The translations under genes and the position numbers were made by a program. The notes under the pieces are model-generated. The model searched no databases and had not been told where the DNA came from. It saw only the letters and a list, made by a program, of their open reading frames with translations. A DNA stretch of 64,000 nucleotides, taken from positions 55,575 to 119,574 of the forward strand of contig CAMTAF010000001.1 of NCBI GenBank assembly GCA_947066955.1, in the 5' to 3' direction. Below, piece after piece: positions 1-64,000 of the stretch (the stretch's first letter is position 1; each line of letters opens with the position of its first letter). Source of the stretch: an uncultured Hungatella sp. Lineage in GTDB: Bacteria > Bacillota > Clostridia > Lachnospirales > Lachnospiraceae.

Positions 1-64
1 TCCGCATACCCCAGCAGAACATTGACATAATGAATCACGATTTGTCAGCCCGGCAAATGGGAAG

Positions 65-619
65 TTATTCATAATGTTCTAATGAATAATCTAGTTCCTC
101 AAAAACATAAGTATCATCAATCAATTTCATGCTTGCGTCTCTATATATCTCGGCTTCTTTTTGATTCAGCGCGCTGCGGGTTCCATTTCCCCAAAAGTTT
201 CTGCTGTCTGAACCAGGCGGCCGGTTGTAATCGTCCAGCCAATCCGTTATCAGAATCGCGCGGGTCGTTTCAATCAGGGATTCGACGCTTTCTGTAAAAA
301 GTGACAGATTATCTTTATCCTCTTGATATACGCATTTATCTTGCATCCAGGCCATTACATTGTGAAACTCTGTTTTCCACACACCCCGGTAGGTATCTTG
401 CAGTTCCCTGCGTTCACTCTCACTGGAAGCGTTTTCAATACGGGGTATAAAATACGCGTCGATTGGATTTGAATATTCTCCATGATTCTGTTCTGATAAA
501 GCAACCGCTGTCTCCGCGCGATCCTTTGGTTGAGCATTGGCCTCCACATTTATATTACAGCCTGCCGCTGACATTAATACACAAGTATACATAATACCAA
601 TCAAATATTTATTTTTCAT
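65..619 (-). CDS. putative lipoprotein, hypothetical
   Basis: ORF; MKNKYLIGIMYTCVLMSAAGC signal/lipobox at internal Met (619). Confidence 0.6.
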   Translation of the reverse strand: MKNKYLIGIMYTCVLMSAAGCNINVEANAQPKDRAETAVALSEQNHGEYSNPIDAYFIPRIENASSESERRELQDTYRGVWKTEFHNVMAWMQDKCVYQEDKDNLSLFTESVESLIETTRAILITDWLDDYNRPPGSDSRNFWGNGTRSALNQKEAEIYRDASMKLIDDTYVFEELDYSLEHYE

Positions 620-675
620 AAAAATTGTTCCTAACAGTATGGACGGCAATGCCGCCAAGATGGGGATTGCACGTT

Positions 676-1023
676 TTATTTTTTGTATTTCTTCTCAATC
701 ACAAGAGAATAAACAACCATAGCAGCGATGCACTCCGCCATAACTCCTACTTCAGAAAGCAGGATCCACGCTGACCCCATGAGAAGCGGAACCCCCAATC
801 CGATCAGCACCACGCCAAAGGCCCCAAAAAGTTTGGCCACGGCCCGGTTGTACCTTCTCACATCCGTAACCTCAGGCGCCTTGATGTTGGCCCAAAATCC
901 CACCGGCTTCTCGGCAAACCACGCATACCCGGCCAGGCACAAAAAGATTCCCCCCACAGCGCACCAGATCACAAACCCCAAGACTCTGCCTTCCATTTTC
1001 ACGCCTCCTTCTGATTCAGCCAC
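676..1023 (-). CDS. small membrane protein (two to three TM segments)
   Basis: ORF with hydrophobic segments; start may be internal Met at 996. Confidence 0.55.
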   Translation of the reverse strand: MAESEGGVKMEGRVLGFVIWCAVGGIFLCLAGYAWFAEKPVGFWANIKAPEVTDVRRYNRAVAKLFGAFGVVLIGLGVPLLMGSAWILLSEVGVMAECIAAMVVYSLVIEKKYKK

Positions 1024-1055
1024 TGCATCCGCAATCGCTTTAAAAATCCTGTCTG

Positions 1056-1535
1056 TCAGCCTCCATGCCTAAGCAAATACTTCTCTATCCCTCTCCTGGT
1101 ATCCTCATATCTGGACTCATTTTCCTCACAGCTTTTGTCACTCCAGACAAACCCAATCAAATCCAGACTTAGGTTCCCATTTAGCAAATCAATTATATCA
1201 GTAAACTCATATTCCCTGTCAGCCTCCAGCCCCAGCCTGTCAATCAGCCGCCTGTCCAGCTCTTCATTATAACTGTTCTTATTATGCTCCACTCCCCTAT
1301 ACACAAACCTGTCCCCGCAGACTCCCTGCTTCAGGCAGACACAAGGCCTGCAGATATCATCATTTCCACAAGTAAACTCCACTGCCCTGACCCTGTTCTC
1401 GATCACCCTGTTTCCAACCCTGTAAAAATCATGATTGTACCTCTCGTCAGGCACAAACTTCTCCACACCCTTCCCATACAGTTTAAAAATATCTAAAAGA
1501 TGATGAGGTTTTATCACCAAACCGCCTCTGTCCAT
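1056..1535 (-). CDS. conserved hypothetical, Cys-rich (CGNDDICRPCVCLKQGVC), DUF1284-like
   Basis: ORF; cysteine cluster and PHHLLD N-terminus. Confidence 0.45.
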   Translation of the reverse strand: MDRGGLVIKPHHLLDIFKLYGKGVEKFVPDERYNHDFYRVGNRVIENRVRAVEFTCGNDDICRPCVCLKQGVCGDRFVYRGVEHNKNSYNEELDRRLIDRLGLEADREYEFTDIIDLLNGNLSLDLIGFVWSDKSCEENESRYEDTRRGIEKYLLRHGG

Positions 1536-1592
1536 TTCTATTCCTATTCCTCCCCAAAGTCAAATTTTCCCCAGCCCTGTCCATTTCCCCGC

Positions 1593-1964
1593 TTACTCGT
1601 CAATACAATCCCCCAAAACCGGCGCCGTCAGCTCCACATGGTTTCCCTCCGAGTCAACAAACTCCACAACCCAGTTGTCCTTAATCCTCGTCAAGGGAAA
1701 ACACAACTCCAGATTCCTGATCTTCCCTTTCAGCGCCTCAAGACTGTCAACACTGACACTGGGCAGACAATTGCTGCCAAAGCTGTGCTCCTCGTGCATT
1801 TTTTCAAAAGCAAACAACCCCAGCCGAAACCCGTCAATCAAAAACACACTGTAAATCTCATCCCTTACCGCAGCCTTTGTCTCAAAAAAATCCTCATAAA
1901 ACCTCACCGCCCTGTCCATGTCCCTGACACACAGATACAACGATTGAATCCGGCAATTCATCAT
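1593..1964 (-). CDS. VOC/glyoxalase family protein
   Basis: LYLCVRDMDRAVRFYEDFF ... DSEGNHVEL motif. Confidence 0.8.
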   Translation of the reverse strand: MMNCRIQSLYLCVRDMDRAVRFYEDFFETKAAVRDEIYSVFLIDGFRLGLFAFEKMHEEHSFGSNCLPSVSVDSLEALKGKIRNLELCFPLTRIKDNWVVEFVDSEGNHVELTAPVLGDCIDE

Positions 1965-2650
1965 TATTCAGACACACCCCCGCGCTCTTCTCCTGTCCTC
2001 AGAAAATCCGGTCGTCGGAAGGCATCCTCAAAACGCTCCGCGTCACCGTCCAGGCTCTCCACATAATGCACCGCTGAATTTTCCCAATATTTCCTGTAAA
2101 CCCTGTCCTTCTGCCCGTCAAGATTCAGCTGATACAGGCGAAACGTAACCAATATGTTCTTAGGCTGCCATTGCTCCTCATAAGAATAACAATATTTCAT
2201 GCCCAGCCGCTTCATCACCCCTCCGCTCCCAGGGTTCTTCACGTCATGAGTGGCAGTAACATAGGGAACCCCTTCTCTCCTAAGCTGTTCCACCACCGCC
2301 CCGGCCGCCTCCGTGGCAATGCCCCTGTGCCAAAACTCCCGGCAAAGCCCATAGCCCAAGTCATAGCTGTCATTCAAGGTGAGATTCACATACCCAATGG
2401 GGCAATCCGTCCCTCTCAGACAGATTCCATAGTAAGATTCTGTTTCATAATAAACCCCCGCGCCCCCGGCGGCAGCTCCTTTAAGCCTCTTCTCATAAAA
2501 ATCCCCCGCCTCCTCCATGGTCCTCACAGGAAACCAGGGAAGAAACCGGTTCACCTCCAAGTCTCCGAAAATCTTGTACACAGCCTCCAAATCCTGCTCC
2601 AGAAACGGCCTTAAGACCAGCCGTTTCGTCTCAAGCTTTGACATGCTCAT
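1964..2650 (-). CDS. GNAT N-acetyltransferase (RimJ/RimL type)
   Basis: LETKRLVLRPFLEQDLEAVYKIF ... GYGLCREFWHRGIATEA. Confidence 0.85.
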   Translation of the reverse strand: MSMSKLETKRLVLRPFLEQDLEAVYKIFGDLEVNRFLPWFPVRTMEEAGDFYEKRLKGAAAGGAGVYYETESYYGICLRGTDCPIGYVNLTLNDSYDLGYGLCREFWHRGIATEAAGAVVEQLRREGVPYVTATHDVKNPGSGGVMKRLGMKYCYSYEEQWQPKNILVTFRLYQLNLDGQKDRVYRKYWENSAVHYVESLDGDAERFEDAFRRPDFLRTGEERGGVSE

Positions 2651-2672
2651 TTTTTACTCTTATCTCCTTTTA

Positions 2673-3167
2673 TTATAACCTGTGGACATACATTCTCGAC
2701 AGTTCCGGCTCTCCGTCCCCCTGAACCATACAGAAGAACTCCCACCCATATCTCTCATAAAAAGAAGTGTGATCCGTCAGGAGATACAGCGCATCAATCC
2801 CCCTCGCCTTCATATCCCGGCACACCCGCTCCAGCAGCGCCCCGGCCACACCCCTGCGCCTCCACCTCTCCTCTGTATAGACCGCGCACACATTGGGAGT
2901 CAGATCACGCCTGTTGTGGAAATCATTCTCGATCACTCCCAGTCCCCCGATTATCTCCGTATCCCCGGCCACAGCCAGATACCACTGAGGAACTGTCCCA
3001 TTTCCCTTCACACACTCCTCCATGCTCTCCGCATAGGCGGCCAGCGGGATTCCCCATTTGTCGTGAAACCACTGCGCTGCCTAATCTTTCATCTCCGGCC
3101 TGTCTGCCAGAGAGACGATCTGTATGCCAATGTCCGCTCCCTTATTCTCCCCAAACTCACCAATCAT
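2673..3167 (-). pseudogene. GNAT acetyltransferase interrupted by in-frame TAG (3081-3083)
   Basis: Translation from ATG at 3167: MIGEFGENKGADIGIQIVSLADRPEMKD*AAQWFHDKWGIPLAAYAESMEECVKG... continues in the same frame into the GNAT C-terminus. Confidence 0.8.
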
Positions 3168-3193
3168 CTGTGTCCTCCCAAGAATATGCTCCG

Positions 3194-3814
3194 TTAATCC
3201 AGCAGCGTGACCCAATCCTTCCGCCCATATGCCTCAAAACACATGCGCACCTGTTCCTCATTATTTTTCTCCTCCGCCAAAGCCGGCAGTTCCCCGATCC
3301 CGAAATACCCGCTGTCCACGGTCTCAATATTCTTCTCAAAAGAACCGCCCGCCACAGAGCACAGGACAAATATTTTGCAAACCTTGTAAGCATAGACAGG
3401 CAGATTGTGCTTCTCCCTGTCCTGAACCGCGATCACCCTCTCCGGCCTCACGTCAAGGCCTGCCTCCTCTTTTACTTCCTTCACCACGTTCTCACTGACC
3501 GACAGGCCCACGTCCACCCAGCCCCCAGGCAATGACCAGGTGCCGTTATTTTCCTTCACCAGCAGAATCTTGTCCCCCTTAAAAATCGCCGCCCTGGTGT
3601 CAATCTTGGGAGTCTGATACCCTATATCACCGCAAAACAGATCCTTCACCTTTTCCAGAGAAATGTCCCCCTTATAGCTTATGATCTCCGCCGCGATTTC
3701 CCGAACCCGCTCGTAGCGCTCCATGTCAAAGGGATCTTTTCCATAAAATAACCCCGCCTGCGCGATGCTCTGCAGTTCCACGGCCCACTTAAGCCATATC
3801 TCTTGTTTGTCCAT
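3194..3814 (-). CDS. NUDIX hydrolase with N-terminal hydrolase-associated domain
   Basis: GGWVDVGLSVSENVVKEVKEEAGLDV Nudix box; likely start MDKQEIW at 3814. Confidence 0.85.
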   Translation of the reverse strand: MDKQEIWLKWAVELQSIAQAGLFYGKDPFDMERYERVREIAAEIISYKGDISLEKVKDLFCGDIGYQTPKIDTRAAIFKGDKILLVKENNGTWSLPGGWVDVGLSVSENVVKEVKEEAGLDVRPERVIAVQDREKHNLPVYAYKVCKIFVLCSVAGGSFEKNIETVDSGYFGIGELPALAEEKNNEEQVRMCFEAYGRKDWVTLLD

Positions 3815-4253
3815 CGAGGTCTCCTCCAAACCGCCGCTCCAGCTCATCCTTGAGAAACTGATACCGCTGCCTCTTCTCCTCCTTGGCAAAATGCACCTCC
3901 CGAAACTGCTCCGGATTGTTCTCATAATTCAGAACCTCATCGCCGAACTGCTCGCTGGTTAAGTCAAACACACAGTCTCCCACTACATTATAGCAGTGAT
4001 AATTTCCGCCTGGACGCAAAATTCCATAGACCTTTCCCCCAAAAATGTCCTGAGCCAGAAAGGCCGTAATAGAGCACTGCCCCACGGTCCGGTTGTCCTC
4101 GCTCCACTGCCCCCGCAGCCGCGGCGCGCAGGTATACTCGCACCAAATGTCCGAGAGCGCGTCATAAAGCTGGCAGGGCGTCCAGCTCCTTTTGTACTCG
4201 CCCGTCACTTCCCTGATATCTCCATGATTCCATCCATAAAAAGCATATCCCAT
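3789..4253 (-). CDS. YunG-like family protein
   Basis: QCSITAFLAQDIFGGKVYGI ... HCYNVVGDCVFDLTSEQF pattern. Confidence 0.65.
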   Translation of the reverse strand: MGYAFYGWNHGDIREVTGEYKRSWTPCQLYDALSDIWCEYTCAPRLRGQWSEDNRTVGQCSITAFLAQDIFGGKVYGILRPGGNYHCYNVVGDCVFDLTSEQFGDEVLNYENNPEQFREVHFAKEEKRQRYQFLKDELERRFGGDLDGQTRDMA

Positions 4254-4269
4254 ATGATTTTTCCATCCT

Positions 4270-4291
4270 TTCTAGGTATCGGCACGCGCCG
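4270..4291 (-). repeat. short hairpin repeat, copy D (end fragment)
   Basis: TTCTAGGTATCGGCACGCGCCG on plus strand, matching one end of copies A and C; supplies the last codons of the VOC gene. Confidence 0.55.
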
Positions 4292-4643
4292 GTGATCTCA
4301 CCTCAATCAGATTCCCGTCCGGATCATAAAACCGAATCCTCCTCCCGCCCCGCGGATCCTCCTCCGGCCTGTTCACAAACTCCACACCCTCCCCGTATCT
4401 CTCAAGCCTTCTCACAAACCCTTCCAGATCCGGCTCCTCAAAATACAGTTCACTGCCAAGATTCTTAGGAATCACCTTCCCACCCACTGCACTCTCCCAC
4501 ACCACCCGCTCCTGGAGCACCAGCCCCTCGGTGAGGATCACATTTTCCTCGCCATCCAGAACCACAGAAAGGCCGAACAAATCCCTGTAAAAAGCCTTCG
4601 CCCGCTCCAGGTCACTGACCACAATCAACACATTTTTCAGCAT
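4272..4643 (-). CDS. VOC/glyoxalase family protein
   Basis: VLIVVSDLERAKAFYRDLFGL ... FYDPDGNLIEV. Confidence 0.85.
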   Translation of the reverse strand: MLKNVLIVVSDLERAKAFYRDLFGLSVVLDGEENVILTEGLVLQERVVWESAVGGKVIPKNLGSELYFEEPDLEGFVRRLERYGEGVEFVNRPEEDPRGGRRIRFYDPDGNLIEVRSPARADT

Positions 4644-4783
4644 GTCAATCCAACACTCCCTTTATTCTTCACGCCTTTTAGCCACATCATCATTATATCT
4701 CATAAGGAAATTATATTCCACAAATTTCTACAGTTCCAGGACTGTAAGCCGCAATCGAGTTTGTCACGCCGCTGCATTCCTGG

Positions 4784-4812
4784 TTGACAGCCCCGGGCAG
4801 GTGTGATAAAGT
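4784..4812 (+). promoter_or_regulatory. candidate sigma-A promoter TTGACA-N17-TAAAGT
   Basis: -35 at 4784-4789, -10-like at 4807-4812. Confidence 0.4.
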
Positions 4813-5025
4813 AATGCGCATAAACGGAACCCATATTGCATGGATCCCGGAGAACGAACTTTTGATTACAGATGTAGAGGAACTTTGCCAGTAAACATTT
4901 TCCCTTGGCCTGCCTCTGCGGTTCCAGGGAAACAGGCAGACAACCCAGCCGCTGCCTATTTTCGTCCCATTCAGCCTGTTCCAGCAGACCGGAAAATAAA
5001 ATTTCTATATTTGAAGGAGATACTT

Positions 5026-5649
5026 ATGGCAGCAAAAATCCTAGTTCATGGTTCAGGACACAAAGCAGCAAGCTGGAATGAAACCATTTCATTTATGACA
5101 GACAATGATGACATTATGTGCCCAAACCTGTCCTCTATTCTTGATGGAAAAAAGGCAAGTTACGAAAATCTATACTCCTCATTCACAAAATACTGCAACA
5201 AAATCGACGGACAAATTCATCTGTGCGGACTTTCATTGGGCGGCATTTTGGCATTAAATTATGCTTTGGATTTCCCGCAAAAAGTAAAAACATTAGTATT
5301 AATCGGAACGCCGCACAAAATTCCAAAGATTGCATTTGGTTTTCAAAATATGGTTTTTAGAGTTCTGCCCAAATCTGTTTTTGAAACCATGGCGTTTAAT
5401 AAGGAAGATACTTTTTCTTTAGGAAATACCTTGAAGAATTTAGATTTCAGCGGCAAGGTGAGGAATCTCAATTGCCCCACTCTAATCCTTTGCGGAGAGA
5501 AAGACGGCGCAAATATGAAATCCGCACATTACTTCTCGCAGAACATTAAAAACGCGGAATTGAAAATTATTGAAAACGCCGGTCATGTTGTAAATGAAGA
5601 GAACCCAAAAGCTTTGGCAAAAATATTGAATGAATATTTTGATGGCTGA
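5026..5649 (+). CDS. alpha/beta fold hydrolase
   Basis: MAAKILVHGSGHKAASWNE ... CGLSLGGILAL; RBS gaaggag upstream of 5026. Confidence 0.85.
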   Translation: MAAKILVHGSGHKAASWNETISFMTDNDDIMCPNLSSILDGKKASYENLYSSFTKYCNKIDGQIHLCGLSLGGILALNYALDFPQKVKTLVLIGTPHKIPKIAFGFQNMVFRVLPKSVFETMAFNKEDTFSLGNTLKNLDFSGKVRNLNCPTLILCGEKDGANMKSAHYFSQNIKNAELKIIENAGHVVNEENPKALAKILNEYFDG

Positions 5650-5671
5650 TTTTAATGGCTGTATGCGTGCC

Positions 5672-6040
5672 TCATAAGAATTCGTCCCCCCAAGATTTCA
5701 TATGGTCGAGAACAGATAAAAAACTTTTTCCCAGATCTGACAACGTATACTCCACCCGCGGAGGGTTCTCACAAAAATCATGCCGAATAAGGAAGCCGTC
5801 TGTCTCCAGCTCCTTAAGCTGCTTTGCAAGAGAGCTCTCTGTTATCTCGCCTATCTGGCGGCGGAGCTGTCCGAAACGCCGGACATCACACTTTCCGATA
5901 TACCAGAGAAGCTCAATCTTATATTTTCCTCCCAGGATCTTTTGCACCATAGAAATGGTCTTGCAGCGATTTACTGCTTCTTCTGATTTTCTCATTTTCC
6001 CGTCTTCTCCCCTTAACATTATGCTCTGAAGGCACTCCAA
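5672..6040 (-). CDS. HxlR family winged-helix transcriptional regulator
   Basis: GGKYKIELLWYIGKCDVRRFGQLRRQIGEITESSLAKQLKELE. Confidence 0.9.
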   Translation of the reverse strand: MECLQSIMLRGEDGKMRKSEEAVNRCKTISMVQKILGGKYKIELLWYIGKCDVRRFGQLRRQIGEITESSLAKQLKELETDGFLIRHDFCENPPRVEYTLSDLGKSFLSVLDHMKSWGDEFL

Positions 6041-6148
6041 AAAAGTACAGTACTTTTCTTTTTAGTGCGCTCTGCTATAATAGGAAGTGCACTGATGTGC
6101 ACGCAGGTCAGCGCGTTCCCAATTATAATTTGATTTGAGGTGTTTATC

Positions 6149-7084
6149 ATGCATTACACAGGAACAATTTGGCGTCCGCCCTATGAGGCAGACTCGCTTC
6201 TGCTGGAAGTGACAGCGGGCTGTACTCATCATAAGTGCAAGTTCTGTACTCTGTACAGCGACCTGCCGTTCAAATTCAGAATGTCACCTATGGAAGACAT
6301 GGAAAGTGATTTGCTGGAAGCTCAGGTTCTGCGCGCAAATCCCTATTCCAAGATGCTCACCCGCCTGCAGGGGAAGGAAAAACCAGAGCCCATTCAGCGC
6401 GTTTTCCTAACCGGGGCCAACCCTTTTATTTTGAAGACAGAGAAGCTGCTGGAAATTGCATCACTCATTCAAAAATATTTTCCCTCTGTCAAGTCCATAG
6501 GCTGTTTTGCCCGCATTACCGATTTTGTAAATAAGACAGATGACCAACTGATTCAGCTCCGCCTGGCAGGTTACAACAGGCTGACCGTGGGCGTGGAAAC
6601 AGGAGATGATGCCGCGCTCGCCTTTATGCGCAAAGGTTATACAGCCAACGATATTCTGACCCAATGCAAAAGACTGGAGCAGGCCAAGATCGAATACGGT
6701 TTCTTCTATCTGACCGGCATCTCCGGCAAGGGACACGGTGAAATGGGGGCAAAAGTTTCCGCTGAGATATTCAATCAGCTGCACCCATTCCTGATTGGCC
6801 CCAATATGCTAACGATTTATCCGGAATCCGATTTATATCAGGAAATCCAAAATAAAAACTGGGAAGAAGAAAGCGAACTTGAAAAGTACCGCGAGCTCCG
6901 CGCCCTTGTGGAAAATCTCAATATATCCACATTCTTCGCCGCAATGGGGGCTTCCAACGTTTTCCAGCTGAGAGGACATTTGCCCGAAGATAAGCCGAAA
7001 TTATTGGACACCCTTGATCAAATCCTCTCCCAAGTCAGCGAGGAAGAGCTGCGAAATTACCGTGAAAATCTTCCCCATCTGTAA
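6149..7084 (+). CDS. radical SAM protein
   Basis: CTHHKCKFC cluster motif near the N-terminus. Confidence 0.85.
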   Translation: MHYTGTIWRPPYEADSLLLEVTAGCTHHKCKFCTLYSDLPFKFRMSPMEDMESDLLEAQVLRANPYSKMLTRLQGKEKPEPIQRVFLTGANPFILKTEKLLEIASLIQKYFPSVKSIGCFARITDFVNKTDDQLIQLRLAGYNRLTVGVETGDDAALAFMRKGYTANDILTQCKRLEQAKIEYGFFYLTGISGKGHGEMGAKVSAEIFNQLHPFLIGPNMLTIYPESDLYQEIQNKNWEEESELEKYRELRALVENLNISTFFAAMGASNVFQLRGHLPEDKPKLLDTLDQILSQVSEEELRNYRENLPHL

Positions 7085-7096
7085 CTCTGATATCCT

Positions 7097-7121
7097 GGCA
7101 GGGAACCATCGATTCCCTGCC
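7097..7121. terminator. intrinsic terminator-like hairpin GGCAGGGAA/TTCCCTGCC
   Basis: 9-bp perfect inverted repeat after the radical SAM gene stop, followed by T-rich tract. Confidence 0.6.
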
Positions 7122-7123
7122 TG

Positions 7124-7666
7124 CTATTCTTTTTCGCGGCTGGGCAAATGGTTTCCTCCGCGGACAGCCACATATCTGTCATGAGGCATATCTACCCCCT
7201 TGTAATGCTTTGTCCAGCTATCCTTTACACTCATCCCGTTCCTGACTGCCACCTTTTGGGAGGCTGTATTGGTGTCCCGGATGATCGAACAGACCTCCTC
7301 TGCACCCAGTATCTCAAAAGCATATTCTTTGCATGCTCTCGCAGCCTCCGCCGCATATCCCCTGTGCCAGTATGTCCGGTTAAAAAGATAACCGATTTCA
7401 AGCACCTCCCCGTCTTTCCACGGCTGCATGGTAAGCCCGCACTGCCCAATCATCTCATCTGTTTCTTTCAAGATCACTGCCCACAGGCCAAATCCCCACT
7501 TCCGGTAGCGGGAAATCTGCCTGTCCAGCCATTCCTGCGCTTCCTCACTGCCAAATGCCCCCTCATAGGCATACATGGTCTCATCATCCTGCAAAATTCT
7601 GCACAAAGCCTGATAATCCCCTTGGTTCATCTCCCTTAAGTATAACCGTTCTGTTTCCAGTATCAT
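7124..7666 (-). CDS. GNAT N-acetyltransferase
   Basis: LETERLYLREMNQGDYQALCRIL ... IGYLFNRTYWHRGYAAEAA; ORF extends to 7711 but MILETERL at 7666 is the family-like start. Confidence 0.85.
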   Translation of the reverse strand: MILETERLYLREMNQGDYQALCRILQDDETMYAYEGAFGSEEAQEWLDRQISRYRKWGFGLWAVILKETDEMIGQCGLTMQPWKDGEVLEIGYLFNRTYWHRGYAAEAARACKEYAFEILGAEEVCSIIRDTNTASQKVAVRNGMSVKDSWTKHYKGVDMPHDRYVAVRGGNHLPSREKE

Positions 7667-7707
7667 AATCCTTGTCCGGCTCCCTTTCACAAATCCCCCT
7701 GTTTTTA

Positions 7708-8317
7708 TCATAAGAGTACCTCCAAATACTGCCCTAACTTTCTCTCTACCCGAAACAAACCGGCATAATACATCAATGTCCTTAAATTTTTATCTCTCCT
7801 GCGGACATAGGCTTTGAGCGCCCCCCTGGAAGGTCTGGATTTCAATACTGCTCCGACTCCGAAGCAGATCGCAGATTGTGCGCTCCATATCATAAACTGG
7901 CACCGTATGGCCAAAAGGTGTCTGGCCGGTGGTTCGGCCAATCTCATAAAGCCCTGGCTTTACGGTGTAAACAGAAAGCCCCTCCGCTTTTAAGCGGGTT
8001 GTACTGTAACCTCTGCGCACCGTAACGGAGTATGGTGACGGTTCCCGGTCTGTCAGATCGTGAAAAAACAGCGCCGATTCATGGGAAAATACTGTCTGAC
8101 CGCACCGCAGATGCAAAAGGAGCATCGCATCTATCCAGGCATTTTCAGAAACATAAATACCGTGGGCAACCTGTTCCAGCTTTTTCTCTTTGACATATTC
8201 ATAAAAAATCGGTTTTACAATTCCACTGGCAATTACCTGAGAAGTTTGCAACATTCCATCATGCTCTGCCAGAAGTTCATCTAATTGCTCAAATCGTTCT
8301 GATTTCGTCATACCCAT
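7708..8317 (-). pseudogene. AbiEi-type (type IV TA) antitoxin, frameshifted near C-terminus
   Basis: Winged-helix antitoxin-like N-terminus (LAEHDGMLQTSQVIASGIVKPIFYEYVKEKKLEQVAHGIYV); C-terminus KAYVRRRDKNLRTLMYYAGLFRVERKLGQYLEVLL lies in the adjacent frame after a 6-G run. Confidence 0.75.
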
Positions 8318-8320
8318 CTC

Positions 8321-8364
8321 TTCCTTTCGTGCTACTATTATATTCTAATGTAGCACGAAAGGAA
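8321..8364. promoter_or_regulatory. perfect 15-bp inverted-repeat operator over the abiEi promoter
   Basis: TTCCTTTCGTGCTAC (8321-8335) and GTAGCACGAAAGGAA (8350-8364); the 14-nt spacer reads ATTAGAATATAATA on the minus strand, giving a -10-like TATAAT. Confidence 0.8.
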
Positions 8365-8445
8365 ATATGGGATAATTTCTTATAATTGACTGCCATGCCG
8401 CACCTCCACCTTTCTTCTTATTGCCATAAGTCTTTACATAAAATA

Positions 8446-8511
8446 CTATAAATGAGCAAATTGGAAATATTATCAAAATTGTAAAAATTTTCTAAATTTG
8501 CTTATTTATAG
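8446..8511. repeat. AT-rich 17-bp inverted repeat (one mismatch)
   Basis: CTATAAATGAGCAAATT (8446-8462) / AATTTGCTTATTTATAG (8495-8511). Confidence 0.6.
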
Positions 8512-8552
8512 ATACTAATAGCAACGGTTAATGAACCGGCATTTTGCAAGAG

Positions 8553-9116
8553 TCATTTCTTCAGTTTTGAGGGTTTTCTATTCCATTTCAGCACCACACC
8601 TCTCTGCTCCGCTAATGACTGGAACTGCTTTACCACATAAGTTGACTTTTCTTTCATCGTAAGACTTTCCAACTTTTTTTCTTCCGCAAGATGCTCCATC
8701 ACAGTTTTCAAATCTTCTAAATCCAGGAGATTGACCGCCAGGCAAAAGAAGCTTTTTCTTCTTCCATCATTATAGCCTTCCAACAGAAGCTTCAGTATTT
8801 GCAGCTTCTGCATTTGCTCAGAATTATAGGCTTTCACACCCATTTTCTTCATTTTTTCAAAATCCTGCTTCCAATTTCGATGCGTGATAAAAATATCATA
8901 CTCATCTGCCTTCCCATATTTATCACAGGGAAACTTCTGACATTGATTGCAGTATTCTATCTTATCGTGCCGGATACTACACTTTGCTATTACACAGGAT
9001 TGGTTTCCTTCTCCGCCTCCGCAGCCCGGACAATGGCCGTCCATCTTCATAGGGCACAGCCCACAATTCAAGCCACAGAGGGAAAACCATAGGTTGTCTC
9101 TTATGAAATCCTTCAA
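8553..9116 (-). CDS. DUF3795 domain-containing Cys-rich protein
   Basis: CGLNCGLCPMKMDGHCPGCGGG ... CNQCQKFPC. Confidence 0.8.
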   Translation of the reverse strand: MKDFIRDNLWFSLCGLNCGLCPMKMDGHCPGCGGGEGNQSCVIAKCSIRHDKIEYCNQCQKFPCDKYGKADEYDIFITHRNWKQDFEKMKKMGVKAYNSEQMQKLQILKLLLEGYNDGRRKSFFCLAVNLLDLEDLKTVMEHLAEEKKLESLTMKEKSTYVVKQFQSLAEQRGVVLKWNRKPSKLKK

Positions 9117-9519
9117 TTTCCTTCTCCTCCATTTTAAATCATTCCTGTTCTTTTCATGTCTGCTTCTAAAACTTCAACCGACAGCCCATAACCGACAAAT
9201 CCTGCCAGCCCTTTGTACAGGCTATCTCCGCAAAGGATTCATTCAATGTCTGATTACTCTGCAAACCTAATTTTCACATGCTCCCCTCCCTCGTATAGCA
9301 CATTCCAGTTTATCCGCCCTTCACTGCTTTTCCATTAATTATAGCATAATGACATATAAGTAAAATATTATATCTATCTGTTTCATGGACTATTTTCCTT
9401 TTTATATGAAAAAGCAATTACTTTTTCAGTAAAATAATGAATATTATTCAACTATACTTTTATCCAATTGGTCATATATAACAATGCTGTCCCGGGTCAT
9501 GTAAAACTCGGGCAGGCTT

Positions 9520-10539
9520 CTATGATGGGAGAAACAGGCCGGAAGTGTGTATTTTCCGGTACTCTTGTGGAGAGCATTGAAACATTTCCTCAAAAACTCG
9601 GTAAAAAAAAGAACTGTTTTCATAACCGATGTCATTCATAATCTGCACAATAGAGATGGAGGTATTTTCCAGAAAGTAGGCTGCCTGCCTTAGCCTTCTC
9701 AGGCGAAGCAGCTGATTAAACGTATTTCCGGTCTGCTCCTTTAACAAATGGCTCAGATAGTTGGCAGTATATCCGTTTCGCCGGGCTATTTCCTGCAGTG
9801 TGGCTTCCTTGTAGTCGCAGTCTATATATTTTAAGATTTTTAATACCAGAGCCTGTTTGGGGTCTCGGCTTCTGACCTGCAATTCAGACGCGAATTCAGA
9901 CAGGTTCATTAGCAGCAGGCCCATAGTTGTCTGATTGATTGTATTTATCCCAGGCCGTTTTTCGATCAGGTTCCAGATTATATTTTCCAAAAGATTTTCG
10001 ATAGGAAGTATTTCTTTTGTATGAAACAGAAGATAATTGTTCGGTTGTTTCGCGGAAGAAAGCAGTGAAAAAATAAAATCGCGGAGAATGTCCGGCTTCT
10101 CAAGCATAGCCATGGGATGCAGAAAAAATTCAGGCAGCATAATGATATTAATAATGATATCCTCTTCTTTGCATGGAAAAATCTCATGTTTGGCATACTG
10201 GTTCAGGAGCAGCAGATCTCCTTCCTTCAGCGTCATTTTTTTCAAATATTCATCCCGCATGGTAAATTCTCCTGACAAGACGCAGACAAGACTAATAAAA
10301 TTATGAGAATGCATGGGAAAATACAAAAACCGGGGATGCTGGTGGATTTCAATCAAATGTCCCTTTTCAAGCAGTTTGCGAATATCTATCATATATTCTT
10401 CGCGCTCCGCAACCAGTCCGTATTCCTCAGGAAATTTATCTGAACGATTATGAGTCCCGGCCATTTCCCTGTGTGCCGACTCTGTTTCTGAGAGTGGGCG
10501 CAATCTGTCAATGATGTGATGGTACATAATATCCTCCAT
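9520..10539 (-). CDS. AraC family regulator with N-terminal cupin
   Basis: C-terminal HTH: LQEIARRNGYTANYLSHLLKEQTGNTFNQLL ... IMNDIGYENSSFFYRVFEEMFQCSPQEYRK. Confidence 0.9.
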   Translation of the reverse strand: MEDIMYHHIIDRLRPLSETESAHREMAGTHNRSDKFPEEYGLVAEREEYMIDIRKLLEKGHLIEIHQHPRFLYFPMHSHNFISLVCVLSGEFTMRDEYLKKMTLKEGDLLLLNQYAKHEIFPCKEEDIIINIIMLPEFFLHPMAMLEKPDILRDFIFSLLSSAKQPNNYLLFHTKEILPIENLLENIIWNLIEKRPGINTINQTTMGLLLMNLSEFASELQVRSRDPKQALVLKILKYIDCDYKEATLQEIARRNGYTANYLSHLLKEQTGNTFNQLLRLRRLRQAAYFLENTSISIVQIMNDIGYENSSFFYRVFEEMFQCSPQEYRKIHTSGLFLPS

Positions 10540-10769
10540 TCAGAAGCGGTGAAGCTTTTATTCCGTTTATTCCTGTGGGCAGCGAGCCAGGCGGGCATTC
10601 TCGCATGCACATTTGGCAACTGCCGAGGGAGTAAACCCCCGCTGCCTGCAGAGGGGGTCTTGACTCCTGTTTGAGTATAGCAAAAAAATATTTTGATGTC
10701 TACAAAACATATACGGTCCTATTTTAGCACACATAATGTTATAGGCGGTTTGCGCTCATGGATTTACAA

Positions 10770-11236
10770 TGAATTCCGGAGGCAAGCCGAAAACTGGCAG
10801 CCTATATAAAAGAGCGTTTGGGGGCAGAGCCGATTGGCTGTTGCAAACTGAACAATCAAAGGCTCACGAAAAACGACAGAGCCGTTATTCTTTGCTTAAA
10901 TTGTGCCAGAGTCATAGAAAAACAGGCAGTTTACGGCAGTATGGTATTTGTATGGGAACTGATCGACCAGGATGAAAACTTCCATTTCCCGGATTATGGC
11001 GGAAGAACTGGACGAAAGCTATGACCAGAGGAATTTCTGTGCCGGGGCGGATATCCTGTTGGGAGGGAACCAGAAAACAAAAATGAGCAGGACAGAACAG
11101 GAGGCGTTTTTTCATAACAGGTATGATTCCGTACCTACGGATAAAATCGTATCCTAATTGTAAATTCTGCAATGACGGCGTAAGCATGAGCGCTAAAACA
11201 GGAAAACACATTTTGGAACTGCTGTTTCCAGAATAG
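10770..11236 (+). pseudogene. decayed Cys-motif protein (multiple frames)
   Basis: AAYIKERLGAEPIGCCKLNNQRLTKNDRAVILCLNCARVIEKQ...ENFHFPDYGG, then another frame EELDESYDQRNFCAGADILLGG...EQEAFFHNRYDSVPTDK, then another frame NCKFCNDGVSMSAKTGKHILELLFPE*. Confidence 0.65.
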
Positions 11237-11264
11237 ACTTACTAATTAGAAAGAGGAAAAGAAG

Positions 11265-12206
11265 ATGAAACTGGTATTTTTAGAGCCTTTGGGAATTTCC
11301 CAGAAGCAGTTAAAGGGGATGGCCGACTCGGCTTTAGGGAATCGGGCTGAGGTGGTCTATTATGACACAAGAGTGGAGGACACGGCTGCGCTGATTGAGA
11401 GAAGCAAAGACGCTGATTGCGTGGTACTGTCCAACTTTAAGTATGGGAAGGATGTCATTTCCCAGTGCCCGAACCTTAAGATGATTTGTGTGGCATTTAC
11501 AGGGGTTGACCATGTGGACGTAGGTTACTGCAGAGAAAGGGGGATTACGGTATGTAACTGTGCCGGATATTCTACGGAGGCAGTGGCTGATCTGGTATTT
11601 GGGTTTGCCATTGATCTGGCAAGGAATGTGATTGCCTGTGACAGAGCGGTAAGGGAAGGCAGGACAAAAGAAGGTCTGGTCGGGTATGAGCTGGAAGGGA
11701 AATCCTTTGGCGTTATTGGAGCCGGAGCCATCGGCGCCCGTGTAATCCGCATTGCCCAAGCTTTCGGATGTCGGGTATATGCGTTTAACAGAACAAAGAA
11801 AGAGATGGAAGGCGTTACGTTTGTATCCCTGGATGAACTTCTGGAAATAAGTGATATTGTATCCTTGCATGTTCCTCTCAATGACGCGACTCGGGGGCTG
11901 ATTGGAAAAGAGCAGTTGGCAAGGATGAAAAAAACCGCTTTTTTGATTAATACGGCCAGAGGCCCTATCGTGGACAGCGCCGCTTTGGCAGAGGCATTAA
12001 AGAATCATGTAATTGCCGGCGCGGCTGTGGACGTGTTTGAGATGGAGCCGCCGGTATCCTCTGATCATGTACTTTTTGACTGTCCCAATCTGATTGCCAC
12101 ACCCCATGTGGCATTTGCGTCAGAACAGGCATTTGAAAAGAGGGCCATGATTGTCTGTGAGAATATTAAACAGTGGATGGATGGTACACCCCAGAATGTG
12201 ATTTAA
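11265..12206 (+). CDS. D-isomer specific 2-hydroxyacid dehydrogenase
   Basis: FGVIGAGAIGARVIRIAQAFG Rossmann motif; LINTARGPIVDSAALAEAL; HVAFASEQ. Confidence 0.93.
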   Translation: MKLVFLEPLGISQKQLKGMADSALGNRAEVVYYDTRVEDTAALIERSKDADCVVLSNFKYGKDVISQCPNLKMICVAFTGVDHVDVGYCRERGITVCNCAGYSTEAVADLVFGFAIDLARNVIACDRAVREGRTKEGLVGYELEGKSFGVIGAGAIGARVIRIAQAFGCRVYAFNRTKKEMEGVTFVSLDELLEISDIVSLHVPLNDATRGLIGKEQLARMKKTAFLINTARGPIVDSAALAEALKNHVIAGAAVDVFEMEPPVSSDHVLFDCPNLIATPHVAFASEQAFEKRAMIVCENIKQWMDGTPQNVI

Positions 12207-12354
12207 ACTCCAAAAGCTCATTTAATTCCATGTCTTGCTCAAAAAATGTGTCAAAAATTTACTTCTTGCCTGAAAGCAAAAACCGTGATATCCTTAGAAA
12301 GAAATTATTTCCAAATAATAACATAAGGATTTCATGATGTAAGGAGAATACAAT

Positions 12355-13050
12355 TTGACACAAAAAAATCAAAGCCTTGTCAGTCATACGGTGGAACGCC
12401 TGCTTTATATCCTCACTGAGGAGCAGGCGTTTCAGCCCGGGGAGCGGCTGCCTAATGAAGTTAAGCTTGCGTCTTCTTTAAACGTAGGCCGCTCTACGCT
12501 TCGAGAGGCCATAGCGCTCCTGAAAGAAAAAGGGATATTAGAGTCTAAAAAGGGAAGCGGAACCTACTTAATCGATATGAATGCTAACCGAACAACAACC
12601 ATTGACGCAGAGAAGGGCACTTATAAGCTGCGGGATATCATGGAACTTCGTCTTCAATTAGAACCCGGTGCCATTGCGCTTGCAGTACAGCGCGGGGATG
12701 ATGCTGAGATTGAAAGAATCGTTGAAACTGGTGAGGAATTGTGCGCATTGATTGCTGAAAGCGAAAATCGGATCGAATGTGAGCAAAGTTTTCACCGGCA
12801 GATTATAGAGGCCACTAAAAATGAATTGTTTGAAAATATGATTCCCATGATTTCATGTTCAATCGAAGACGCCATTACCAGTAAGCGGTCCATTGGAAAA
12901 CTTGCAACCGATACCGCTATGGATGTCATGACCATGGTGGAGACTTTTCGGCAGAAAGACGCGCTTGCAGCACATCATGCCATGGAGATTCATTTACACC
13001 ATATTGTGGATGCCCTTAATCTGAATTGCGGAAAATACAAGCTATACTAA
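12355..13050 (+). CDS. FadR/GntR family transcriptional regulator
   Basis: PGERLPNEVKLASSLNVGRSTLREAIALLKEKGILESKKGSGTYL; TTG start with upstream RBS. Confidence 0.9.
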   Translation: MTQKNQSLVSHTVERLLYILTEEQAFQPGERLPNEVKLASSLNVGRSTLREAIALLKEKGILESKKGSGTYLIDMNANRTTTIDAEKGTYKLRDIMELRLQLEPGAIALAVQRGDDAEIERIVETGEELCALIAESENRIECEQSFHRQIIEATKNELFENMIPMISCSIEDAITSKRSIGKLATDTAMDVMTMVETFRQKDALAAHHAMEIHLHHIVDALNLNCGKYKLY

Positions 13051-13061
13051 TAGGATACAAA

Positions 13062-13105
13062 ATGCCGATTTGCGGCGTGATTAAAACCACATCGCAAATC
13101 GGCAT
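13062..13105. terminator. intrinsic terminator-like hairpin
   Basis: ATGCCGATTTGCG / CGCAAATCGGCAT, 13-bp perfect, between convergent genes. Confidence 0.8.
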
Positions 13106-13127
13106 ATCTTCTTTTTGAACGCTTATT

Positions 13128-14162
13128 TTATTCATATCCCCAGGATTTCATACCCGGCTCATAACCTTCCTGATCAAGGACTTCTTTCAGCTTAAATACA
13201 GCGCTTTCATCCCACTTTCCATACAACGTTACCTTTGAAAGGGCTTCATCAAAATCTGCCAAATCCTTTTCTGAAAATGCTATATCCGGCACGGCACAGT
13301 TTGACCGAACAAATTCTTCCTTCATTGCGCCGGCAATAGGAACAATAAAATCTCTGCGATAGAGCAGCCAGGCCAAAGCAGCCTGTGCATAAGAACAGTT
13401 TTTCAAGGCAGAGACCTTATCTAAAACGTCCAGAAGCGGCTGATTCTTAAGAATTGTCTCGTCACTGTAACGGGACGAGAACCGCTTCGCATTATCATTT
13501 TCATACACCATACCCGGCTTTATCATCCCCGTCAGGAAACCGCCGCCAAGGGGCATATAGGGCACAAATCCAATTCCGTACTTTTCACAGGCATCCAGGA
13601 CGCCATCTGTCTCCGGGTCTCTTTCCATCAGAGAGTATTCATTTTGAATCGCAGAAAGCGGTGTGACTGCCTGGGCAATTTCAATATGCTCCGCCGTCGC
13701 CCGGGACATGCCCCATCCCCGAATTTTTCCTTTTTTAATGAACTCACCCATATAACCGGCAACTTCATCCAACGGCACATCATCAGTTACCCGGTGCATA
13801 TAATAAATGTCGACATAATCTGTTCCCAGCCGTTTTAAAGAATCGTCAAGTCTACCTTCGATCTGTTCTTTTACCGTCCCCTTGCTCGGATCGGTAACCG
13901 GCCGGAGCTCCGGATTATACTTTGTGGTAAGAACAACCTGATGGCGAATCGGTTTCAATGCTTCCCCCACTAAAATCTCATTGTGGCCATCTGCATATGC
14001 GTCTGCCGTATCAAATAATGTTGTACCCAGCTCATAGGCGAGACGCATCAGCCGAATACTTTCTTCTCTCTTTGGCGGATTGCCATGACCATGAGAATAA
14101 TCCATACAGCCTAAGCCCATTTCACCGACTTCAATTTGACCCAATTTTCTTGTTTTCATCAA
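13128..14162 (-). CDS. aldo/keto reductase
   Basis: KLGQIEVGEMGLGCMDYSHGHG ... LFDTADAYADGHNE. Confidence 0.93.
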   Translation of the reverse strand: MMKTRKLGQIEVGEMGLGCMDYSHGHGNPPKREESIRLMRLAYELGTTLFDTADAYADGHNEILVGEALKPIRHQVVLTTKYNPELRPVTDPSKGTVKEQIEGRLDDSLKRLGTDYVDIYYMHRVTDDVPLDEVAGYMGEFIKKGKIRGWGMSRATAEHIEIAQAVTPLSAIQNEYSLMERDPETDGVLDACEKYGIGFVPYMPLGGGFLTGMIKPGMVYENDNAKRFSSRYSDETILKNQPLLDVLDKVSALKNCSYAQAALAWLLYRRDFIVPIAGAMKEEFVRSNCAVPDIAFSEKDLADFDEALSKVTLYGKWDESAVFKLKEVLDQEGYEPGMKSWGYE

Positions 14163-14344
14163 TCGACCTCCGATTTTTCATAGAATTTTGATAAGTCCAT
14201 CATAAATGAATTTGAGGAATTTGTCAATATTAATCAGACAAATTTTCAATTTTGTCTGTTTAATATTGCATCAAATTGTAGTGCACAAGTCATATTTGCA
14301 TATCCCATCAGAACTGCTTTCTTATCCTGTATTTCCAGTACCTT

Positions 14345-14590
14345 GTGCAGTTCTTCTACAGGGAACTCCTAAAACGGAACTTCCTGATGATGGATAAGAC
14401 ACCGATCCAGGTGCTGAAAGAGTCGGACAAAAGGACACAGAGCAAATCTTATGTGTGGCTGATGCGTTCCGGTAAGGATGGCCTTGAACCCTTGCTGCTA
14501 TACCAGTATTCCCAGGCCAAGAATAGAGATAATGCAGTGGAGCTGCTAAAAGGCTCCCAGTCGGGGCTGTACCTGATGGTGGATGGTTTC
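14345..14590 (+). mobile_element. IS66-family transposase fragment
   Basis: LLKRNFLMMDKTPIQVLKESDKRTQSKSYVWLMRSGKDGLEPLLLYQYSQAKNRDNAVELL...GLYLMVDG; truncated at both ends. Confidence 0.75.
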
Positions 14591-14699
14591 CTTTCAGCGC
14601 CAGCACATAGTCCGCCCTTCTTGAATGGATTTTTTCCGCTATTTTGATCTGGGTTCCCATGGCGTCAATTTTAAGGCAAAAGCCGGAGCGCTGCAGCAC
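14579..14699 (-). mobile_element. ISAs1-family transposase fragment
   Basis: LKIDAMGTQIKIAEKIHSRRADYVLALKGN; ~40 codons only. Confidence 0.75.
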
Positions 14700-15187
14700 A
14701 AACCAGGGGCAAACTGTTTCCCGCTGTTCACGGCCATTTCCTGATAGATTTCCTCGTCCGTATATCCTTCCCTGTATGGCCTCCCAAACTTCATGGCGTC
14801 ATAGGAGTCAGCGGCGCAGAGGATTTTTGCCAGAATGCCAACCTCCCGCCTTCCACCATATCCCCTCCCGTCATAGCGCTCATGATGAGCCCTTACGGCT
14901 TCGCAGACTGCGGGAGGGTATCCATAGACGGTATGGCATTTCACCAGCCGGTACTCTTCCTCTGACAATCCGTCGGATTTGTCTAAAATGCAGGCCGGTA
15001 TTGCTAACTTTCCAATATCATGGAGCCTAGACGCCATGGACAGTTCTTTTAATGTTTGGGATTCCACGCCCAGAGTACACCTGATTTTCATAGCATGATC
15101 CATGACCCTCAGCGAATGCCTGTAGGTCCAGTCACTGTGTTTCTTTAATCTCTTCAATTGACATCTTGTTATCTTCTCATAATCCAT
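14639..15187 (-). CDS. HD / HD-GYP-like domain protein, C-terminus replaced by ISAs1-derived sequence
   Basis: SRLHDIGKLAIPACILDKSDGLSEEEYRLVKCHTVYGY ... VRAHHERYDGRGYGG; tail CCSAPAFALKLTPWEPRSK overlaps the ISAs1 fragment out of frame. Confidence 0.75.
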   Translation of the reverse strand: MDYEKITRCQLKRLKKHSDWTYRHSLRVMDHAMKIRCTLGVESQTLKELSMASRLHDIGKLAIPACILDKSDGLSEEEYRLVKCHTVYGYPPAVCEAVRAHHERYDGRGYGGRREVGILAKILCAADSYDAMKFGRPYREGYTDEEIYQEMAVNSGKQFAPGLCCSAPAFALKLTPWEPRSK

Positions 15188-15411
15188 TCATCCTGCCTCC
15201 CTGTTACAATGTTATGGAAACCCGTAGACCAATTAAGAAAACACCGGGATAAAGCATGAAAAAAGGACCCCCGTTTCCAGGAATCCTGTTTTTCTAATCC
15301 TATTTGATTTTAACTTTCCGTTTCATCAAACCATTCCCTGATGACGGAAACCCCAACTTCGACAGCACTGACTATGATTTCTGCTGCCTGGCCTGGCAGG
15401 AATCTGACATT

Positions 15412-15957
15412 GCAGAACATATTCCAAAAGGAATTTTTGCAAATGTGTAATTAACGCTTGCTCTAAATCACTTTCATAAAAATCATCATTAGGTGTCAGC
15501 CCAAGAAATTCCAACACATAAGGGTCACGAATAAAATCTTCTGGTTTCTTCGCTGACTCTAATGTCTGTATTTCCTGTGCAACTTGCTTTTTATTTTTAC
15601 TGGATAATAACCTTTCATAAAAGAAGGAATTTATCTGACGTTCAAGCTGCCTAGTACTCCATTGGGATTTTACAGCTTCCTGCATATAAAATTCTCGTGC
15701 ATTTTCATTCTCTACTCGCATCAGAAGCCGATAATGTGTCCAACTCAACTCAATTCGCTACGCAATGCGTAGCTATTTGGAAATGTTAAATAAAATTGCC
15801 GCATATTTTTCAAGTTTGCAACGGTAAATCCTTTTCCAAAATCTTGAGTCATTTGCTTTGACAATTCTTTCAATAGACCTGTCCCATACTCCGCCTTTTC
15901 ATTACCGCCCTGTTCTTCAATGATTGATTTTCCTATATTCCAATAAGCTTCAACCAT
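15412..15957 (-). pseudogene. DUF1016/PDDEXK (YhcG-like) nuclease, frameshifted and C-terminally truncated
   Basis: VEAYWNIGKSIIEEQGGNEKAEYGTGLLKELSKQMTQDFGKGFTVANLKNMRQFYLTFP... and LSWTHYRLLMRVENENAREFYMQEAVKSQWSTRQLERQINSFFYERLLSS in different frames. Confidence 0.8.
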
Positions 15958-16106
15958 TGCAAAATTAGCTGTTTGATAGACTTTATTTCTTGCCGAAATT
16001 AAAATTTCTTTGATTTCGTTTAAAAAGATGCATTCATCTTGTCAACTCCATCATTTCATTTACAGATTATTTATTAGCACTTCTTTTTGAATTATCAAGT
16101 AATAGT

Positions 16107-16365
16107 TTACAGCACTTCTGCAACAGCAATTTTCGTAAGAGTATCCGCTTTTTCTCGCCCTTCAGTATCACTTACCTCTGCCATTAATTCATTTGCCACC
16201 CGCTCTCTATCATACTTCAATCGTTCTAGCATCGGCTTATGCTTTATTTCAAAACTTTTAAATATATCATCCCAAGTAAGCGCATATACTTCACAATTAT
16301 CTACCTGGAATACTAACCCAACTTTTCCTTTATCTTCAAATGCTTTATATAGATACAAGAACCAA
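16107..16365 (-). pseudogene. C-terminal fragment of an unidentified protein
   Basis: AWFLYLYKAFEDKGKVGLVFQVDNCEVYALTWDDIFKSFEIKHKPMLERLKYDRERVANELMAEV; fused to the truncated PIN gene in a different frame from the longest ORF N-terminus. Confidence 0.45.
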
Positions 16366-16444
16366 GCGCCGTTGCTGTGTCGGTTCTTTTGGTCAGCAGA
16401 GAAGAAATAAGGACATTCGTATCGAAAACTGCGTAATACCTCAT
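16366..16444 (-). pseudogene. N-terminal stub (~26 aa) of a PIN-domain toxin
   Basis: ATG at 16444 overlapping the antitoxin stop (ATGA): MRYYAVFDTNVLISSLLTKRTDTATAL then unrelated sequence; FDTNVLISSLL is the classic PIN start. Confidence 0.75.
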
Positions 16445-16743
16445 TCTCTTGCCTTCCTTTTTGCTCTCGATGCGCGGATTTCGGCATTGATCTCATCAAG
16501 TGACATCTCCGGAAGACCTGCCGCCTCTGCCCGGAGATCATCAATTGCCCTTTGTGCCTCAATTCTCGTCATACGGGTTTCAGGCAATACCGCCGGAAAA
16601 GGAAGTCCTCTTACCATTCGTGTGCGTTCCATGAACATACGGAATGCCGTATTCAGATCCATACCAAGCGATTCATAGATTGCGACACACTCCTCTCTAA
16701 GCTCTTTATCTGAGCGAAACTGATTTAAAACCTGTTCAGCCAT
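16441..16743 (-). CDS. RelB/DinJ family antitoxin
   Basis: FRSDKELREECVAIYESLGMDLNTAFRMFMERTRMVRGLPF; RBS GGAGGTGTTAAT before ATG 16743. Confidence 0.85.
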   Translation of the reverse strand: MAEQVLNQFRSDKELREECVAIYESLGMDLNTAFRMFMERTRMVRGLPFPAVLPETRMTRIEAQRAIDDLRAEAAGLPEMSLDEINAEIRASRAKRKARE

Positions 16744-16814
16744 ATTAACACCTCCATATCTCAACTACAAATCAAATACAAAAATATTTGATTTGTAGTT
16801 ATAATATATCCCAT

Positions 16815-17578
16815 TTAGAGAAAATAGTCAACCTTGCGGGAATTTTTTGCTTCTTTTTTCGTTGCCTGATTTGTGACCGCGCAGATCTGATCGTCCAGGA
16901 AGCGCATCATGTCCTCGATCCTGTCCCGTGTATTCTTTTTTAATGCTGCCTCCGTAAGGATCTCCTGCCGGGATTCACGGAGATAGGTTATGGCATCACC
17001 GATTTTTTCAATCTGCTTATCGCTGTTCCCCGGCCTGTGAAGTTCATCCTCGCGGACAGTTCTCGCCTTACAATCCGGTCCGCCCTTCTCCACCCAGCTA
17101 CGCATCGCCAGACGATTGACTGATAGCCCCTGTTGTTCCATTTGATTCTGCGGTAAATATCTCCGCAAGGAGCGCAGTAAACAATGCTGGACAAAGCATA
17201 TTTCCCACTGTAGACTCTCTTTTTCCCGACCGTTGACAGGTTCGCCCTGCGCCTCATTTCTGACTGTACCTGCAGGAATATATCTCTTGAAATTATAGCC
17301 TCGTGACAGCCTTCTACATAATATTTCGGAAGAGCGCCGTTATTCTTTGCTCTTTTCTTTTCCAAAATACTTACTGTGCAGGTTTTCTGCAGGAGCGCAT
17401 CCCCAATATACTTCTCATTGGTAAGGATTTGCTTTATATTCGACTCGCACCACTTCTGCCTGATCGGGATCGATGATAAGTTTTCCTTCCTCATCTTCGT
17501 CGAGGTCATTCCATTCCTCAGTTTAAAAGGCGTCCATGTCCTCCTGTGTCCCAATCTCACAGTATTTCCATTCATCAC
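16815..17578 (-). pseudogene. large serine recombinase remnant (recombinase + zinc ribbon region), frameshifted
   Basis: [59 protein letters not shown] ... [30 protein letters not shown]; continues in another frame; catalytic N-terminal domain absent. Confidence 0.85.
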
Positions 17579-17889
17579 CTCCCGATTTTATTCCTTCTGA
17601 ATTTAGGCAATATCATAAATTCTGCTATACTATGGCCAGAATCCCATTTCCGCACATAGGTATTTATCATAACAAATCCCAGAAGCCTGCCTGTTCCCCG
17701 CTCTCTTATAAAACAGGCATCTCTTCCTTCTTCCGTAAAGTAATTTTCAAACCACGGATATTCAAATAATGCATCTTCGTTCATATCATTCTGATCGCTG
17801 AGACTTTCTTCAAATAAAGAATATTGTAAGAGCCTATATAAAAAAACATCCTTTTTACTTTCTTCCACTTTTTCCAATGTAATGTCCAT
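17575..17889 (-). pseudogene. GNAT-like acetyltransferase truncated at the acetyl-CoA loop
   Basis: ...[41 protein letters not shown] ends abruptly at the recombinase remnant. Confidence 0.6.
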
Positions 17890-17900
17890 GTATGCTCCTT

Positions 17901-18293
17901 TTACAAACGGTCTTCCGGCAGTTCCATCTCATCCTTCATGCCCACAAAACCATATCGTTCATACAAAAGCCTTCCCATATCCGTTGCCTCTAATGAGATA
18001 TGCTTTACACCTTTTTTCTTCGCTTCTTCTATCAAAAGCTCCAACTCCTGATATATGCTTATTTTCTCATCCAGGTTCTGCAGGTACTCAGCCCATTTCC
18101 TTTGCTCCTCCACTACAGATTTTCTGTGCTGTATCAGCAGATCCATCCGCTCCGTCATCGTGTCGTCTCCCTGATACCGCAGATCAGAATAATGTTTAAT
18201 ATCCCTAACCCGGATAAACCGGAAAAGTTTTTTGCAATTCCTCCAAGTTTCAAGTTTCTTTCCATCTGACATAAGACTGACAGTATGCAGCAA
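17901..18293 (-). pseudogene. chimeric ORF: MerR-family C-terminus joined to GNAT C-terminus
   Basis: DIKHYSDLRYQGDDTMTERMDLLIQHRKSVVEEQRKWAEYLQNLDEKISIYQEL (MerR tail) followed by EEAKKKGVKHISLEATDMGRLLYERYGFVGMKDEMELP (GNAT tail). Confidence 0.65.
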
Positions 18294-18501
18294 ATGCTGA
18301 TCTGTCGATCTCTGTCAGAACTCCCATCTGATTCAGTTTTTCACTTAGTCGTTTCCACTCTTCCCGTGCATCCGGGAGCAGCCACTTCGGACAGTCGGGC
18401 ATTCCCTTACCCGGAACCGGTTCTTTTGTGTTCAGCTTTCTCTTTCCCGGATTGCCTTCCAGCTTTTTCACAGCTGTAGGCTTCGGCTTTCTACCTGCCA
18501 T
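18250..18501 (-). pseudogene. P27-family phage terminase small subunit, N-terminal fragment
   Basis: MAGRKPKPTAVKKLEGNPGKRKLNTKEPVPGKGMPDCPKWLLPDAREEWKRLSEKLNQMGVLTEIDRSAFAAYCQSYVRWKE. Confidence 0.85.
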
Positions 18502-18591
18502 AGGGCATCACCCTCCTTCCTTCATTTTTCCATAATAAAAGGATCATGCTCTTCACATGATCCCTCGTAATACTCTTTATATATGATTGCT

Positions 18592-19644
18592 TTATACAGC
18601 TATCTCATATTTTTCCTTTAAATTATTCAGCATACTGTACTTGATCATTCCTTCAAGTTGCATTCTTCCAACTACTATTCCGGGAGCAATCCCCTGAGCT
18701 TTTGCAAACTGAATTACACCTCTCTCTGAATAATCTCTATCCTTTCTGAAGGCTTCGAAATCTTCAGCTGTGATCAGTGTATCACCAGACCATTTATCAG
18801 CAGCTTTCTCATCGTCTTCAGATGTTCCGTTTGGCTGTCCTACATGACCCAGCGCAATATGCGCCAATTCATGGAATAAGCTGAACCAGAACTTATCCGC
18901 ATCCTTTCCTCTTGCAGTAAGCCCTACAACAATCTTGTTTCCATCCATAAAGGATGCCCCTTGAAGGAAGGATCCCTTCAAATGAGGAAGAAACACCAGT
19001 GCTATGCCACAGTCCGCCAAGCATTTTTTTATCTGCGGGCAAAAGTCCTTCGGCTTAAGCACTGTCATTTTACGTATCTCAGGCATTGCCGCAATCAGAC
19101 CTTTAATATTGATCGGAGCTGTTTGGATATCACGTGCCTTGATCTTTGCTTCCTGAGCCCACGCCATCAGCGCAAGATCACTCTTTTCTGTGATTGCAAG
19201 TCTTCTGCATGCGATTCTTGTAATCTGATCACTTCCAAGAAGTGAAAGTTCCACAACTTCAAAATACTTCCTGAGATAAACAACTTTTTCCTTCGCATCT
19301 CTGGTTTCCGGAACCCATCCGAATTTTGCCATTTCGCTGTATGGAAATTGTTTCGCCATTTCGGCATCAGCATCCATAGCATTTTCAGCCTCTGCCTTAA
19401 TGACTTTCTCCCTATAGATTGCCTCAAGATTATTCCAGAACTTAGCCGGAACGCCAAGCACCATTTCCAATCTGACCGCAGTCTCAGGAGTAAGCTGCAC
19501 ATCGCCATTGATGAGCTTGCTGATATGCTTCTCTGACATATCCATCCTGGCTGCAAACTCCTTCTGGCTCATGCCTCTGTCATTTAACTGTTCTTTAATT
19601 GTCGCCCCAGGTGGCGTTGCAATATAACTGCGACTTCTCACCAT
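18592..19644 (-). CDS. HigA-type antitoxin with HTH plus ImmA/IrrE metallopeptidase domain
   Basis: PPGATIKEQLNDRGMSQKEFAARMDMSEKHISKLINGDVQLTPETAVRLEMVLGVPAKFWNNLE and FHELAHIALGH. Confidence 0.88.
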   Translation of the reverse strand: MVRSRSYIATPPGATIKEQLNDRGMSQKEFAARMDMSEKHISKLINGDVQLTPETAVRLEMVLGVPAKFWNNLEAIYREKVIKAEAENAMDADAEMAKQFPYSEMAKFGWVPETRDAKEKVVYLRKYFEVVELSLLGSDQITRIACRRLAITEKSDLALMAWAQEAKIKARDIQTAPINIKGLIAAMPEIRKMTVLKPKDFCPQIKKCLADCGIALVFLPHLKGSFLQGASFMDGNKIVVGLTARGKDADKFWFSLFHELAHIALGHVGQPNGTSEDDEKAADKWSGDTLITAEDFEAFRKDRDYSERGVIQFAKAQGIAPGIVVGRMQLEGMIKYSMLNNLKEKYEIAV

Positions 19645-19676
19645 AGTGCTACCTCCTTGACTTGTCATCTTGACCT

Positions 19677-19973
19677 CTAATGATAATCGACTATTTCCAA
19701 AATGTTTGCTATTTGGATCTCGTCGCCATTCTTCTCGAATACCAATCTGTACGGATGAACCAAATCCACCGCGTATTGCCCTTTTCTATTCTGCGTAAGT
19801 GGATGACATCGTCCGATATGGAACTGTATCATCATCTCAACAGTATCTGCTGCACCAATTTCATCTATACGCTGATGTATTTTTTCGGCCATTTCTCGAC
19901 CGTAGGTTCTCTCTGCAGTTTTGGCATCCGTACAAACCTTTTTGATTTTGTTGTTCTTGTACGTGATATCCAA
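19677..19973 (-). CDS. HigB/RelE-like toxin
   Basis: small ORF upstream of the HigA-like gene: GRCHPLTQNRKGQYAVDLVHPYRLVFEKNGDEIQIANILEIVDYH. Confidence 0.85.
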   Translation of the reverse strand: MDITYKNNKIKKVCTDAKTAERTYGREMAEKIHQRIDEIGAADTVEMMIQFHIGRCHPLTQNRKGQYAVDLVHPYRLVFEKNGDEIQIANILEIVDYH

Positions 19974-19993
19974 ACCATCACCTCTCTTTCGGA

Positions 19994-20067
19994 TTTACCT
20001 TTGAGGTAAATTTATGATAGCACAGATATCTTAATCAGTCAAGATGTCTGTTTACCTCAGAGGTAAA
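19994..20067 (-). promoter_or_regulatory. HigBA promoter flanked by two identical-arm palindromic operators
   Basis: TTTACCT-TTG-AGGTAAA (19994-20010) and TTTACCT-CAG-AGGTAAA (20051-20067); between them on minus strand TTGACT-N17-TATCAT (20042-20037 / 20019-20014). Confidence 0.85.
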
Positions 20068-20166
20068 TTCTCTTTAGTTCGAATTTCACTTTTCATTTCG
20101 CGATTTTGCACGCGTGACCCCCGCGCCGTTCCCTGGGAGCCTTACGTATAGAGATTTCACCACCCC

Positions 20167-21138
20167 CTACCCGCGGCGGTTCCCCCAGTAGTCCCCTCTC
20201 TTCGCGTGTATGTGTGAGTGACACGACTTGCACAGCGCGATCAGATTACTACGATCGTGCGTGCCACCTTCACTCAACGGTTTCTTGTGGTGTATCTCTT
20301 CTGTCGGCACTATGATCCCACGATCAAAACACAGCTCACAGAACGGATGCTCTGCAGCATACTTGTCGCGGATCCTCTTCCATGCACGGCCATATCTTTT
20401 CTTCGTGGCTTTATCCCTGCCGTACTTCTCATAATTACTGTTTGGAAAATAATCTCCTAAAACTTCTCCCCATTTTTTTATTGCATTTTTTTGATCTTTA
20501 TTAGAGGTTTCTAAAGCAGTTGCCTCTGACGCTTTATCATAAGCATTTTTTAAGGCTTCACTTATTTTTACCTTTTCACTATAGCTAAAGGTATTCAAAT
20601 CCCCTTGAATCCCCTTTGGATCATTTACACTATAATATATCGCCGAAGATAAGTAGTTTAACGTATTTCTAAACTGTAGATCAATCCACCACTTTTCAGG
20701 CGTAATCATATTTTCATATCGTTGAAGGATCATACATTCCAGCATATATGATCCTACTGTATATGTAATGCGCCTATTATTCCAGTATTTAACAAGTCTA
20801 ATAAGTGCTAACAAATTTCCATTATGCTCTTGATTGATTGTTGTTATCCTTTGATTATCAATTCGAGGATCAGTTTTTTTCCAATTTCCTTTTCCATCCG
20901 GAATTAAATAGAAATCGCCTTTGCAGTAGAAACATGGAACAATGTCAAAATTCCAATCATAAGACTTAAGTTTCTATGTTGCTGCCTCATGATTCTTATG
21001 CATCTCTGCTTTTCTATAGTCATTAAGATCTGAAAGCAAATTATCTCTACTCTTTCTTGCCGTCTGCGTTTGAGTCTTATCTAAATTTACAGTATCATTC
21101 ATAAACTCTGTAAATACTCCATTTACTGTTATCGCCAC
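20167..21138 (-). pseudogene. CD-NTase (SMODS/CBASS-like nucleotidyltransferase) relic fused in frame to a phage HNH endonuclease
   Basis: GTG 21138: VAITVNGVFTEFMNDTVNLDKTQTQTARKSRDNLLSDLNDYRKAEMHKNHEAAT*KLKSYDWNFDIVPCFYCKGDFYLIPDGKGNWKKTDPRIDNQRITTINQEHNGNLLALIRLVKYWNNRR...; HNH part YEKYGRDKATKKRYGRAWKRIRDKYAAEHPFCELCFDRGIIVPTEEIHHKKPLSEGGTHDRSNLIALCKSCHSHIH. Confidence 0.75.
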
Positions 21139-21612
21139 AATTATCCTCCTCAAAATTTATGTATATAAGACATTCTTCTAATATCTGCTTATTCATGCAC
21201 AACGCCTTTTCAGTTCTTCTACCTCATTTAAAAATGACTTTTGTTAGTATGTAAAAAGCAATGGTATTATACCACATGATTTCAGATCCATAAAGCATAA
21301 TAAGAGGGTATGCCAATAGCTACCTATACATTCCTCGAAAATCGGCTCCGCACATGCGGTATCTCATATTGGCACAAGGCACTGTTTTTCTGATTTCCTT
21401 CAAATGTCAATACTGTCAACTCAACATCCCATTTATCAATCCTGTCTCCACAACACCCCCAATATCTATCCCGTCCGCTCAACTCTCCGCCGCTTTTTAC
21501 AGTAGACCAGTTTCCACAGAATGATTAAACGTAAAAGATATGGAAACCGGAACCGTTGTCCAAACAGTCCCAACTCCCGGAAATCCCTTGTTTTCTACAC
21601 TTTTTCAGTTCG

Positions 21613-23052
21613 TTATTTCTCAGCCCGTGACATCAATACCACGCACTCCACATGAACCGTAGCAAAGAACATATCACAGCACCGAACCTTCTTCACCTCA
21701 TACCCCCTGTCGCACAGAACTCTCACATCTCTGGCCAAGGTAGCCGAGTCGCAGCTGACATACACCACCCTCTCCGGCCCCATCTCCACGATGGTATCCA
21801 AACACTTCTCATCGCACCCCTTCCTGGGCGGGTCCACCACGATCACATCCGCATAGATCCGGTTTTTCTCATACTGCTCAGGCAGCACCTCCTCTGCCCT
21901 GCCCACAAAAAACTCCACATTCTCTATCCCATTAATCTCCGCGTTCCTCCTGGCGTCATCGATAGCCTGGGGAACGATCTCAACCCCAAACACTTTCCTG
22001 GCCTTCTGCGCCAGAAACAGCGAGATGGTCCCGATGCCGCAGTACAGATCCCACACCACCTCGTTCCCCGTGAGCCCCGCGTATTCCAGGGCCGTGCTGT
22101 ACAGCTTCTCCGTCTGGGCCGGGTTCACCTGATAGAAGGACAGAGGGGATATCTGGTACTTTACATTGCCGATAAAATCTGTGATATACCCAGGCCCAAA
22201 CACAGGGATAATCTCCTTCCCCATGATCACATTGGTCCGCTCTGTGTTGACGCTTAAAGAAATGCTTGTCATCCCCTCGATTTTTCTCAAGCTCTCCACC
22301 AGCTCCTCCTGGCGGGGCAGAGCGTGTCCGTTTATCACCAGGCACACCATCAGCTCCCCCGTGGCAAACCCCTTGCGGATCAGCGCGTGGCGCACCAGTC
22401 CTCTGTGCTGTGCCTCATCATAGGGCTGGATATGGAACCTGTCCATAAAATCCCTGATTGTTCTTAAGATTTCCCGGTTCTCCTCCACCCCCAAAAGACA
22501 GTCCTCCTGAGGGATAATCACATGGGTGCGCCCTGCGTAAAATCCTGTCACCACATTTCCCTCTTTGTCCACGCCGAATGGAAACTGAGCTTTATTGCGG
22601 TATCTCCAGGGGTCTTCCATGCCCATGATCGGAAGAAAAACCGCCCGGGCCTGCGCCTCTTCTCCGGCCGCCGTCTCTGCCCCTGACTGCGCCTCTTCCC
22701 CCTCCGCTCTCCAAAGCCCCTCCAGCCTGCCGATCCGCACAAGGTTATTGTACACCTTGTTCTCCTTGAATTTCAGCTGCTCCTCATAGCTCATGGCCTG
22801 GAGCTGGCATCCGCCGCACTGGCGGGCCACAGGGCAGAGGGGTTCTGTCCTTGCCGGGGAGGGTTCCAAAACCTTCTCAAGCCTGGCGAACCCGTAAGAC
22901 TTTTTCGTCTTCATGACCCGGGCTTCCACCTTGTCCCCGATGACGGCATCCTTGATAAACCAGATGTAGCCGTCACTTTTTCCGATGCCTGCCCCGTCGT
23001 CGCTCATATCCTCTATAGTCACCTGAAAAATGTCGTTTTTCTTCCAATCCAT
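21613..23052 (-). CDS. rlmD: 23S rRNA (uracil-5-)-methyltransferase, RlmD/TrmA family
   Basis: TRAM domain start; CPVARQCGGCQLQAMSYEEQLKFKENKV; VWDLYCGIGTISLFLAQ; DVIVVDPPRKGCD; YVSCDSATLARD. Confidence 0.93.
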   Translation of the reverse strand: MDWKKNDIFQVTIEDMSDDGAGIGKSDGYIWFIKDAVIGDKVEARVMKTKKSYGFARLEKVLEPSPARTEPLCPVARQCGGCQLQAMSYEEQLKFKENKVYNNLVRIGRLEGLWRAEGEEAQSGAETAAGEEAQARAVFLPIMGMEDPWRYRNKAQFPFGVDKEGNVVTGFYAGRTHVIIPQEDCLLGVEENREILRTIRDFMDRFHIQPYDEAQHRGLVRHALIRKGFATGELMVCLVINGHALPRQEELVESLRKIEGMTSISLSVNTERTNVIMGKEIIPVFGPGYITDFIGNVKYQISPLSFYQVNPAQTEKLYSTALEYAGLTGNEVVWDLYCGIGTISLFLAQKARKVFGVEIVPQAIDDARRNAEINGIENVEFFVGRAEEVLPEQYEKNRIYADVIVVDPPRKGCDEKCLDTIVEMGPERVVYVSCDSATLARDVRVLCDRGYEVKKVRCCDMFFATVHVECVVLMSRAEK

Positions 23053-23436
23053 CTCTGATCTCTCCTCACGCCATTATAGATCTCGCTTCTCTTTACGCCC
23101 CCGGAAACAGGCTGCCTCCGTGTTTTCCGGCCTCTGGTATCATTCTATTTGTTTTCCCCACTGAGCGCAAGAAATTCTTTCAACCTTTCTTAAGAATTAA
23201 TTCCAGAATTTTACACTTCCTTTATGGAATACACAAACTCTATTCACAATTACCTGTTATTATATAACCATGATATCGATAAGATATGAAATGGCCCGGG
23301 GAAGACGGACAGGCTCCTTTCCCCAAGGCTAACCCCATACAATGAGGCAGGCGGCAACAAGCGCGCAACCGCTGTCAGCCTCGACAAACAATTCAAGCGG
23401 CCCTCCTGCTTTTTACATAGATTCAGCAATACAACA

Positions 23437-23493
23437 AAAGAGGAGTCCTGGAAAAAGTGATGTATTTCGTCTCTTTTTCCAGGACTCCTCTTT
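23437..23493. repeat. perfect 21-bp inverted repeat (hairpin/terminator-like)
   Basis: AAAGAGGAGTCCTGGAAAAAG (23437-23457) / CTTTTTCCAGGACTCCTCTTT (23473-23493), 15-nt loop. Confidence 0.85.
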
Positions 23494-23551
23494 GCCGTTA
23501 TTGCCGCGGCAGCAAATAGGGAATCCGCCCTCCGGCGGATGGGCCGCGCTC

Positions 23552-24499
23552 TTAAGTCTCCACGGTCTTCCTTATATTGGTCTCCAGATGGCGGTTGTAT
23601 CCGGCCCATGCCTGATTCTCATTGATGCCTCTGAGAGCCTCGATCATGGTTTCCAGCTTTGCGTCTGCATTGTCCGCGAAGTTTAAGGCAAGGGCCTCCA
23701 GGATGGCAGGCTTCTTGGGTGAGCCGTACTCCAGCTCGCCGTGATGGGCCAGGATGCAGTGCTTCAGCTCCAGCTCCAGCTTGGGCGGGAAGTCCGGGAT
23801 CCCGCGGATCTTCTCTGACAGCATCTCCGTGCCGATCATGATATGGCCCAGGAGCTGCCCCTCGTCCGTATAATCATTCTCCGGAAATCTGGACAGCTCC
23901 TTCAGTTTCCCGATATCGTGAAACATGGCAGCGGCCAGCAGCAGATCCCTGTTCAGCTCCTGATAATAGCCGGCAAAATAATCGCACAGCTTCACCACTC
24001 CCAGAGTGTGCTCAAGAAGCCCGCCTACAAAGCCGTGGTGGACGCTCTTGGCCGCGCTGTGGAACTGAAATGCCCTGGCGAACTCCGGGTCTTCTATGAA
24101 AAATTCGGATGCCAGTTTGTTCAGGTACGGATTTTTTATGGATCTGGCATACTGGACCAGCTCCTGATACATCTTGCCCATATCTTTGGAGGACACAGGC
24201 AGGTAGTCGGCCTCCACATACTCGCCCTCCTCTGCCCGGCGGATCCTCTTTACATTCAGCTGGTTGGAGCCCTGGAACACCGTCACATCCGCATCCACCC
24301 GCACATAGTCCATAACTTCAAAGCTGCCTATGCCCGGCGATCCCAAGTCCCAGATCTTGGAGTCAATGGTCCCCGTCTTGTCCTGCAGCAACAGATTGCC
24401 GTATTCCTTTCCTGATTTGGTCAGCGCGATCTGCTTGTTCTTGCACAGATACACCTCCGATATGCGCATCCCTTCTCTCAGGGTGTCAATATACTTCAT
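23552..24499 (-). CDS. 3'-5' exoribonuclease YhaM-like (OB fold + HD)
   Basis: LLLQDKTGTIDSKIWDLG ... AAMFHDIGKLKEL ... HCILAHHGELEYGSPKKPAILEALALNFADNADAK. Confidence 0.9.
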   Translation of the reverse strand: MKYIDTLREGMRISEVYLCKNKQIALTKSGKEYGNLLLQDKTGTIDSKIWDLGSPGIGSFEVMDYVRVDADVTVFQGSNQLNVKRIRRAEEGEYVEADYLPVSSKDMGKMYQELVQYARSIKNPYLNKLASEFFIEDPEFARAFQFHSAAKSVHHGFVGGLLEHTLGVVKLCDYFAGYYQELNRDLLLAAAMFHDIGKLKELSRFPENDYTDEGQLLGHIMIGTEMLSEKIRGIPDFPPKLELELKHCILAHHGELEYGSPKKPAILEALALNFADNADAKLETMIEALRGINENQAWAGYNRHLETNIRKTVET

Positions 24500-24586
24500 C
24501 GCCTCTCCCTTCTTAAACTCTCCCGCGCCCCATATGGACGCTCCTCTACACAACAGCGCGCCGTCCCGTGTGCACAAACGGGCCTC

Positions 24587-25996
24587 TCACCTGGCCCCCA
24601 CGGTCACCTGGTATTCTAATTCTTTATACTCCTCAACGGCTTTTCTCTGAACCGCTACAGTCACCACCGCGCCGGGATTCATTGTTTCCACCTGGCTCTG
24701 ATAATCTTTTATTGTTAAAATATCTTCGTCATTTATCCGGATAATAATATCTCCGTTCTGTATACCGGCATTATATGCCGGGCTGTCAGGCACGCATTCC
24801 CCCACATAGACTCCCTGAGGAATTCCCTGTTCTGCCATAGAATCGGTGACCTCCTGGCCGTATATCCCCATGTAAGGCGCCGCGTAACCGTTGAACATCC
24901 GCTCCAGCACGGATTTATAATCCGATATGGCCATTGCCACCGTAATCCCTGTCTGGCCTTCCTCATAGATGTCAGCTACCCATCCAATGACCTCCCCGGC
25001 CATGTTCAGCAAAAAAGTCCCCGACTTGGCGTCGCTTCTCACATCCGCATACAGGAACCGGGAAACCCCGTCAGCCACCTGTACATTGCGGGCAACGTAG
25101 GAAATGCTCCCATAAGCGCTGGAGTGGACCAGCCCCGCAGGGGCCCCGAGGGCAGCCACCAGGTCGCCTTGCTTCACACTGTAGGAATTGCCCAGCTGGA
25201 GCACGGATATGTTCATAAGGGTAGTTTCATCTAACTGCCCCACATCCACGCCTACAACGGCCACCCCGGATATGGTGTCGGTTCCCTTAATCACGCCGTC
25301 TGCCTGGGTACTGTCCTCAAATGTCACTTTTATGGAATCCGCGTTCTCTACAGCCTCATCCGGCGTCAGGATCAGCAGCTCCTGTCCCGTTGAGGCGATA
25401 ACTGCCCCTGCGTAGAGACCTGCCGTCTCCACGGGATTGTCAAACCAGTCTGTCTCCTGCTTAAGGGAATGAACCTCCACAATCCCTTTATCTGCCTCCC
25501 GAACCAGGCTGCGGAGGCCCCCGTAAAGGTCGTCTAAATCCTGGGCAGAGTAGGCGCGGGTCTCCAGCACCGACTCTATAACCTCCTCGATAGGCGCGGT
25601 TTCTTCTTCTGTCTCGGTTTCCGGTTCTGTTTCTGTCCCGGTCCCGCTCTCTTCCGGGCTGCTCTCTGTCTCCTCCGCCTGTCCCTCCCCGCCGGGAAGG
25701 CTTTCCTCCTGAACCGTCATAGTCTCCTCTGCTCCGGAAGAGGACTCCGGCTCATCTTTGGGAATTGTAACAGGGACTGTACCCTTCTCGGGCTGTTCAA
25801 CCAGATATTTTTCCGCCAGCGGCCTCACCACTGCGAAACTGGCCCCTGCGGCCGCTCCCCCCAGAGCCGCAATAAAAACAAAGGCAGCCATCCTTTTTAT
25901 CAGCTGCCGTTTTGTTAACGGCGGTCTCACGATCTTTTCCCGTATAAACGGGCGCTTTTCACTGGGTTCCTGCCCGGGACCATTGATATCCGGCAT
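24587..25996 (-). CDS. HtrA/S1C-like membrane-anchored PDZ protein, probable pseudo-protease
   Basis: N-terminal TM, Glu/Ser/Thr-rich linker, trypsin-like fold remnants, C-terminal PDZ (GVYVGECVPDSPAYNAGIQNGDIIIRINDEDI). Confidence 0.8.
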   Translation of the reverse strand: MPDINGPGQEPSEKRPFIREKIVRPPLTKRQLIKRMAAFVFIAALGGAAAGASFAVVRPLAEKYLVEQPEKGTVPVTIPKDEPESSSGAEETMTVQEESLPGGEGQAEETESSPEESGTGTETEPETETEEETAPIEEVIESVLETRAYSAQDLDDLYGGLRSLVREADKGIVEVHSLKQETDWFDNPVETAGLYAGAVIASTGQELLILTPDEAVENADSIKVTFEDSTQADGVIKGTDTISGVAVVGVDVGQLDETTLMNISVLQLGNSYSVKQGDLVAALGAPAGLVHSSAYGSISYVARNVQVADGVSRFLYADVRSDAKSGTFLLNMAGEVIGWVADIYEEGQTGITVAMAISDYKSVLERMFNGYAAPYMGIYGQEVTDSMAEQGIPQGVYVGECVPDSPAYNAGIQNGDIIIRINDEDILTIKDYQSQVETMNPGAVVTVAVQRKAVEEYKELEYQVTVGAR

Positions 25997-26026
25997 ACCT
26001 TTCCTCCTCTCCTGGGCCTGCGCCTC

Positions 26027-26902
26027 CTAAAAATTCATTGAGAGCACCCTGTCCGCTGCCTCGGCAAAACCATCCTCCTCATTGCCGGCCACAATCTCCC
26101 TGGCCAGCCCCTTGATGGTCTCCTGGGCATTAGACGGGGCAAAAGAGACTGGAAAGATCTGAAACATGGACAGATCGTTCATGCCGTCTCCCACCACCGC
26201 TACCTCTTCTCTGGAAATCCCCTTCAGGCGGATTACTTTGTCCAGAATATAGCCCTTCTGGGCCTCCTGGTCCGTAACCTCCACGTTGTCGTCAAAGGAG
26301 GATAGGTATGAAATCCCCTCTATGTCTTTGAGCCGTTCTTTCGCGCCGGCGACCCTGTACGCCTCCTCCGGGCTTCTGACAAAGGCCTCCACTTTCATAA
26401 TCTCCATATCGCGCCGGAGAAATTCGTCAAAATCCTCCACCTTTTTCAGCTGGTTGCAGGGCAGGTAGGCGTACTTGCCGCTGTCTCCGAAGTCCTCCTT
26501 TTCCCGGCCAAACCGGATTCCGCTTCTGTATATAAACGCGTCCCTGACAGCATCAGGGCTGTCTCCTGTATAAAATCCGTCTGTGGCAAAGATCATATGG
26601 GGGATTCCGGCATCCATGAAAATCTTTACAATCTCTTTCACAAGGGTCTTTTTCAGGTAACAGCTCATAAGCAGCTTTCCCTGGCTGTCCACATACTGGG
26701 ATCCGTTTCCCAGAATCGCCTCGCACTTGAGACCGTATCTGCCAATGATGGAATATACTCCCTGGTAATCTCTCCCCGAAGCGATCACAAATTCTATGTG
26801 GTTTTCTACAAGACGGCGGATCGCCTCCAGATTCTTCTCAGACACCTCCGCCTTTTTGTCCAAAAGTGTTCCATCCATATCAGTAACTACCATCCGGATC
26901 AT
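26027..26902 (-). CDS. Cof-type HAD-IIB family hydrolase
   Basis: MIRMVVTDMDGTLLDKKAEVSEKNLEAI ... VGDGMNDLSMF. Confidence 0.92.
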   Translation of the reverse strand: MIRMVVTDMDGTLLDKKAEVSEKNLEAIRRLVENHIEFVIASGRDYQGVYSIIGRYGLKCEAILGNGSQYVDSQGKLLMSCYLKKTLVKEIVKIFMDAGIPHMIFATDGFYTGDSPDAVRDAFIYRSGIRFGREKEDFGDSGKYAYLPCNQLKKVEDFDEFLRRDMEIMKVEAFVRSPEEAYRVAGAKERLKDIEGISYLSSFDDNVEVTDQEAQKGYILDKVIRLKGISREEVAVVGDGMNDLSMFQIFPVSFAPSNAQETIKGLAREIVAGNEEDGFAEAADRVLSMNF

Positions 26903-26911
26903 GATTCTATG

Positions 26912-27005
26912 TTCCTCCTTTGTCCGTATATGGGCACACAGCGCGAAGCGCCGCCTGCCAGGTCGTGGGAAGGCATCCTGAAAATGCTGCGCATTTGCCT
27001 TCCTC
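26912..27005 (-). repeat. short hairpin repeat, copy B (88-nt unit)
   Basis: Direct repeats TTCCTC at 26912-26917 and 27000-27005; shares AGGCAAATGCGCAGCATTTTCAGGATGCCTTCC with copy A. Confidence 0.75.
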
Positions 27006-27080
27006 AAAGGAAATTTTAACATGACTGAGGGAGAATGGCAATGATTTTACGGTGTTTTTCGACATTCATCCGGCAAACCT

Positions 27081-27220
27081 CGTAACAGTTCAGATAACCC
27101 TTGAACTGTTACGGCATACGGCCATTTAGAATCGCCTGCGGCGATGGGCCGTATGCCCGCGACCACTACGTTTTCTTACGGTCAGCGCGGTGAACGCGCA
27201 GACCTATCTGAACTATTACT
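27081..27220. repeat. intergenic cluster of stem-loops
   Basis: CGTAACAGTTCA/TGAACTGTTACG (27081-27092/27102-27113), GCATACGGCC/GGCCGTATGC (27114-27123/27147-27156) enclosing ATCGCC-TGC-GGCGAT. Confidence 0.7.
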
Positions 27221-27346
27221 AAACCTCCTCTCAGGGCCCGCGCGCTGCTTTCGCGGCAAACTTCCGCTGCGGGGGCCTGCTCATAAAAGCAAGCAGCCCC
27301 GGCTGCTGATGCCATGCCTGGGGCTGCTGTTTTTATGCTGATAAAA

Positions 27347-29245
27347 TTATTTTGCCTCCTCAAGGGCTGCCGTGACAGCCTCTATGATGCCCTTGCTGGT
27401 GTTGGTGGCGCCGGACACGGTGTCAACCTCCGCTGTCTGGTTTTTGATGATCTCTTCCACCACGCCCTTTTCCGCGGCCTCATAGATTCCGGCTGTCTCG
27501 CCGTGCTCCTTTAAGGTTACAGAGACAATGCTGCCGCCCTCCACGGTCACTTCCACGGTGATGTCGCCGTTGTTGCCCTTGCCGGTGCCTTCATAGACGC
27601 CATCTTTATAGTTTCCCTGAACTGCGGGGGCCGCCTGGCTGTCATCTTCCTCAGCCGTGATCTCTGCCTCGGTGTGGCCGCCGTTGTCTGCTACATAATC
27701 CTCTGCCTTGGAGCCCGCGATGCGTCCGAATACTACAATGTCCGTAACCGCGTTGCCGCCTAAACGGTTTCCGCCGTGAACGCCTCCCGTAACCTCGCCG
27801 GCTGCGAATAAGCCTGGGATGGGGCTTCCGTCCTCTTTGAGCACCTGGGTCTCGGTGTTGATCTTAACGCCGCCCATGGTGTGATGAATCGCGGGCGCGC
27901 ACAGCGCGGCGTAGTACTTGGGCTGGTTCAGAGGAAGCTCCATGCTCTCGCGGCCAAACTCTTCATCCTTGCCTGCTGCCTGATAGCCTGCGTAGGCTTT
28001 CAGGGTCTCTGCCAGAGCCGCCCCGTCCACGCCGATGGCCTCTCCCAGCTCTTCAGGTGTGTCCGCCTCTGTGACGATGCCTGCCTTTATGTAGGACTCG
28101 ATGGCTGCCAGGCTGTCTCTCACCGCCTGGTCAAATACAAGATAGCACACCTTGTCGGTCTGCTCCAGGATGGCTGCGGATACCACATCCCTTGTCTCCA
28201 GCTCATCCACAAAACGCTTGCCTTCTTTGTTTACCAGGATAGCGCCGTTGCCCCGGACGCCTTCTGTGTACATGGTCTGTGTATCAGGATTTACAGTTGG
28301 GTGGGTCTGGATCTGCTCCATATCCACAAAAGCCGCGCCCAGCTCCTTTGCCATGGCGATTCCGTCGCCGGTAGCCCCGCTGTGGTTGGTGGTGCAGAAA
28401 CCGGCCAGATCCGGCTTGTACTCTACTACCATCTCGGAGTTGGCCCCAAAACCGCCTGTTGCCAGAACCACTGCCGTACAGTCGATGGTAAATTCCTCGC
28501 CGTCCTTGTTGGTTGCGGTCACGCCCCGCACCTTGCCGCTGTCATCTACCAGGATCTTCTCTGCCTTGGTTTCCAGAAGAACCGGGATCTCCAGCTCTGC
28601 CACTTTGTCATTGAGCGCCTTTACCAGCATGGGACCCACCGCCGATGTGTCGCTGGGCCTGTGGATACGCTTTACGCTGGCTCCTCCGAACATGCCTACA
28701 ACGCTTAAGTCCCCGCCGATTTCATTTACCCAGTCTACCGCAGCGGCAGAATTCTCTGCCATCACGGTCACTAAGTCTTTATCATTTAACTCTTTGCCGC
28801 CTTTCATGGTGTCTTCGACAAACAAATCTACAGAATCTTCAATATTGTCGGCCTTCTGATAAGATGTCCCCGCCGCGTTAAGGCCGCCTGTGGAACGGGT
28901 GGTGTTGCCTCCCGTGATGGGCATCTTTTCCAGTATTACCACATCCGTAGCGCCGTCCTGGACTGCCTGGATCGCCGCTGTCATCCCTGCTCCGCCTGCT
29001 CCGATAACCACGATATCCGCCTGCTGGCTCTCTCCGGCAGCTGCCTCTTTCTCGGCCTCGGTTGTCTCTTCTGCCGTGGTAGTCTCTTCCGCTGTTGTGG
29101 TCTCAGCCGCTGTTGTAGTCTCGGCCGCCGTGGTGGTCTCGGCCGCTGTGGTGGCGTCCGCGCTCTGTCCGCCGCAGGCAGCCAGAGACAGGGCCATGGC
29201 GCCCGCCAGCACCGCTGACACCAGTTTCTTACCTGATTTTCTCAT
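27347..29245 (-). CDS. FAD-dependent flavoprotein (fumarate/urocanate reductase-like) with FMN-binding domain; lipoprotein
   Basis: lipobox LSLAACGG; DIVVIGAGGAGMTAAIQA; GLFAAGEVTGGVHGGNRLGGNAVTD; C-terminal FMN_bind (DTVSGATNTSKGIIEAV). Confidence 0.9.
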   Translation of the reverse strand: MRKSGKKLVSAVLAGAMALSLAACGGQSADATTAAETTTAAETTTAAETTTAEETTTAEETTEAEKEAAAGESQQADIVVIGAGGAGMTAAIQAVQDGATDVVILEKMPITGGNTTRSTGGLNAAGTSYQKADNIEDSVDLFVEDTMKGGKELNDKDLVTVMAENSAAAVDWVNEIGGDLSVVGMFGGASVKRIHRPSDTSAVGPMLVKALNDKVAELEIPVLLETKAEKILVDDSGKVRGVTATNKDGEEFTIDCTAVVLATGGFGANSEMVVEYKPDLAGFCTTNHSGATGDGIAMAKELGAAFVDMEQIQTHPTVNPDTQTMYTEGVRGNGAILVNKEGKRFVDELETRDVVSAAILEQTDKVCYLVFDQAVRDSLAAIESYIKAGIVTEADTPEELGEAIGVDGAALAETLKAYAGYQAAGKDEEFGRESMELPLNQPKYYAALCAPAIHHTMGGVKINTETQVLKEDGSPIPGLFAAGEVTGGVHGGNRLGGNAVTDIVVFGRIAGSKAEDYVADNGGHTEAEITAEEDDSQAAPAVQGNYKDGVYEGTGKGNNGDITVEVTVEGGSIVSVTLKEHGETAGIYEAAEKGVVEEIIKNQTAEVDTVSGATNTSKGIIEAVTAALEEAK

Positions 29246-29474
29246 AAATCTTCCTCCTCATATATGGGCACGCCCCAACTCTGTGTGAACTCCGGGGCTG
29301 TAACTGTAGTCTATCACTCCGTTAAATTAATGTCAATCCATACAATCAAATCTTAAGAAAAAATCCCCCTTAAAAAATACATTTTATGGTATAATAAAAA
29401 GTAACGCGGATTTTGGGTTCCCGTCCAAATCTTTAAAACCCGGAATAAACCATGCAAAAAAGGACTTTAATTTT

Positions 29475-31856
29475 ATGAACAAAAAATCATTAATCACGTT
29501 AGAATATGACAAGATCATCTCCCAGCTGGCGGAATACGCCTCATCTCCCTTAGGCGCCCGTCTGTGCCGCGGCCTTCTGCCTTCCACTGACATCGGCCAG
29601 ATCCGCAGGACCCAGGCAGAGACCTCCGACGCCCTCACCAGGGTGCGCTTAAAAGGCAGCGTTTCTTTTTCCGGGCTGAGAGATGTGGGGGACTCCCTAA
29701 AGCGCCTGGAGATCGGCAGTTCCCTAAACATCACGGAGCTTTTGTCCATCAGCGCTGTCCTCACAGTGGCCTCCCGGGCCAAGGCCTACGGGCGGCACGA
29801 GGAGTCGGAGCTTCCCGATGACTCTCTGGAGGAGACTTTCCGCCTTCTTGAGCCCCTGACCCCTTTAAACACGGAGATCCGGCGGTGCATTATCTCGGAG
29901 GAAGAGGTCAGCGACGACGCCAGCCCGGGCCTGCGCCATGTGCGCCGCTCCATGAAAGTGGTCAACGACCGGGTTCACTCCCAGTTAAACTCCATCCTCA
30001 ACTCCAACCGCTCCTATCTCCAGGACGCGGTGGTGACCATGCGGGATGGCCGCTACTGTCTGCCTGTGAAGTCTGAGTACAAGAACCAGGTGTCAGGCAT
30101 GGTCCACGACCAGTCCGCCACCGGTTCCACCTTGTTCATCGAGCCCATGGCCATTATCCAGTTAAACAACCAGCTCCGGGAGCTGGAGATCCAGGAGAAG
30201 AAGGAAATCGAGGCAGTCCTGGCAGACTTAAGCAACCAGACCGCGCCCTTTGTGGAGCAGATCCGCCTTGACCAGGAGCTTTTAGCTTCCCTGGATTTCA
30301 TCTTTGCCAGAGCCGCCCTGTCCAGACACCACAAATGCAGCCAGCCCGTATTCAACACCAACGGATATATCAACATTAAGGAAGGACGCCATCCCCTTCT
30401 GGACCCGGCAAAGGTGGTTCCCATCAACATCCACCTGGGCAGAGAATTTGACCTTCTCATCGTCACCGGACCCAACACAGGGGGGAAAACCGTTTCCCTA
30501 AAAACCGTGGGCCTGTTCACCCTTATGGGACAGGCCGGGCTCCATATCCCGGCTTTTGAGGGCTCGGAGCTGGCCGTGTTCGAGGATGTGTTTGCCGACA
30601 TCGGGGACGAGCAGAGCATTGAACAGAGCCTGAGCACCTTCTCCGCCCACATGACCAACATCGTGTCCATCCTGGACCAGGCGGACAGCCGCTCCCTGTG
30701 CCTCTTCGACGAGCTGGGGGCAGGCACGGACCCCACGGAGGGCGCCGCCCTGGCCATCGCCGTGCTCAGTTTTCTCCACAACATGAAGTGCCGCGCCATG
30801 GCCACCACCCACTACAGCGAGCTGAAGGTTTTCGCCCTGTCCACTCCTGGCGTGGAAAATGCCTGCTGTGAGTTCAGCGTGGAGAATCTCCAGCCCACCT
30901 ACCGCCTCCTCATCGGTATTCCCGGCAAGAGCAACGCATTTGCCATCTCAAAGAAGCTGGGGCTTCCGGACTTTATCATCGAGGATGCCAAAAGCCGCCT
31001 GGAAGCCAACGACGAGACCTTTGAGGACTTAATCGCCCACTTGGAGGAGAGCAGGCTGACCATAGAGAAAGAGCAGGCCGAGATCAAGGCCTACAAGGAG
31101 GAAGCGGCGAAGCTGCGGGCCCGCCTCTCCCAGAAGGAGGAGCGCCTGGACCAGCGCAAAGAAAAGCTCCTTAAGCAGGCCAACGAGGAGGCCCAGCGGA
31201 TCCTCAGGGAGGCAAAGGAAACCGCGGACCAGACTATCCGGAACATAAACCGCTTAGCCTCCGCCTCCGGCGTCAATAAGGAATTGGAGGCAGAGCGGGC
31301 AAAGCTGCGAGAGAAGATGAACCAGGTGGACCAGAAACTGGCCGTGAAGACCAAGGGACCCAAAAAGACCATCTCCGCCAAGACCCTTCAGATCGGAGAC
31401 ACGGTCAAAGTGCTGTCCTTAAACCTGATCGGGACCGTCAGCACTCTCCCCAACGCCAAGGGCGATCTGTACGTCCAGATGGGCATCCTCCGCTCCCAGG
31501 TCAACATAAAAGACTTGGAGATGGCCGAGGAGCCAAAAGACAGCAGCGCCGACGCTTCCCGCTCCAGGGAGAAGACCGGGAGCGGCAAGATCAAGATGTC
31601 CAAATCCTTCTCCGTGTCCCCTGAGATCAACCTAATCGGCATGACCACCGACGAGGCGGTCCCTGTGCTGGACAAGTATTTAGACGACGCCTATCTGGCC
31701 CATCTGCCCCAGGTCCGGGTGGTACACGGCCGGGGAACAGGAGCCCTGCGGGCCGCGGTCCACAAGAAACTGAAGAAATTAAAATACGTCAAGGAGTTCC
31801 GGCTGGGCGAGTTCGGCGAGGGAGATTCCGGTGTAACCATTGTGGTTTTTAAGTAA
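29475..31856 (+). CDS. mutS2: endonuclease MutS2
   Basis: TGPNTGGKTVSLKTVGL Walker A; LFDELGAGTDPTEGAALA; C-terminal Smr domain QVRVVHGRGTGALR. Confidence 0.96.
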   Translation: MNKKSLITLEYDKIISQLAEYASSPLGARLCRGLLPSTDIGQIRRTQAETSDALTRVRLKGSVSFSGLRDVGDSLKRLEIGSSLNITELLSISAVLTVASRAKAYGRHEESELPDDSLEETFRLLEPLTPLNTEIRRCIISEEEVSDDASPGLRHVRRSMKVVNDRVHSQLNSILNSNRSYLQDAVVTMRDGRYCLPVKSEYKNQVSGMVHDQSATGSTLFIEPMAIIQLNNQLRELEIQEKKEIEAVLADLSNQTAPFVEQIRLDQELLASLDFIFARAALSRHHKCSQPVFNTNGYINIKEGRHPLLDPAKVVPINIHLGREFDLLIVTGPNTGGKTVSLKTVGLFTLMGQAGLHIPAFEGSELAVFEDVFADIGDEQSIEQSLSTFSAHMTNIVSILDQADSRSLCLFDELGAGTDPTEGAALAIAVLSFLHNMKCRAMATTHYSELKVFALSTPGVENACCEFSVENLQPTYRLLIGIPGKSNAFAISKKLGLPDFIIEDAKSRLEANDETFEDLIAHLEESRLTIEKEQAEIKAYKEEAAKLRARLSQKEERLDQRKEKLLKQANEEAQRILREAKETADQTIRNINRLASASGVNKELEAERAKLREKMNQVDQKLAVKTKGPKKTISAKTLQIGDTVKVLSLNLIGTVSTLPNAKGDLYVQMGILRSQVNIKDLEMAEEPKDSSADASRSREKTGSGKIKMSKSFSVSPEINLIGMTTDEAVPVLDKYLDDAYLAHLPQVRVVHGRGTGALRAAVHKKLKKLKYVKEFRLGEFGEGDSGVTIVVFK

Positions 31857-31871
31857 CAGGGAGGTAATCAA

Positions 31872-32585
31872 ATGGCAGAAAAACAGCGGGTGCTCATTGT
31901 TGACGATGACGCCAACATTGCGGAGCTGATCTCGCTCTATCTGATAAAAGAATGTTATGAAACACTGATCGTGAATGACGGGGAGGAGGCCCTGCGGGTG
32001 TTTCCCGAGTTTAAACCCAACATCATACTGCTGGATCTGATGCTCCCCGGCATTGACGGGTACCAGGTATGCCGGGAGCTGCGGACCTCCTCCCAGGTTC
32101 CCATCATTATGCTGTCCGCCAAGGGTGAGATCTTTGACAAGGTCTTAGGGCTGGAACTGGGGGCCGACGACTATATGATCAAGCCTTTTGACTCCAAGGA
32201 GCTGGTGGCCCGGGTCAAGGCGGTTCTGCGCCGGTGCCACGCCACGTCTGCTTCCGCCGCGCCGCCGGGCACGGACCAGCAGGGGGATTATGTGGAATTC
32301 CCGGATCTGATCGTGAACCTGACCAACTATTCCGTGACCTACAACGGCCACTCCGTGGACATGCCCCCCAAGGAGCTGGAGCTCCTCTATTTCCTGGCCT
32401 CATCCCCAAACCAGGTTTTCACAAGGGAGCAGCTTCTGGACCACATCTGGGGATATGAGTACATCGGCGACACCAGGACCGTGGATGTGCACATCAAGCG
32501 CCTCAGGGAAAAGATCAAGGACAACGCCAACTGGGCCCTGACCACGGTGTGGGGCATTGGCTACAAATTCGAAGTGAAACGGTAG
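31872..32585 (+). CDS. OmpR/PhoB-type response regulator
   Basis: VLIVDDDANIAELI ... LLDLMLPGIDGYQVC; winged-helix C-terminus. Confidence 0.96.
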   Translation: MAEKQRVLIVDDDANIAELISLYLIKECYETLIVNDGEEALRVFPEFKPNIILLDLMLPGIDGYQVCRELRTSSQVPIIMLSAKGEIFDKVLGLELGADDYMIKPFDSKELVARVKAVLRRCHATSASAAPPGTDQQGDYVEFPDLIVNLTNYSVTYNGHSVDMPPKELELLYFLASSPNQVFTREQLLDHIWGYEYIGDTRTVDVHIKRLREKIKDNANWALTTVWGIGYKFEVKR

Positions 32586-32589
32586 TTTT

Positions 32590-33996
32590 ATGAAGCATTC
32601 TCTCTACTACAAATTTATACTGGGCTACTTGGTCTTCGGTGTCCTGGGCTTTTTCGCCGTGGCCACCACTGCCTCGGAGCTGACCTACAACCAGCTGATC
32701 CGGCAGGAATCCGAGACCCTCTACGATGAGGCCAATTTCCTGGCAGCCCGCTACAGCCAGGTCTACAAGGGCAGGAACTTGAACATGGACTCCGCCCGCC
32801 CTCAGCTGGAGGCCGTGGCCACCTACTTAAGGGCAGAGATCTGGGTGGTCAACAGCAGAGGCGCCATTGTGGTTGACAGCCGCGGCTCCTCCAGGGTCGG
32901 CGTGACCATAACAGGCTTTGACCCCACCTTTAACGGCAACCGCCACTACGCCATCGGCACCTACAACGACTGCTTCACCGAGGATGTGCTCAGCGTCTGC
33001 GCCCCCATCACCGGCAACTACACCACTTACGGGTATGTGCTTATCCACCTGCCCTTAAGCCAGATCGCGGACTCCAGAGACGAATTTCTCAATATCCTCT
33101 ACATTGTGTCAGGGATCATTTTCGCCCTGTCCCTGATCATCCTCCTGGTGTTTACCAAGACCGTGTACCTGCCTCTAAAAAAGATCACAGAGGCCGCCAA
33201 CCAGTACGCGGAGGGCAACCTAAAATATAAGACCACCATACATACCCAGGATGAGATGGGGTATCTTGCCGCCACCTTAAATTACATGTCCGACGAGCTG
33301 GACAAGATGGAGGAGTACCAGAGAACCTTTATCGCCAACATCTCCCACGATTTCCGGTCCCCTCTCACCTCCATCAAAGGGTACTTAGAGGCCATCTTAG
33401 ACGGAACCATCCCCCCTGAGATGTACGATAAATATTTAACCCGGGTGATCTCCGAGACCGACCGCCTGAACAAGCTGACCCAGGGGCTCCTCACCTTAAA
33501 CTCTCTGGACAGCAAGGGGTATCTGTCCCGGACCAATTTTGACATGAACCGGGTGATCAAGGACACTGCCGCCTCTTTCGAGGGGACCTGTGACGCCAAA
33601 AACATTGTCCTGGATCTGACCTTTTCGGAGAATATCACCATGGTCTACGCGGACCTTGGAAAGATCCAGCAGGTTCTCTACAATCTCATCGACAATGCCA
33701 TCAAGTTCAGCCACCCGGACTCAGTGATCTACATTCAGACCACAATAAAGTACGAGAAGGTCTTTGTCTCTGTGAAGGACACGGGCATCGGCATCCCCAA
33801 GGGAAGCCTTAAGAAGATCTGGGAGCGGTTCTACAAGACAGACCAGTCCCGGGGAAAGGACAAGCGGGGCACCGGCCTTGGGCTGGCGATTGTGAAGGAG
33901 ATCATACAGAATCACGGGGAGACCATAGATGTGATCAGCACCGAGGGGGTTGGGACGGAGTTTATCTTTACCCTGCCCAGAGCCGTAATCACGTAA
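32590..33996 (+). CDS. HAMP-domain sensor histidine kinase
   Basis: FIANISHDFRSPLTSIKGYLEAIL (H box); DTGIGIPKGSLKKIWERFYKTDQSRGKDKRGTGLGLAIVKEI. Confidence 0.96.
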   Translation: MKHSLYYKFILGYLVFGVLGFFAVATTASELTYNQLIRQESETLYDEANFLAARYSQVYKGRNLNMDSARPQLEAVATYLRAEIWVVNSRGAIVVDSRGSSRVGVTITGFDPTFNGNRHYAIGTYNDCFTEDVLSVCAPITGNYTTYGYVLIHLPLSQIADSRDEFLNILYIVSGIIFALSLIILLVFTKTVYLPLKKITEAANQYAEGNLKYKTTIHTQDEMGYLAATLNYMSDELDKMEEYQRTFIANISHDFRSPLTSIKGYLEAILDGTIPPEMYDKYLTRVISETDRLNKLTQGLLTLNSLDSKGYLSRTNFDMNRVIKDTAASFEGTCDAKNIVLDLTFSENITMVYADLGKIQQVLYNLIDNAIKFSHPDSVIYIQTTIKYEKVFVSVKDTGIGIPKGSLKKIWERFYKTDQSRGKDKRGTGLGLAIVKEIIQNHGETIDVISTEGVGTEFIFTLPRAVIT

Positions 33997-34045
33997 GACT
34001 CTGCCCGGAACCGCCGCTGTCTTCGCGGAGGTTCCGGGCAAAGTC
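33996..34045. terminator. bidirectional terminator-like hairpin between convergent genes
   Basis: AGACTCTGCCCGGAACC / GGTTCCGGGCAAAGTCT (one mismatch). Confidence 0.75.
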
Positions 34046-34047
34046 TT

Positions 34048-34893
34048 TTATTTTACCGCTCCGTTGACCACACCGTTAAGAATCTGCTTCTGGCAGAACA
34101 GATAGAAAATCAGAATCGGCAGAAGGGCCAGAAGGTAGGAGGCAAACGCCAGGTTATAGTTGGTTCCGAACTGGGTCTGGAAGGTCATCTGAGCCAGGGG
34201 AAGGGTGTTCATCCCGCTCCCCGACATGATGACAAGGGGCGTCATAACGTCATTCCAGGTGCCCAGGGCCGTCAGGACGGCCACAGTGGCGTGCATGGGC
34301 TTCATGATGGGGAAGATGATGCTCCAGTAGGTCTTCCATGTGCTGGCGCCATCCACCCTTGCCGCCTCTTCTAAGGACAGGGGGATGTTCACCAGGTACC
34401 CGGAATAGAGCATCATGTTCATGGGCATGTAGAAAACCACATAGCAGCAGATGACTCCCACAATGTTGGCAATGCCCATCTGGGCGGTCTGTTTTACCAG
34501 GGGCATCATCAAAATGGCAAAGGGCACAAACATTCCGCTGACAATGTAAAGGTACACAAAGCTGTAGAATTTGCTGCTTCCCCTGTTCCGGCCCAGGACA
34601 TAGCCGATCACAGAGTGGAGGGCAATGGAGATGACCAGGTTCACGGCTGTGATCAGAAAGCTGTTGAACAGGGAGCGCCAGAAGTCGGTCACTCTCATGG
34701 CTTCTCTGAAATTGTCAAGGCTGAAGGTCTTTGGCAGGGAGAGGATCCCCGCGATGCTGTTTGTCATCTCCGACGGCTGCTTTAACGCGATCATGAGCGC
34801 CATGTACAGGGGAAATATCACTGTTACCAGGCCCAGGATCAAAAGAATCGTGACAGGCCAGCTGACCCGCTCTGTTTTATTTTGTCTTTTCAT
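34048..34893 (-). CDS. carbohydrate ABC transporter permease (MalG-like)
   Basis: EAARVDGASTWKTYWSIIFPIMKP EAA loop; TM pattern. Confidence 0.93.
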   Translation of the reverse strand: MKRQNKTERVSWPVTILLILGLVTVIFPLYMALMIALKQPSEMTNSIAGILSLPKTFSLDNFREAMRVTDFWRSLFNSFLITAVNLVISIALHSVIGYVLGRNRGSSKFYSFVYLYIVSGMFVPFAILMMPLVKQTAQMGIANIVGVICCYVVFYMPMNMMLYSGYLVNIPLSLEEAARVDGASTWKTYWSIIFPIMKPMHATVAVLTALGTWNDVMTPLVIMSGSGMNTLPLAQMTFQTQFGTNYNLAFASYLLALLPILIFYLFCQKQILNGVVNGAVK

Positions 34894-35744
34894 TACAGCT
34901 GCTCCTCCTTACTGCTGCCAAATTTCGTCTGCGCCACAGACAGGGCTACGATGAGGACAAAGAACACCACCGCGTTGGCGCTCTGGAAACCGAACTGGCC
35001 TCCGGCCATGCCGTTGTTGTAGATCAAGTAGGATATGGACTCTGTGCTCTGGGCCGGCCCGCCTTTGGTCAGCGCCATGATCTGGTCAAACACCATAAGG
35101 AAGTTTTTCATGCACAGAACCATGTTGATGGTGAAAAACGGCATGATCAGGGGGAATGTCAGGTTCTTAAATTTAAACCACCCCGTGGCCCCGTCGATGG
35201 CCCCGGCCTCATAGACTTCCTCGGGAACCGTCTGGATGCCGGAGATGTAGATGATGGTGTTCATAGCCACGGACTGCCAGGCGCACACCGCCACGATGGC
35301 CACCCAGGCCCAGCTGGTGCTGGCAAGCATGCTTGTGGTCTTTGTCACGGCCGGAAGGATGTAGGTGAAAAAGTAGTTGAAAATATAGCCCACCACCAGG
35401 GCGCCCAGGATATTGGGGATAAAGTACAGCCCCCTGAGAGCGCTTTTAAACTTGATCTTGCTGCTTAGGCCCAGGGCCAGAAGCAGGCTTAGGACATTGA
35501 CCACAATGGTGGAAGTCACTGCCAGCTTGACGGTGAACAGATAAGATTTTCCCACCCTCACATCCTGGAACAGATCCACGTAATTGCGTAGGCCCACCCA
35601 GTCGTAGGAGCCGTAGCCTTTAAAGTTTGTAAAGCTGTATATGACGCCCTTGATCAGAGGCAGCGTGTTAAAGCAAAAGAACAGCGCCAGTATGGGCAGC
35701 GTCATGAAAAAATAAGTTCTCTCTCTGTCATTGATCTTCTTCAT
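34893..35744 (-). CDS. carbohydrate ABC transporter permease (MalF-like)
   Basis: YEAGAIDGATGWFKFKNLTFPLIMP EAA loop. Confidence 0.93.
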   Translation of the reverse strand: MKKINDRERTYFFMTLPILALFFCFNTLPLIKGVIYSFTNFKGYGSYDWVGLRNYVDLFQDVRVGKSYLFTVKLAVTSTIVVNVLSLLLALGLSSKIKFKSALRGLYFIPNILGALVVGYIFNYFFTYILPAVTKTTSMLASTSWAWVAIVAVCAWQSVAMNTIIYISGIQTVPEEVYEAGAIDGATGWFKFKNLTFPLIMPFFTINMVLCMKNFLMVFDQIMALTKGGPAQSTESISYLIYNNGMAGGQFGFQSANAVVFFVLIVALSVAQTKFGSSKEEQL

Positions 35745-35757
35745 ATTTTATTCCCCC

Positions 35758-37065
35758 CTATTGTCCCTGCTGCCGCTCATAGTCTTTTACCTTCTGGATG
35801 ATATCCCGGTTGTACCGAAGCCAGTCCTTATCAAACTTGGCCAGGAAGGCATCTACGTCCTGGTTGATGAGGAACGTCTGGATCTGGGCGTCCACAGACA
35901 TCTCGGAAGGGTAATAGTGGTCCTGATAGTCAACCATCTTCCCCGCGGAGATGTAGTCTTTCATGCCGTCCAGCATGGAGGCCAGCTGAAACTCCTCGTT
36001 TTTGCAGGAGATGGCGTTCTGATTGTCCAGGTACATCTGCACGTTCTCGTGTTCCAGCAAAAAGTCCAGCACCTCATAGGCAGCCTCCTTGTTCTCGCAG
36101 GCTTCCATGACAGAGAACAAAAGATCCACGCCGGAGTTTAACACATTGCCGTCAGCGCTGTCGCTTCCCGGCATGACGAAGGAGTCGATGTCCATGTCAG
36201 GATTCACGGATTTGATCTGGGGCACAGCGTAGCTTCCGATGGTGAACATGGCGGATTCCCCGTTGGCGAAAGCGGTGCAGGCATCGTTGTAGCCGTAGGC
36301 AAAGGGGCCCTCCTGACCGTAGCCCACCAGTTCTCTGATCTTCTCGGCAACCTCCCTGTACTCCTGGGTAAAGGTGGTCTCCCCCCGGTTCACCTGGCGG
36401 CACACGTCAGCCGGCGCTAAGTCCACGGCCAGGGCGTTCCAGGGAGCCAGGCAGGTCCAGGTGTCCTTAAATCCAAAATATAAGGGCTGTATGCCTGCTG
36501 CCCTGATCTCCTCACAGAGAGCGGTAAACTCGCCCCATGTCTCCGGGATCTCCCAGCCGTGTTCCTGGAACATGGTCCGGTTATAGAGTACCCCGGCAGC
36601 GTTGGCCGCGTAGGGAACTCCAAAGGAGCCCTGGGTGGGGACAAATTCCAGGCCATCCAGGATCTCTAAGTAAGCCGGCTTGATGGAGGAAAGTCCAGAA
36701 TATCCTGACAAGTCTGCCAGAATATCGGAGTCAACGAAATAGGAATAATTAATGTCGCCGCCGATTCCGATGATGTCCGGATAATCCTCCCGGATAAACC
36801 GTGTCTTTAAGATTGTGGTCGCATCGTTGGGAGAGTCGATGGTCAGGTGAATGTTGTCGTGGGTCCTGTTAAACTCCTCTTCCAGGCGTTCAAACACTTC
36901 GATTGCCTCTGGCTTAAACTGAATCATCTCGATCTGGATTTTTCCGTCATTTTGGGCTCCCCCTCCGCACCCTGTCAGGACAAGACCTGCTGCCACGGAG
37001 CCGGTGAGGAAAAGTCCCAGCGGGCTTTTTTTGTTTTTCATTTCCTTTGAACTCCCTTCCTTCAT
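35758..37065 (-). CDS. ABC transporter extracellular sugar-binding lipoprotein
   Basis: lipobox LVLTGCGGG; SBP_bac_1-like sequence; adjacent permeases. Confidence 0.93.
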   Translation of the reverse strand: MKEGSSKEMKNKKSPLGLFLTGSVAAGLVLTGCGGGAQNDGKIQIEMIQFKPEAIEVFERLEEEFNRTHDNIHLTIDSPNDATTILKTRFIREDYPDIIGIGGDINYSYFVDSDILADLSGYSGLSSIKPAYLEILDGLEFVPTQGSFGVPYAANAAGVLYNRTMFQEHGWEIPETWGEFTALCEEIRAAGIQPLYFGFKDTWTCLAPWNALAVDLAPADVCRQVNRGETTFTQEYREVAEKIRELVGYGQEGPFAYGYNDACTAFANGESAMFTIGSYAVPQIKSVNPDMDIDSFVMPGSDSADGNVLNSGVDLLFSVMEACENKEAAYEVLDFLLEHENVQMYLDNQNAISCKNEEFQLASMLDGMKDYISAGKMVDYQDHYYPSEMSVDAQIQTFLINQDVDAFLAKFDKDWLRYNRDIIQKVKDYERQQGQ

Positions 37066-37182
37066 ACTGTTTTTGGTGATATTGACAGTATATCATAGGA
37101 AAAAGACGGAATAAATATCATGATTTTTATGACTTTATACCATTTTGCTAGATTTTCAGAAACGATTTGCCTGTTTTTACCG

Positions 37183-38085
37183 TCATGCCTCCTGGATCTT
37201 TCGGCGAAATTCTTTGGGCGTGCATCCCTTCGATTCTTTGAATTTCCGTATAAAGTAACTGACGTTCTCAAATCCGCAGTCTAAGGATACCTGGAGGATG
37301 GGGATGGTGGTGTTGGCCAGAAGGGCGCAGGCCCTCTCCAGGCGGCAGTTGATCAGGTACTGGATAGGGGACAGGCCGGCGATCTCCTTGAAGAACCGGC
37401 ACAGATAGTTGGGGCTGCAGGGGATCACCTCCGAGAGCTGCCCCAAGGTCACCGGCTCGTCAAAATGTTCCTCGATATAGCCTGCAATGGTTTTGTAGTG
37501 GGCGATTTTCCTCAGATCAGAGGATGAAGCCGTCTTCCCCGGGGGAACCAAAAGACCCTGGCCGGCCATAAAGGCGAACAGCTCCAAAATCCCCAGCTTG
37601 CAGGTCATATACCACCCCTCCTCCTTCTCCAGGCCTGCCTTGAGAATCCTGTCAAACAGCTCCAGGACTCGGGGATAAGCGGCGTGGCCGGGAAGGAGGC
37701 GGAAGGGAAATTCCAGTTCATGGTTTAAAAAAGGGCGACTCCACTTCTCCTGCCACTCGTCAAGGTAGGCAAAGTCCAGAAGGTCCGGGCTGAACAGCAC
37801 CACGTCGTGCACCGTGTCCGGCCCATTCCCCGTGAGCTGGTGGAGCTCCTCGCTGTTGATGACCACCAGGTCCCCCTCTGCCAGCTGCCAGGTTTCTAAG
37901 TTCCGCTCACACAGGTAGACCCCCTTCCGGACCAGAATCAGCTCCACGTCGGGATGCCAGTGGCGCTCCACGAAAAAATGGTCCGGATAACCTGTGCCCG
38001 GCCCTGTGGTAAAATGGATGGACATCAGAGGATTTTTTCTTGTGCCGTGGACAGCGGCTTCTTTCAGGGTGATATCGGGGTACAT
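37183..38085 (-). CDS. AraC family regulator
   Basis: C-terminal HTH with GFENVSYFIRKFKESKGCTPKEFRR. Confidence 0.93.
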   Translation of the reverse strand: MYPDITLKEAAVHGTRKNPLMSIHFTTGPGTGYPDHFFVERHWHPDVELILVRKGVYLCERNLETWQLAEGDLVVINSEELHQLTGNGPDTVHDVVLFSPDLLDFAYLDEWQEKWSRPFLNHELEFPFRLLPGHAAYPRVLELFDRILKAGLEKEEGWYMTCKLGILELFAFMAGQGLLVPPGKTASSSDLRKIAHYKTIAGYIEEHFDEPVTLGQLSEVIPCSPNYLCRFFKEIAGLSPIQYLINCRLERACALLANTTIPILQVSLDCGFENVSYFIRKFKESKGCTPKEFRRKIQEA

Positions 38086-38237
38086 AGGCCAAACTCCTCT
38101 CTAAGCTTTCGGGCGCCCTGCCCATTTCGGGAAAATGTCAATATTGTGTTATCTATTATAGAAAATAATGCAAGATTTCGCAACAGAAAGAGGATATTAT
38201 GTAATTACAAAACATCGCGCGCGCAAAAATTTGGAGA

Positions 38238-39074
38238 GTGATTTCGATGAGTGTCGAGACATTTGTGGATCTGAACCTGTACCGTCTTGGACAGGAGAAA
38301 TGTGAGACGGGACATGTGGACATCCTGGCGCGGGAGGAGCACTTTTTATTTTGCTATATCCTGTCCGGCAGAGGAGTTTTGTCCGCCTTAAGCCCTGACG
38401 GCAGGCAGGGTGGCTGGAACCTTGCAGGCGGCCAGGGGTTCATGGTATTCCCGGGCCAGGAGCGCCGGTTTCAGGTCAAGGCGGGCCTGTGCGAGTACGC
38501 GTGGCTGGAGTTTGGAGGGCTCAGGGCCGGGGGAGCCGTAAAGGCGGCGGGCCTGTGCCCGGAAGATCCCGTATACCGCTGTCAGGTTCCCGGCGGGGAG
38601 GAGCGGGTGAAGGAGGAGATGATCTATCTGATCCGCCACAGGGACATGGCGCCCCACCACCTCATGGGCCATCTGTACCTGTTTCTGGATGCCCTGTGCC
38701 CGTCAGAGGCTGCTTCCGGCCAGGAAGTCCGGGAGGGAAGCAGGCAGGAGAGCTATGTGCGCAAGGCCCTGGGATTTATTGAGGAAAATTTTCAAAATGA
38801 CATTTCCGTGGAGGATATCGCGGACACCTGCGGTTTAAACAGAAGCTATTTCGGAAAAATCTTCAAGGAGACCATGGGGAAAACCACCCAGGAGTTTTTG
38901 CTGCGCTACCGGATGGCCAGAGCCGCGGAGCTGCTGAGACAGCCCCAGTACTCTGTGGGGGATATCGGCACTGCCGTGGGCTACCAGAATCCTCTGCATT
39001 TTTCCAGGGCATTTAAAAATACATACGGGATTTCTCCCAGAAAGTGGAGAAATCAGCAAAGGAGGTCATCATGA
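38238..39074 (+). CDS. AraC family regulator
   Basis: DIADTCGLNRSYFGKIFKETMGKTTQEFLL ... GYQNPLHFSRAFKNTYGISPRKWR. Confidence 0.93.
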   Translation: MISMSVETFVDLNLYRLGQEKCETGHVDILAREEHFLFCYILSGRGVLSALSPDGRQGGWNLAGGQGFMVFPGQERRFQVKAGLCEYAWLEFGGLRAGGAVKAAGLCPEDPVYRCQVPGGEERVKEEMIYLIRHRDMAPHHLMGHLYLFLDALCPSEAASGQEVREGSRQESYVRKALGFIEENFQNDISVEDIADTCGLNRSYFGKIFKETMGKTTQEFLLRYRMARAAELLRQPQYSVGDIGTAVGYQNPLHFSRAFKNTYGISPRKWRNQQRRSS

Positions 39075-41482
39075 AGGAGCTTTACAAAATCCACACACAG
39101 CCGCTCCCGCCCCCAGCCAGCGTCATCGAGGGGGAGGGATACCGGATCACCGTTCTCACGGAAGGTCTGCTCCGTCTGGAGTACAGCCCGGGCCGGAGCT
39201 TTGAGGACCGCCCCACCCAGATGGTTCAGAACCGGGATTTCCCGGAGGTCTCGTTCCGGGTGGTCAGGGGGGAGGGTTCCATCGAGGTTCACACCTCACG
39301 CCTTCACTTAACCTACAATGAGAAGGAATTTTCCTCTCACGGCCTGAGCATCCAGGTAAAAGGCAATCTAAGCAATTACCACAGCATCTGGCATTACGGC
39401 GACGAGATCAAGGACTTAGGGGGCACCGCCAGAACCTTGGACGAGGCGGACGGAGCCGTGGACCTGGACCACGGGGTTGTGTCACGGTACGGCTTCTCCC
39501 TGCTGGACGACTCCAAATCCCTGGCGATTCTCCCGGACGGGTGGGTGGAACCCCGGCAAAAGGGGGGACAGGACTTATATTTCTTCGGCTACGGCCACGA
39601 CTACCGGGAGGCCCTGGCCGCGTTTTACCACCTGTGCGGCAAAACTCCCATGCTGCCCAGATTCGCCCTGGGAAACTGGTGGAGCCGGTATTATCCCTAC
39701 ACGGAGGAAACCTACGGACATCTCATGGACCGGTTTGAGGCGGAAAACCTGCCTTTTACGGTGGCGGTTCTGGACATGGACTGGCATCTGGTAGATATTG
39801 ATGAGAAATACGGCAGCGGCTGGACAGGGTACACCTGGAACCGGGATTATTTTCCCGACCCTGCCGGTTTTCTCCAGAGCCTCCACAAAAGAGGCATGCA
39901 CGTTACCTTGAATGTCCATCCCGCGTCAGGAGTGAGGGCCCACGAGGAGATGTACGGGGAAATGGCCCATGCCATGGGGATCGACGCGTCCGGCGAAGAT
40001 CCCATCAACTGCGATGTGGCGGACCCCAAGTACATAGAAAACTATTTTTCCTGCCTTCACTACCCAAGGGAGAAGGAGGGAGTAGATTTCTGGTGGGTGG
40101 ACTGGCAGCAGGGCACGGACAGCAAGGTGGAAGGCTTAGACCCTCTGTGGGTCTTAAATCACTATCACTACCTGGACAACGGCAAGGGCGGCAACAGACC
40201 CATGACCTTCTCCCGGTACGCGGGGCCGGGGAGCCACCGGTATCCTGTGGGATTTTCCGGGGACACGGTCATCTCCTGGAAATCCCTTGATTTTCAGCCC
40301 TATTTTACTGCCGCTGCCTCCAACATCGGCTATGGCTGGTGGAGCCACGATATCGGCGGCCACATGATGGGGTACAAGGACGACGAGCTGGCGGCAAGGT
40401 GGTATCAGTTTGGGACATTTTCCCCCATTAACCGGCTTCACAGCTCCTGCAGTCCCTTTAACGGGAAGGAGCCCTGGAGGTTTAAAAAGGAGTCAGAGGA
40501 TGCCATGGCCCAGACCCTCCGCCAGCGCCACCGGATGATCCCCTACTTATACTCCATGAACTACCGGAATTTCGCGGAGGACCTTCCCCTCATACAGCCC
40601 ATGTATTATGAGCACCCTGAGGAGCCCATGGCATATGAAGTAAAAAATCAGTATTATTTTGGAAGCGAACTCATAGCCGCGCCTGTCACGGTTCCCAGAA
40701 TCCCCGGACTCAACGTGGCGGGAACCACGGTTTGGCTCCCTAAGGGAACCTGGTACGACATCTCCACAGGCATGATCTATGAGGGAGACCGGAGCCTTAA
40801 GATGTACCGTGGGCTGGAGAGCATCCCGGTTCTGGCGAAGGCCGGGGCGATCCTCCCCTTTACAGAGGAAATCTCGGCCCCAAAGGCGTCGAAAAACCCG
40901 GATTCTCTCACCATCTATGTCTACGCCGGAGCGGACGGGGAATTTACCCTGTACGAGGATGACAACGAGAGCCAGGACTACCTGGAGGGAATCTGCGTCA
41001 AGACCCGGATGACCTACCGGGAAACCGAGGGGCAGGCCGTATTTGCCATAGAACCTGCCAGGGGCCGGCTGTCCCTGATTCCCCAGAGCCGGTCCATTAC
41101 CGTAAACCTCACCGGATTTCTTCCCCAGGCCGCAGAGAAGGCCAGAGTCCGGACAGGCCAGAAAACCCTGGAACGCCAGGATATCGTCATCTCTTATGAT
41201 CAGAAAAAGAAGTCTCTGGCCTTCTGCGTAAAGTCTGTAGAGGCCGGGAAGGGGCTGGAGATCGCTGTGCCTCTGGAATACCGGACAGGGGACAATCAGG
41301 TGGAAGAGCGGGTGTTTGAGTTTTTGGATCAGGCGGAGCTGCCCTTTGACACAAAGGACTGGGCGTACCGGCTGATTCAGAGCAGGAAGCCAACCCCCAT
41401 ATTGTTGGCAGAGCTTTTGGGAAGCGGCGCGGGGCGGGAACTGACAGAGGTCCTCACAGAGCTTTTGACCGCTTCCATATAA
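39071..41482 (+). CDS. glycoside hydrolase family 31
   Basis: AVLDMDWHLVDIDEKYGSGWTGYTWN, VDFWWVDWQQG; ATGA overlap with upstream araC stop. Confidence 0.92.
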   Translation: MKELYKIHTQPLPPPASVIEGEGYRITVLTEGLLRLEYSPGRSFEDRPTQMVQNRDFPEVSFRVVRGEGSIEVHTSRLHLTYNEKEFSSHGLSIQVKGNLSNYHSIWHYGDEIKDLGGTARTLDEADGAVDLDHGVVSRYGFSLLDDSKSLAILPDGWVEPRQKGGQDLYFFGYGHDYREALAAFYHLCGKTPMLPRFALGNWWSRYYPYTEETYGHLMDRFEAENLPFTVAVLDMDWHLVDIDEKYGSGWTGYTWNRDYFPDPAGFLQSLHKRGMHVTLNVHPASGVRAHEEMYGEMAHAMGIDASGEDPINCDVADPKYIENYFSCLHYPREKEGVDFWWVDWQQGTDSKVEGLDPLWVLNHYHYLDNGKGGNRPMTFSRYAGPGSHRYPVGFSGDTVISWKSLDFQPYFTAAASNIGYGWWSHDIGGHMMGYKDDELAARWYQFGTFSPINRLHSSCSPFNGKEPWRFKKESEDAMAQTLRQRHRMIPYLYSMNYRNFAEDLPLIQPMYYEHPEEPMAYEVKNQYYFGSELIAAPVTVPRIPGLNVAGTTVWLPKGTWYDISTGMIYEGDRSLKMYRGLESIPVLAKAGAILPFTEEISAPKASKNPDSLTIYVYAGADGEFTLYEDDNESQDYLEGICVKTRMTYRETEGQAVFAIEPARGRLSLIPQSRSITVNLTGFLPQAAEKARVRTGQKTLERQDIVISYDQKKKSLAFCVKSVEAGKGLEIAVPLEYRTGDNQVEERVFEFLDQAELPFDTKDWAYRLIQSRKPTPILLAELLGSGAGRELTEVLTELLTASI

Positions 41483-41523
41483 AAAAATATAGAAAAGAAA
41501 ATAAGGAAAGGGGAAACACAGGT

Positions 41524-43191
41524 ATGAACACACCCTGGTGGAAAGAATCAGTTATTTACCAAATTTATCCCAGAAGCTTTATGGACAGCAACGGGGACGG
41601 GATCGGAGATCTTCAGGGCATCATAAGCCGCCTGGATTACCTTAAAAAGCTGGGCATTGACGTGATCTGGCTCTCCCCCATCTACCAGTCCCCCAATGAC
41701 GACAATGGCTACGACATCAGCGATTACCAGGCAATCATGACAGAATTCGGAACCATGGAGGATTTCGACCAGCTGCTGTCCCAGGCTCACATGAGAGGGC
41801 TCAAGATCGTCATGGACCTGGTGGTGAACCACACTTCCGATGAACACAGATGGTTTGTGGAGAGCCGGAAAGGGGGAGAGGGCCCTTACAGGGACTACTA
41901 CATATGGCGGGATGGAAAAGAAGACGGAAAAGCCCCCAACAACTGGGGGAGCTGCTTTGGCGGTCCCGCCTGGCAGTTTGACCAGGAGCGGAACCAGTAT
42001 TACCTCCATCTGTTCTCCAAAAAGCAGCCAGACTTAAACTGGGACAATCCCGCTGTGAGAAAAGATGTTTTCGACATGATGACTTGGTGGTGCGACAAGG
42101 GCATTGACGGCTTTCGCATGGATGTGATCAGCCTGATCTCCAAGACAGCGGAAATGCCTGACGGCGAGATCCGGGGCCTGTACGGGGATTATTCCCCCTA
42201 CTGCGTCCACGGCCCCAGGGTCCACGAGTACCTGCGGGAGATGAACCAGAAGGTGCTGTCCCGGTACGACTTAATGACCGTGGGGGAGACCGCCGGTGTG
42301 ACCCCAAAGGAGGCCTGCCTCTATGCCGGAAATGACACCGGGGAGCTGAACATGGTGTTCCAGTTCGACCATGTGGGAAACTGCGGTCCTTATGGAAAAT
42401 GGACAGACAAGCGCAGACCCTTAACCCAGCTTAAGGAAATTCTCTCCACATGGCAGACCTCGCTGGAGGGCAAAGCCTGGAACAGCCTGTACTGGGATAA
42501 TCACGACCAGCCAAGGGCCGTTTCCTGGTTCGGAGACGACAGACCCCTCTACCGGGTCCTGTCAGCGAAAATGCTTGCCACCTGCCTCCACATGATGCAG
42601 GGAACCCCCTACATCTATCAGGGGGAGGAGCTGGGCATGACCAACTATCCCTTTAAAGGGCCGGAGGATTTCCACGATATCGAGAGCATCCACGCCTACG
42701 AAGAGTGGTGTAAGAGCGGCCTGGTGTCCCACCAGGAGTTCTGGCCCTGCATCACGGCTGTGAGCCGGGACAATGCCAGAACCCCCATGCAGTGGGATGA
42801 CACCAGCCAGGCCGGATTCACCACCGGCACCCCCTGGATGCCAGTAAACCCCAATTACAAGGAGATCAACGCCCAGGCCCAGCTGGCAGATCCGGACTCT
42901 GTGTTTTATTACTACCAAAAGCTTATCGGCCTGCGCAAGAAGTACCCGGTGATCGTCCACGGAAGGTATTGCCTCCTGATGCCTGACAGTCAGGAACTGT
43001 TTGTCTATGAGCGCATCCTTGGGGACGAAAAACTTCTGGTACTTTGCAGCTTTGCGGACCACGAAACCAGCTTCCCGGTTCCGGAGGAGTTCGCCGCCGG
43101 CTCCTGCCTCATCAGCAACTATGAAGGAGGGCCGAAAAACGGGGCCCTGAGACCCTATGAAGCCGCCGTAATCCGGAAAGCCTCTGTCTAA
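41524..43191 (+). CDS. alpha-glucosidase, GH13 (oligo-1,6-glucosidase type)
   Basis: WWKESVIYQIYPRSFMDSNGDGIGDLQGI; DLVVNHTSDEH; GFRMDVISLI; YWDNHDQPR. Confidence 0.95.
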   Translation: MNTPWWKESVIYQIYPRSFMDSNGDGIGDLQGIISRLDYLKKLGIDVIWLSPIYQSPNDDNGYDISDYQAIMTEFGTMEDFDQLLSQAHMRGLKIVMDLVVNHTSDEHRWFVESRKGGEGPYRDYYIWRDGKEDGKAPNNWGSCFGGPAWQFDQERNQYYLHLFSKKQPDLNWDNPAVRKDVFDMMTWWCDKGIDGFRMDVISLISKTAEMPDGEIRGLYGDYSPYCVHGPRVHEYLREMNQKVLSRYDLMTVGETAGVTPKEACLYAGNDTGELNMVFQFDHVGNCGPYGKWTDKRRPLTQLKEILSTWQTSLEGKAWNSLYWDNHDQPRAVSWFGDDRPLYRVLSAKMLATCLHMMQGTPYIYQGEELGMTNYPFKGPEDFHDIESIHAYEEWCKSGLVSHQEFWPCITAVSRDNARTPMQWDDTSQAGFTTGTPWMPVNPNYKEINAQAQLADPDSVFYYYQKLIGLRKKYPVIVHGRYCLLMPDSQELFVYERILGDEKLLVLCSFADHETSFPVPEEFAAGSCLISNYEGGPKNGALRPYEAAVIRKASV

Positions 43192-43257
43192 ACCTTCCTG
43201 TGCCTGGAAATGGACGCGCCCCTGCCCATGAAAGTCCGGCGGGCGCACTTGGTCTTT

Positions 43258-44642
43258 TTATAAAAACAAGGACAGAACCAGGTTGAATGCCGTGGCCGAC
43301 AGCACGCTTATGGGAACCGCCACAAACAGGAGCCTGGGGAACATGGCATTTCTCTCCTCCTTTTTCTAAGGAATCGGCACGCGCCGCTTTGCGGCACCTG
43401 CCAAGACGTCGGAAGGCATCCTGAAAATGCTGCGCATTTGCCTTCCTCCTCTGTGCTGCAGGATCCCAGCACCAGGCTGCCTCCTGAGGAGAAGGGGGAT
43501 ATAGCCGAGCTCTGAGCCCCCACCACGATACAGGTGTACAGCACCAGAGGACTGAGCCCCGTGGTCGCCGCCAGCCCCGGCACCAGGGGGTACAGGGCCG
43601 GGCACACCACTCCCAGGGTGCTGGAAAAGAAGCTCATGACAGCCCCGATGAGACTGAAAGCCATGGGCACGATCCATGCAGGCAGGCTGCTTCCCGCCCA
43701 GGCTGACAGCATCTCGATGGTCCCGGCCTCAATGGCCACATTGATCAGCATCCCCACGCCGCAGATCATGATGATGGTGTTCCAGGGCACTTTCCCGATC
43801 ACGTCCTTCTGGGGCGCCAGATCACAAAACAGCGCTATGACCGAAAACACAACAGCCACCAGACCCACGTCGATCTTTCCGTTGATAAAAGTGATCAGCT
43901 CTGCCCCTGGCAAAATGATGTGCAGGATGGGGAAGATCAGCACCACCGCGATCATAGCCAGCATCAGGTACAGATTGATCTTCTGTTTGTCCGTAAATGC
44001 CTCCGGCTTCTCAAAGGTCATATCCTTGCCAATATTCCGGTTGTTCTTGGGTATGTACCGGAAAGCCGCGATCAGCAGAAGGGAAAATACCACGCTGGCC
44101 GCAAAGATCACTGCGGAATAGGAAAATGACACTTCTGTCATGCCTCCCTCGTCCATGAGGCCCCGAAAGATGATGCCGCTTCCGCTGGTCATAAAGTTGG
44201 CCCCGGAGAGGGCTCCGCAGTTGATCGCCACGGCCCCTGTCAGCTGATCCATCTTGGCCTCCTTGCAGATCAGGATGGTGATAGGCGCCATAAATGCCAT
44301 AACCGTAAAAAATCCAGCCCCCAGGGCCGCGATCCCCGCGCTCGCTAAGTACAGGGCAAAGGGAAGCAGCCCGGGAAACTTCCGGCATGCGTAGAGAAGA
44401 TACCTGGCAGTCTTCTCCAGGGTCCCGTTGACCAGGGCAAAATTATAAAACAGAGATACCGAAAAGAAGACAAACATGGTGCTCACAGGCCACCCGGCGA
44501 TCACGTCCCTGGTCCTCATCCCCAGGGCGAAGCAGCCGATGAGATAGGCAAACATCATGGCGAAAAATCCTGTGTTGAACTTTGTCTTGTAGCCGATTGC
44601 CACAGAGACGGCGATGGAGCCGATGATCAGTATACTCAGCAT
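43258..44642 (-). pseudogene. SLC13/ArsB-like (MatC-type) permease disrupted near the C-terminus by repeat copy A
   Basis: Excising 89 nt restores ...GSCSTEEERNAMFPRLLFVAVPISVLSATAFNLVLSLFL*; current ORF ends at 43308 with an aberrant tail. Confidence 0.85.
43355..43450 (-). repeat. short hairpin repeat, copy A (82-nt element + 7-nt direct repeats)
   Basis: TCCTCCT at 43355-43361 and 43444-43450; minus-strand element AGGCAAATGCGCAGCATTTTCAGGATGCCTTCCGACGTCTTGGCAGGTGCCGCAAAGCGGCGCGTGCCGATTCCTTAGAAAA. Confidence 0.85.
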
Positions 44643-44653
44643 AAGCGTTCCTC

Positions 44654-45514
44654 CTACTCAATTCCAAGCAGGCCTGCCTGGATGGTGTGGGTCATGTGGT
44701 AAAGCTGGCTCTCCGTGACGCCGTGGTCTGCCAGATATTGCATGTACTCCTCCAGGGCTGCCTCCCAGTAGGGATTCTCCACCTGGCCCCCGTCAGTGCA
44801 CACCATCACATGCTCATAGCCGCAGGCCTCGATGGCCTCTAAGTTCATCTCCAGATTGCTCTTGTACTTCCCTCCCCCCAAGGGCTGGGCGTAGCAGTGC
44901 TCTAAGATCACGTCATAATCTCTCACGATTCTCACCTGGTCCTCCAGGCTCATGCCCACCAGCCACCACTCCGGATGAGTCACCACGATCTTCTTCACCC
45001 CCGCGTCCCTGGCCGCCTCGGTCACAATAAAACACTCCTCAGGCGACACATGGGCTGTGCCCAGAACCGCGTCATAATCCTTGATGAGCCGGAACACGTC
45101 AAGCAGCTCCGGAACCACCTTCCCGTCTCTCACCACCTCCACGCAGTTGGCCGCGCTTGCCTTGTTCTTTTCCAGATGATTTCTGGCAGACTGGGTGGGC
45201 AGCCAGATCACCTTGGCCCCCAGCTTCAGACCGCTCTCCACTGCCGCCGGGTTGATCCCTCCCATCTGCCGGTTCAGGGTCACTCCCCCGAACATAGTAA
45301 AATCATTGTCCCCTCCATGTACCCTCTCATTGTACCGGTTGCACAGATACGCCCGGTCCACCGTGGTCCCCTGATGGGTTTTGATGACAATCGCCCTGGC
45401 CCCCACCCGGATAGCTGCCTCTGTCAGTTCAAAATCATCATAAGCCCGGTGACGGATATCCGGGTTGGAGTGGACATGCATGTCGATCACTCCCTTTAAA
45501 GAAACCTTGCCCAT
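44654..45514 (-). CDS. DUF6282-type amidohydrolase-like protein
   Basis: GVIDMHVHSNPDIRHRAYDDFELTEAA; HPEWW; VCTDGGQ. Confidence 0.8.
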   Translation of the reverse strand: MGKVSLKGVIDMHVHSNPDIRHRAYDDFELTEAAIRVGARAIVIKTHQGTTVDRAYLCNRYNERVHGGDNDFTMFGGVTLNRQMGGINPAAVESGLKLGAKVIWLPTQSARNHLEKNKASAANCVEVVRDGKVVPELLDVFRLIKDYDAVLGTAHVSPEECFIVTEAARDAGVKKIVVTHPEWWLVGMSLEDQVRIVRDYDVILEHCYAQPLGGGKYKSNLEMNLEAIEACGYEHVMVCTDGGQVENPYWEAALEEYMQYLADHGVTESQLYHMTHTIQAGLLGIE

Positions 45515-45521
45515 AAAAAAT

Positions 45522-45590
45522 ACCTCCTTCTTAAAGTATCGGCACGCGCCGCTTCGCGTCACCTGCCAGGTCGTCGGATGCCTAACCTCC
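45522..45590 (-). repeat. short hairpin repeat, copy C (63-nt unit, internally shortened)
   Basis: ACCTCC at 45522-45527 and 45585-45590; shares TATCGGCACGCGCCGCTT.GCG..ACCTGCCA with copy A. Confidence 0.75.
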
Positions 45591-45707
45591 GGCCGCCGTT
45601 CTCGACTATTTTTATCATATAGGAATCTTGTTATTGCCGAAATGGAAAATAAGAGATATACTGTATCGGAAAAACCGATGGATAGACGCGGAAATTTCTG
45701 CAGACCA

Positions 45708-45736
45708 TTGACATATTTTATCCGTATGTCTATAAT
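45708..45736 (+). promoter_or_regulatory. consensus sigma-A promoter TTGACA-N17-TATAAT
   Basis: -35 TTGACA 45708-45713, -10 TATAAT 45731-45736. Confidence 0.85.
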
Positions 45737-45742
45737 AATAAT

Positions 45743-45912
45743 GTAAGGCAGGCAACGGCGTGTGTCTGTTTAAGCGTTGAAGCATAACAGCGTACCGGAA
45801 AGCCTTGTTATGCGGAGCTTTCGAGAGGGGTTGTGCAATGAAACCTCAAACCGGAGTAGGTGTAAACTGAAAGAAAATGCTCAGGGCCGCTTTGTTTCTG
45901 CAAAGCGGCTCT
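45743..45912 (+). ncRNA. candidate structured 5' leader/attenuator
   Basis: GCATAACA/TGTTATGC stem (45782-45789/45806-45813) and AGGGCCGCTTTG/CAAAGCGGCTCT stem (~45883-45912) between the promoter and the downstream ATG at 45981. Confidence 0.45.
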
Positions 45913-45980
45913 TCCCGTATCTCTTCTTTCATCCATGGAATACTGAGAACGCGGTATGGGGGCTGGGAAAGGATATACTT

Positions 45981-46580
45981 ATGGATCAATTATGGAAATG
46001 CGCCTCCGCTTATGAGAAATTGCTGGATATAACCTACAAGATCATTTTAGGTCGAAAGGGAAAACTGGCAGAGCTGCAGATTTCTTTTGAAGCAGTTTAT
46101 TTTCATCACCTAATGGGACTTCACAAATTAACAGATTTACGGATTTCGCGGGCAAATCGCCAAAAGATATTTCAAGATATTCTGATAGGCAAGATTTCTT
46201 ACGATTCTATAGCACGAAGCAGATATTTCTCTGAGATTGAATGCCGTTTTCACCCTTTCTTATCACTGGAATCCCTTCTTGATCAGAACAAACTGATTTT
46301 TCGCTATAATCAAAAAGCAAACTATTTTTCCCTTATTAAAGCGGATTATTTATTGTCTACACCTTTTGAGGGGAATGATATCTATGTGTTCATTGCAAAA
46401 AACCATGATACAGACCTTTATTTTTGCCGTTCATTCTTTCCAAAAGGGCAGCATGATTATACCAAAGGACAAACGATATACACTATGCTGTACAAAGAAA
46501 AAATATTTCTTCACAAAGGATATTCTGAGGTACAGTATGACCGTCTCACCCCCAAATCCATCGCTTCAAATAATCCATAG
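45981..46580 (+). CDS. PBECR4-like (phage Barnase-EndoU-ColicinE5/D-RelE-like nuclease) protein
   Basis: LDITYKIILGRKGKLAELQISFEAVYFHHLMGLHKLTDL ... FPKGQHDYTKGQTIYTMLYKEKIFL; family from memory. Confidence 0.55.
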   Translation: MDQLWKCASAYEKLLDITYKIILGRKGKLAELQISFEAVYFHHLMGLHKLTDLRISRANRQKIFQDILIGKISYDSIARSRYFSEIECRFHPFLSLESLLDQNKLIFRYNQKANYFSLIKADYLLSTPFEGNDIYVFIAKNHDTDLYFCRSFFPKGQHDYTKGQTIYTMLYKEKIFLHKGYSEVQYDRLTPKSIASNNP

Positions 46581-46599
46581 GAACTAACGAAAAGAGGAC

Positions 46600-47505
46600 A
46601 TGCCCATGCATTTAAAAGAACTTACCTACATCGTCACCCTGGCGGACGAGAAGAGCATCACCAGAGCTGCCGACAAACTTTTTATGGCCCAGTCCAGCCT
46701 CAGTGAATTCTTAAGGCAGTACGAGTCCGAGCTGGGGATCGAGCTTTTTGTCCGGACCTCCCGGGGAATACGCCTCACCTCTGCCGGGGAGGTCTTTGTA
46801 GATAACGCGCGCTCCATCCTGACCCATTACCGCCTTGTCCAAAACGAGCTGTCCGATATGGCCCACCTAAAAGGCGGACGGGTTATCCTGGGAATCAGCT
46901 CCTTCCGGGGAGAATACATGCTTCCGAAAATCCTGAAAAAATTTTATGAAAAATACCCCGGCGTGCGGGTAGATATAGTGGAGGCCAACAGCATGGCCTT
47001 AGAAGACCACCTGGTCCGGGGCTCTGTGGATCTGGCTATCGTAGCCCTCCCCCTGACCAGGGTGGATCATGAAGTAGAATTTTTAAAAAGAGACGAGATC
47101 TTTCTTGTGGCGAACCGACACCACCCTGTGATGAACCACGCCCGACAGCGCGACGGCTCCCCCTACTACTGGGTGGATTTAAAAGACACCGCAGAGTATG
47201 AATACATCTTAAGCGACTACGACACTATCCTGGGCAGCATCAGCCGCCGGGAATTTAAAAAGGCCGGAATCCGGGTAATCTCCCACAATTCCAATATCAC
47301 CGCCGCCATGGGGGTGGCTATGGCCAGAGAGGGCCTGGGGCTGGCGTTCACCTACCACTCCTGCGCCATCGACTACGAGGACGCGGTGTACCTGTCCATC
47401 GGGGAGGAGGGAGTATTTCTGGACCTGGCGCTGGCCCATCCATACTCCACCTACCAGTCCCGGGCAGCGCTGGCCCTGGCCAGGGTGATACGGGAGACGG
47501 TTTAG
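46600..47505 (+). CDS. LysR family transcriptional regulator
   Basis: LKELTYIVTLADEKSITRAADKLFMAQSSLSEFLRQYESELGIELFVR. Confidence 0.95.
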   Translation: MPMHLKELTYIVTLADEKSITRAADKLFMAQSSLSEFLRQYESELGIELFVRTSRGIRLTSAGEVFVDNARSILTHYRLVQNELSDMAHLKGGRVILGISSFRGEYMLPKILKKFYEKYPGVRVDIVEANSMALEDHLVRGSVDLAIVALPLTRVDHEVEFLKRDEIFLVANRHHPVMNHARQRDGSPYYWVDLKDTAEYEYILSDYDTILGSISRREFKKAGIRVISHNSNITAAMGVAMAREGLGLAFTYHSCAIDYEDAVYLSIGEEGVFLDLALAHPYSTYQSRAALALARVIRETV

Positions 47506-47562
47506 ATATGATATCTTACAAGAAAACGGCATGGGTCTACCATACCGTTTTCAAACGCTCAA

Positions 47563-50500
47563 TCACTGTATCCATGCTCCATCTATACCTACCATATAAT
47601 TATCTGGAGTCATTGTATTGGCAAGCATAGAACCATCAGAATTTAAATAATACCATTTTTCGCCAACTTGAATCCAACCTGTAGCCATTGTACCATTTTC
47701 ATTCATATAGTACCATATTTCTGCTACTTTTATCCATCCAACTGCCATAGCACCAGAATCAGGTATAAAATAATACCATTGTTTATCCAACAGCAACCAG
47801 CCTTCTACCATATACCCATCGCTATTAAAACGATAGATTATCCCATTAATTTGTGCCCATTGGTTTTTGGGATAACTTTTATCTGCCATCTCTAGCCACC
47901 AGCCAATATCATCTTTTAACCAAATACCCGAAAGGACTGGGACAGAATCAAATGAACCACCTTTTGCAAAATTCTCTCCTGGTCCACTATTACCTTTGGT
48001 TCCGCTTCCTCCTCCGGTTCCTTTAGTTCCACCTCCCCCTCCGGTTCCATTTCCTCCTTCGGTTCCGTTTCCTCCTCCGGTTCCATTTCCTCCTTCGGTT
48101 CCACTTCCTCCTCCGGTTCCATTTCCTCCTTCGGTTCCACTTCCCCCTCCGGTTCCATTTCCTCCTTCGGTTCCACTTCCTCCTTCAGTTCCACTTCCTC
48201 CTCCGGTTCCATTTCCTCCTTCAGTTCCGCTTCCCCCTCCGGTTCCATTTCCTCCTTCAGTTCCATTTCCTCCTTCAGTTCCACTTCCCCCTCCGATTCC
48301 ATTTCCTCCTTCAGTTCCGCTTCCTCCTTCAGTTCCATTTTCTCCCCCAGTTCCACTTTCCTCCTCAGAATCTGCATATTTCTGTTTTAAAACTACCTTG
48401 TTTACTTCAATATCAACAGCATCACCAGGATATTCTGCTGGATAACTATAAAATATTAAATTTCCACTATCTGTATCTACCCCATCTGTAACATACCATA
48501 CTACCTCACCATCTTTCACGATAGGCTGACAATCTGAAAGATTCCCCTCAAAAGTTCCTATGTCATCATTATTTAATCGGTTTCCATAGCCGTCAAAAAA
48601 CAAAATCTTTACATCCCCATTTGTCTCTGTATATCGAGTATAAAAAGTTTCATATAAAGACGCACTCTTATCAAAAGCTTGTTCCTCCCACATTAAGGCA
48701 AATAAATCCTCTGAGATTTTAACTAACTGTGGAGTCGATGCACTATAAGTACTGCCTTCCTCATAATCCGAAATCTGAATATATTTTACATTAGCTAAGT
48801 TATCTTTATCCACTACTGAGAGAAATACATTCCTTGTATGACTATCAGAAAAATTATCCTGATTAATAGTACTTCCTGCTATCAGATAACTGCTATCAGA
48901 AAATTCTAATCCTCCTACAGTAACTCCTGTATAATTATAATTGTAACCATTATTACCATACTTATAAATCTCATCATCACCTTCAGAAATAGGAAGAATC
49001 ATAACATTATCTGATTCCTCCGACATATCATCCGCTTCATACACTACCAAAACTACTGCCCTTGGATATGCGTCACCATGATCTACTGTAATTACTTTGC
49101 CGCCGTCAACCTTAACAAACTGATTAAAAGAATGCGAAACATATCCTGTTGAGATATTAGAAATACCATACCTTATATACGATGGTATCATGCTCTCCTT
49201 ATTAACAACTATTGTCAAATTAGCCTGATGGTTTACTCCGTCTCCACTTTTGTACATTCTGTGTCCTGTGTGTACGTATAAATAAGTATCATTTTCATCT
49301 ATACGGAGACTGCTTGAAGAAAATGGTAGTTCTGTATTAAGACCGTATAGTTCAACAGAATCTAAACGATTCATTTCTCTTCCGTATTTAACAATGCGGA
49401 TCACCTCCTTTTCATCACTCTCTTCTTCATTTCGCTGACCAAATACAACATAAAAGTTCTCTTTTCCTACATAAAAACCACCAAACAAGGATAATTCCAT
49501 AGGAATATTCCAGCTTTTAAGAAACTCTTTCTCAGAATTATACTGCTCAATTATAACCCCATCCTCCCTAGATACATATTCTATTCGGTAAAGATTTCCA
49601 TCTTCCCCTCCATATAAGTACGAGGTTACTATATCTTTCGTATTTCCCCAATAATTCTGATCATGTTGATTTCTTGAAGCTATAAAATTATTATTCTCTG
49701 TCAAGTTCAAAGGTGTCTCTGAAATGTCATCTATTCTTTTATAAGTATATTTTGTCTCTTTAGGGAATGCTCTTTGTCCCAAAAAATTAACTGTTTTAGG
49801 AATGACCACAGAGTTAATCGCTGTATTATAAAAAGCATACCCTGCAATCTCACGGAGACCATCCGACATCATCACCGTTTCAAGTTTACTGCACCCTTCA
49901 AATGCCCCCCTTTCTATACTCTCCACACTCTCCGGTATCCTTATATTGGTCAGGCTCACGCAGCCATAAAAAGCCCACTCCCCTATCTTTGTCACGCTCT
50001 CTGCTATCTCCAACTCAGACAGATTTTCACACTCGTAAAATGCGTATGCTCCTACACTCGTTACTCCCTCCTCTATCACTACTTTCTTTATCGTTTCTCT
50101 GGACCCATACCATGGCATTGACCAACTATACCAGTCAGACATCTCTCCTTCCCCTCGGATTGTCAGCGTCCCCTCATTATCCAGTTCCCATTTCATGTTA
50201 TCTCCACACAGGCCCTTTTCTATCGTAACCACCCCCGACAGACCATCACACCCTTCAAATGCACCTCTTCCTATACTTATCACACTCTCCGGTATCCTTA
50301 TATTGGTCAGGCTTACGCAGCCATAAAAAGCCCACTCCCCTATCTTTGTCACGCTCTCTGCTATCTCCAACTCAGACAGATTTTCACACTCGTAAAATGC
50401 GTATGCTCCTACACTCGTTACTCCCTCCTCTATCACTACTTTCTTTATCGTTTCTCTGGACCCATACCATGGCATTGACCAACTATACCAGTCAGACATC

Positions 50501-52593
50501 TCTCCTTCCCCTCGGATTGTCAGCGTCCCCTTATTATCCAGTTCCCACTTCAAGTTATCTCCACACAGGCCCTTTTCTATCGTAACCACTCCTGACAGAC
50601 CATCGCACCCTTCAAATGCACCTCTTCCTATACTTACCACACTCTCCGGTATCCTTATATTGGTCAGGCTCACGCAGCCATAAAAAGCCCACTCCCCTAT
50701 CTTTGTCACGCTCTCTGCTATCTCCAACTCAGACAGATTTTCACACTCGTAAAATGCGTATGCTCCTACACTCGTTACTCCCTCCTCTATCACTACTTTC
50801 TTTATCATTTCTCTGGATCCATACCATGGCATTGACCAACTGTTCCAGTCAGGCATCTCTCCTTCCCCTCGGATTGTCAGCGTCCCCTCATTATCCAGTT
50901 CCCACTTCATGTTATCTCCACACAGGCCCTTTTCTATCGTAACCACTCCCGCCAGACCATCACACCCTTCAAACGCTCCTCTTTCTATACTCTCCACACT
51001 CTCTGGTATCCTTATATTGGTCAGGCCCACGCAACCACAGAAGGCCCATCTCCCTATCTTTGTCACACTTTCTGCTATCTCTAATTCGGACAAATTTTCA
51101 CACTCGTAAAATGCATATGCTCCTACACTCGTTATTCCTTTCTCTATCACTACTTTCTTTATATTTTCCTTGGACAGATACCACGGTGCTGACTGACTAC
51201 TCTCGTCAGGCATTATTCCTTCCCCACGGATTATAAGTGTGCCCTTATTATCCAATTCCCACTTTAGTTTATCATTATAATATGTACCTTTTTCCACTAC
51301 AACTGTCCCCGTCAGATTGATACATCCTTCAAATGCTTTTGCACCTATATAGGTTACACTGTCTGGTATCTCTATATCAGATAAACTGACACATTTATAG
51401 AATGCCTGGATTCCTATACTCGTTACGCTTTCCGGTATATCGACACTAGTCAGATTTTCGCAACCAAAGAATGCATATGATCTTATATTTGTTACTCCTT
51501 CTTCTATTACAACCTTTTTTATACGATCATTAAAAGAATACCATGGACTATACCACTCCTGAGTCTCTGGCATTGCTCCTTCTCCCCAGATTATCAATAC
51601 ACCTTCATCATTCATCTCCCATTTCAAATTTCCGTAATCGGCTGCTTGCACAATTGTCTCTTCTGTTACAGAAATTCTGTTTTCTACTGAAAAATAATTA
51701 TCTTCTTTCCCTAAAGCATCACAAGTATTAATAAAATAGACTGTTCCTCCTTCTTGTACTGTAAATGTCATCTTATATTCTTCCCCAACTTTTGCTATGT
51801 CTGGGGAAATCATATTCATATTTCCATTATCCCTTTTGTGGATCGCCATTATCGGTTTTTCCCCATCAAGGCTCTCCTCTGGGACTGTCATTGTGACAGT
51901 AATATCCTTCCTTTTTCCTACAATCTCAAGTGTCATTGCCCATATATTTTCTTCATCAATTTTTAAATCAATTTTGTCCAGTTCTTCTACCACCAATTTT
52001 TGAATATCTTTTTCTACCTCAATTTCATTGGCAACCAAATATCTATCCTCCAGGCCAATGGGAGTTAACTGATAAGGATCAACAATATTGCCACTAACCT
52101 GTTTTGGATTATACCACTCTCCTTTTAGCACAACATCACTATAAATTTCTTTCTCATCGCTGACCAATATCGGTATATCCCCGCCATAGTAATACCATCC
52201 AGCAAACCTTAGATCGTCAATATCATCCTCGTTATCATTTGCAATATTGGCAATAGATTTCCACACAGGCTTTTGATGATTCCTCTCTAACTCTTCTTCA
52301 CCTAACAATAAACTGGTAAAACTGCCTCGGCTATTTTCCTTTAAATTATAAAATGTCTGCACCCATCTTGTACGAGTTGCATCAGACTCTGTAGAATCTG
52401 AGTCTTTGTCAGAAATATCGACAAAATATCCACCTTTACCTGTCTGAAAGGTCACTTTTATTGGTTTTTCCTCTGTAGATGGTATTCCAATATCCACCGC
52501 TGCCATTGACGTAGTATTAGTCGTCAACATCACAGCCGCTAAAACCAATGCTGCCCTAGCTTTTAATTTTCGTCCCATACAATATTCCTCCAA
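47563..52593 (-). CDS. giant BspA-like leucine-rich-repeat surface protein with Gly-rich linker and C-terminal cell-wall-binding (choline-binding-like) repeats
   Basis: signal peptide; repeated AFYGCVSLTNIRIPESVxSIGRGAFEGC; WYYLNSDGSM / GWIQVGEKWYY repeats. Confidence 0.93.
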   Translation of the reverse strand: MEEYCMGRKLKARAALVLAAVMLTTNTTSMAAVDIGIPSTEEKPIKVTFQTGKGGYFVDISDKDSDSTESDATRTRWVQTFYNLKENSRGSFTSLLLGEEELERNHQKPVWKSIANIANDNEDDIDDLRFAGWYYYGGDIPILVSDEKEIYSDVVLKGEWYNPKQVSGNIVDPYQLTPIGLEDRYLVANEIEVEKDIQKLVVEELDKIDLKIDEENIWAMTLEIVGKRKDITVTMTVPEESLDGEKPIMAIHKRDNGNMNMISPDIAKVGEEYKMTFTVQEGGTVYFINTCDALGKEDNYFSVENRISVTEETIVQAADYGNLKWEMNDEGVLIIWGEGAMPETQEWYSPWYSFNDRIKKVVIEEGVTNIRSYAFFGCENLTSVDIPESVTSIGIQAFYKCVSLSDIEIPDSVTYIGAKAFEGCINLTGTVVVEKGTYYNDKLKWELDNKGTLIIRGEGIMPDESSQSAPWYLSKENIKKVVIEKGITSVGAYAFYECENLSELEIAESVTKIGRWAFCGCVGLTNIRIPESVESIERGAFEGCDGLAGVVTIEKGLCGDNMKWELDNEGTLTIRGEGEMPDWNSWSMPWYGSREMIKKVVIEEGVTSVGAYAFYECENLSELEIAESVTKIGEWAFYGCVSLTNIRIPESVVSIGRGAFEGCDGLSGVVTIEKGLCGDNLKWELDNKGTLTIRGEGEMSDWYSWSMPWYGSRETIKKVVIEEGVTSVGAYAFYECENLSELEIAESVTKIGEWAFYGCVSLTNIRIPESVISIGRGAFEGCDGLSGVVTIEKGLCGDNMKWELDNEGTLTIRGEGEMSDWYSWSMPWYGSRETIKKVVIEEGVTSVGAYAFYECENLSELEIAESVTKIGEWAFYGCVSLTNIRIPESVESIERGAFEGCSKLETVMMSDGLREIAGYAFYNTAINSVVIPKTVNFLGQRAFPKETKYTYKRIDDISETPLNLTENNNFIASRNQHDQNYWGNTKDIVTSYLYGGEDGNLYRIEYVSREDGVIIEQYNSEKEFLKSWNIPMELSLFGGFYVGKENFYVVFGQRNEEESDEKEVIRIVKYGREMNRLDSVELYGLNTELPFSSSSLRIDENDTYLYVHTGHRMYKSGDGVNHQANLTIVVNKESMIPSYIRYGISNISTGYVSHSFNQFVKVDGGKVITVDHGDAYPRAVVLVVYEADDMSEESDNVMILPISEGDDEIYKYGNNGYNYNYTGVTVGGLEFSDSSYLIAGSTINQDNFSDSHTRNVFLSVVDKDNLANVKYIQISDYEEGSTYSASTPQLVKISEDLFALMWEEQAFDKSASLYETFYTRYTETNGDVKILFFDGYGNRLNNDDIGTFEGNLSDCQPIVKDGEVVWYVTDGVDTDSGNLIFYSYPAEYPGDAVDIEVNKVVLKQKYADSEEESGTGGENGTEGGSGTEGGNGIGGGSGTEGGNGTEGGNGTGGGSGTEGGNGTGGGSGTEGGSGTEGGNGTGGGSGTEGGNGTGGGSGTEGGNGTGGGNGTEGGNGTGGGGGTKGTGGGSGTKGNSGPGENFAKGGSFDSVPVLSGIWLKDDIGWWLEMADKSYPKNQWAQINGIIYRFNSDGYMVEGWLLLDKQWYYFIPDSGAMAVGWIKVAEIWYYMNENGTMATGWIQVGEKWYYLNSDGSMLANTMTPDNYMVGIDGAWIQ
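47990..48360. repeat. low-complexity tandem repeat encoding (G-T/N/S-E/G-G-G)n linker
   Basis: period-18 units such as ggttccatttcctccttc / ggttccacttcctcctcc. Confidence 0.9.
49902..50972. repeat. three near-identical 357-bp tandem units within the LRR gene
   Basis: units starting at 49902, 50259, 50616; shadow ORFs of 108 aa at exactly 357-bp spacing are nearly identical. Confidence 0.92.
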
Positions 52594-52815
52594 TTTTCAA
52601 AAATAAGTTGTCTTTTCCCAATATGTAGGTCTCGTCCCTATATCCTCCCCCTCGTTATCTCGAAAGTAACTTGTGACAAAATTCCATATATCTCATAAAT
52701 TTGTCATGACTATATAATTTTAAGATATTAAATATCGTATGTCAACATATTTATGATATAAATTATCCTAATTTATCATTTATACGATATATAATATCTA
52801 ATAGGTGGTGATATA

Positions 52816-53121
52816 GTGGATAATAATTATATTGCGGAAAGAATTGCCCAACTTCGTAATTTAAAAAATGTCTCAGCAAGAGAGATGAGTCTGGCCATCG
52901 GGCAAAATGAAAGTTATATCAATCGTATCGAAAACCATAAGGCATTCCCGTCTATGCAGTGTTTTCTCTATATCTGTGAATACTTAGATATAACTCCTAA
53001 AGAATTTTTCGATAAGGAGACCCCAAATCCCGAAAAATTAGGTTCTCTTATTATTGAATTACAAAAGCTAAATCCTTATCAACTAGATATATTGACAGAA
53101 TTAATAAAGGAAATGACTTAA
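52816..53121 (+). CDS. XRE-family helix-turn-helix protein
   Basis: IAQLRNLKNVSAREMSLAIGQNESYINRIENHKAFPSMQCFLYICEYLDI. Confidence 0.88.
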   Translation: MDNNYIAERIAQLRNLKNVSAREMSLAIGQNESYINRIENHKAFPSMQCFLYICEYLDITPKEFFDKETPNPEKLGSLIIELQKLNPYQLDILTELIKEMT

Positions 53122-53605
53122 TTGTAGAAACAATAAGAATTGCCATCTTTTTAGACAACAAAAGGGAGCCAGGCTCTTCTGGCTCCTAAAAGTTATTTCA
53201 AAGAAATTTGCGCATATTTTTTACTACTCTCTTGTAAAACTCTATTGCCTATATGACAACCAGATCTCCTTTTCCATTTTGGCAAAAAACTAGATCTACT
53301 GTCTTTCTGCATGTATCAGCAATCTCCCAATAGTTTCAACGGAGATTAGTGGATGGATAGATATTCTCAAAAATCGGTCACAGCGAAATTAATTCTATTC
53401 ACTATTTCATTGAAAAATACCGCCAAAGATGCTATACTATCCTCAAAGCAATGATTTCTGCGGCAGTCCCCAAAGGGCACAAAGCCGATTTTGCAGCCGA
53501 TGGCTGTATCTTTGAGAGTTCTTATCTTTCTATCGAAATCCTGCTTTTAAATTCCAAAAACTAAGAAAAAGCAGGAGGCTGACAGACCCCGGCGACAAGA
53601 ATAAC

Positions 53606-53911
53606 GTGGAAGCCGTTTTGCAGGTAAGCATCGCGGCAAATCAGGAGTTGTATGACAAGATCAGGAGGAATTCGATTATGTGTGACGCGTTGAGACAGTT
53701 ATTAAATGAAGAGATTGAGGAAGAAAAGCGGAATGCGGTACAAAGCGCAGTTCAAAGTGCGGTCCAAAATGCCGTTCAGAAGACAGAGCAGGACACTCTG
53801 CTCGGGACAATAAAAAAATTGATGGCAAACTTAAAGCTGACTGCCGACCAGGCCATGTCTGCCATGGATATTCCTACAGAAAAGTGGGCGGAATACAGGG
53901 CGAAGCTGTGA
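53606..53911 (+). pseudogene. C-terminal fragment resembling an Rpn/PD-(D/E)XK nuclease-transposase tail
   Basis: VSIAANQELYDKIRRNSIMCDALRQLLNEEIEEEKRNAVQSAVQSAVQNAVQKTEQDTLLGTIKKLMANLKLTADQAMSAM. Confidence 0.4.
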
Positions 53912-54056
53912 GGGCTACGTTTTGGAAAGAGACTTTCATATATACGGGAGCCGGCGACCGGACAGGGGGACTTTTCCCCCTGCTCGCCGCGCCGCCCCAG
54001 CCAGCCCTGCTGGCAAACCTCCTCTCGGGGTTCATGTATATAGAGAAGGGCAGACC

Positions 54057-54275
54057 CTAATACTCCTTCTCCACCCTCTCCACCCCGTACATCTCCATAA
54101 ACCGCTCAAGGTCGCCGCTGCCCTTCACAGCCATGACCTCCGTAAATTTTCCGGTCTCTCTATCTTTAAACCCGGCCACCTGCTCCCCTGTACAGATGCT
54201 GCACCTCACCACAGCTTTCTGTTTTTCCCTGTCAAAGGGGACCTTGTACGCCGCCTTTTTCTTTTTCCAAAACAT
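54057..54275 (-). CDS. small conserved hypothetical
   Basis: 72-aa ORF immediately downstream of the PRPP synthetase gene. Confidence 0.5.
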   Translation of the reverse strand: MFWKKKKAAYKVPFDREKQKAVVRCSICTGEQVAGFKDRETGKFTEVMAVKGSGDLERFMEMYGVERVEKEY

Positions 54276-54284
54276 GCCCTCTCC

Positions 54285-55457
54285 CTACCGGTTCCGGTAC
54301 TTGTCCAGCAGCCGGTTGATCCTCCCGGCCGGGTTCAGCAGTTCGCTCAAGGAGGCGTCATGGTTTAAGTTGTCGATGATCAGGGCAATGTATTTGCTCA
54401 TGTCCACGCTTCCGTAGTAAGGCCTGGAGAGAAGCTCCGGGCTCTGATACACCAGGTTGGTAGTGAGGATCCTGTCGATTATACCGTCTTCATAGAATTT
54501 GTCAAACTTGTCAAGGCCGTTGGTAAACAGGCCGAAGGTTGAGAAGATGAACACCTTTCTTGCCTTCCGCCGCTTAAGCTCCGAAGCCACATCCATCATG
54601 CTCTCGCCGGAGGAGATCATGTCGTCCACGATGATCACGTCCTTGCCCTCCACGCTGCTCCCCAGGAATTCGTGGGCCACAATGGGATTCCGCCCGTCCA
54701 CGATGCGGGTGTAGTCCCGGCGCTTGTAGAACATGCCCATGTCCAGCCCCAGCACATTGGCGTAGTACACGGCCCGGCTCATGCCGCCCTCGTCAGGGCT
54801 GATGACCATCATGTGGTCGCTGTCGATCTGAAGGTCTGTCTCCACTTTCAGCAGATGCTTGATAAACTGGTATGTGGGCTGTACGGTCTCGAAGCCTTTC
54901 TCCGGGATGGCGTTCTGAACCCTGGGGTCGTGGGCATCAAAGGTGATGATATTCTCCACCCCCATGTTGGTCAGCTCCTGGAGAGCCAGAGCGCAGTCCA
55001 GGGATTCCCTGCTGGAACGCCTGTGCTGCCTTCCCTCATAGAGGAAGGGCATGATCACATTGATCCTGCGGGCCTTTCCCGCCGCTGCCGCGATGATCCT
55101 CTTTAAATCCTGGAAATGGTCGTCCGGCGACATGTGGTTGGTCATACCGCATAGGGAGTAGGTGAGGCTGTAGTTGCACACGTCCACCATGATATACAGA
55201 TCATCGCCACGGACAGATTCCTCCAGAGTGCCCTTGGCCTCCCCCGAGCCGAACCGCGGGGTCTTGGCGCCGATGATATAAGAATCTCGCTGATATCCGG
55301 CAAACGCGATAGTAGATTTATGTTCGCTTTCTCGTTCTCGTCTCCAGTTTACAAGATAATCATTTACTTTGCTTCCCAACTCCGTGCAGCTTTTGAGGGG
55401 TACAAGCCCAAGGGGCCCAACTGGAATCGTTTCAATGGTCTTCTCTTCGTATATCAT
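54285..55457 (-). CDS. prs: ribose-phosphate pyrophosphokinase (divergent ~390-aa form)
   Basis: VIMPFLYEGRQHRRSSRESLDCALALQEL; VIIVDDMISSGESMMDVA PRPP motif. Confidence 0.88.
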   Translation of the reverse strand: MIYEEKTIETIPVGPLGLVPLKSCTELGSKVNDYLVNWRRERESEHKSTIAFAGYQRDSYIIGAKTPRFGSGEAKGTLEESVRGDDLYIMVDVCNYSLTYSLCGMTNHMSPDDHFQDLKRIIAAAAGKARRINVIMPFLYEGRQHRRSSRESLDCALALQELTNMGVENIITFDAHDPRVQNAIPEKGFETVQPTYQFIKHLLKVETDLQIDSDHMMVISPDEGGMSRAVYYANVLGLDMGMFYKRRDYTRIVDGRNPIVAHEFLGSSVEGKDVIIVDDMISSGESMMDVASELKRRKARKVFIFSTFGLFTNGLDKFDKFYEDGIIDRILTTNLVYQSPELLSRPYYGSVDMSKYIALIIDNLNHDASLSELLNPAGRINRLLDKYRNR

Positions 55458-55529
55458 GTTTTTCCTCCATCTATGCGGTTTTGTTCGACAAATTCTTTAT
55501 ATCATTATGATTTCAAATAGTCAAGATGC

Positions 55530-56510
55530 TCAGCGTTTTTTTGTTCTGATGTCCCCTCCGTACAGAGGGATAATAGAATACTGGCTGATGATCCTGGACG
55601 AGATTCGGTCCGAGTAAGTGTCCCGGAGCATGTCCATGGACAGGTTGGTGGAGATGATGGTACTCTTCTTCCGGATCAGTCTCTCGTTGATGCAGTAAAA
55701 AAGCTGAGAAGAGACAAAGGTGTTGTTCAGCTCTGTCCCCAGATCGTCAATGATCAGCAGATCGCAGTCCAGGATATGCTGATACATGTCCTGCATGTCC
55801 TCCTCCGTGTCATAGTGGAATTTGTTTTTGGAGAAAATATCAAACAGGTCATTGGACGATAAATAGATCACCGAGTGGTACCGGTCAATCAGCTCCTTGG
55901 CAATGCAGTTGGTGAGAAAGGTCTTTCCCACCCCGGTGCTCCCTGTAAAGATCAGGTTGCCGCCTTTTTCCTTAAAACCCTCCACATACTCTTTGCACCA
56001 GCCGTAGACCTGCTTCATATAGTCCGCCACAGTCATCCCGATCTGGGAGATCACCTCCCGGTTGTCATAGTAGGCAAAGGTAAAGGTGGAAAAATTCTCT
56101 CTCTTCAGCACCTCCTTAATGTTGGACTGAGCGTAGAGAAGGCTGATCTCTTCTTTCTTAAAACAGCGGCATTTTTTTCCGTTCACATACCCTGTATCCT
56201 GACAGTCCGGGCAGTGGTAGCGCATCTCCATGTAGTCGGCGCTGTAACCGCAGGCCTCCAGGAGCACTGCCTTCTGCTCTCTCAAATCCTCAAGATGCCG
56301 CTTAAGCACTTCCATGGCCCTGTCGTCCCCCTCCAGGAGGCGCTTTCCGCAGGCCACCGCCTGGGTGCTGATGGTGTCATCAATCTGCCGGATCTGGGGA
56401 ATTCGGCTGTAAACCTCCTTCACACGCTTGTCCTGCTCATATTTGTTCTGAAACTGACGCTGATTGTAGATCCGCATAATCGCGTCATACTGGGAATTGC
56501 TCAGTGCCAT
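55530..56510 (-). CDS. DnaC/DnaI-like ATP-binding helicase loader
   Basis: YHCPDCQDTGYVNGKKCRC zinc motif; NLIFTGSTGVGKTFLTNCIAKEL; LLIIDDLGTE. Confidence 0.9.
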   Translation of the reverse strand: MALSNSQYDAIMRIYNQRQFQNKYEQDKRVKEVYSRIPQIRQIDDTISTQAVACGKRLLEGDDRAMEVLKRHLEDLREQKAVLLEACGYSADYMEMRYHCPDCQDTGYVNGKKCRCFKKEEISLLYAQSNIKEVLKRENFSTFTFAYYDNREVISQIGMTVADYMKQVYGWCKEYVEGFKEKGGNLIFTGSTGVGKTFLTNCIAKELIDRYHSVIYLSSNDLFDIFSKNKFHYDTEEDMQDMYQHILDCDLLIIDDLGTELNNTFVSSQLFYCINERLIRKKSTIISTNLSMDMLRDTYSDRISSRIISQYSIIPLYGGDIRTKKR

Positions 56511-56520
56511 ATCTCCCTCC

Positions 56521-57831
56521 TCACTTTTTGTCCTCCAGCCTCTCCTTCAGGCGCTCCAGCACCATGGCGTCATAGTTGGTGCTGCGCTGTTCAAAATTGT
56601 GGAACTGGTTTTTGGATGGCTTCACCGCGCCTGTGCTCCTGTCATTTTTCCTGTTCTCCCTCTTCTCATCCAGCTTTGCCACATCAGCCAGAACCCTGAC
56701 CCCGCCCTTTTTCCAGTCTGACAGGATCTTGTCCGCGTAGGAAAAACTGGGCTTGTGGATCGCCTTCAAGGTCCTGTCGCAGGCCTCCAGGACGATGTCC
56801 CTGGTAAATCCATACTCCCGGAACCATTTGCGGATCATGGTCTGCTCCGAGTCTCCCGGCCTTCTGTCGCTGATTCCGAAGGCTTTCATCACCGCAAAGC
56901 CTTCTTTGGAAAAGGTTGCCGTGTACTCCTTAGCCATGTCCACGGTGCGAATCCCCTTCTCATGCCAGTTGAGCGCCACAGACTCCAGATACCGGATGCT
57001 GGTGTGCCCTCCCTGGACGCAGTACTCTACCAGATATTCCAAAAGCTCCGCCGACATGCCCAGACCGTCGTAGAGATAGGCGAAGACCTCGCACTCCCTG
57101 GGGGTGAAGACCTTGTTCATATATTTCTGGGAGATGTACAGAAGCTGGGTGAAATCCTCCTGGTCCGCCAGACGGCTCACCTGCTCCGGGGTGTACAGCT
57201 TCCGCCTCCCCCCGGTCATCTCCCCGGCCGCCGTCTCCGCCGCGCCTTTTCCAAGTCCCGGCACCTCTGCTGCCCCGGCGCTGTTTCCGGTTCCCGGCAA
57301 TCCTGCTGCCCCGATGCTGCTTTTGGTCCCAGGCGCGCCCACGGCTCCGATCCCGGCGCTGCCTCCGGATCCCGGCAATCCCGTTTCTCCGGCTCCGGCG
57401 GCGCCCCCGGAACCCATCCATATCCCGGATCCCGGGAGCTTTCCCTGCAATGGCATGCCGCCTGCCGCCGCGCCGTACCGGTCTTTTGCCTCAAACACGA
57501 TTCCCGGGCCGCTCCCGCTGCCAGAGGTTTTTCCGGCCTCCGGGCCTGGGGACGCTCCGGCCCCGCTTCCCGCTCCCGGCCCCGCTGCCGCCTGGTTCCC
57601 GGCCTCCGCCAGCACGCCCTGCCGCACCCAGTACCCAAGAGCCCTCTTCACATCCGACTCCGTGTGGTTCAAGGCGTCGGCGATCATCCCAATATCCCAA
57701 TCCTCTCCCTGGTGCCTCAAAAGATACAGATAGACCTTCACATATTCCCCGTTGGCCGAGGCCATGTGCCTGTCTATAAACTCGTTGGCAACCAGGGTGG
57801 CATTTATCTCCAGACAGTTTTTCATTTCCAC
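56521..57831 (-). CDS. DnaD-domain replication protein with long Gly/Ala/Pro-rich linker
   Basis: C-terminal DnaD-like region (FREYGFTRDIVLEACDRTLKAIHKPSFSYADKILSDWKKGGV); directly upstream of the DnaC-like gene. Confidence 0.85.
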   Translation of the reverse strand: MEMKNCLEINATLVANEFIDRHMASANGEYVKVYLYLLRHQGEDWDIGMIADALNHTESDVKRALGYWVRQGVLAEAGNQAAAGPGAGSGAGASPGPEAGKTSGSGSGPGIVFEAKDRYGAAAGGMPLQGKLPGSGIWMGSGGAAGAGETGLPGSGGSAGIGAVGAPGTKSSIGAAGLPGTGNSAGAAEVPGLGKGAAETAAGEMTGGRRKLYTPEQVSRLADQEDFTQLLYISQKYMNKVFTPRECEVFAYLYDGLGMSAELLEYLVEYCVQGGHTSIRYLESVALNWHEKGIRTVDMAKEYTATFSKEGFAVMKAFGISDRRPGDSEQTMIRKWFREYGFTRDIVLEACDRTLKAIHKPSFSYADKILSDWKKGGVRVLADVAKLDEKRENRKNDRSTGAVKPSKNQFHNFEQRSTNYDAMVLERLKERLEDKK

Positions 57832-57914
57832 AATTCACCCAATCCTTCCTCTTATCCCCATCATACCACATGTGGATTCAAAAGAAAATAGGCGGGATTT
57901 ATCCACCATGGGAT

Positions 57915-58095
57915 TGTGGATAATGTGGATAATGTGGACAGCAAGTCTACATAATCAGGCGAAATCTGTCGTATTTTGTAAAATCCCCTGTAAATCAAGG
58001 CTTTCAAAATTCACAGACGATTTATTATGTAAATCAAGAAATCCACAGAGGTTTTCCCCGAAAAATGTTGAAAACTCTGTGGATAATGTGGATAA
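57915..58095 (+). promoter_or_regulatory. cluster of four perfect DnaA-box 9-mers (TGTGGATAA) upstream of dnaD-dnaC
   Basis: 57915-57923, 57924-57932, 58078-58086, 58087-58095, plus near-matches at 57899-57907 (TTATCCACC) and 57933-57941. Confidence 0.8.
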
Positions 58096-58096
58096 C

Positions 58097-59482
58097 TCAC
58101 CCTCCAAGGAGATTTTCCCCCACTTTTACAATGTCTCCAGCCCCCATAGTTATCAACAGATCACCGTGAACACAATTTTCTAAAATAAATTTTTCTATCT
58201 CGTCAAATGTGGAAAAGTAGTGGGCCTGTGTGCCCTTTTGCCGGATCCTCTCTGCGATGTCTAAGGAGCTGATCCCCAGATCATCTGTCTCCCTGGCCGC
58301 GTAGATGTCCGCCAGGATCACCTCGTCGGCTGCCGACAGGCTCTCCGCGAACTGATCCAGGAAGGCTTTTGTCCTGGTGTAGGTGTGGGGCTGGAACACG
58401 CACCACAGCTTTCTGTGGGGATAATTTTTCGCCGTGGCCAGGGTGGCCGCGATCTCCCTGGGGTGATGGGCATAGTCGTCGATAATGGTGACGCCGCCGA
58501 TCTCCCCTTTCTTCTCAAACCTCCGGTTGGTCCCTATAAAATGCTCCAGGCCTTCCTTGATATCTTTCATGTCCACCCCAAGCTCCCGGCACAGGGCGAT
58601 AGCGGCCAGGGCGTTGTACACATTGTGCTCCCCCGGAACTCCCAGGGTGATAACCTCCGCCTTCTCCCCGCGGATCATCAGGTCAAAGGTATCTCTGGCG
58701 TATTCGTCATACACAATATGCCCGGCGCTGTAATCACTCCCGGCACTTTTCCCCACAGTCACCACCCGGCACTCAAGGCCGTCCGTGATCTCCTCATAGT
58801 TTTCAATGTCGCTGTTGATCACCAGCACCCCGTCTTTTGGAAGGAGTTTGGCGAAACGATGGAAGGAGCGGCGGATATCGTCAATATCCTTAAAGAAATC
58901 CAGATGATCCTCCTCAATGTTTAAGATCACCTCCATGTTTGGGCAGAAGGACAAAAAGCTGTTGGTGTACTCGCAGGCCTCTGTCACAAACAGCTCAGAC
59001 CCGCCCACCCGGATATTGCCGCCAATGGAATTCAGGATCCCGCCTACGGATATGGTAGGATCCCTGTGGGCAGTTAAAAGGATCTCCGTGACCATGGAAG
59101 TGGTGGTGGTTTTCCCGTGGGTGCCGGCGATCCCTGCGGCGTATTTGTAATTCTTCATCATCTGGCCCAGAAGCTGTGCCCGGCTCAGCATAGGGAGGCC
59201 TTTCGATGCCGCCCTGGCATACTCCGGGTTATCCGGGTGCACGGCCGCCGTATATACCGCCACGTCCATATTGTCCGTAATATTGTCCGCCCTCTGGCTG
59301 TAAAAGATCCGGGCGCCCTTTGCCTCCAGATGGTCGGTGAGCCCTGACCTCTGGGAATCAGAGCCTGATACCTGAAAGCCCTCTTCCATGAGGATCTCCG
59401 CCAGTCCGCTCATGCTGATCCCGCCGATTCCGATAAAATGCACATGGCATGGTTTATGAAAGTCTATCTGATACATACTCAT
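58097..59482 (-). CDS. murC: UDP-N-acetylmuramate--L-alanine ligase
   Basis: HFIGIGGISMSGLAEILMEEGFQVSGSD; AGTHGKTTTTSMV; DDYAHHPREIAATL. Confidence 0.96.
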   Translation of the reverse strand: MSMYQIDFHKPCHVHFIGIGGISMSGLAEILMEEGFQVSGSDSQRSGLTDHLEAKGARIFYSQRADNITDNMDVAVYTAAVHPDNPEYARAASKGLPMLSRAQLLGQMMKNYKYAAGIAGTHGKTTTTSMVTEILLTAHRDPTISVGGILNSIGGNIRVGGSELFVTEACEYTNSFLSFCPNMEVILNIEEDHLDFFKDIDDIRRSFHRFAKLLPKDGVLVINSDIENYEEITDGLECRVVTVGKSAGSDYSAGHIVYDEYARDTFDLMIRGEKAEVITLGVPGEHNVYNALAAIALCRELGVDMKDIKEGLEHFIGTNRRFEKKGEIGGVTIIDDYAHHPREIAATLATAKNYPHRKLWCVFQPHTYTRTKAFLDQFAESLSAADEVILADIYAARETDDLGISSLDIAERIRQKGTQAHYFSTFDEIEKFILENCVHGDLLITMGAGDIVKVGENLLGG

Positions 59483-59546
59483 TTCCGCCTTTTCTTATTC
59501 TAAGAACCCTGCCTTTGACAGAGCTTCTTTCTTATTATAATAAAAA

Positions 59547-59578
59547 AAGGTGAGAAAATCTACTGATTCTCTCACCTT
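59547..59578 (-). terminator. intrinsic terminator after the sugar-binding protein gene
   Basis: AAGGTGAGA / TCTCACCTT with T7 tract on the minus strand. Confidence 0.85.
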
Positions 59579-59586
59579 CTTTTCTG

Positions 59587-60885
59587 TCAGTCTTCCTCTG
59601 CCAGAATCTCGTTCATGTCCCTGGTTATATTGGCGCAGGCCTCATCCATGGTAATGTTCCCATTCCATGCCTCTTTTAAGTCCTCGGAAATCTTATTCTC
59701 CCAAGTTACCGTGGAACTGCTGTAAGGGCGGAACTCCACATCCTGGCGCATGTCTAAGTAGGGCTGGAGGTCGAACACATCCGTGTTGCTTTTCCATCCG
59801 TCCGACACCCCTTCATAGGCTGACATGGATACTCCTAACTGCGCCTGTCTGGTCTGCCCCTCCTTTGAGCCGAACCATTCCACCAGCTGCCATGCCCCCT
59901 GGGGATTCTCGGTTTTAGCGCTTATTGCCCATCCCAGGCCGTTGTAAATCGATACCCTTCTGCCTGTCTGGGCATCTTTCGGAAGAACTGCCACAGCGCA
60001 GTTGGCCACGATATATTCATTGTTTTTCATGGGCGCTACCATCCATGAGCCCAGGGGAAGCATGGCGATCTTGCCTGAGCCGAAGAGCACATCGTTGGCG
60101 TTTTCCGCCATGGTGGAGGCCGGGGGCATCCCGTTTTTCACCAGCTTGTCCACATATTCCATAGCCCTGACTGTTGCCGGGTTGTCGAAGCCGGAAGATT
60201 TTTTGTCCTGGCTGATGACATTTCCTCCCATGGAATACACTACATTCATCCATCCGTCCTGGTTGTTGGTGGGGCTCATGGCTGTCCCATACTGTTTTCC
60301 GTCTCCGCTGGTCAGGGCCACCGCAGCCTCATAGTAATCATCCCATGTCCAGCTCTCGTCCGGAAAAGAGATTCCCGCCTCTTCAAACAACGTCTTGTTA
60401 TACCAAAGAGCGATGGTGTCCACATCTTTCGGTATGGCGTACACCTTACCGTCATATTGATACAGTTCCTTGATCTCCTCCGGAAATTTGTCCATCTCTA
60501 TGCTCTCGCTGGAGGCAATCCGGTCTGTCAGGTCCAGAAGAATATCATTTTTCATGTAGCGCTCCGCTTCATTGGAGTGCATCCAAAATACATCCGGAAG
60601 GTCGCCGCCTGATGCCCCTGCCTCCAAAAGGGTCCAGTACTGATCCCATGTGACCACCTGAATCTGCGCCTCCACGCCTGTAGCAGCCGTAAAGTCTTCG
60701 ATAATCTGATCCAGCCCTTCCTTTTGTCCGGAATCCCAGATCGCCACTGTCAGCGCTTTCTGGTTCCCCCCTTCTGAAAATTTTCCGGCATCTGTTCCCC
60801 GACTGTCTGCTGAATCGGAACAACCGCAGATTCCAAATGCCGCTGCCCCTAAAATGATTCCCGCCACTGTCATCTTACCCTTCAT
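59587..60885 (-). CDS. ABC transporter sugar-binding lipoprotein (orphan)
   Basis: lipobox GICGCS; SBP_bac_1-like: DQIIEDFTAATGVEAQIQVVTWDQYWTLLEAGASGGDLPDVFWM. Confidence 0.92.
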   Translation of the reverse strand: MKGKMTVAGIILGAAAFGICGCSDSADSRGTDAGKFSEGGNQKALTVAIWDSGQKEGLDQIIEDFTAATGVEAQIQVVTWDQYWTLLEAGASGGDLPDVFWMHSNEAERYMKNDILLDLTDRIASSESIEMDKFPEEIKELYQYDGKVYAIPKDVDTIALWYNKTLFEEAGISFPDESWTWDDYYEAAVALTSGDGKQYGTAMSPTNNQDGWMNVVYSMGGNVISQDKKSSGFDNPATVRAMEYVDKLVKNGMPPASTMAENANDVLFGSGKIAMLPLGSWMVAPMKNNEYIVANCAVAVLPKDAQTGRRVSIYNGLGWAISAKTENPQGAWQLVEWFGSKEGQTRQAQLGVSMSAYEGVSDGWKSNTDVFDLQPYLDMRQDVEFRPYSSSTVTWENKISEDLKEAWNGNITMDEACANITRDMNEILAEED

Positions 60886-61054
60886 GTTCTTGCTCCTCCT
60901 TGCCTCTTGCAGGCTCTTTCTTTTGGCTATATTATATGGCTTAAAACCGGAGGCTGGGAGAGGCGAATGTAATTCCTCTCCGTCAAAATGTGGTATTACT
61001 TGCTTTTTGTGGGACCTTTATGTTATATTTTCTATATAGGGGAGGGAAAATGTT

Positions 61055-61957
61055 ATGGAACACGCTGATGTGGCGCTTCCGGCTGTACCGGTTTTTCAGG
61101 ATCTGTACCTGTGTACTGCCGGAAGGTCCGTATGTTGTCCCGGCCACAGCTTTGGGCCGGATGTAAGACTTAACTACCTGATCCACTATATTCTTTCCGG
61201 AAAAGGGATTTTTGAGACAGACCAGGTCCGGTACCGCCTGGGACAGGGACAAGGCTTTCTTATTGAGCCTGGTCAGACCACCCGCTACCAAGCCGATGAA
61301 AAGGAGCCGTGGACTTACATCTGGGTGGGATTTAACGGGACGCTTGCCCCGGCTCTTCTTGCGGCCCTGGGGCTGGGACGAAAATCCCCCATATTTTCCT
61401 CGGCGGCGGCGAGAGAACTGACCCAGATCACGGATCGACTGCTGTTTCTGGCAACCTCCGGAATCCAGCTTTCTCTAAATCAGCAGTCCTGTCTCCTGAC
61501 ATTTTTCCGTGTCCTGGCAGCCCGGGATTCTCTTGCTCCGGAGATCTCAGTGCCGGACACCAAAGCTAACTACCACATGGAGAAAGCCCTGGCCTATATC
61601 CGGGACAATTACGCTCTACCTATCCGGGTAAGCGATGTGGCAGACTATCTGGGAATCAGCCGTTTTCATCTGCGCAGCCTTTTTATGGACATGGTAAAAC
61701 AGACGCCGCAGCAATACATGGCCGGATTCCGCCTGGGGCGGGCCAGAGAGTTTCTCACCACCACTGATTACCCTGTGCGCCAGATCGCCCAACTGTGCGG
61801 CTACTCCAACCCCGACGTGTTCTCCAAGGCTTTTAAAAGGAAATACTTAGCTTCCCCATCCTGGTACCGACAGTACGCCCTCGATCATCCAGGGGAGAAT
61901 CCCTCTGAATCTCTAAGGCTCGCCCACCCTCAAGGAGATGCCCATGAAGGAGACTAA
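61055..61957 (+). CDS. AraC family regulator with cupin
   Basis: VADYLGISRFHLRSLFMDMVKQTPQQYMAGFRL ... CGYSNPDVFSKAFKRKY. Confidence 0.93.
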   Translation: MEHADVALPAVPVFQDLYLCTAGRSVCCPGHSFGPDVRLNYLIHYILSGKGIFETDQVRYRLGQGQGFLIEPGQTTRYQADEKEPWTYIWVGFNGTLAPALLAALGLGRKSPIFSSAAARELTQITDRLLFLATSGIQLSLNQQSCLLTFFRVLAARDSLAPEISVPDTKANYHMEKALAYIRDNYALPIRVSDVADYLGISRFHLRSLFMDMVKQTPQQYMAGFRLGRAREFLTTTDYPVRQIAQLCGYSNPDVFSKAFKRKYLASPSWYRQYALDHPGENPSESLRLAHPQGDAHEGD

Positions 61958-62783
61958 ACCAATCTATTTCCGTAACCCGTTTTTTACAGGTTTATACCTG
62001 CATTTTTTCAGCCGCATCCAGACCGCGGACAGTCAGGCTTATGCCCCTTCTCCTTCCTGTTTCACTGTCTGCGTTCTCTTCTCAGGCAGGGGGAACTTTC
62101 AGGTTAACGGCGCTGACTTTTGTCTTGTGCCCGGCCAGGGTCTCCTTGTACCTTGCGCCAGCCCTTTCGTCTGCCGCCCTGCACCTGGCGAAACCATGGA
62201 TTATGCCCGCATGGGATTTGCCGGGGAGGAGACCGGCCAGGTCTTCTCTTCCCTGGGAATTTTTCACGGTGAGGCCTCCCTCTTTCAAACAGACTGCAGG
62301 CAGATGGAGGTTCTCATAAGACAGCTTCCTGCAGGCTCCTCCCTTGAACAAACCCTGGAACGTCAGGCTGTGGTCTGCCAGATCCTGGCGGCTCTTGGGG
62401 CGAACGCCCTGTTAAAACCAGGTGACAGCCGCCGGTCCGGATTAAACTCCTATGTATCCCGGGCCATAGAATACATTATTTATCACTACCAGGAACCTGT
62501 GTCTGTCCGCCAATTGGCCAATGATCTGGGGATTACCCGCAACTATCTGTTTTCCCTGTTCAAAGAAGAGCTGGGCTGTTCTCCCCGCCAATATCTTATG
62601 TGCTTCCGGATGGAACAAGCCCTGATTCTGTTATGCCAGACAGAATATTCCGCAGAGGATATCGCCCTCTCCTGCGGATACGAAGACCCTGTTGTTTTCT
62701 CCAGAGCCTTTAAAAAGTATTATGGGATGTCTCCTGCTGCCTGCAGAAAATCACTGCCATTCCCAGGAGCCTGTGGAACGTAA
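61938..62783 (+). CDS. AraC family regulator with cupin
   Basis: LANDLGITRNYLFSLFKEELGCSPRQYLMCFRM ... CGYEDPVVFSRAFKKYYGMSP. Confidence 0.93.
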   Translation: MPMKETKPIYFRNPFFTGLYLHFFSRIQTADSQAYAPSPSCFTVCVLFSGRGNFQVNGADFCLVPGQGLLVPCASPFVCRPAPGETMDYARMGFAGEETGQVFSSLGIFHGEASLFQTDCRQMEVLIRQLPAGSSLEQTLERQAVVCQILAALGANALLKPGDSRRSGLNSYVSRAIEYIIYHYQEPVSVRQLANDLGITRNYLFSLFKEELGCSPRQYLMCFRMEQALILLCQTEYSAEDIALSCGYEDPVVFSRAFKKYYGMSPAACRKSLPFPGACGT

Positions 62784-62823
62784 CCGTATAACAGTATTGA
62801 AGATGAAAAGGAGGACCACTGCC

Positions 62824-63999
62824 ATGAAAGAATTTGTGAAAAATCTAACCAGAGACTATACAGACCTGCTGCTGAAACATTTTCATCATCTCCACTCCCA
62901 CCCGGAGCTGTCCTTTGAGGAGTACGAGACCAGCGCCTACATCAAAGAACAGCTGACGAGTCTGGGCATCCGCCTTCAGGATGGAATCCGCGGCACCAGC
63001 GCAGTCGGTATCCTGGAGAGCTCTGTTCCCGGGCCTGTCATCGCTTTCCGGGCAGACATGGACGCCCTCCCGATCCAGGAGGAGACAGAGCTTCCCTACA
63101 AGTCCGTGAACCCCGGGGTCATGCACGCCTGCGGCCACGACAGCCACGCGGCCGCCCTTCTGGCCTTTGCGGCCCTCCTGGCCGGACACCGGGAGCTTGT
63201 AAAAGGAACTGTAAAATTCATCTTCCAGTGCGCAGAGGAAAAACTTCCCGGCGGAGCCAAGGGACTGTGCGAGGACGGCGTCATGGATGACGTGGATGCC
63301 GTCTACGGGCTTCATTGTTCCGCCAACATGGCCATGGGAGAGATTGTCTCCAACATCGGGGCCGACTCTGCCTGCATAGGGGTATATGAAGTCACGGTCC
63401 AGGGCAAGGGCGGCCACGGAAGCGCCCCCCAGAACGCAGTGAATCCTGTCCCCGTGGCCTGCCTTGTGGCTTCCGCCATCAACCAGATCCTGGCGGAGAA
63501 AGCCAGCCCTTTGGAGAAAGCGGTTTTGACCGTATCCTACATACGGGGCGGCGAGTATCCCAACATCATCCCCTCGGAGGTGACCCTGGGCGGGAACTTG
63601 AGAACCTTCAGCAACGATCTTACAGACTCGCTGCTGAAACACCTGAACAAGATCTGCGAGGGAATCTGCGGCGCTTACGGATGCACCTGCCAGGTGACCA
63701 CCGCCATCGGCTATCCCTCCACCATAAACACGGAGGCCGAGACTCTCCTGGTCCGCCGGGCCGCGGAGGACATGGGCTATGCCTGGAAAACAGAAGAGCC
63801 GGGACTTGGAGGAGAGGATTTCAGCTACTACCTCCTCAAAAAGCCCGGCACCTTTTTCCATGTGGGGATGGCGGACCCGGACCTTGTTGACCAGGCCGCC
63901 CCCCACCACAACTGTAAATTTGAACTTGATCAGAGAGGGCTGGCTATTGCCCTGGAACTGGAGCTTGCCGTATATCTGAAAGCAGTGGCGGATTGTTAA
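62824..63999 (+). CDS. M20 family metallopeptidase / amidohydrolase
   Basis: FHHLHSHPELSFEEYETSAYI; RADMDALPIQEE; HACGHDSHAAALL; GGEDFSYYLLKKPGTFFHVG. Confidence 0.95.
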   Translation: MKEFVKNLTRDYTDLLLKHFHHLHSHPELSFEEYETSAYIKEQLTSLGIRLQDGIRGTSAVGILESSVPGPVIAFRADMDALPIQEETELPYKSVNPGVMHACGHDSHAAALLAFAALLAGHRELVKGTVKFIFQCAEEKLPGGAKGLCEDGVMDDVDAVYGLHCSANMAMGEIVSNIGADSACIGVYEVTVQGKGGHGSAPQNAVNPVPVACLVASAINQILAEKASPLEKAVLTVSYIRGGEYPNIIPSEVTLGGNLRTFSNDLTDSLLKHLNKICEGICGAYGCTCQVTTAIGYPSTINTEAETLLVRRAAEDMGYAWKTEEPGLGGEDFSYYLLKKPGTFFHVGMADPDLVDQAAPHHNCKFELDQRGLAIALELELAVYLKAVADC

Positions 64000-64000
64000 A

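Follow-up and report, generated by a model that had tools for sequence, protein, structure and literature searches.

The region at 45522-45590 of the analysed DNA, a window of 64,000 nucleotides from an uncultured Hungatella species, raises the question of how a short sequence came to end in the ribosome-binding site of one gene while carrying the same motif at its other end. The minus strand from 45590 to 45522 reads GGAGGT-TAGGCATCCGACGACCTGGCAGGTGACGCGAAGCGGCGCGTGCCGATACTTTAAGAA-GGAGGT, with the two GGAGGT strings at 45590-45585 and 45527-45522, and it lies a few bases 5′ of the ATG (45514) of a DUF6282 gene. A sequence-only reading of this DNA had quoted the strand exactly, and had regarded the region as a shortened copy (copy C) of a repeat that targets and regenerates ribosome-binding sites. 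Our analysis indicates, with a probability of about 0.85, that copy C is a member of the GA-cis family from which hairpin 1 was deleted, and that GA-cis is a non-autonomous mobile repeat in this Lachnospiraceae genome (G000). The features at the locus are as follows.

45522-45590, minus strand: copy C, a GA-cis element without hairpin 1 (sequence; nhmmer; empty syntenic site in the related genome G007)
45590-45586 and 45527-45523, minus strand: left and right GGAGG flanks of copy C, the right one being the Shine-Dalgarno (SD) sequence of the DUF6282 gene
45541-45567, minus strand: hairpin 2 of copy C, GGCAGGTGACGCGAAGCGGCGCGTGCC (fold; counterpart in 98 full copies)
44654-45514, minus strand: DUF6282 gene (PF19799), 3′ of copy C, with its ATG at 45514-45512

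The family of copy C is Rfam RF02987, "GA-cis", an element of ∼88 nt with two hairpins; it is therefore an already-known sequence family and not, as had been proposed, an undescribed one. A search of Rfam with copy C itself gave no match at E ≤ 1, because the truncated copy is too short, and it is assigned to the family through the profile, which nhmmer aligned to it over model positions 35-90 (E 6.6e-12 in the window). Compared with the family consensus, most of hairpin 1 is gone from copy C and hairpin 2 is kept, which bears out the earlier remark that the distal hairpin was absent. When the 69-nt copy C was used as a query, the own genome yielded 56 significant matches, a result far beyond chance. 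RF02987 also scored over the cut-off at other copies in this genome, including copy B in the window (43366-43453; 38.6 bits versus a gathering score of 34.7, E 1.4e-4). The drum RNA family (RF02958) matches strongly, with 92.5 bits, at 45772-45885 on the plus strand, adjoining copy C and divergent from the DUF6282 gene.

The remaining copies and remnants in the window, with the gene that one of them interrupts, are listed below.

26915-27005, minus strand: copy A, full-length, 5′ of a HAD-type hydrolase gene and ending in its SD (GGAGG 26918-26914) (nhmmer E 4.3e-19; fold)
43357-43449, minus strand: copy B, full-length GA-cis element inside the coding sequence of a transporter (Rfam; nhmmer E 8.8e-25; reading frame restored by dropping 89 nt)
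43449-43445 and 43360-43356, minus strand: GGAGG flanks of copy B
43260-44642, minus strand: transporter gene with copy B inserted towards its 3′ end (the reading frame ...GSCSTEEE/RNAMFPRLL... spans the junction; 3′ limit approximate)
4275-4290, minus strand: remnant of the right end, GGCGCGTGCCGATACC, located between a VOC-type gene and the start codon that follows it (identical to the right end at 16/16 bases)
29253-29278, minus strand: weak likeness to the right end, possibly a remnant, at the SD of the following gene (by eye only)
2010-2043, minus strand: partial match to hairpin 1 and the linker, within apparent coding sequence (nhmmer E 2e-6)

Copies A, B and C are indeed related, as the sequence-only reading had maintained: a repeat search of the window placed them in repeat families D4 and D5, with 84-87% identity between the closer pairs. 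Of the two end fragments it had pointed out, the one near 4270-4291 is a true right-end match, while the one near 29253-29278 shows a weak likeness that nhmmer missed in the window. The match at 2010-2043 may be a remnant or a coincidence. Two other kinds of repeat were observed in the window. An 18-nt tandem repeat at 47947-48432 comprises 19 overlapping copies in register, its length being in frame for a repetitive protein segment, and five large direct repeats at 49891-51621, spaced 357-360 nt apart and 62-97% alike, probably represent a multi-repeat protein gene.

Each GA-cis unit has the order AGGAGG-hairpin 1-CCGACGA-linker-hairpin 2-GATAC-A-rich spacer, and the family consensus is GGAGGAAGGCAAA[C/T]GCGNAGC[G/A]TTTTTAGGATGCCTTCCGACGACCTGGCAGGTGACGCGAAGCGGCGCGTGCCGATACC-AAAA-GGAGG. 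The orientation relative to AGGAGG was identical for all copies. Arrays in the own genome consisted of one unit in 55 cases, two units in 27 and three units in 3, with up to four units in relatives; adjacent units lie head-to-tail and have one GGAGG in common. When 98 full copies from the own genome were aligned, standard pairs accounted for 99.1% of the cells in both hairpins. Moreover, 65 cells carried double changes, compared with maxima of 10 after sliding the 3′ partner and of 27 across 200 shuffles; one hairpin pair, for example, is C-G in 53 copies, T-A in 44 and broken in 1. Both hairpins are supported by compensatory changes. The two-hairpin fold was kept in nearly all copies from other genera, with unrelated arm sequences. 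Of 18 copies taken from other genera, 15 had an ATG 7-9 nt past the left SD, inside hairpin 1, and one more had a GTG. Inspection led us to reject this ATG as the start of a conserved peptide: the frame varies, extending from four codons to open through the unit.

The own genome is a draft of 4.22 Mb in 240 contigs that is 92% complete, with several copies at contig ends. Here, the core TTCCGACGANNTGGCAGGT occurred 310 times with up to two mismatches (159 forward, 151 reverse), versus a single occurrence of the reversed-pattern control, and the copy density was ∼74 per Mb. A covariance model returned 126 GA-cis matches among 150 scored candidates, about 120 of them listed over the cut-off. Copies examined in detail are a sample reached through similarity searches, and the copy statistics given here are search counts or refer to sampled stretches. 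In the genus, GA-cis was found in 16 of 26 genomes, ranging from 0 to more than 100 copies, and the other GA-cis-bearing congeners carried 1 to about 10 copies each. In the family, it was found in 17 of 250 sampled genomes from 16 genera, several of them close to the scoring limit, and none of 14 control genomes had it. The covariance-model check suggested by the sequence-only reading led from three loci to more than 120 scored own-genome copies, 17 family genomes and compensatory changes, the opposite of the outcome that would have refuted its repeat family. Among named records, the exact core was found in metagenome-assembled genomes labelled uncultured Hungatella, Lachnospiraceae and the like. 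No copies were found in phages or plasmids by distant blastn with the G000-type consensus, and viral contigs gave no match to one exact core.

Comparison of occupied and empty sites between species of one genus suggests that GA-cis copies are insertions. At eight of eight loci, the element was present in G000 and absent from every relative with a readable syntenic junction. Copy B interrupts the transporter gene at an internal GAGGAGGAG and leaves it frameshifted. When the flanks were joined at GGAGG, dropping 89 nt, the resulting sequence ...SPFSSGGSLVLGSCSTEEERNAMFPRLLFVAVPISVLSATAFNLVLSLFL* was colinear and ungapped with the intact G007 homologue ...SPFSSGGSLILGSCGNEEERNTLFNRLMFVAVPSSVAVNAVYNLIISMIL. 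Likewise, the syntenic DUF6282 gene of G007 has no copy C upstream. Empty sites were also found for the L022 array in seven relatives, for L006 in three and for L027 in five; at the L006 site, G007 reads CAAAATAAGGAGGAGTGCAGTATGGG and G000 reads CAAACTGAGGAGG-[two units]-GAGGAGGAAAAATTATGGG. Nine relatives lack arrays 1 and 2 of L061 at the corresponding syntenic site, and two lack array 3; the right junctions of all three arrays differed from the relatives by more than a clean insertion. One array locus is common to G021, G009, G014 and G012 (L087, L088, L089, L095, L096), with unit numbers that differ and reach four. Since this locus is common to several related species, some copies persist and not all turn over.

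Other elements were observed in the same stretches. At the site that holds GA-cis array 1 in G000, G001 carries a different tandem hairpin repeat with a unit of ∼41 nt, CCCAAACGAAGCGAAGCGGAGTTTGGGTTTCCCGCCGCTAC (L131, about 1630-1790, G001:C72). A further short repeat of ∼92 nt (L061 7989-8091), which is not GA-cis by Rfam, occurs in G001, G002, G008 and G024, in some cases in tandem. L061 98-168 on the minus strand matched Group II intron D1D4 (RF01998) with 38 bits, just over the cut-off.

The junctions of 54 intact arrays revealed what is duplicated upon occupation. The base after the left GGAGG was always A, and the base after the right GGAGG was A in 43. The true shared end is (A)GGAGG, so that AGGAGG(A) stands at both ends. 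The six-base GGAGGT duplication proposed for copy C does not hold: the T of its left GGAGGT stems from the element's own TTTTTAGG, brought there by the hairpin deletion, and the shared sixth base is coincidental. A target-site duplication beyond AGGAGG(A), GGAGGT included, was rejected on the basis of the 54 arrays, in which nothing outside was duplicated. Left and right flank bases outside AGGAGG were uncorrelated, with only position -6 reaching p=0.048 among the eight positions upstream of GGAGG. Similarity to the left end of the element ran on for 9-17 nt (GGAGGAAGGCAAATG) at 19 of 69 right junctions, versus 0 of 37 native SDs, and these junctions include cases where the start codon of the gene coincides with the left-end ATG of the element. 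Such continued junctions could arise if the intermediate exceeded a single unit in length, or if templates were switched at SD-ATG microhomology.

Placement at gene starts was scored by two rules. Under the strict rule, an open reading frame had to comprise 150 codons or more and begin no further than 25 nt from the element end; 67 of 80 sampled arrays were at a gene start, whereas this applied to 17 of 98 AGGAGG sites in the window (Fisher p=9e-20). The controls were required to have a start at 3-15 nt, and the distance windows for arrays and controls are comparable rather than identical. With a looser rule, the counts were 73 of 81 and 47 of 98, respectively. The left GGAGG often overlaps the stop codon of the upstream gene (TGAGGAGG, TAGGAGG), an overlap to be expected if this is where the native SD was. 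The claim that the repeat targets and regenerates SD sites is therefore largely right as far as placement, insertion and the SD-like motif at both ends of each copy of this dispersed family are concerned. It does not extend to the choice between targeting and tolerance: SD sites may be targeted, or insertion may take place at any AGGAGG and then be tolerated; copy B, for example, occupies an SD-like string within coding sequence. The genes downstream of GA-cis are unrelated, since 60 downstream proteins span 95 Pfam families, the commonest of which is found in four proteins. The left SD lies partly within hairpin 1 and the right SD within the A-rich spacer; in predicted folds, their mean unpaired values were 0.39 and 0.49, respectively. 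Consistent sequestration of the SD by the hairpins was looked for in these folds and not found. Most insertions look tolerable rather than regulatory, though there may be a regulatory effect on some downstream genes.

We propose that GA-cis inserts in a fixed orientation at AGGAGG strings, mostly SD sites. After insertion, AGGAGG would flank both ends and the downstream gene would keep an SD at normal spacing. Further units would be added head-to-tail, which is possible because the element supplies AGGAGG at its right end. The hairpins would be recognised by the mobilising activity, and insertions at SDs would survive as nearly neutral. The candidate movers are an enzyme or a host repair or template-switch process; no transposase or autonomous partner was found for GA-cis. 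That mobility of some kind is involved we regard as highly probable. Much more tentatively, GA-cis may represent a class of mobile elements that lands on the translation-initiation region: its left end, an SD with a hairpin-held start codon, would enter SD(-ATG) strings and supply a replacement SD, the mover being neither Y1 nor a classical DDE transposase.

Conceivably, there is no dedicated mobiliser at all, and microhomology at AGGAGG(...ATG) strings drives the spread of copies, through template switching or recombination in the course of replication or repair. The continued right junctions, which go beyond any of the native SDs, are in line with this possibility, as are the partial next units and internally deleted units (L016, L048, copy C) and the higher identity between array mates (0.90) than between other pairs (0.82). 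However, ∼310 copies in one species, set against the scarcity or absence of the element in other members of its genus, point to an active burst, and the insertion of copy B is exact, which leaves this explanation a doubtful one. It is unlikely that GA-cis belongs to the REP type and owes its mobility to a Y1 (HUH) tyrosine transposase, either RAYT or IS200/IS605. REP and IS200/605 elements are moved by Y1 transposases, and the hairpins beside a short fixed target string, the fixed orientation and the lack of duplication beyond that string resemble their logic. Yet, PF01797 had no match in G000 despite the highest GA-cis count of the genus, and it was absent from 9 of the 13 GA-cis-bearing genomes checked; a gene could be missed in the incomplete draft of G000, but this is not likely in nine genomes, and we therefore rejected an association with Y1 or RAYT. 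Similarly improbable is the view of GA-cis as a true cis-regulatory RNA, akin to a riboswitch or leader, which would govern translation of the next gene and would have multiplied because many genes use one signal: although the copies are always sense-oriented directly 5′ of start codons, with two covarying hairpins and, in most other-genus copies, the hairpin-1 ATG, the downstream genes have no common theme or metabolic regulon, their orthologues lack the element in every relative examined at the eight loci, copy B sits in a coding sequence and frameshifts it, the right SD is about as free as the left, and the upstream reading frame from the hairpin-1 ATG varies in length.

The mobile-repeat reading can be set beside three known systems. 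Like REP/RAYT elements and IS200/IS605-derived PATEs, GA-cis is short and hairpin-forming, is present in hundreds of copies and has a fixed short sequence beside a hairpin. Unlike REP/RAYT, it has no associated Y1, its units are direct and head-to-tail instead of inverted pairs, and it sits in SDs. MITEs and the modular intergenic repeats BOX, RUP, ERIC and bcr1 are non-autonomous sequences of ∼100 nt that are intergenic and have conserved RNA-level structure, and GA-cis shares all of these traits. In contrast to MITEs, which derive from DDE transposons, its ends are AGGAGG in direct orientation without terminal inverted repeats, and there is no target-site duplication of variable host sequence. 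The third system is Rfam GA-cis itself, which was reportedly first described by Weinberg et al. in 2017 as a candidate structured RNA and presented as a cis-regulatory candidate. The element described here agrees with it in the consensus, both hairpins, the AGGAGG start, the CCGACGA linker and the ATAC end. The family is tabulated in the Rfam 15 paper among those with a consensus structure improved by R-scape (PMC11701678). A mobile reading of GA-cis was not found in our literature search of open-access papers. While the label implies a cis-regulatory RNA, the element in this genome appears as a mobile repeat of high copy number, which has empty sites, forms tandem arrays and has inserted into a coding sequence. 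If this is true, the Rfam family would stand for a mobile repeat where a gene-control RNA had been supposed, and a bacterial element would be seen to avoid harm by landing on ribosome-binding sites and restoring them. Since ∼74 copies per Mb touch many gene 5′ ends in one species, they offer a natural experiment on hairpins inserted between SD and upstream gene and on operon translation. They also advise caution, as a conserved covarying structure 5′ of genes need not be a regulator.
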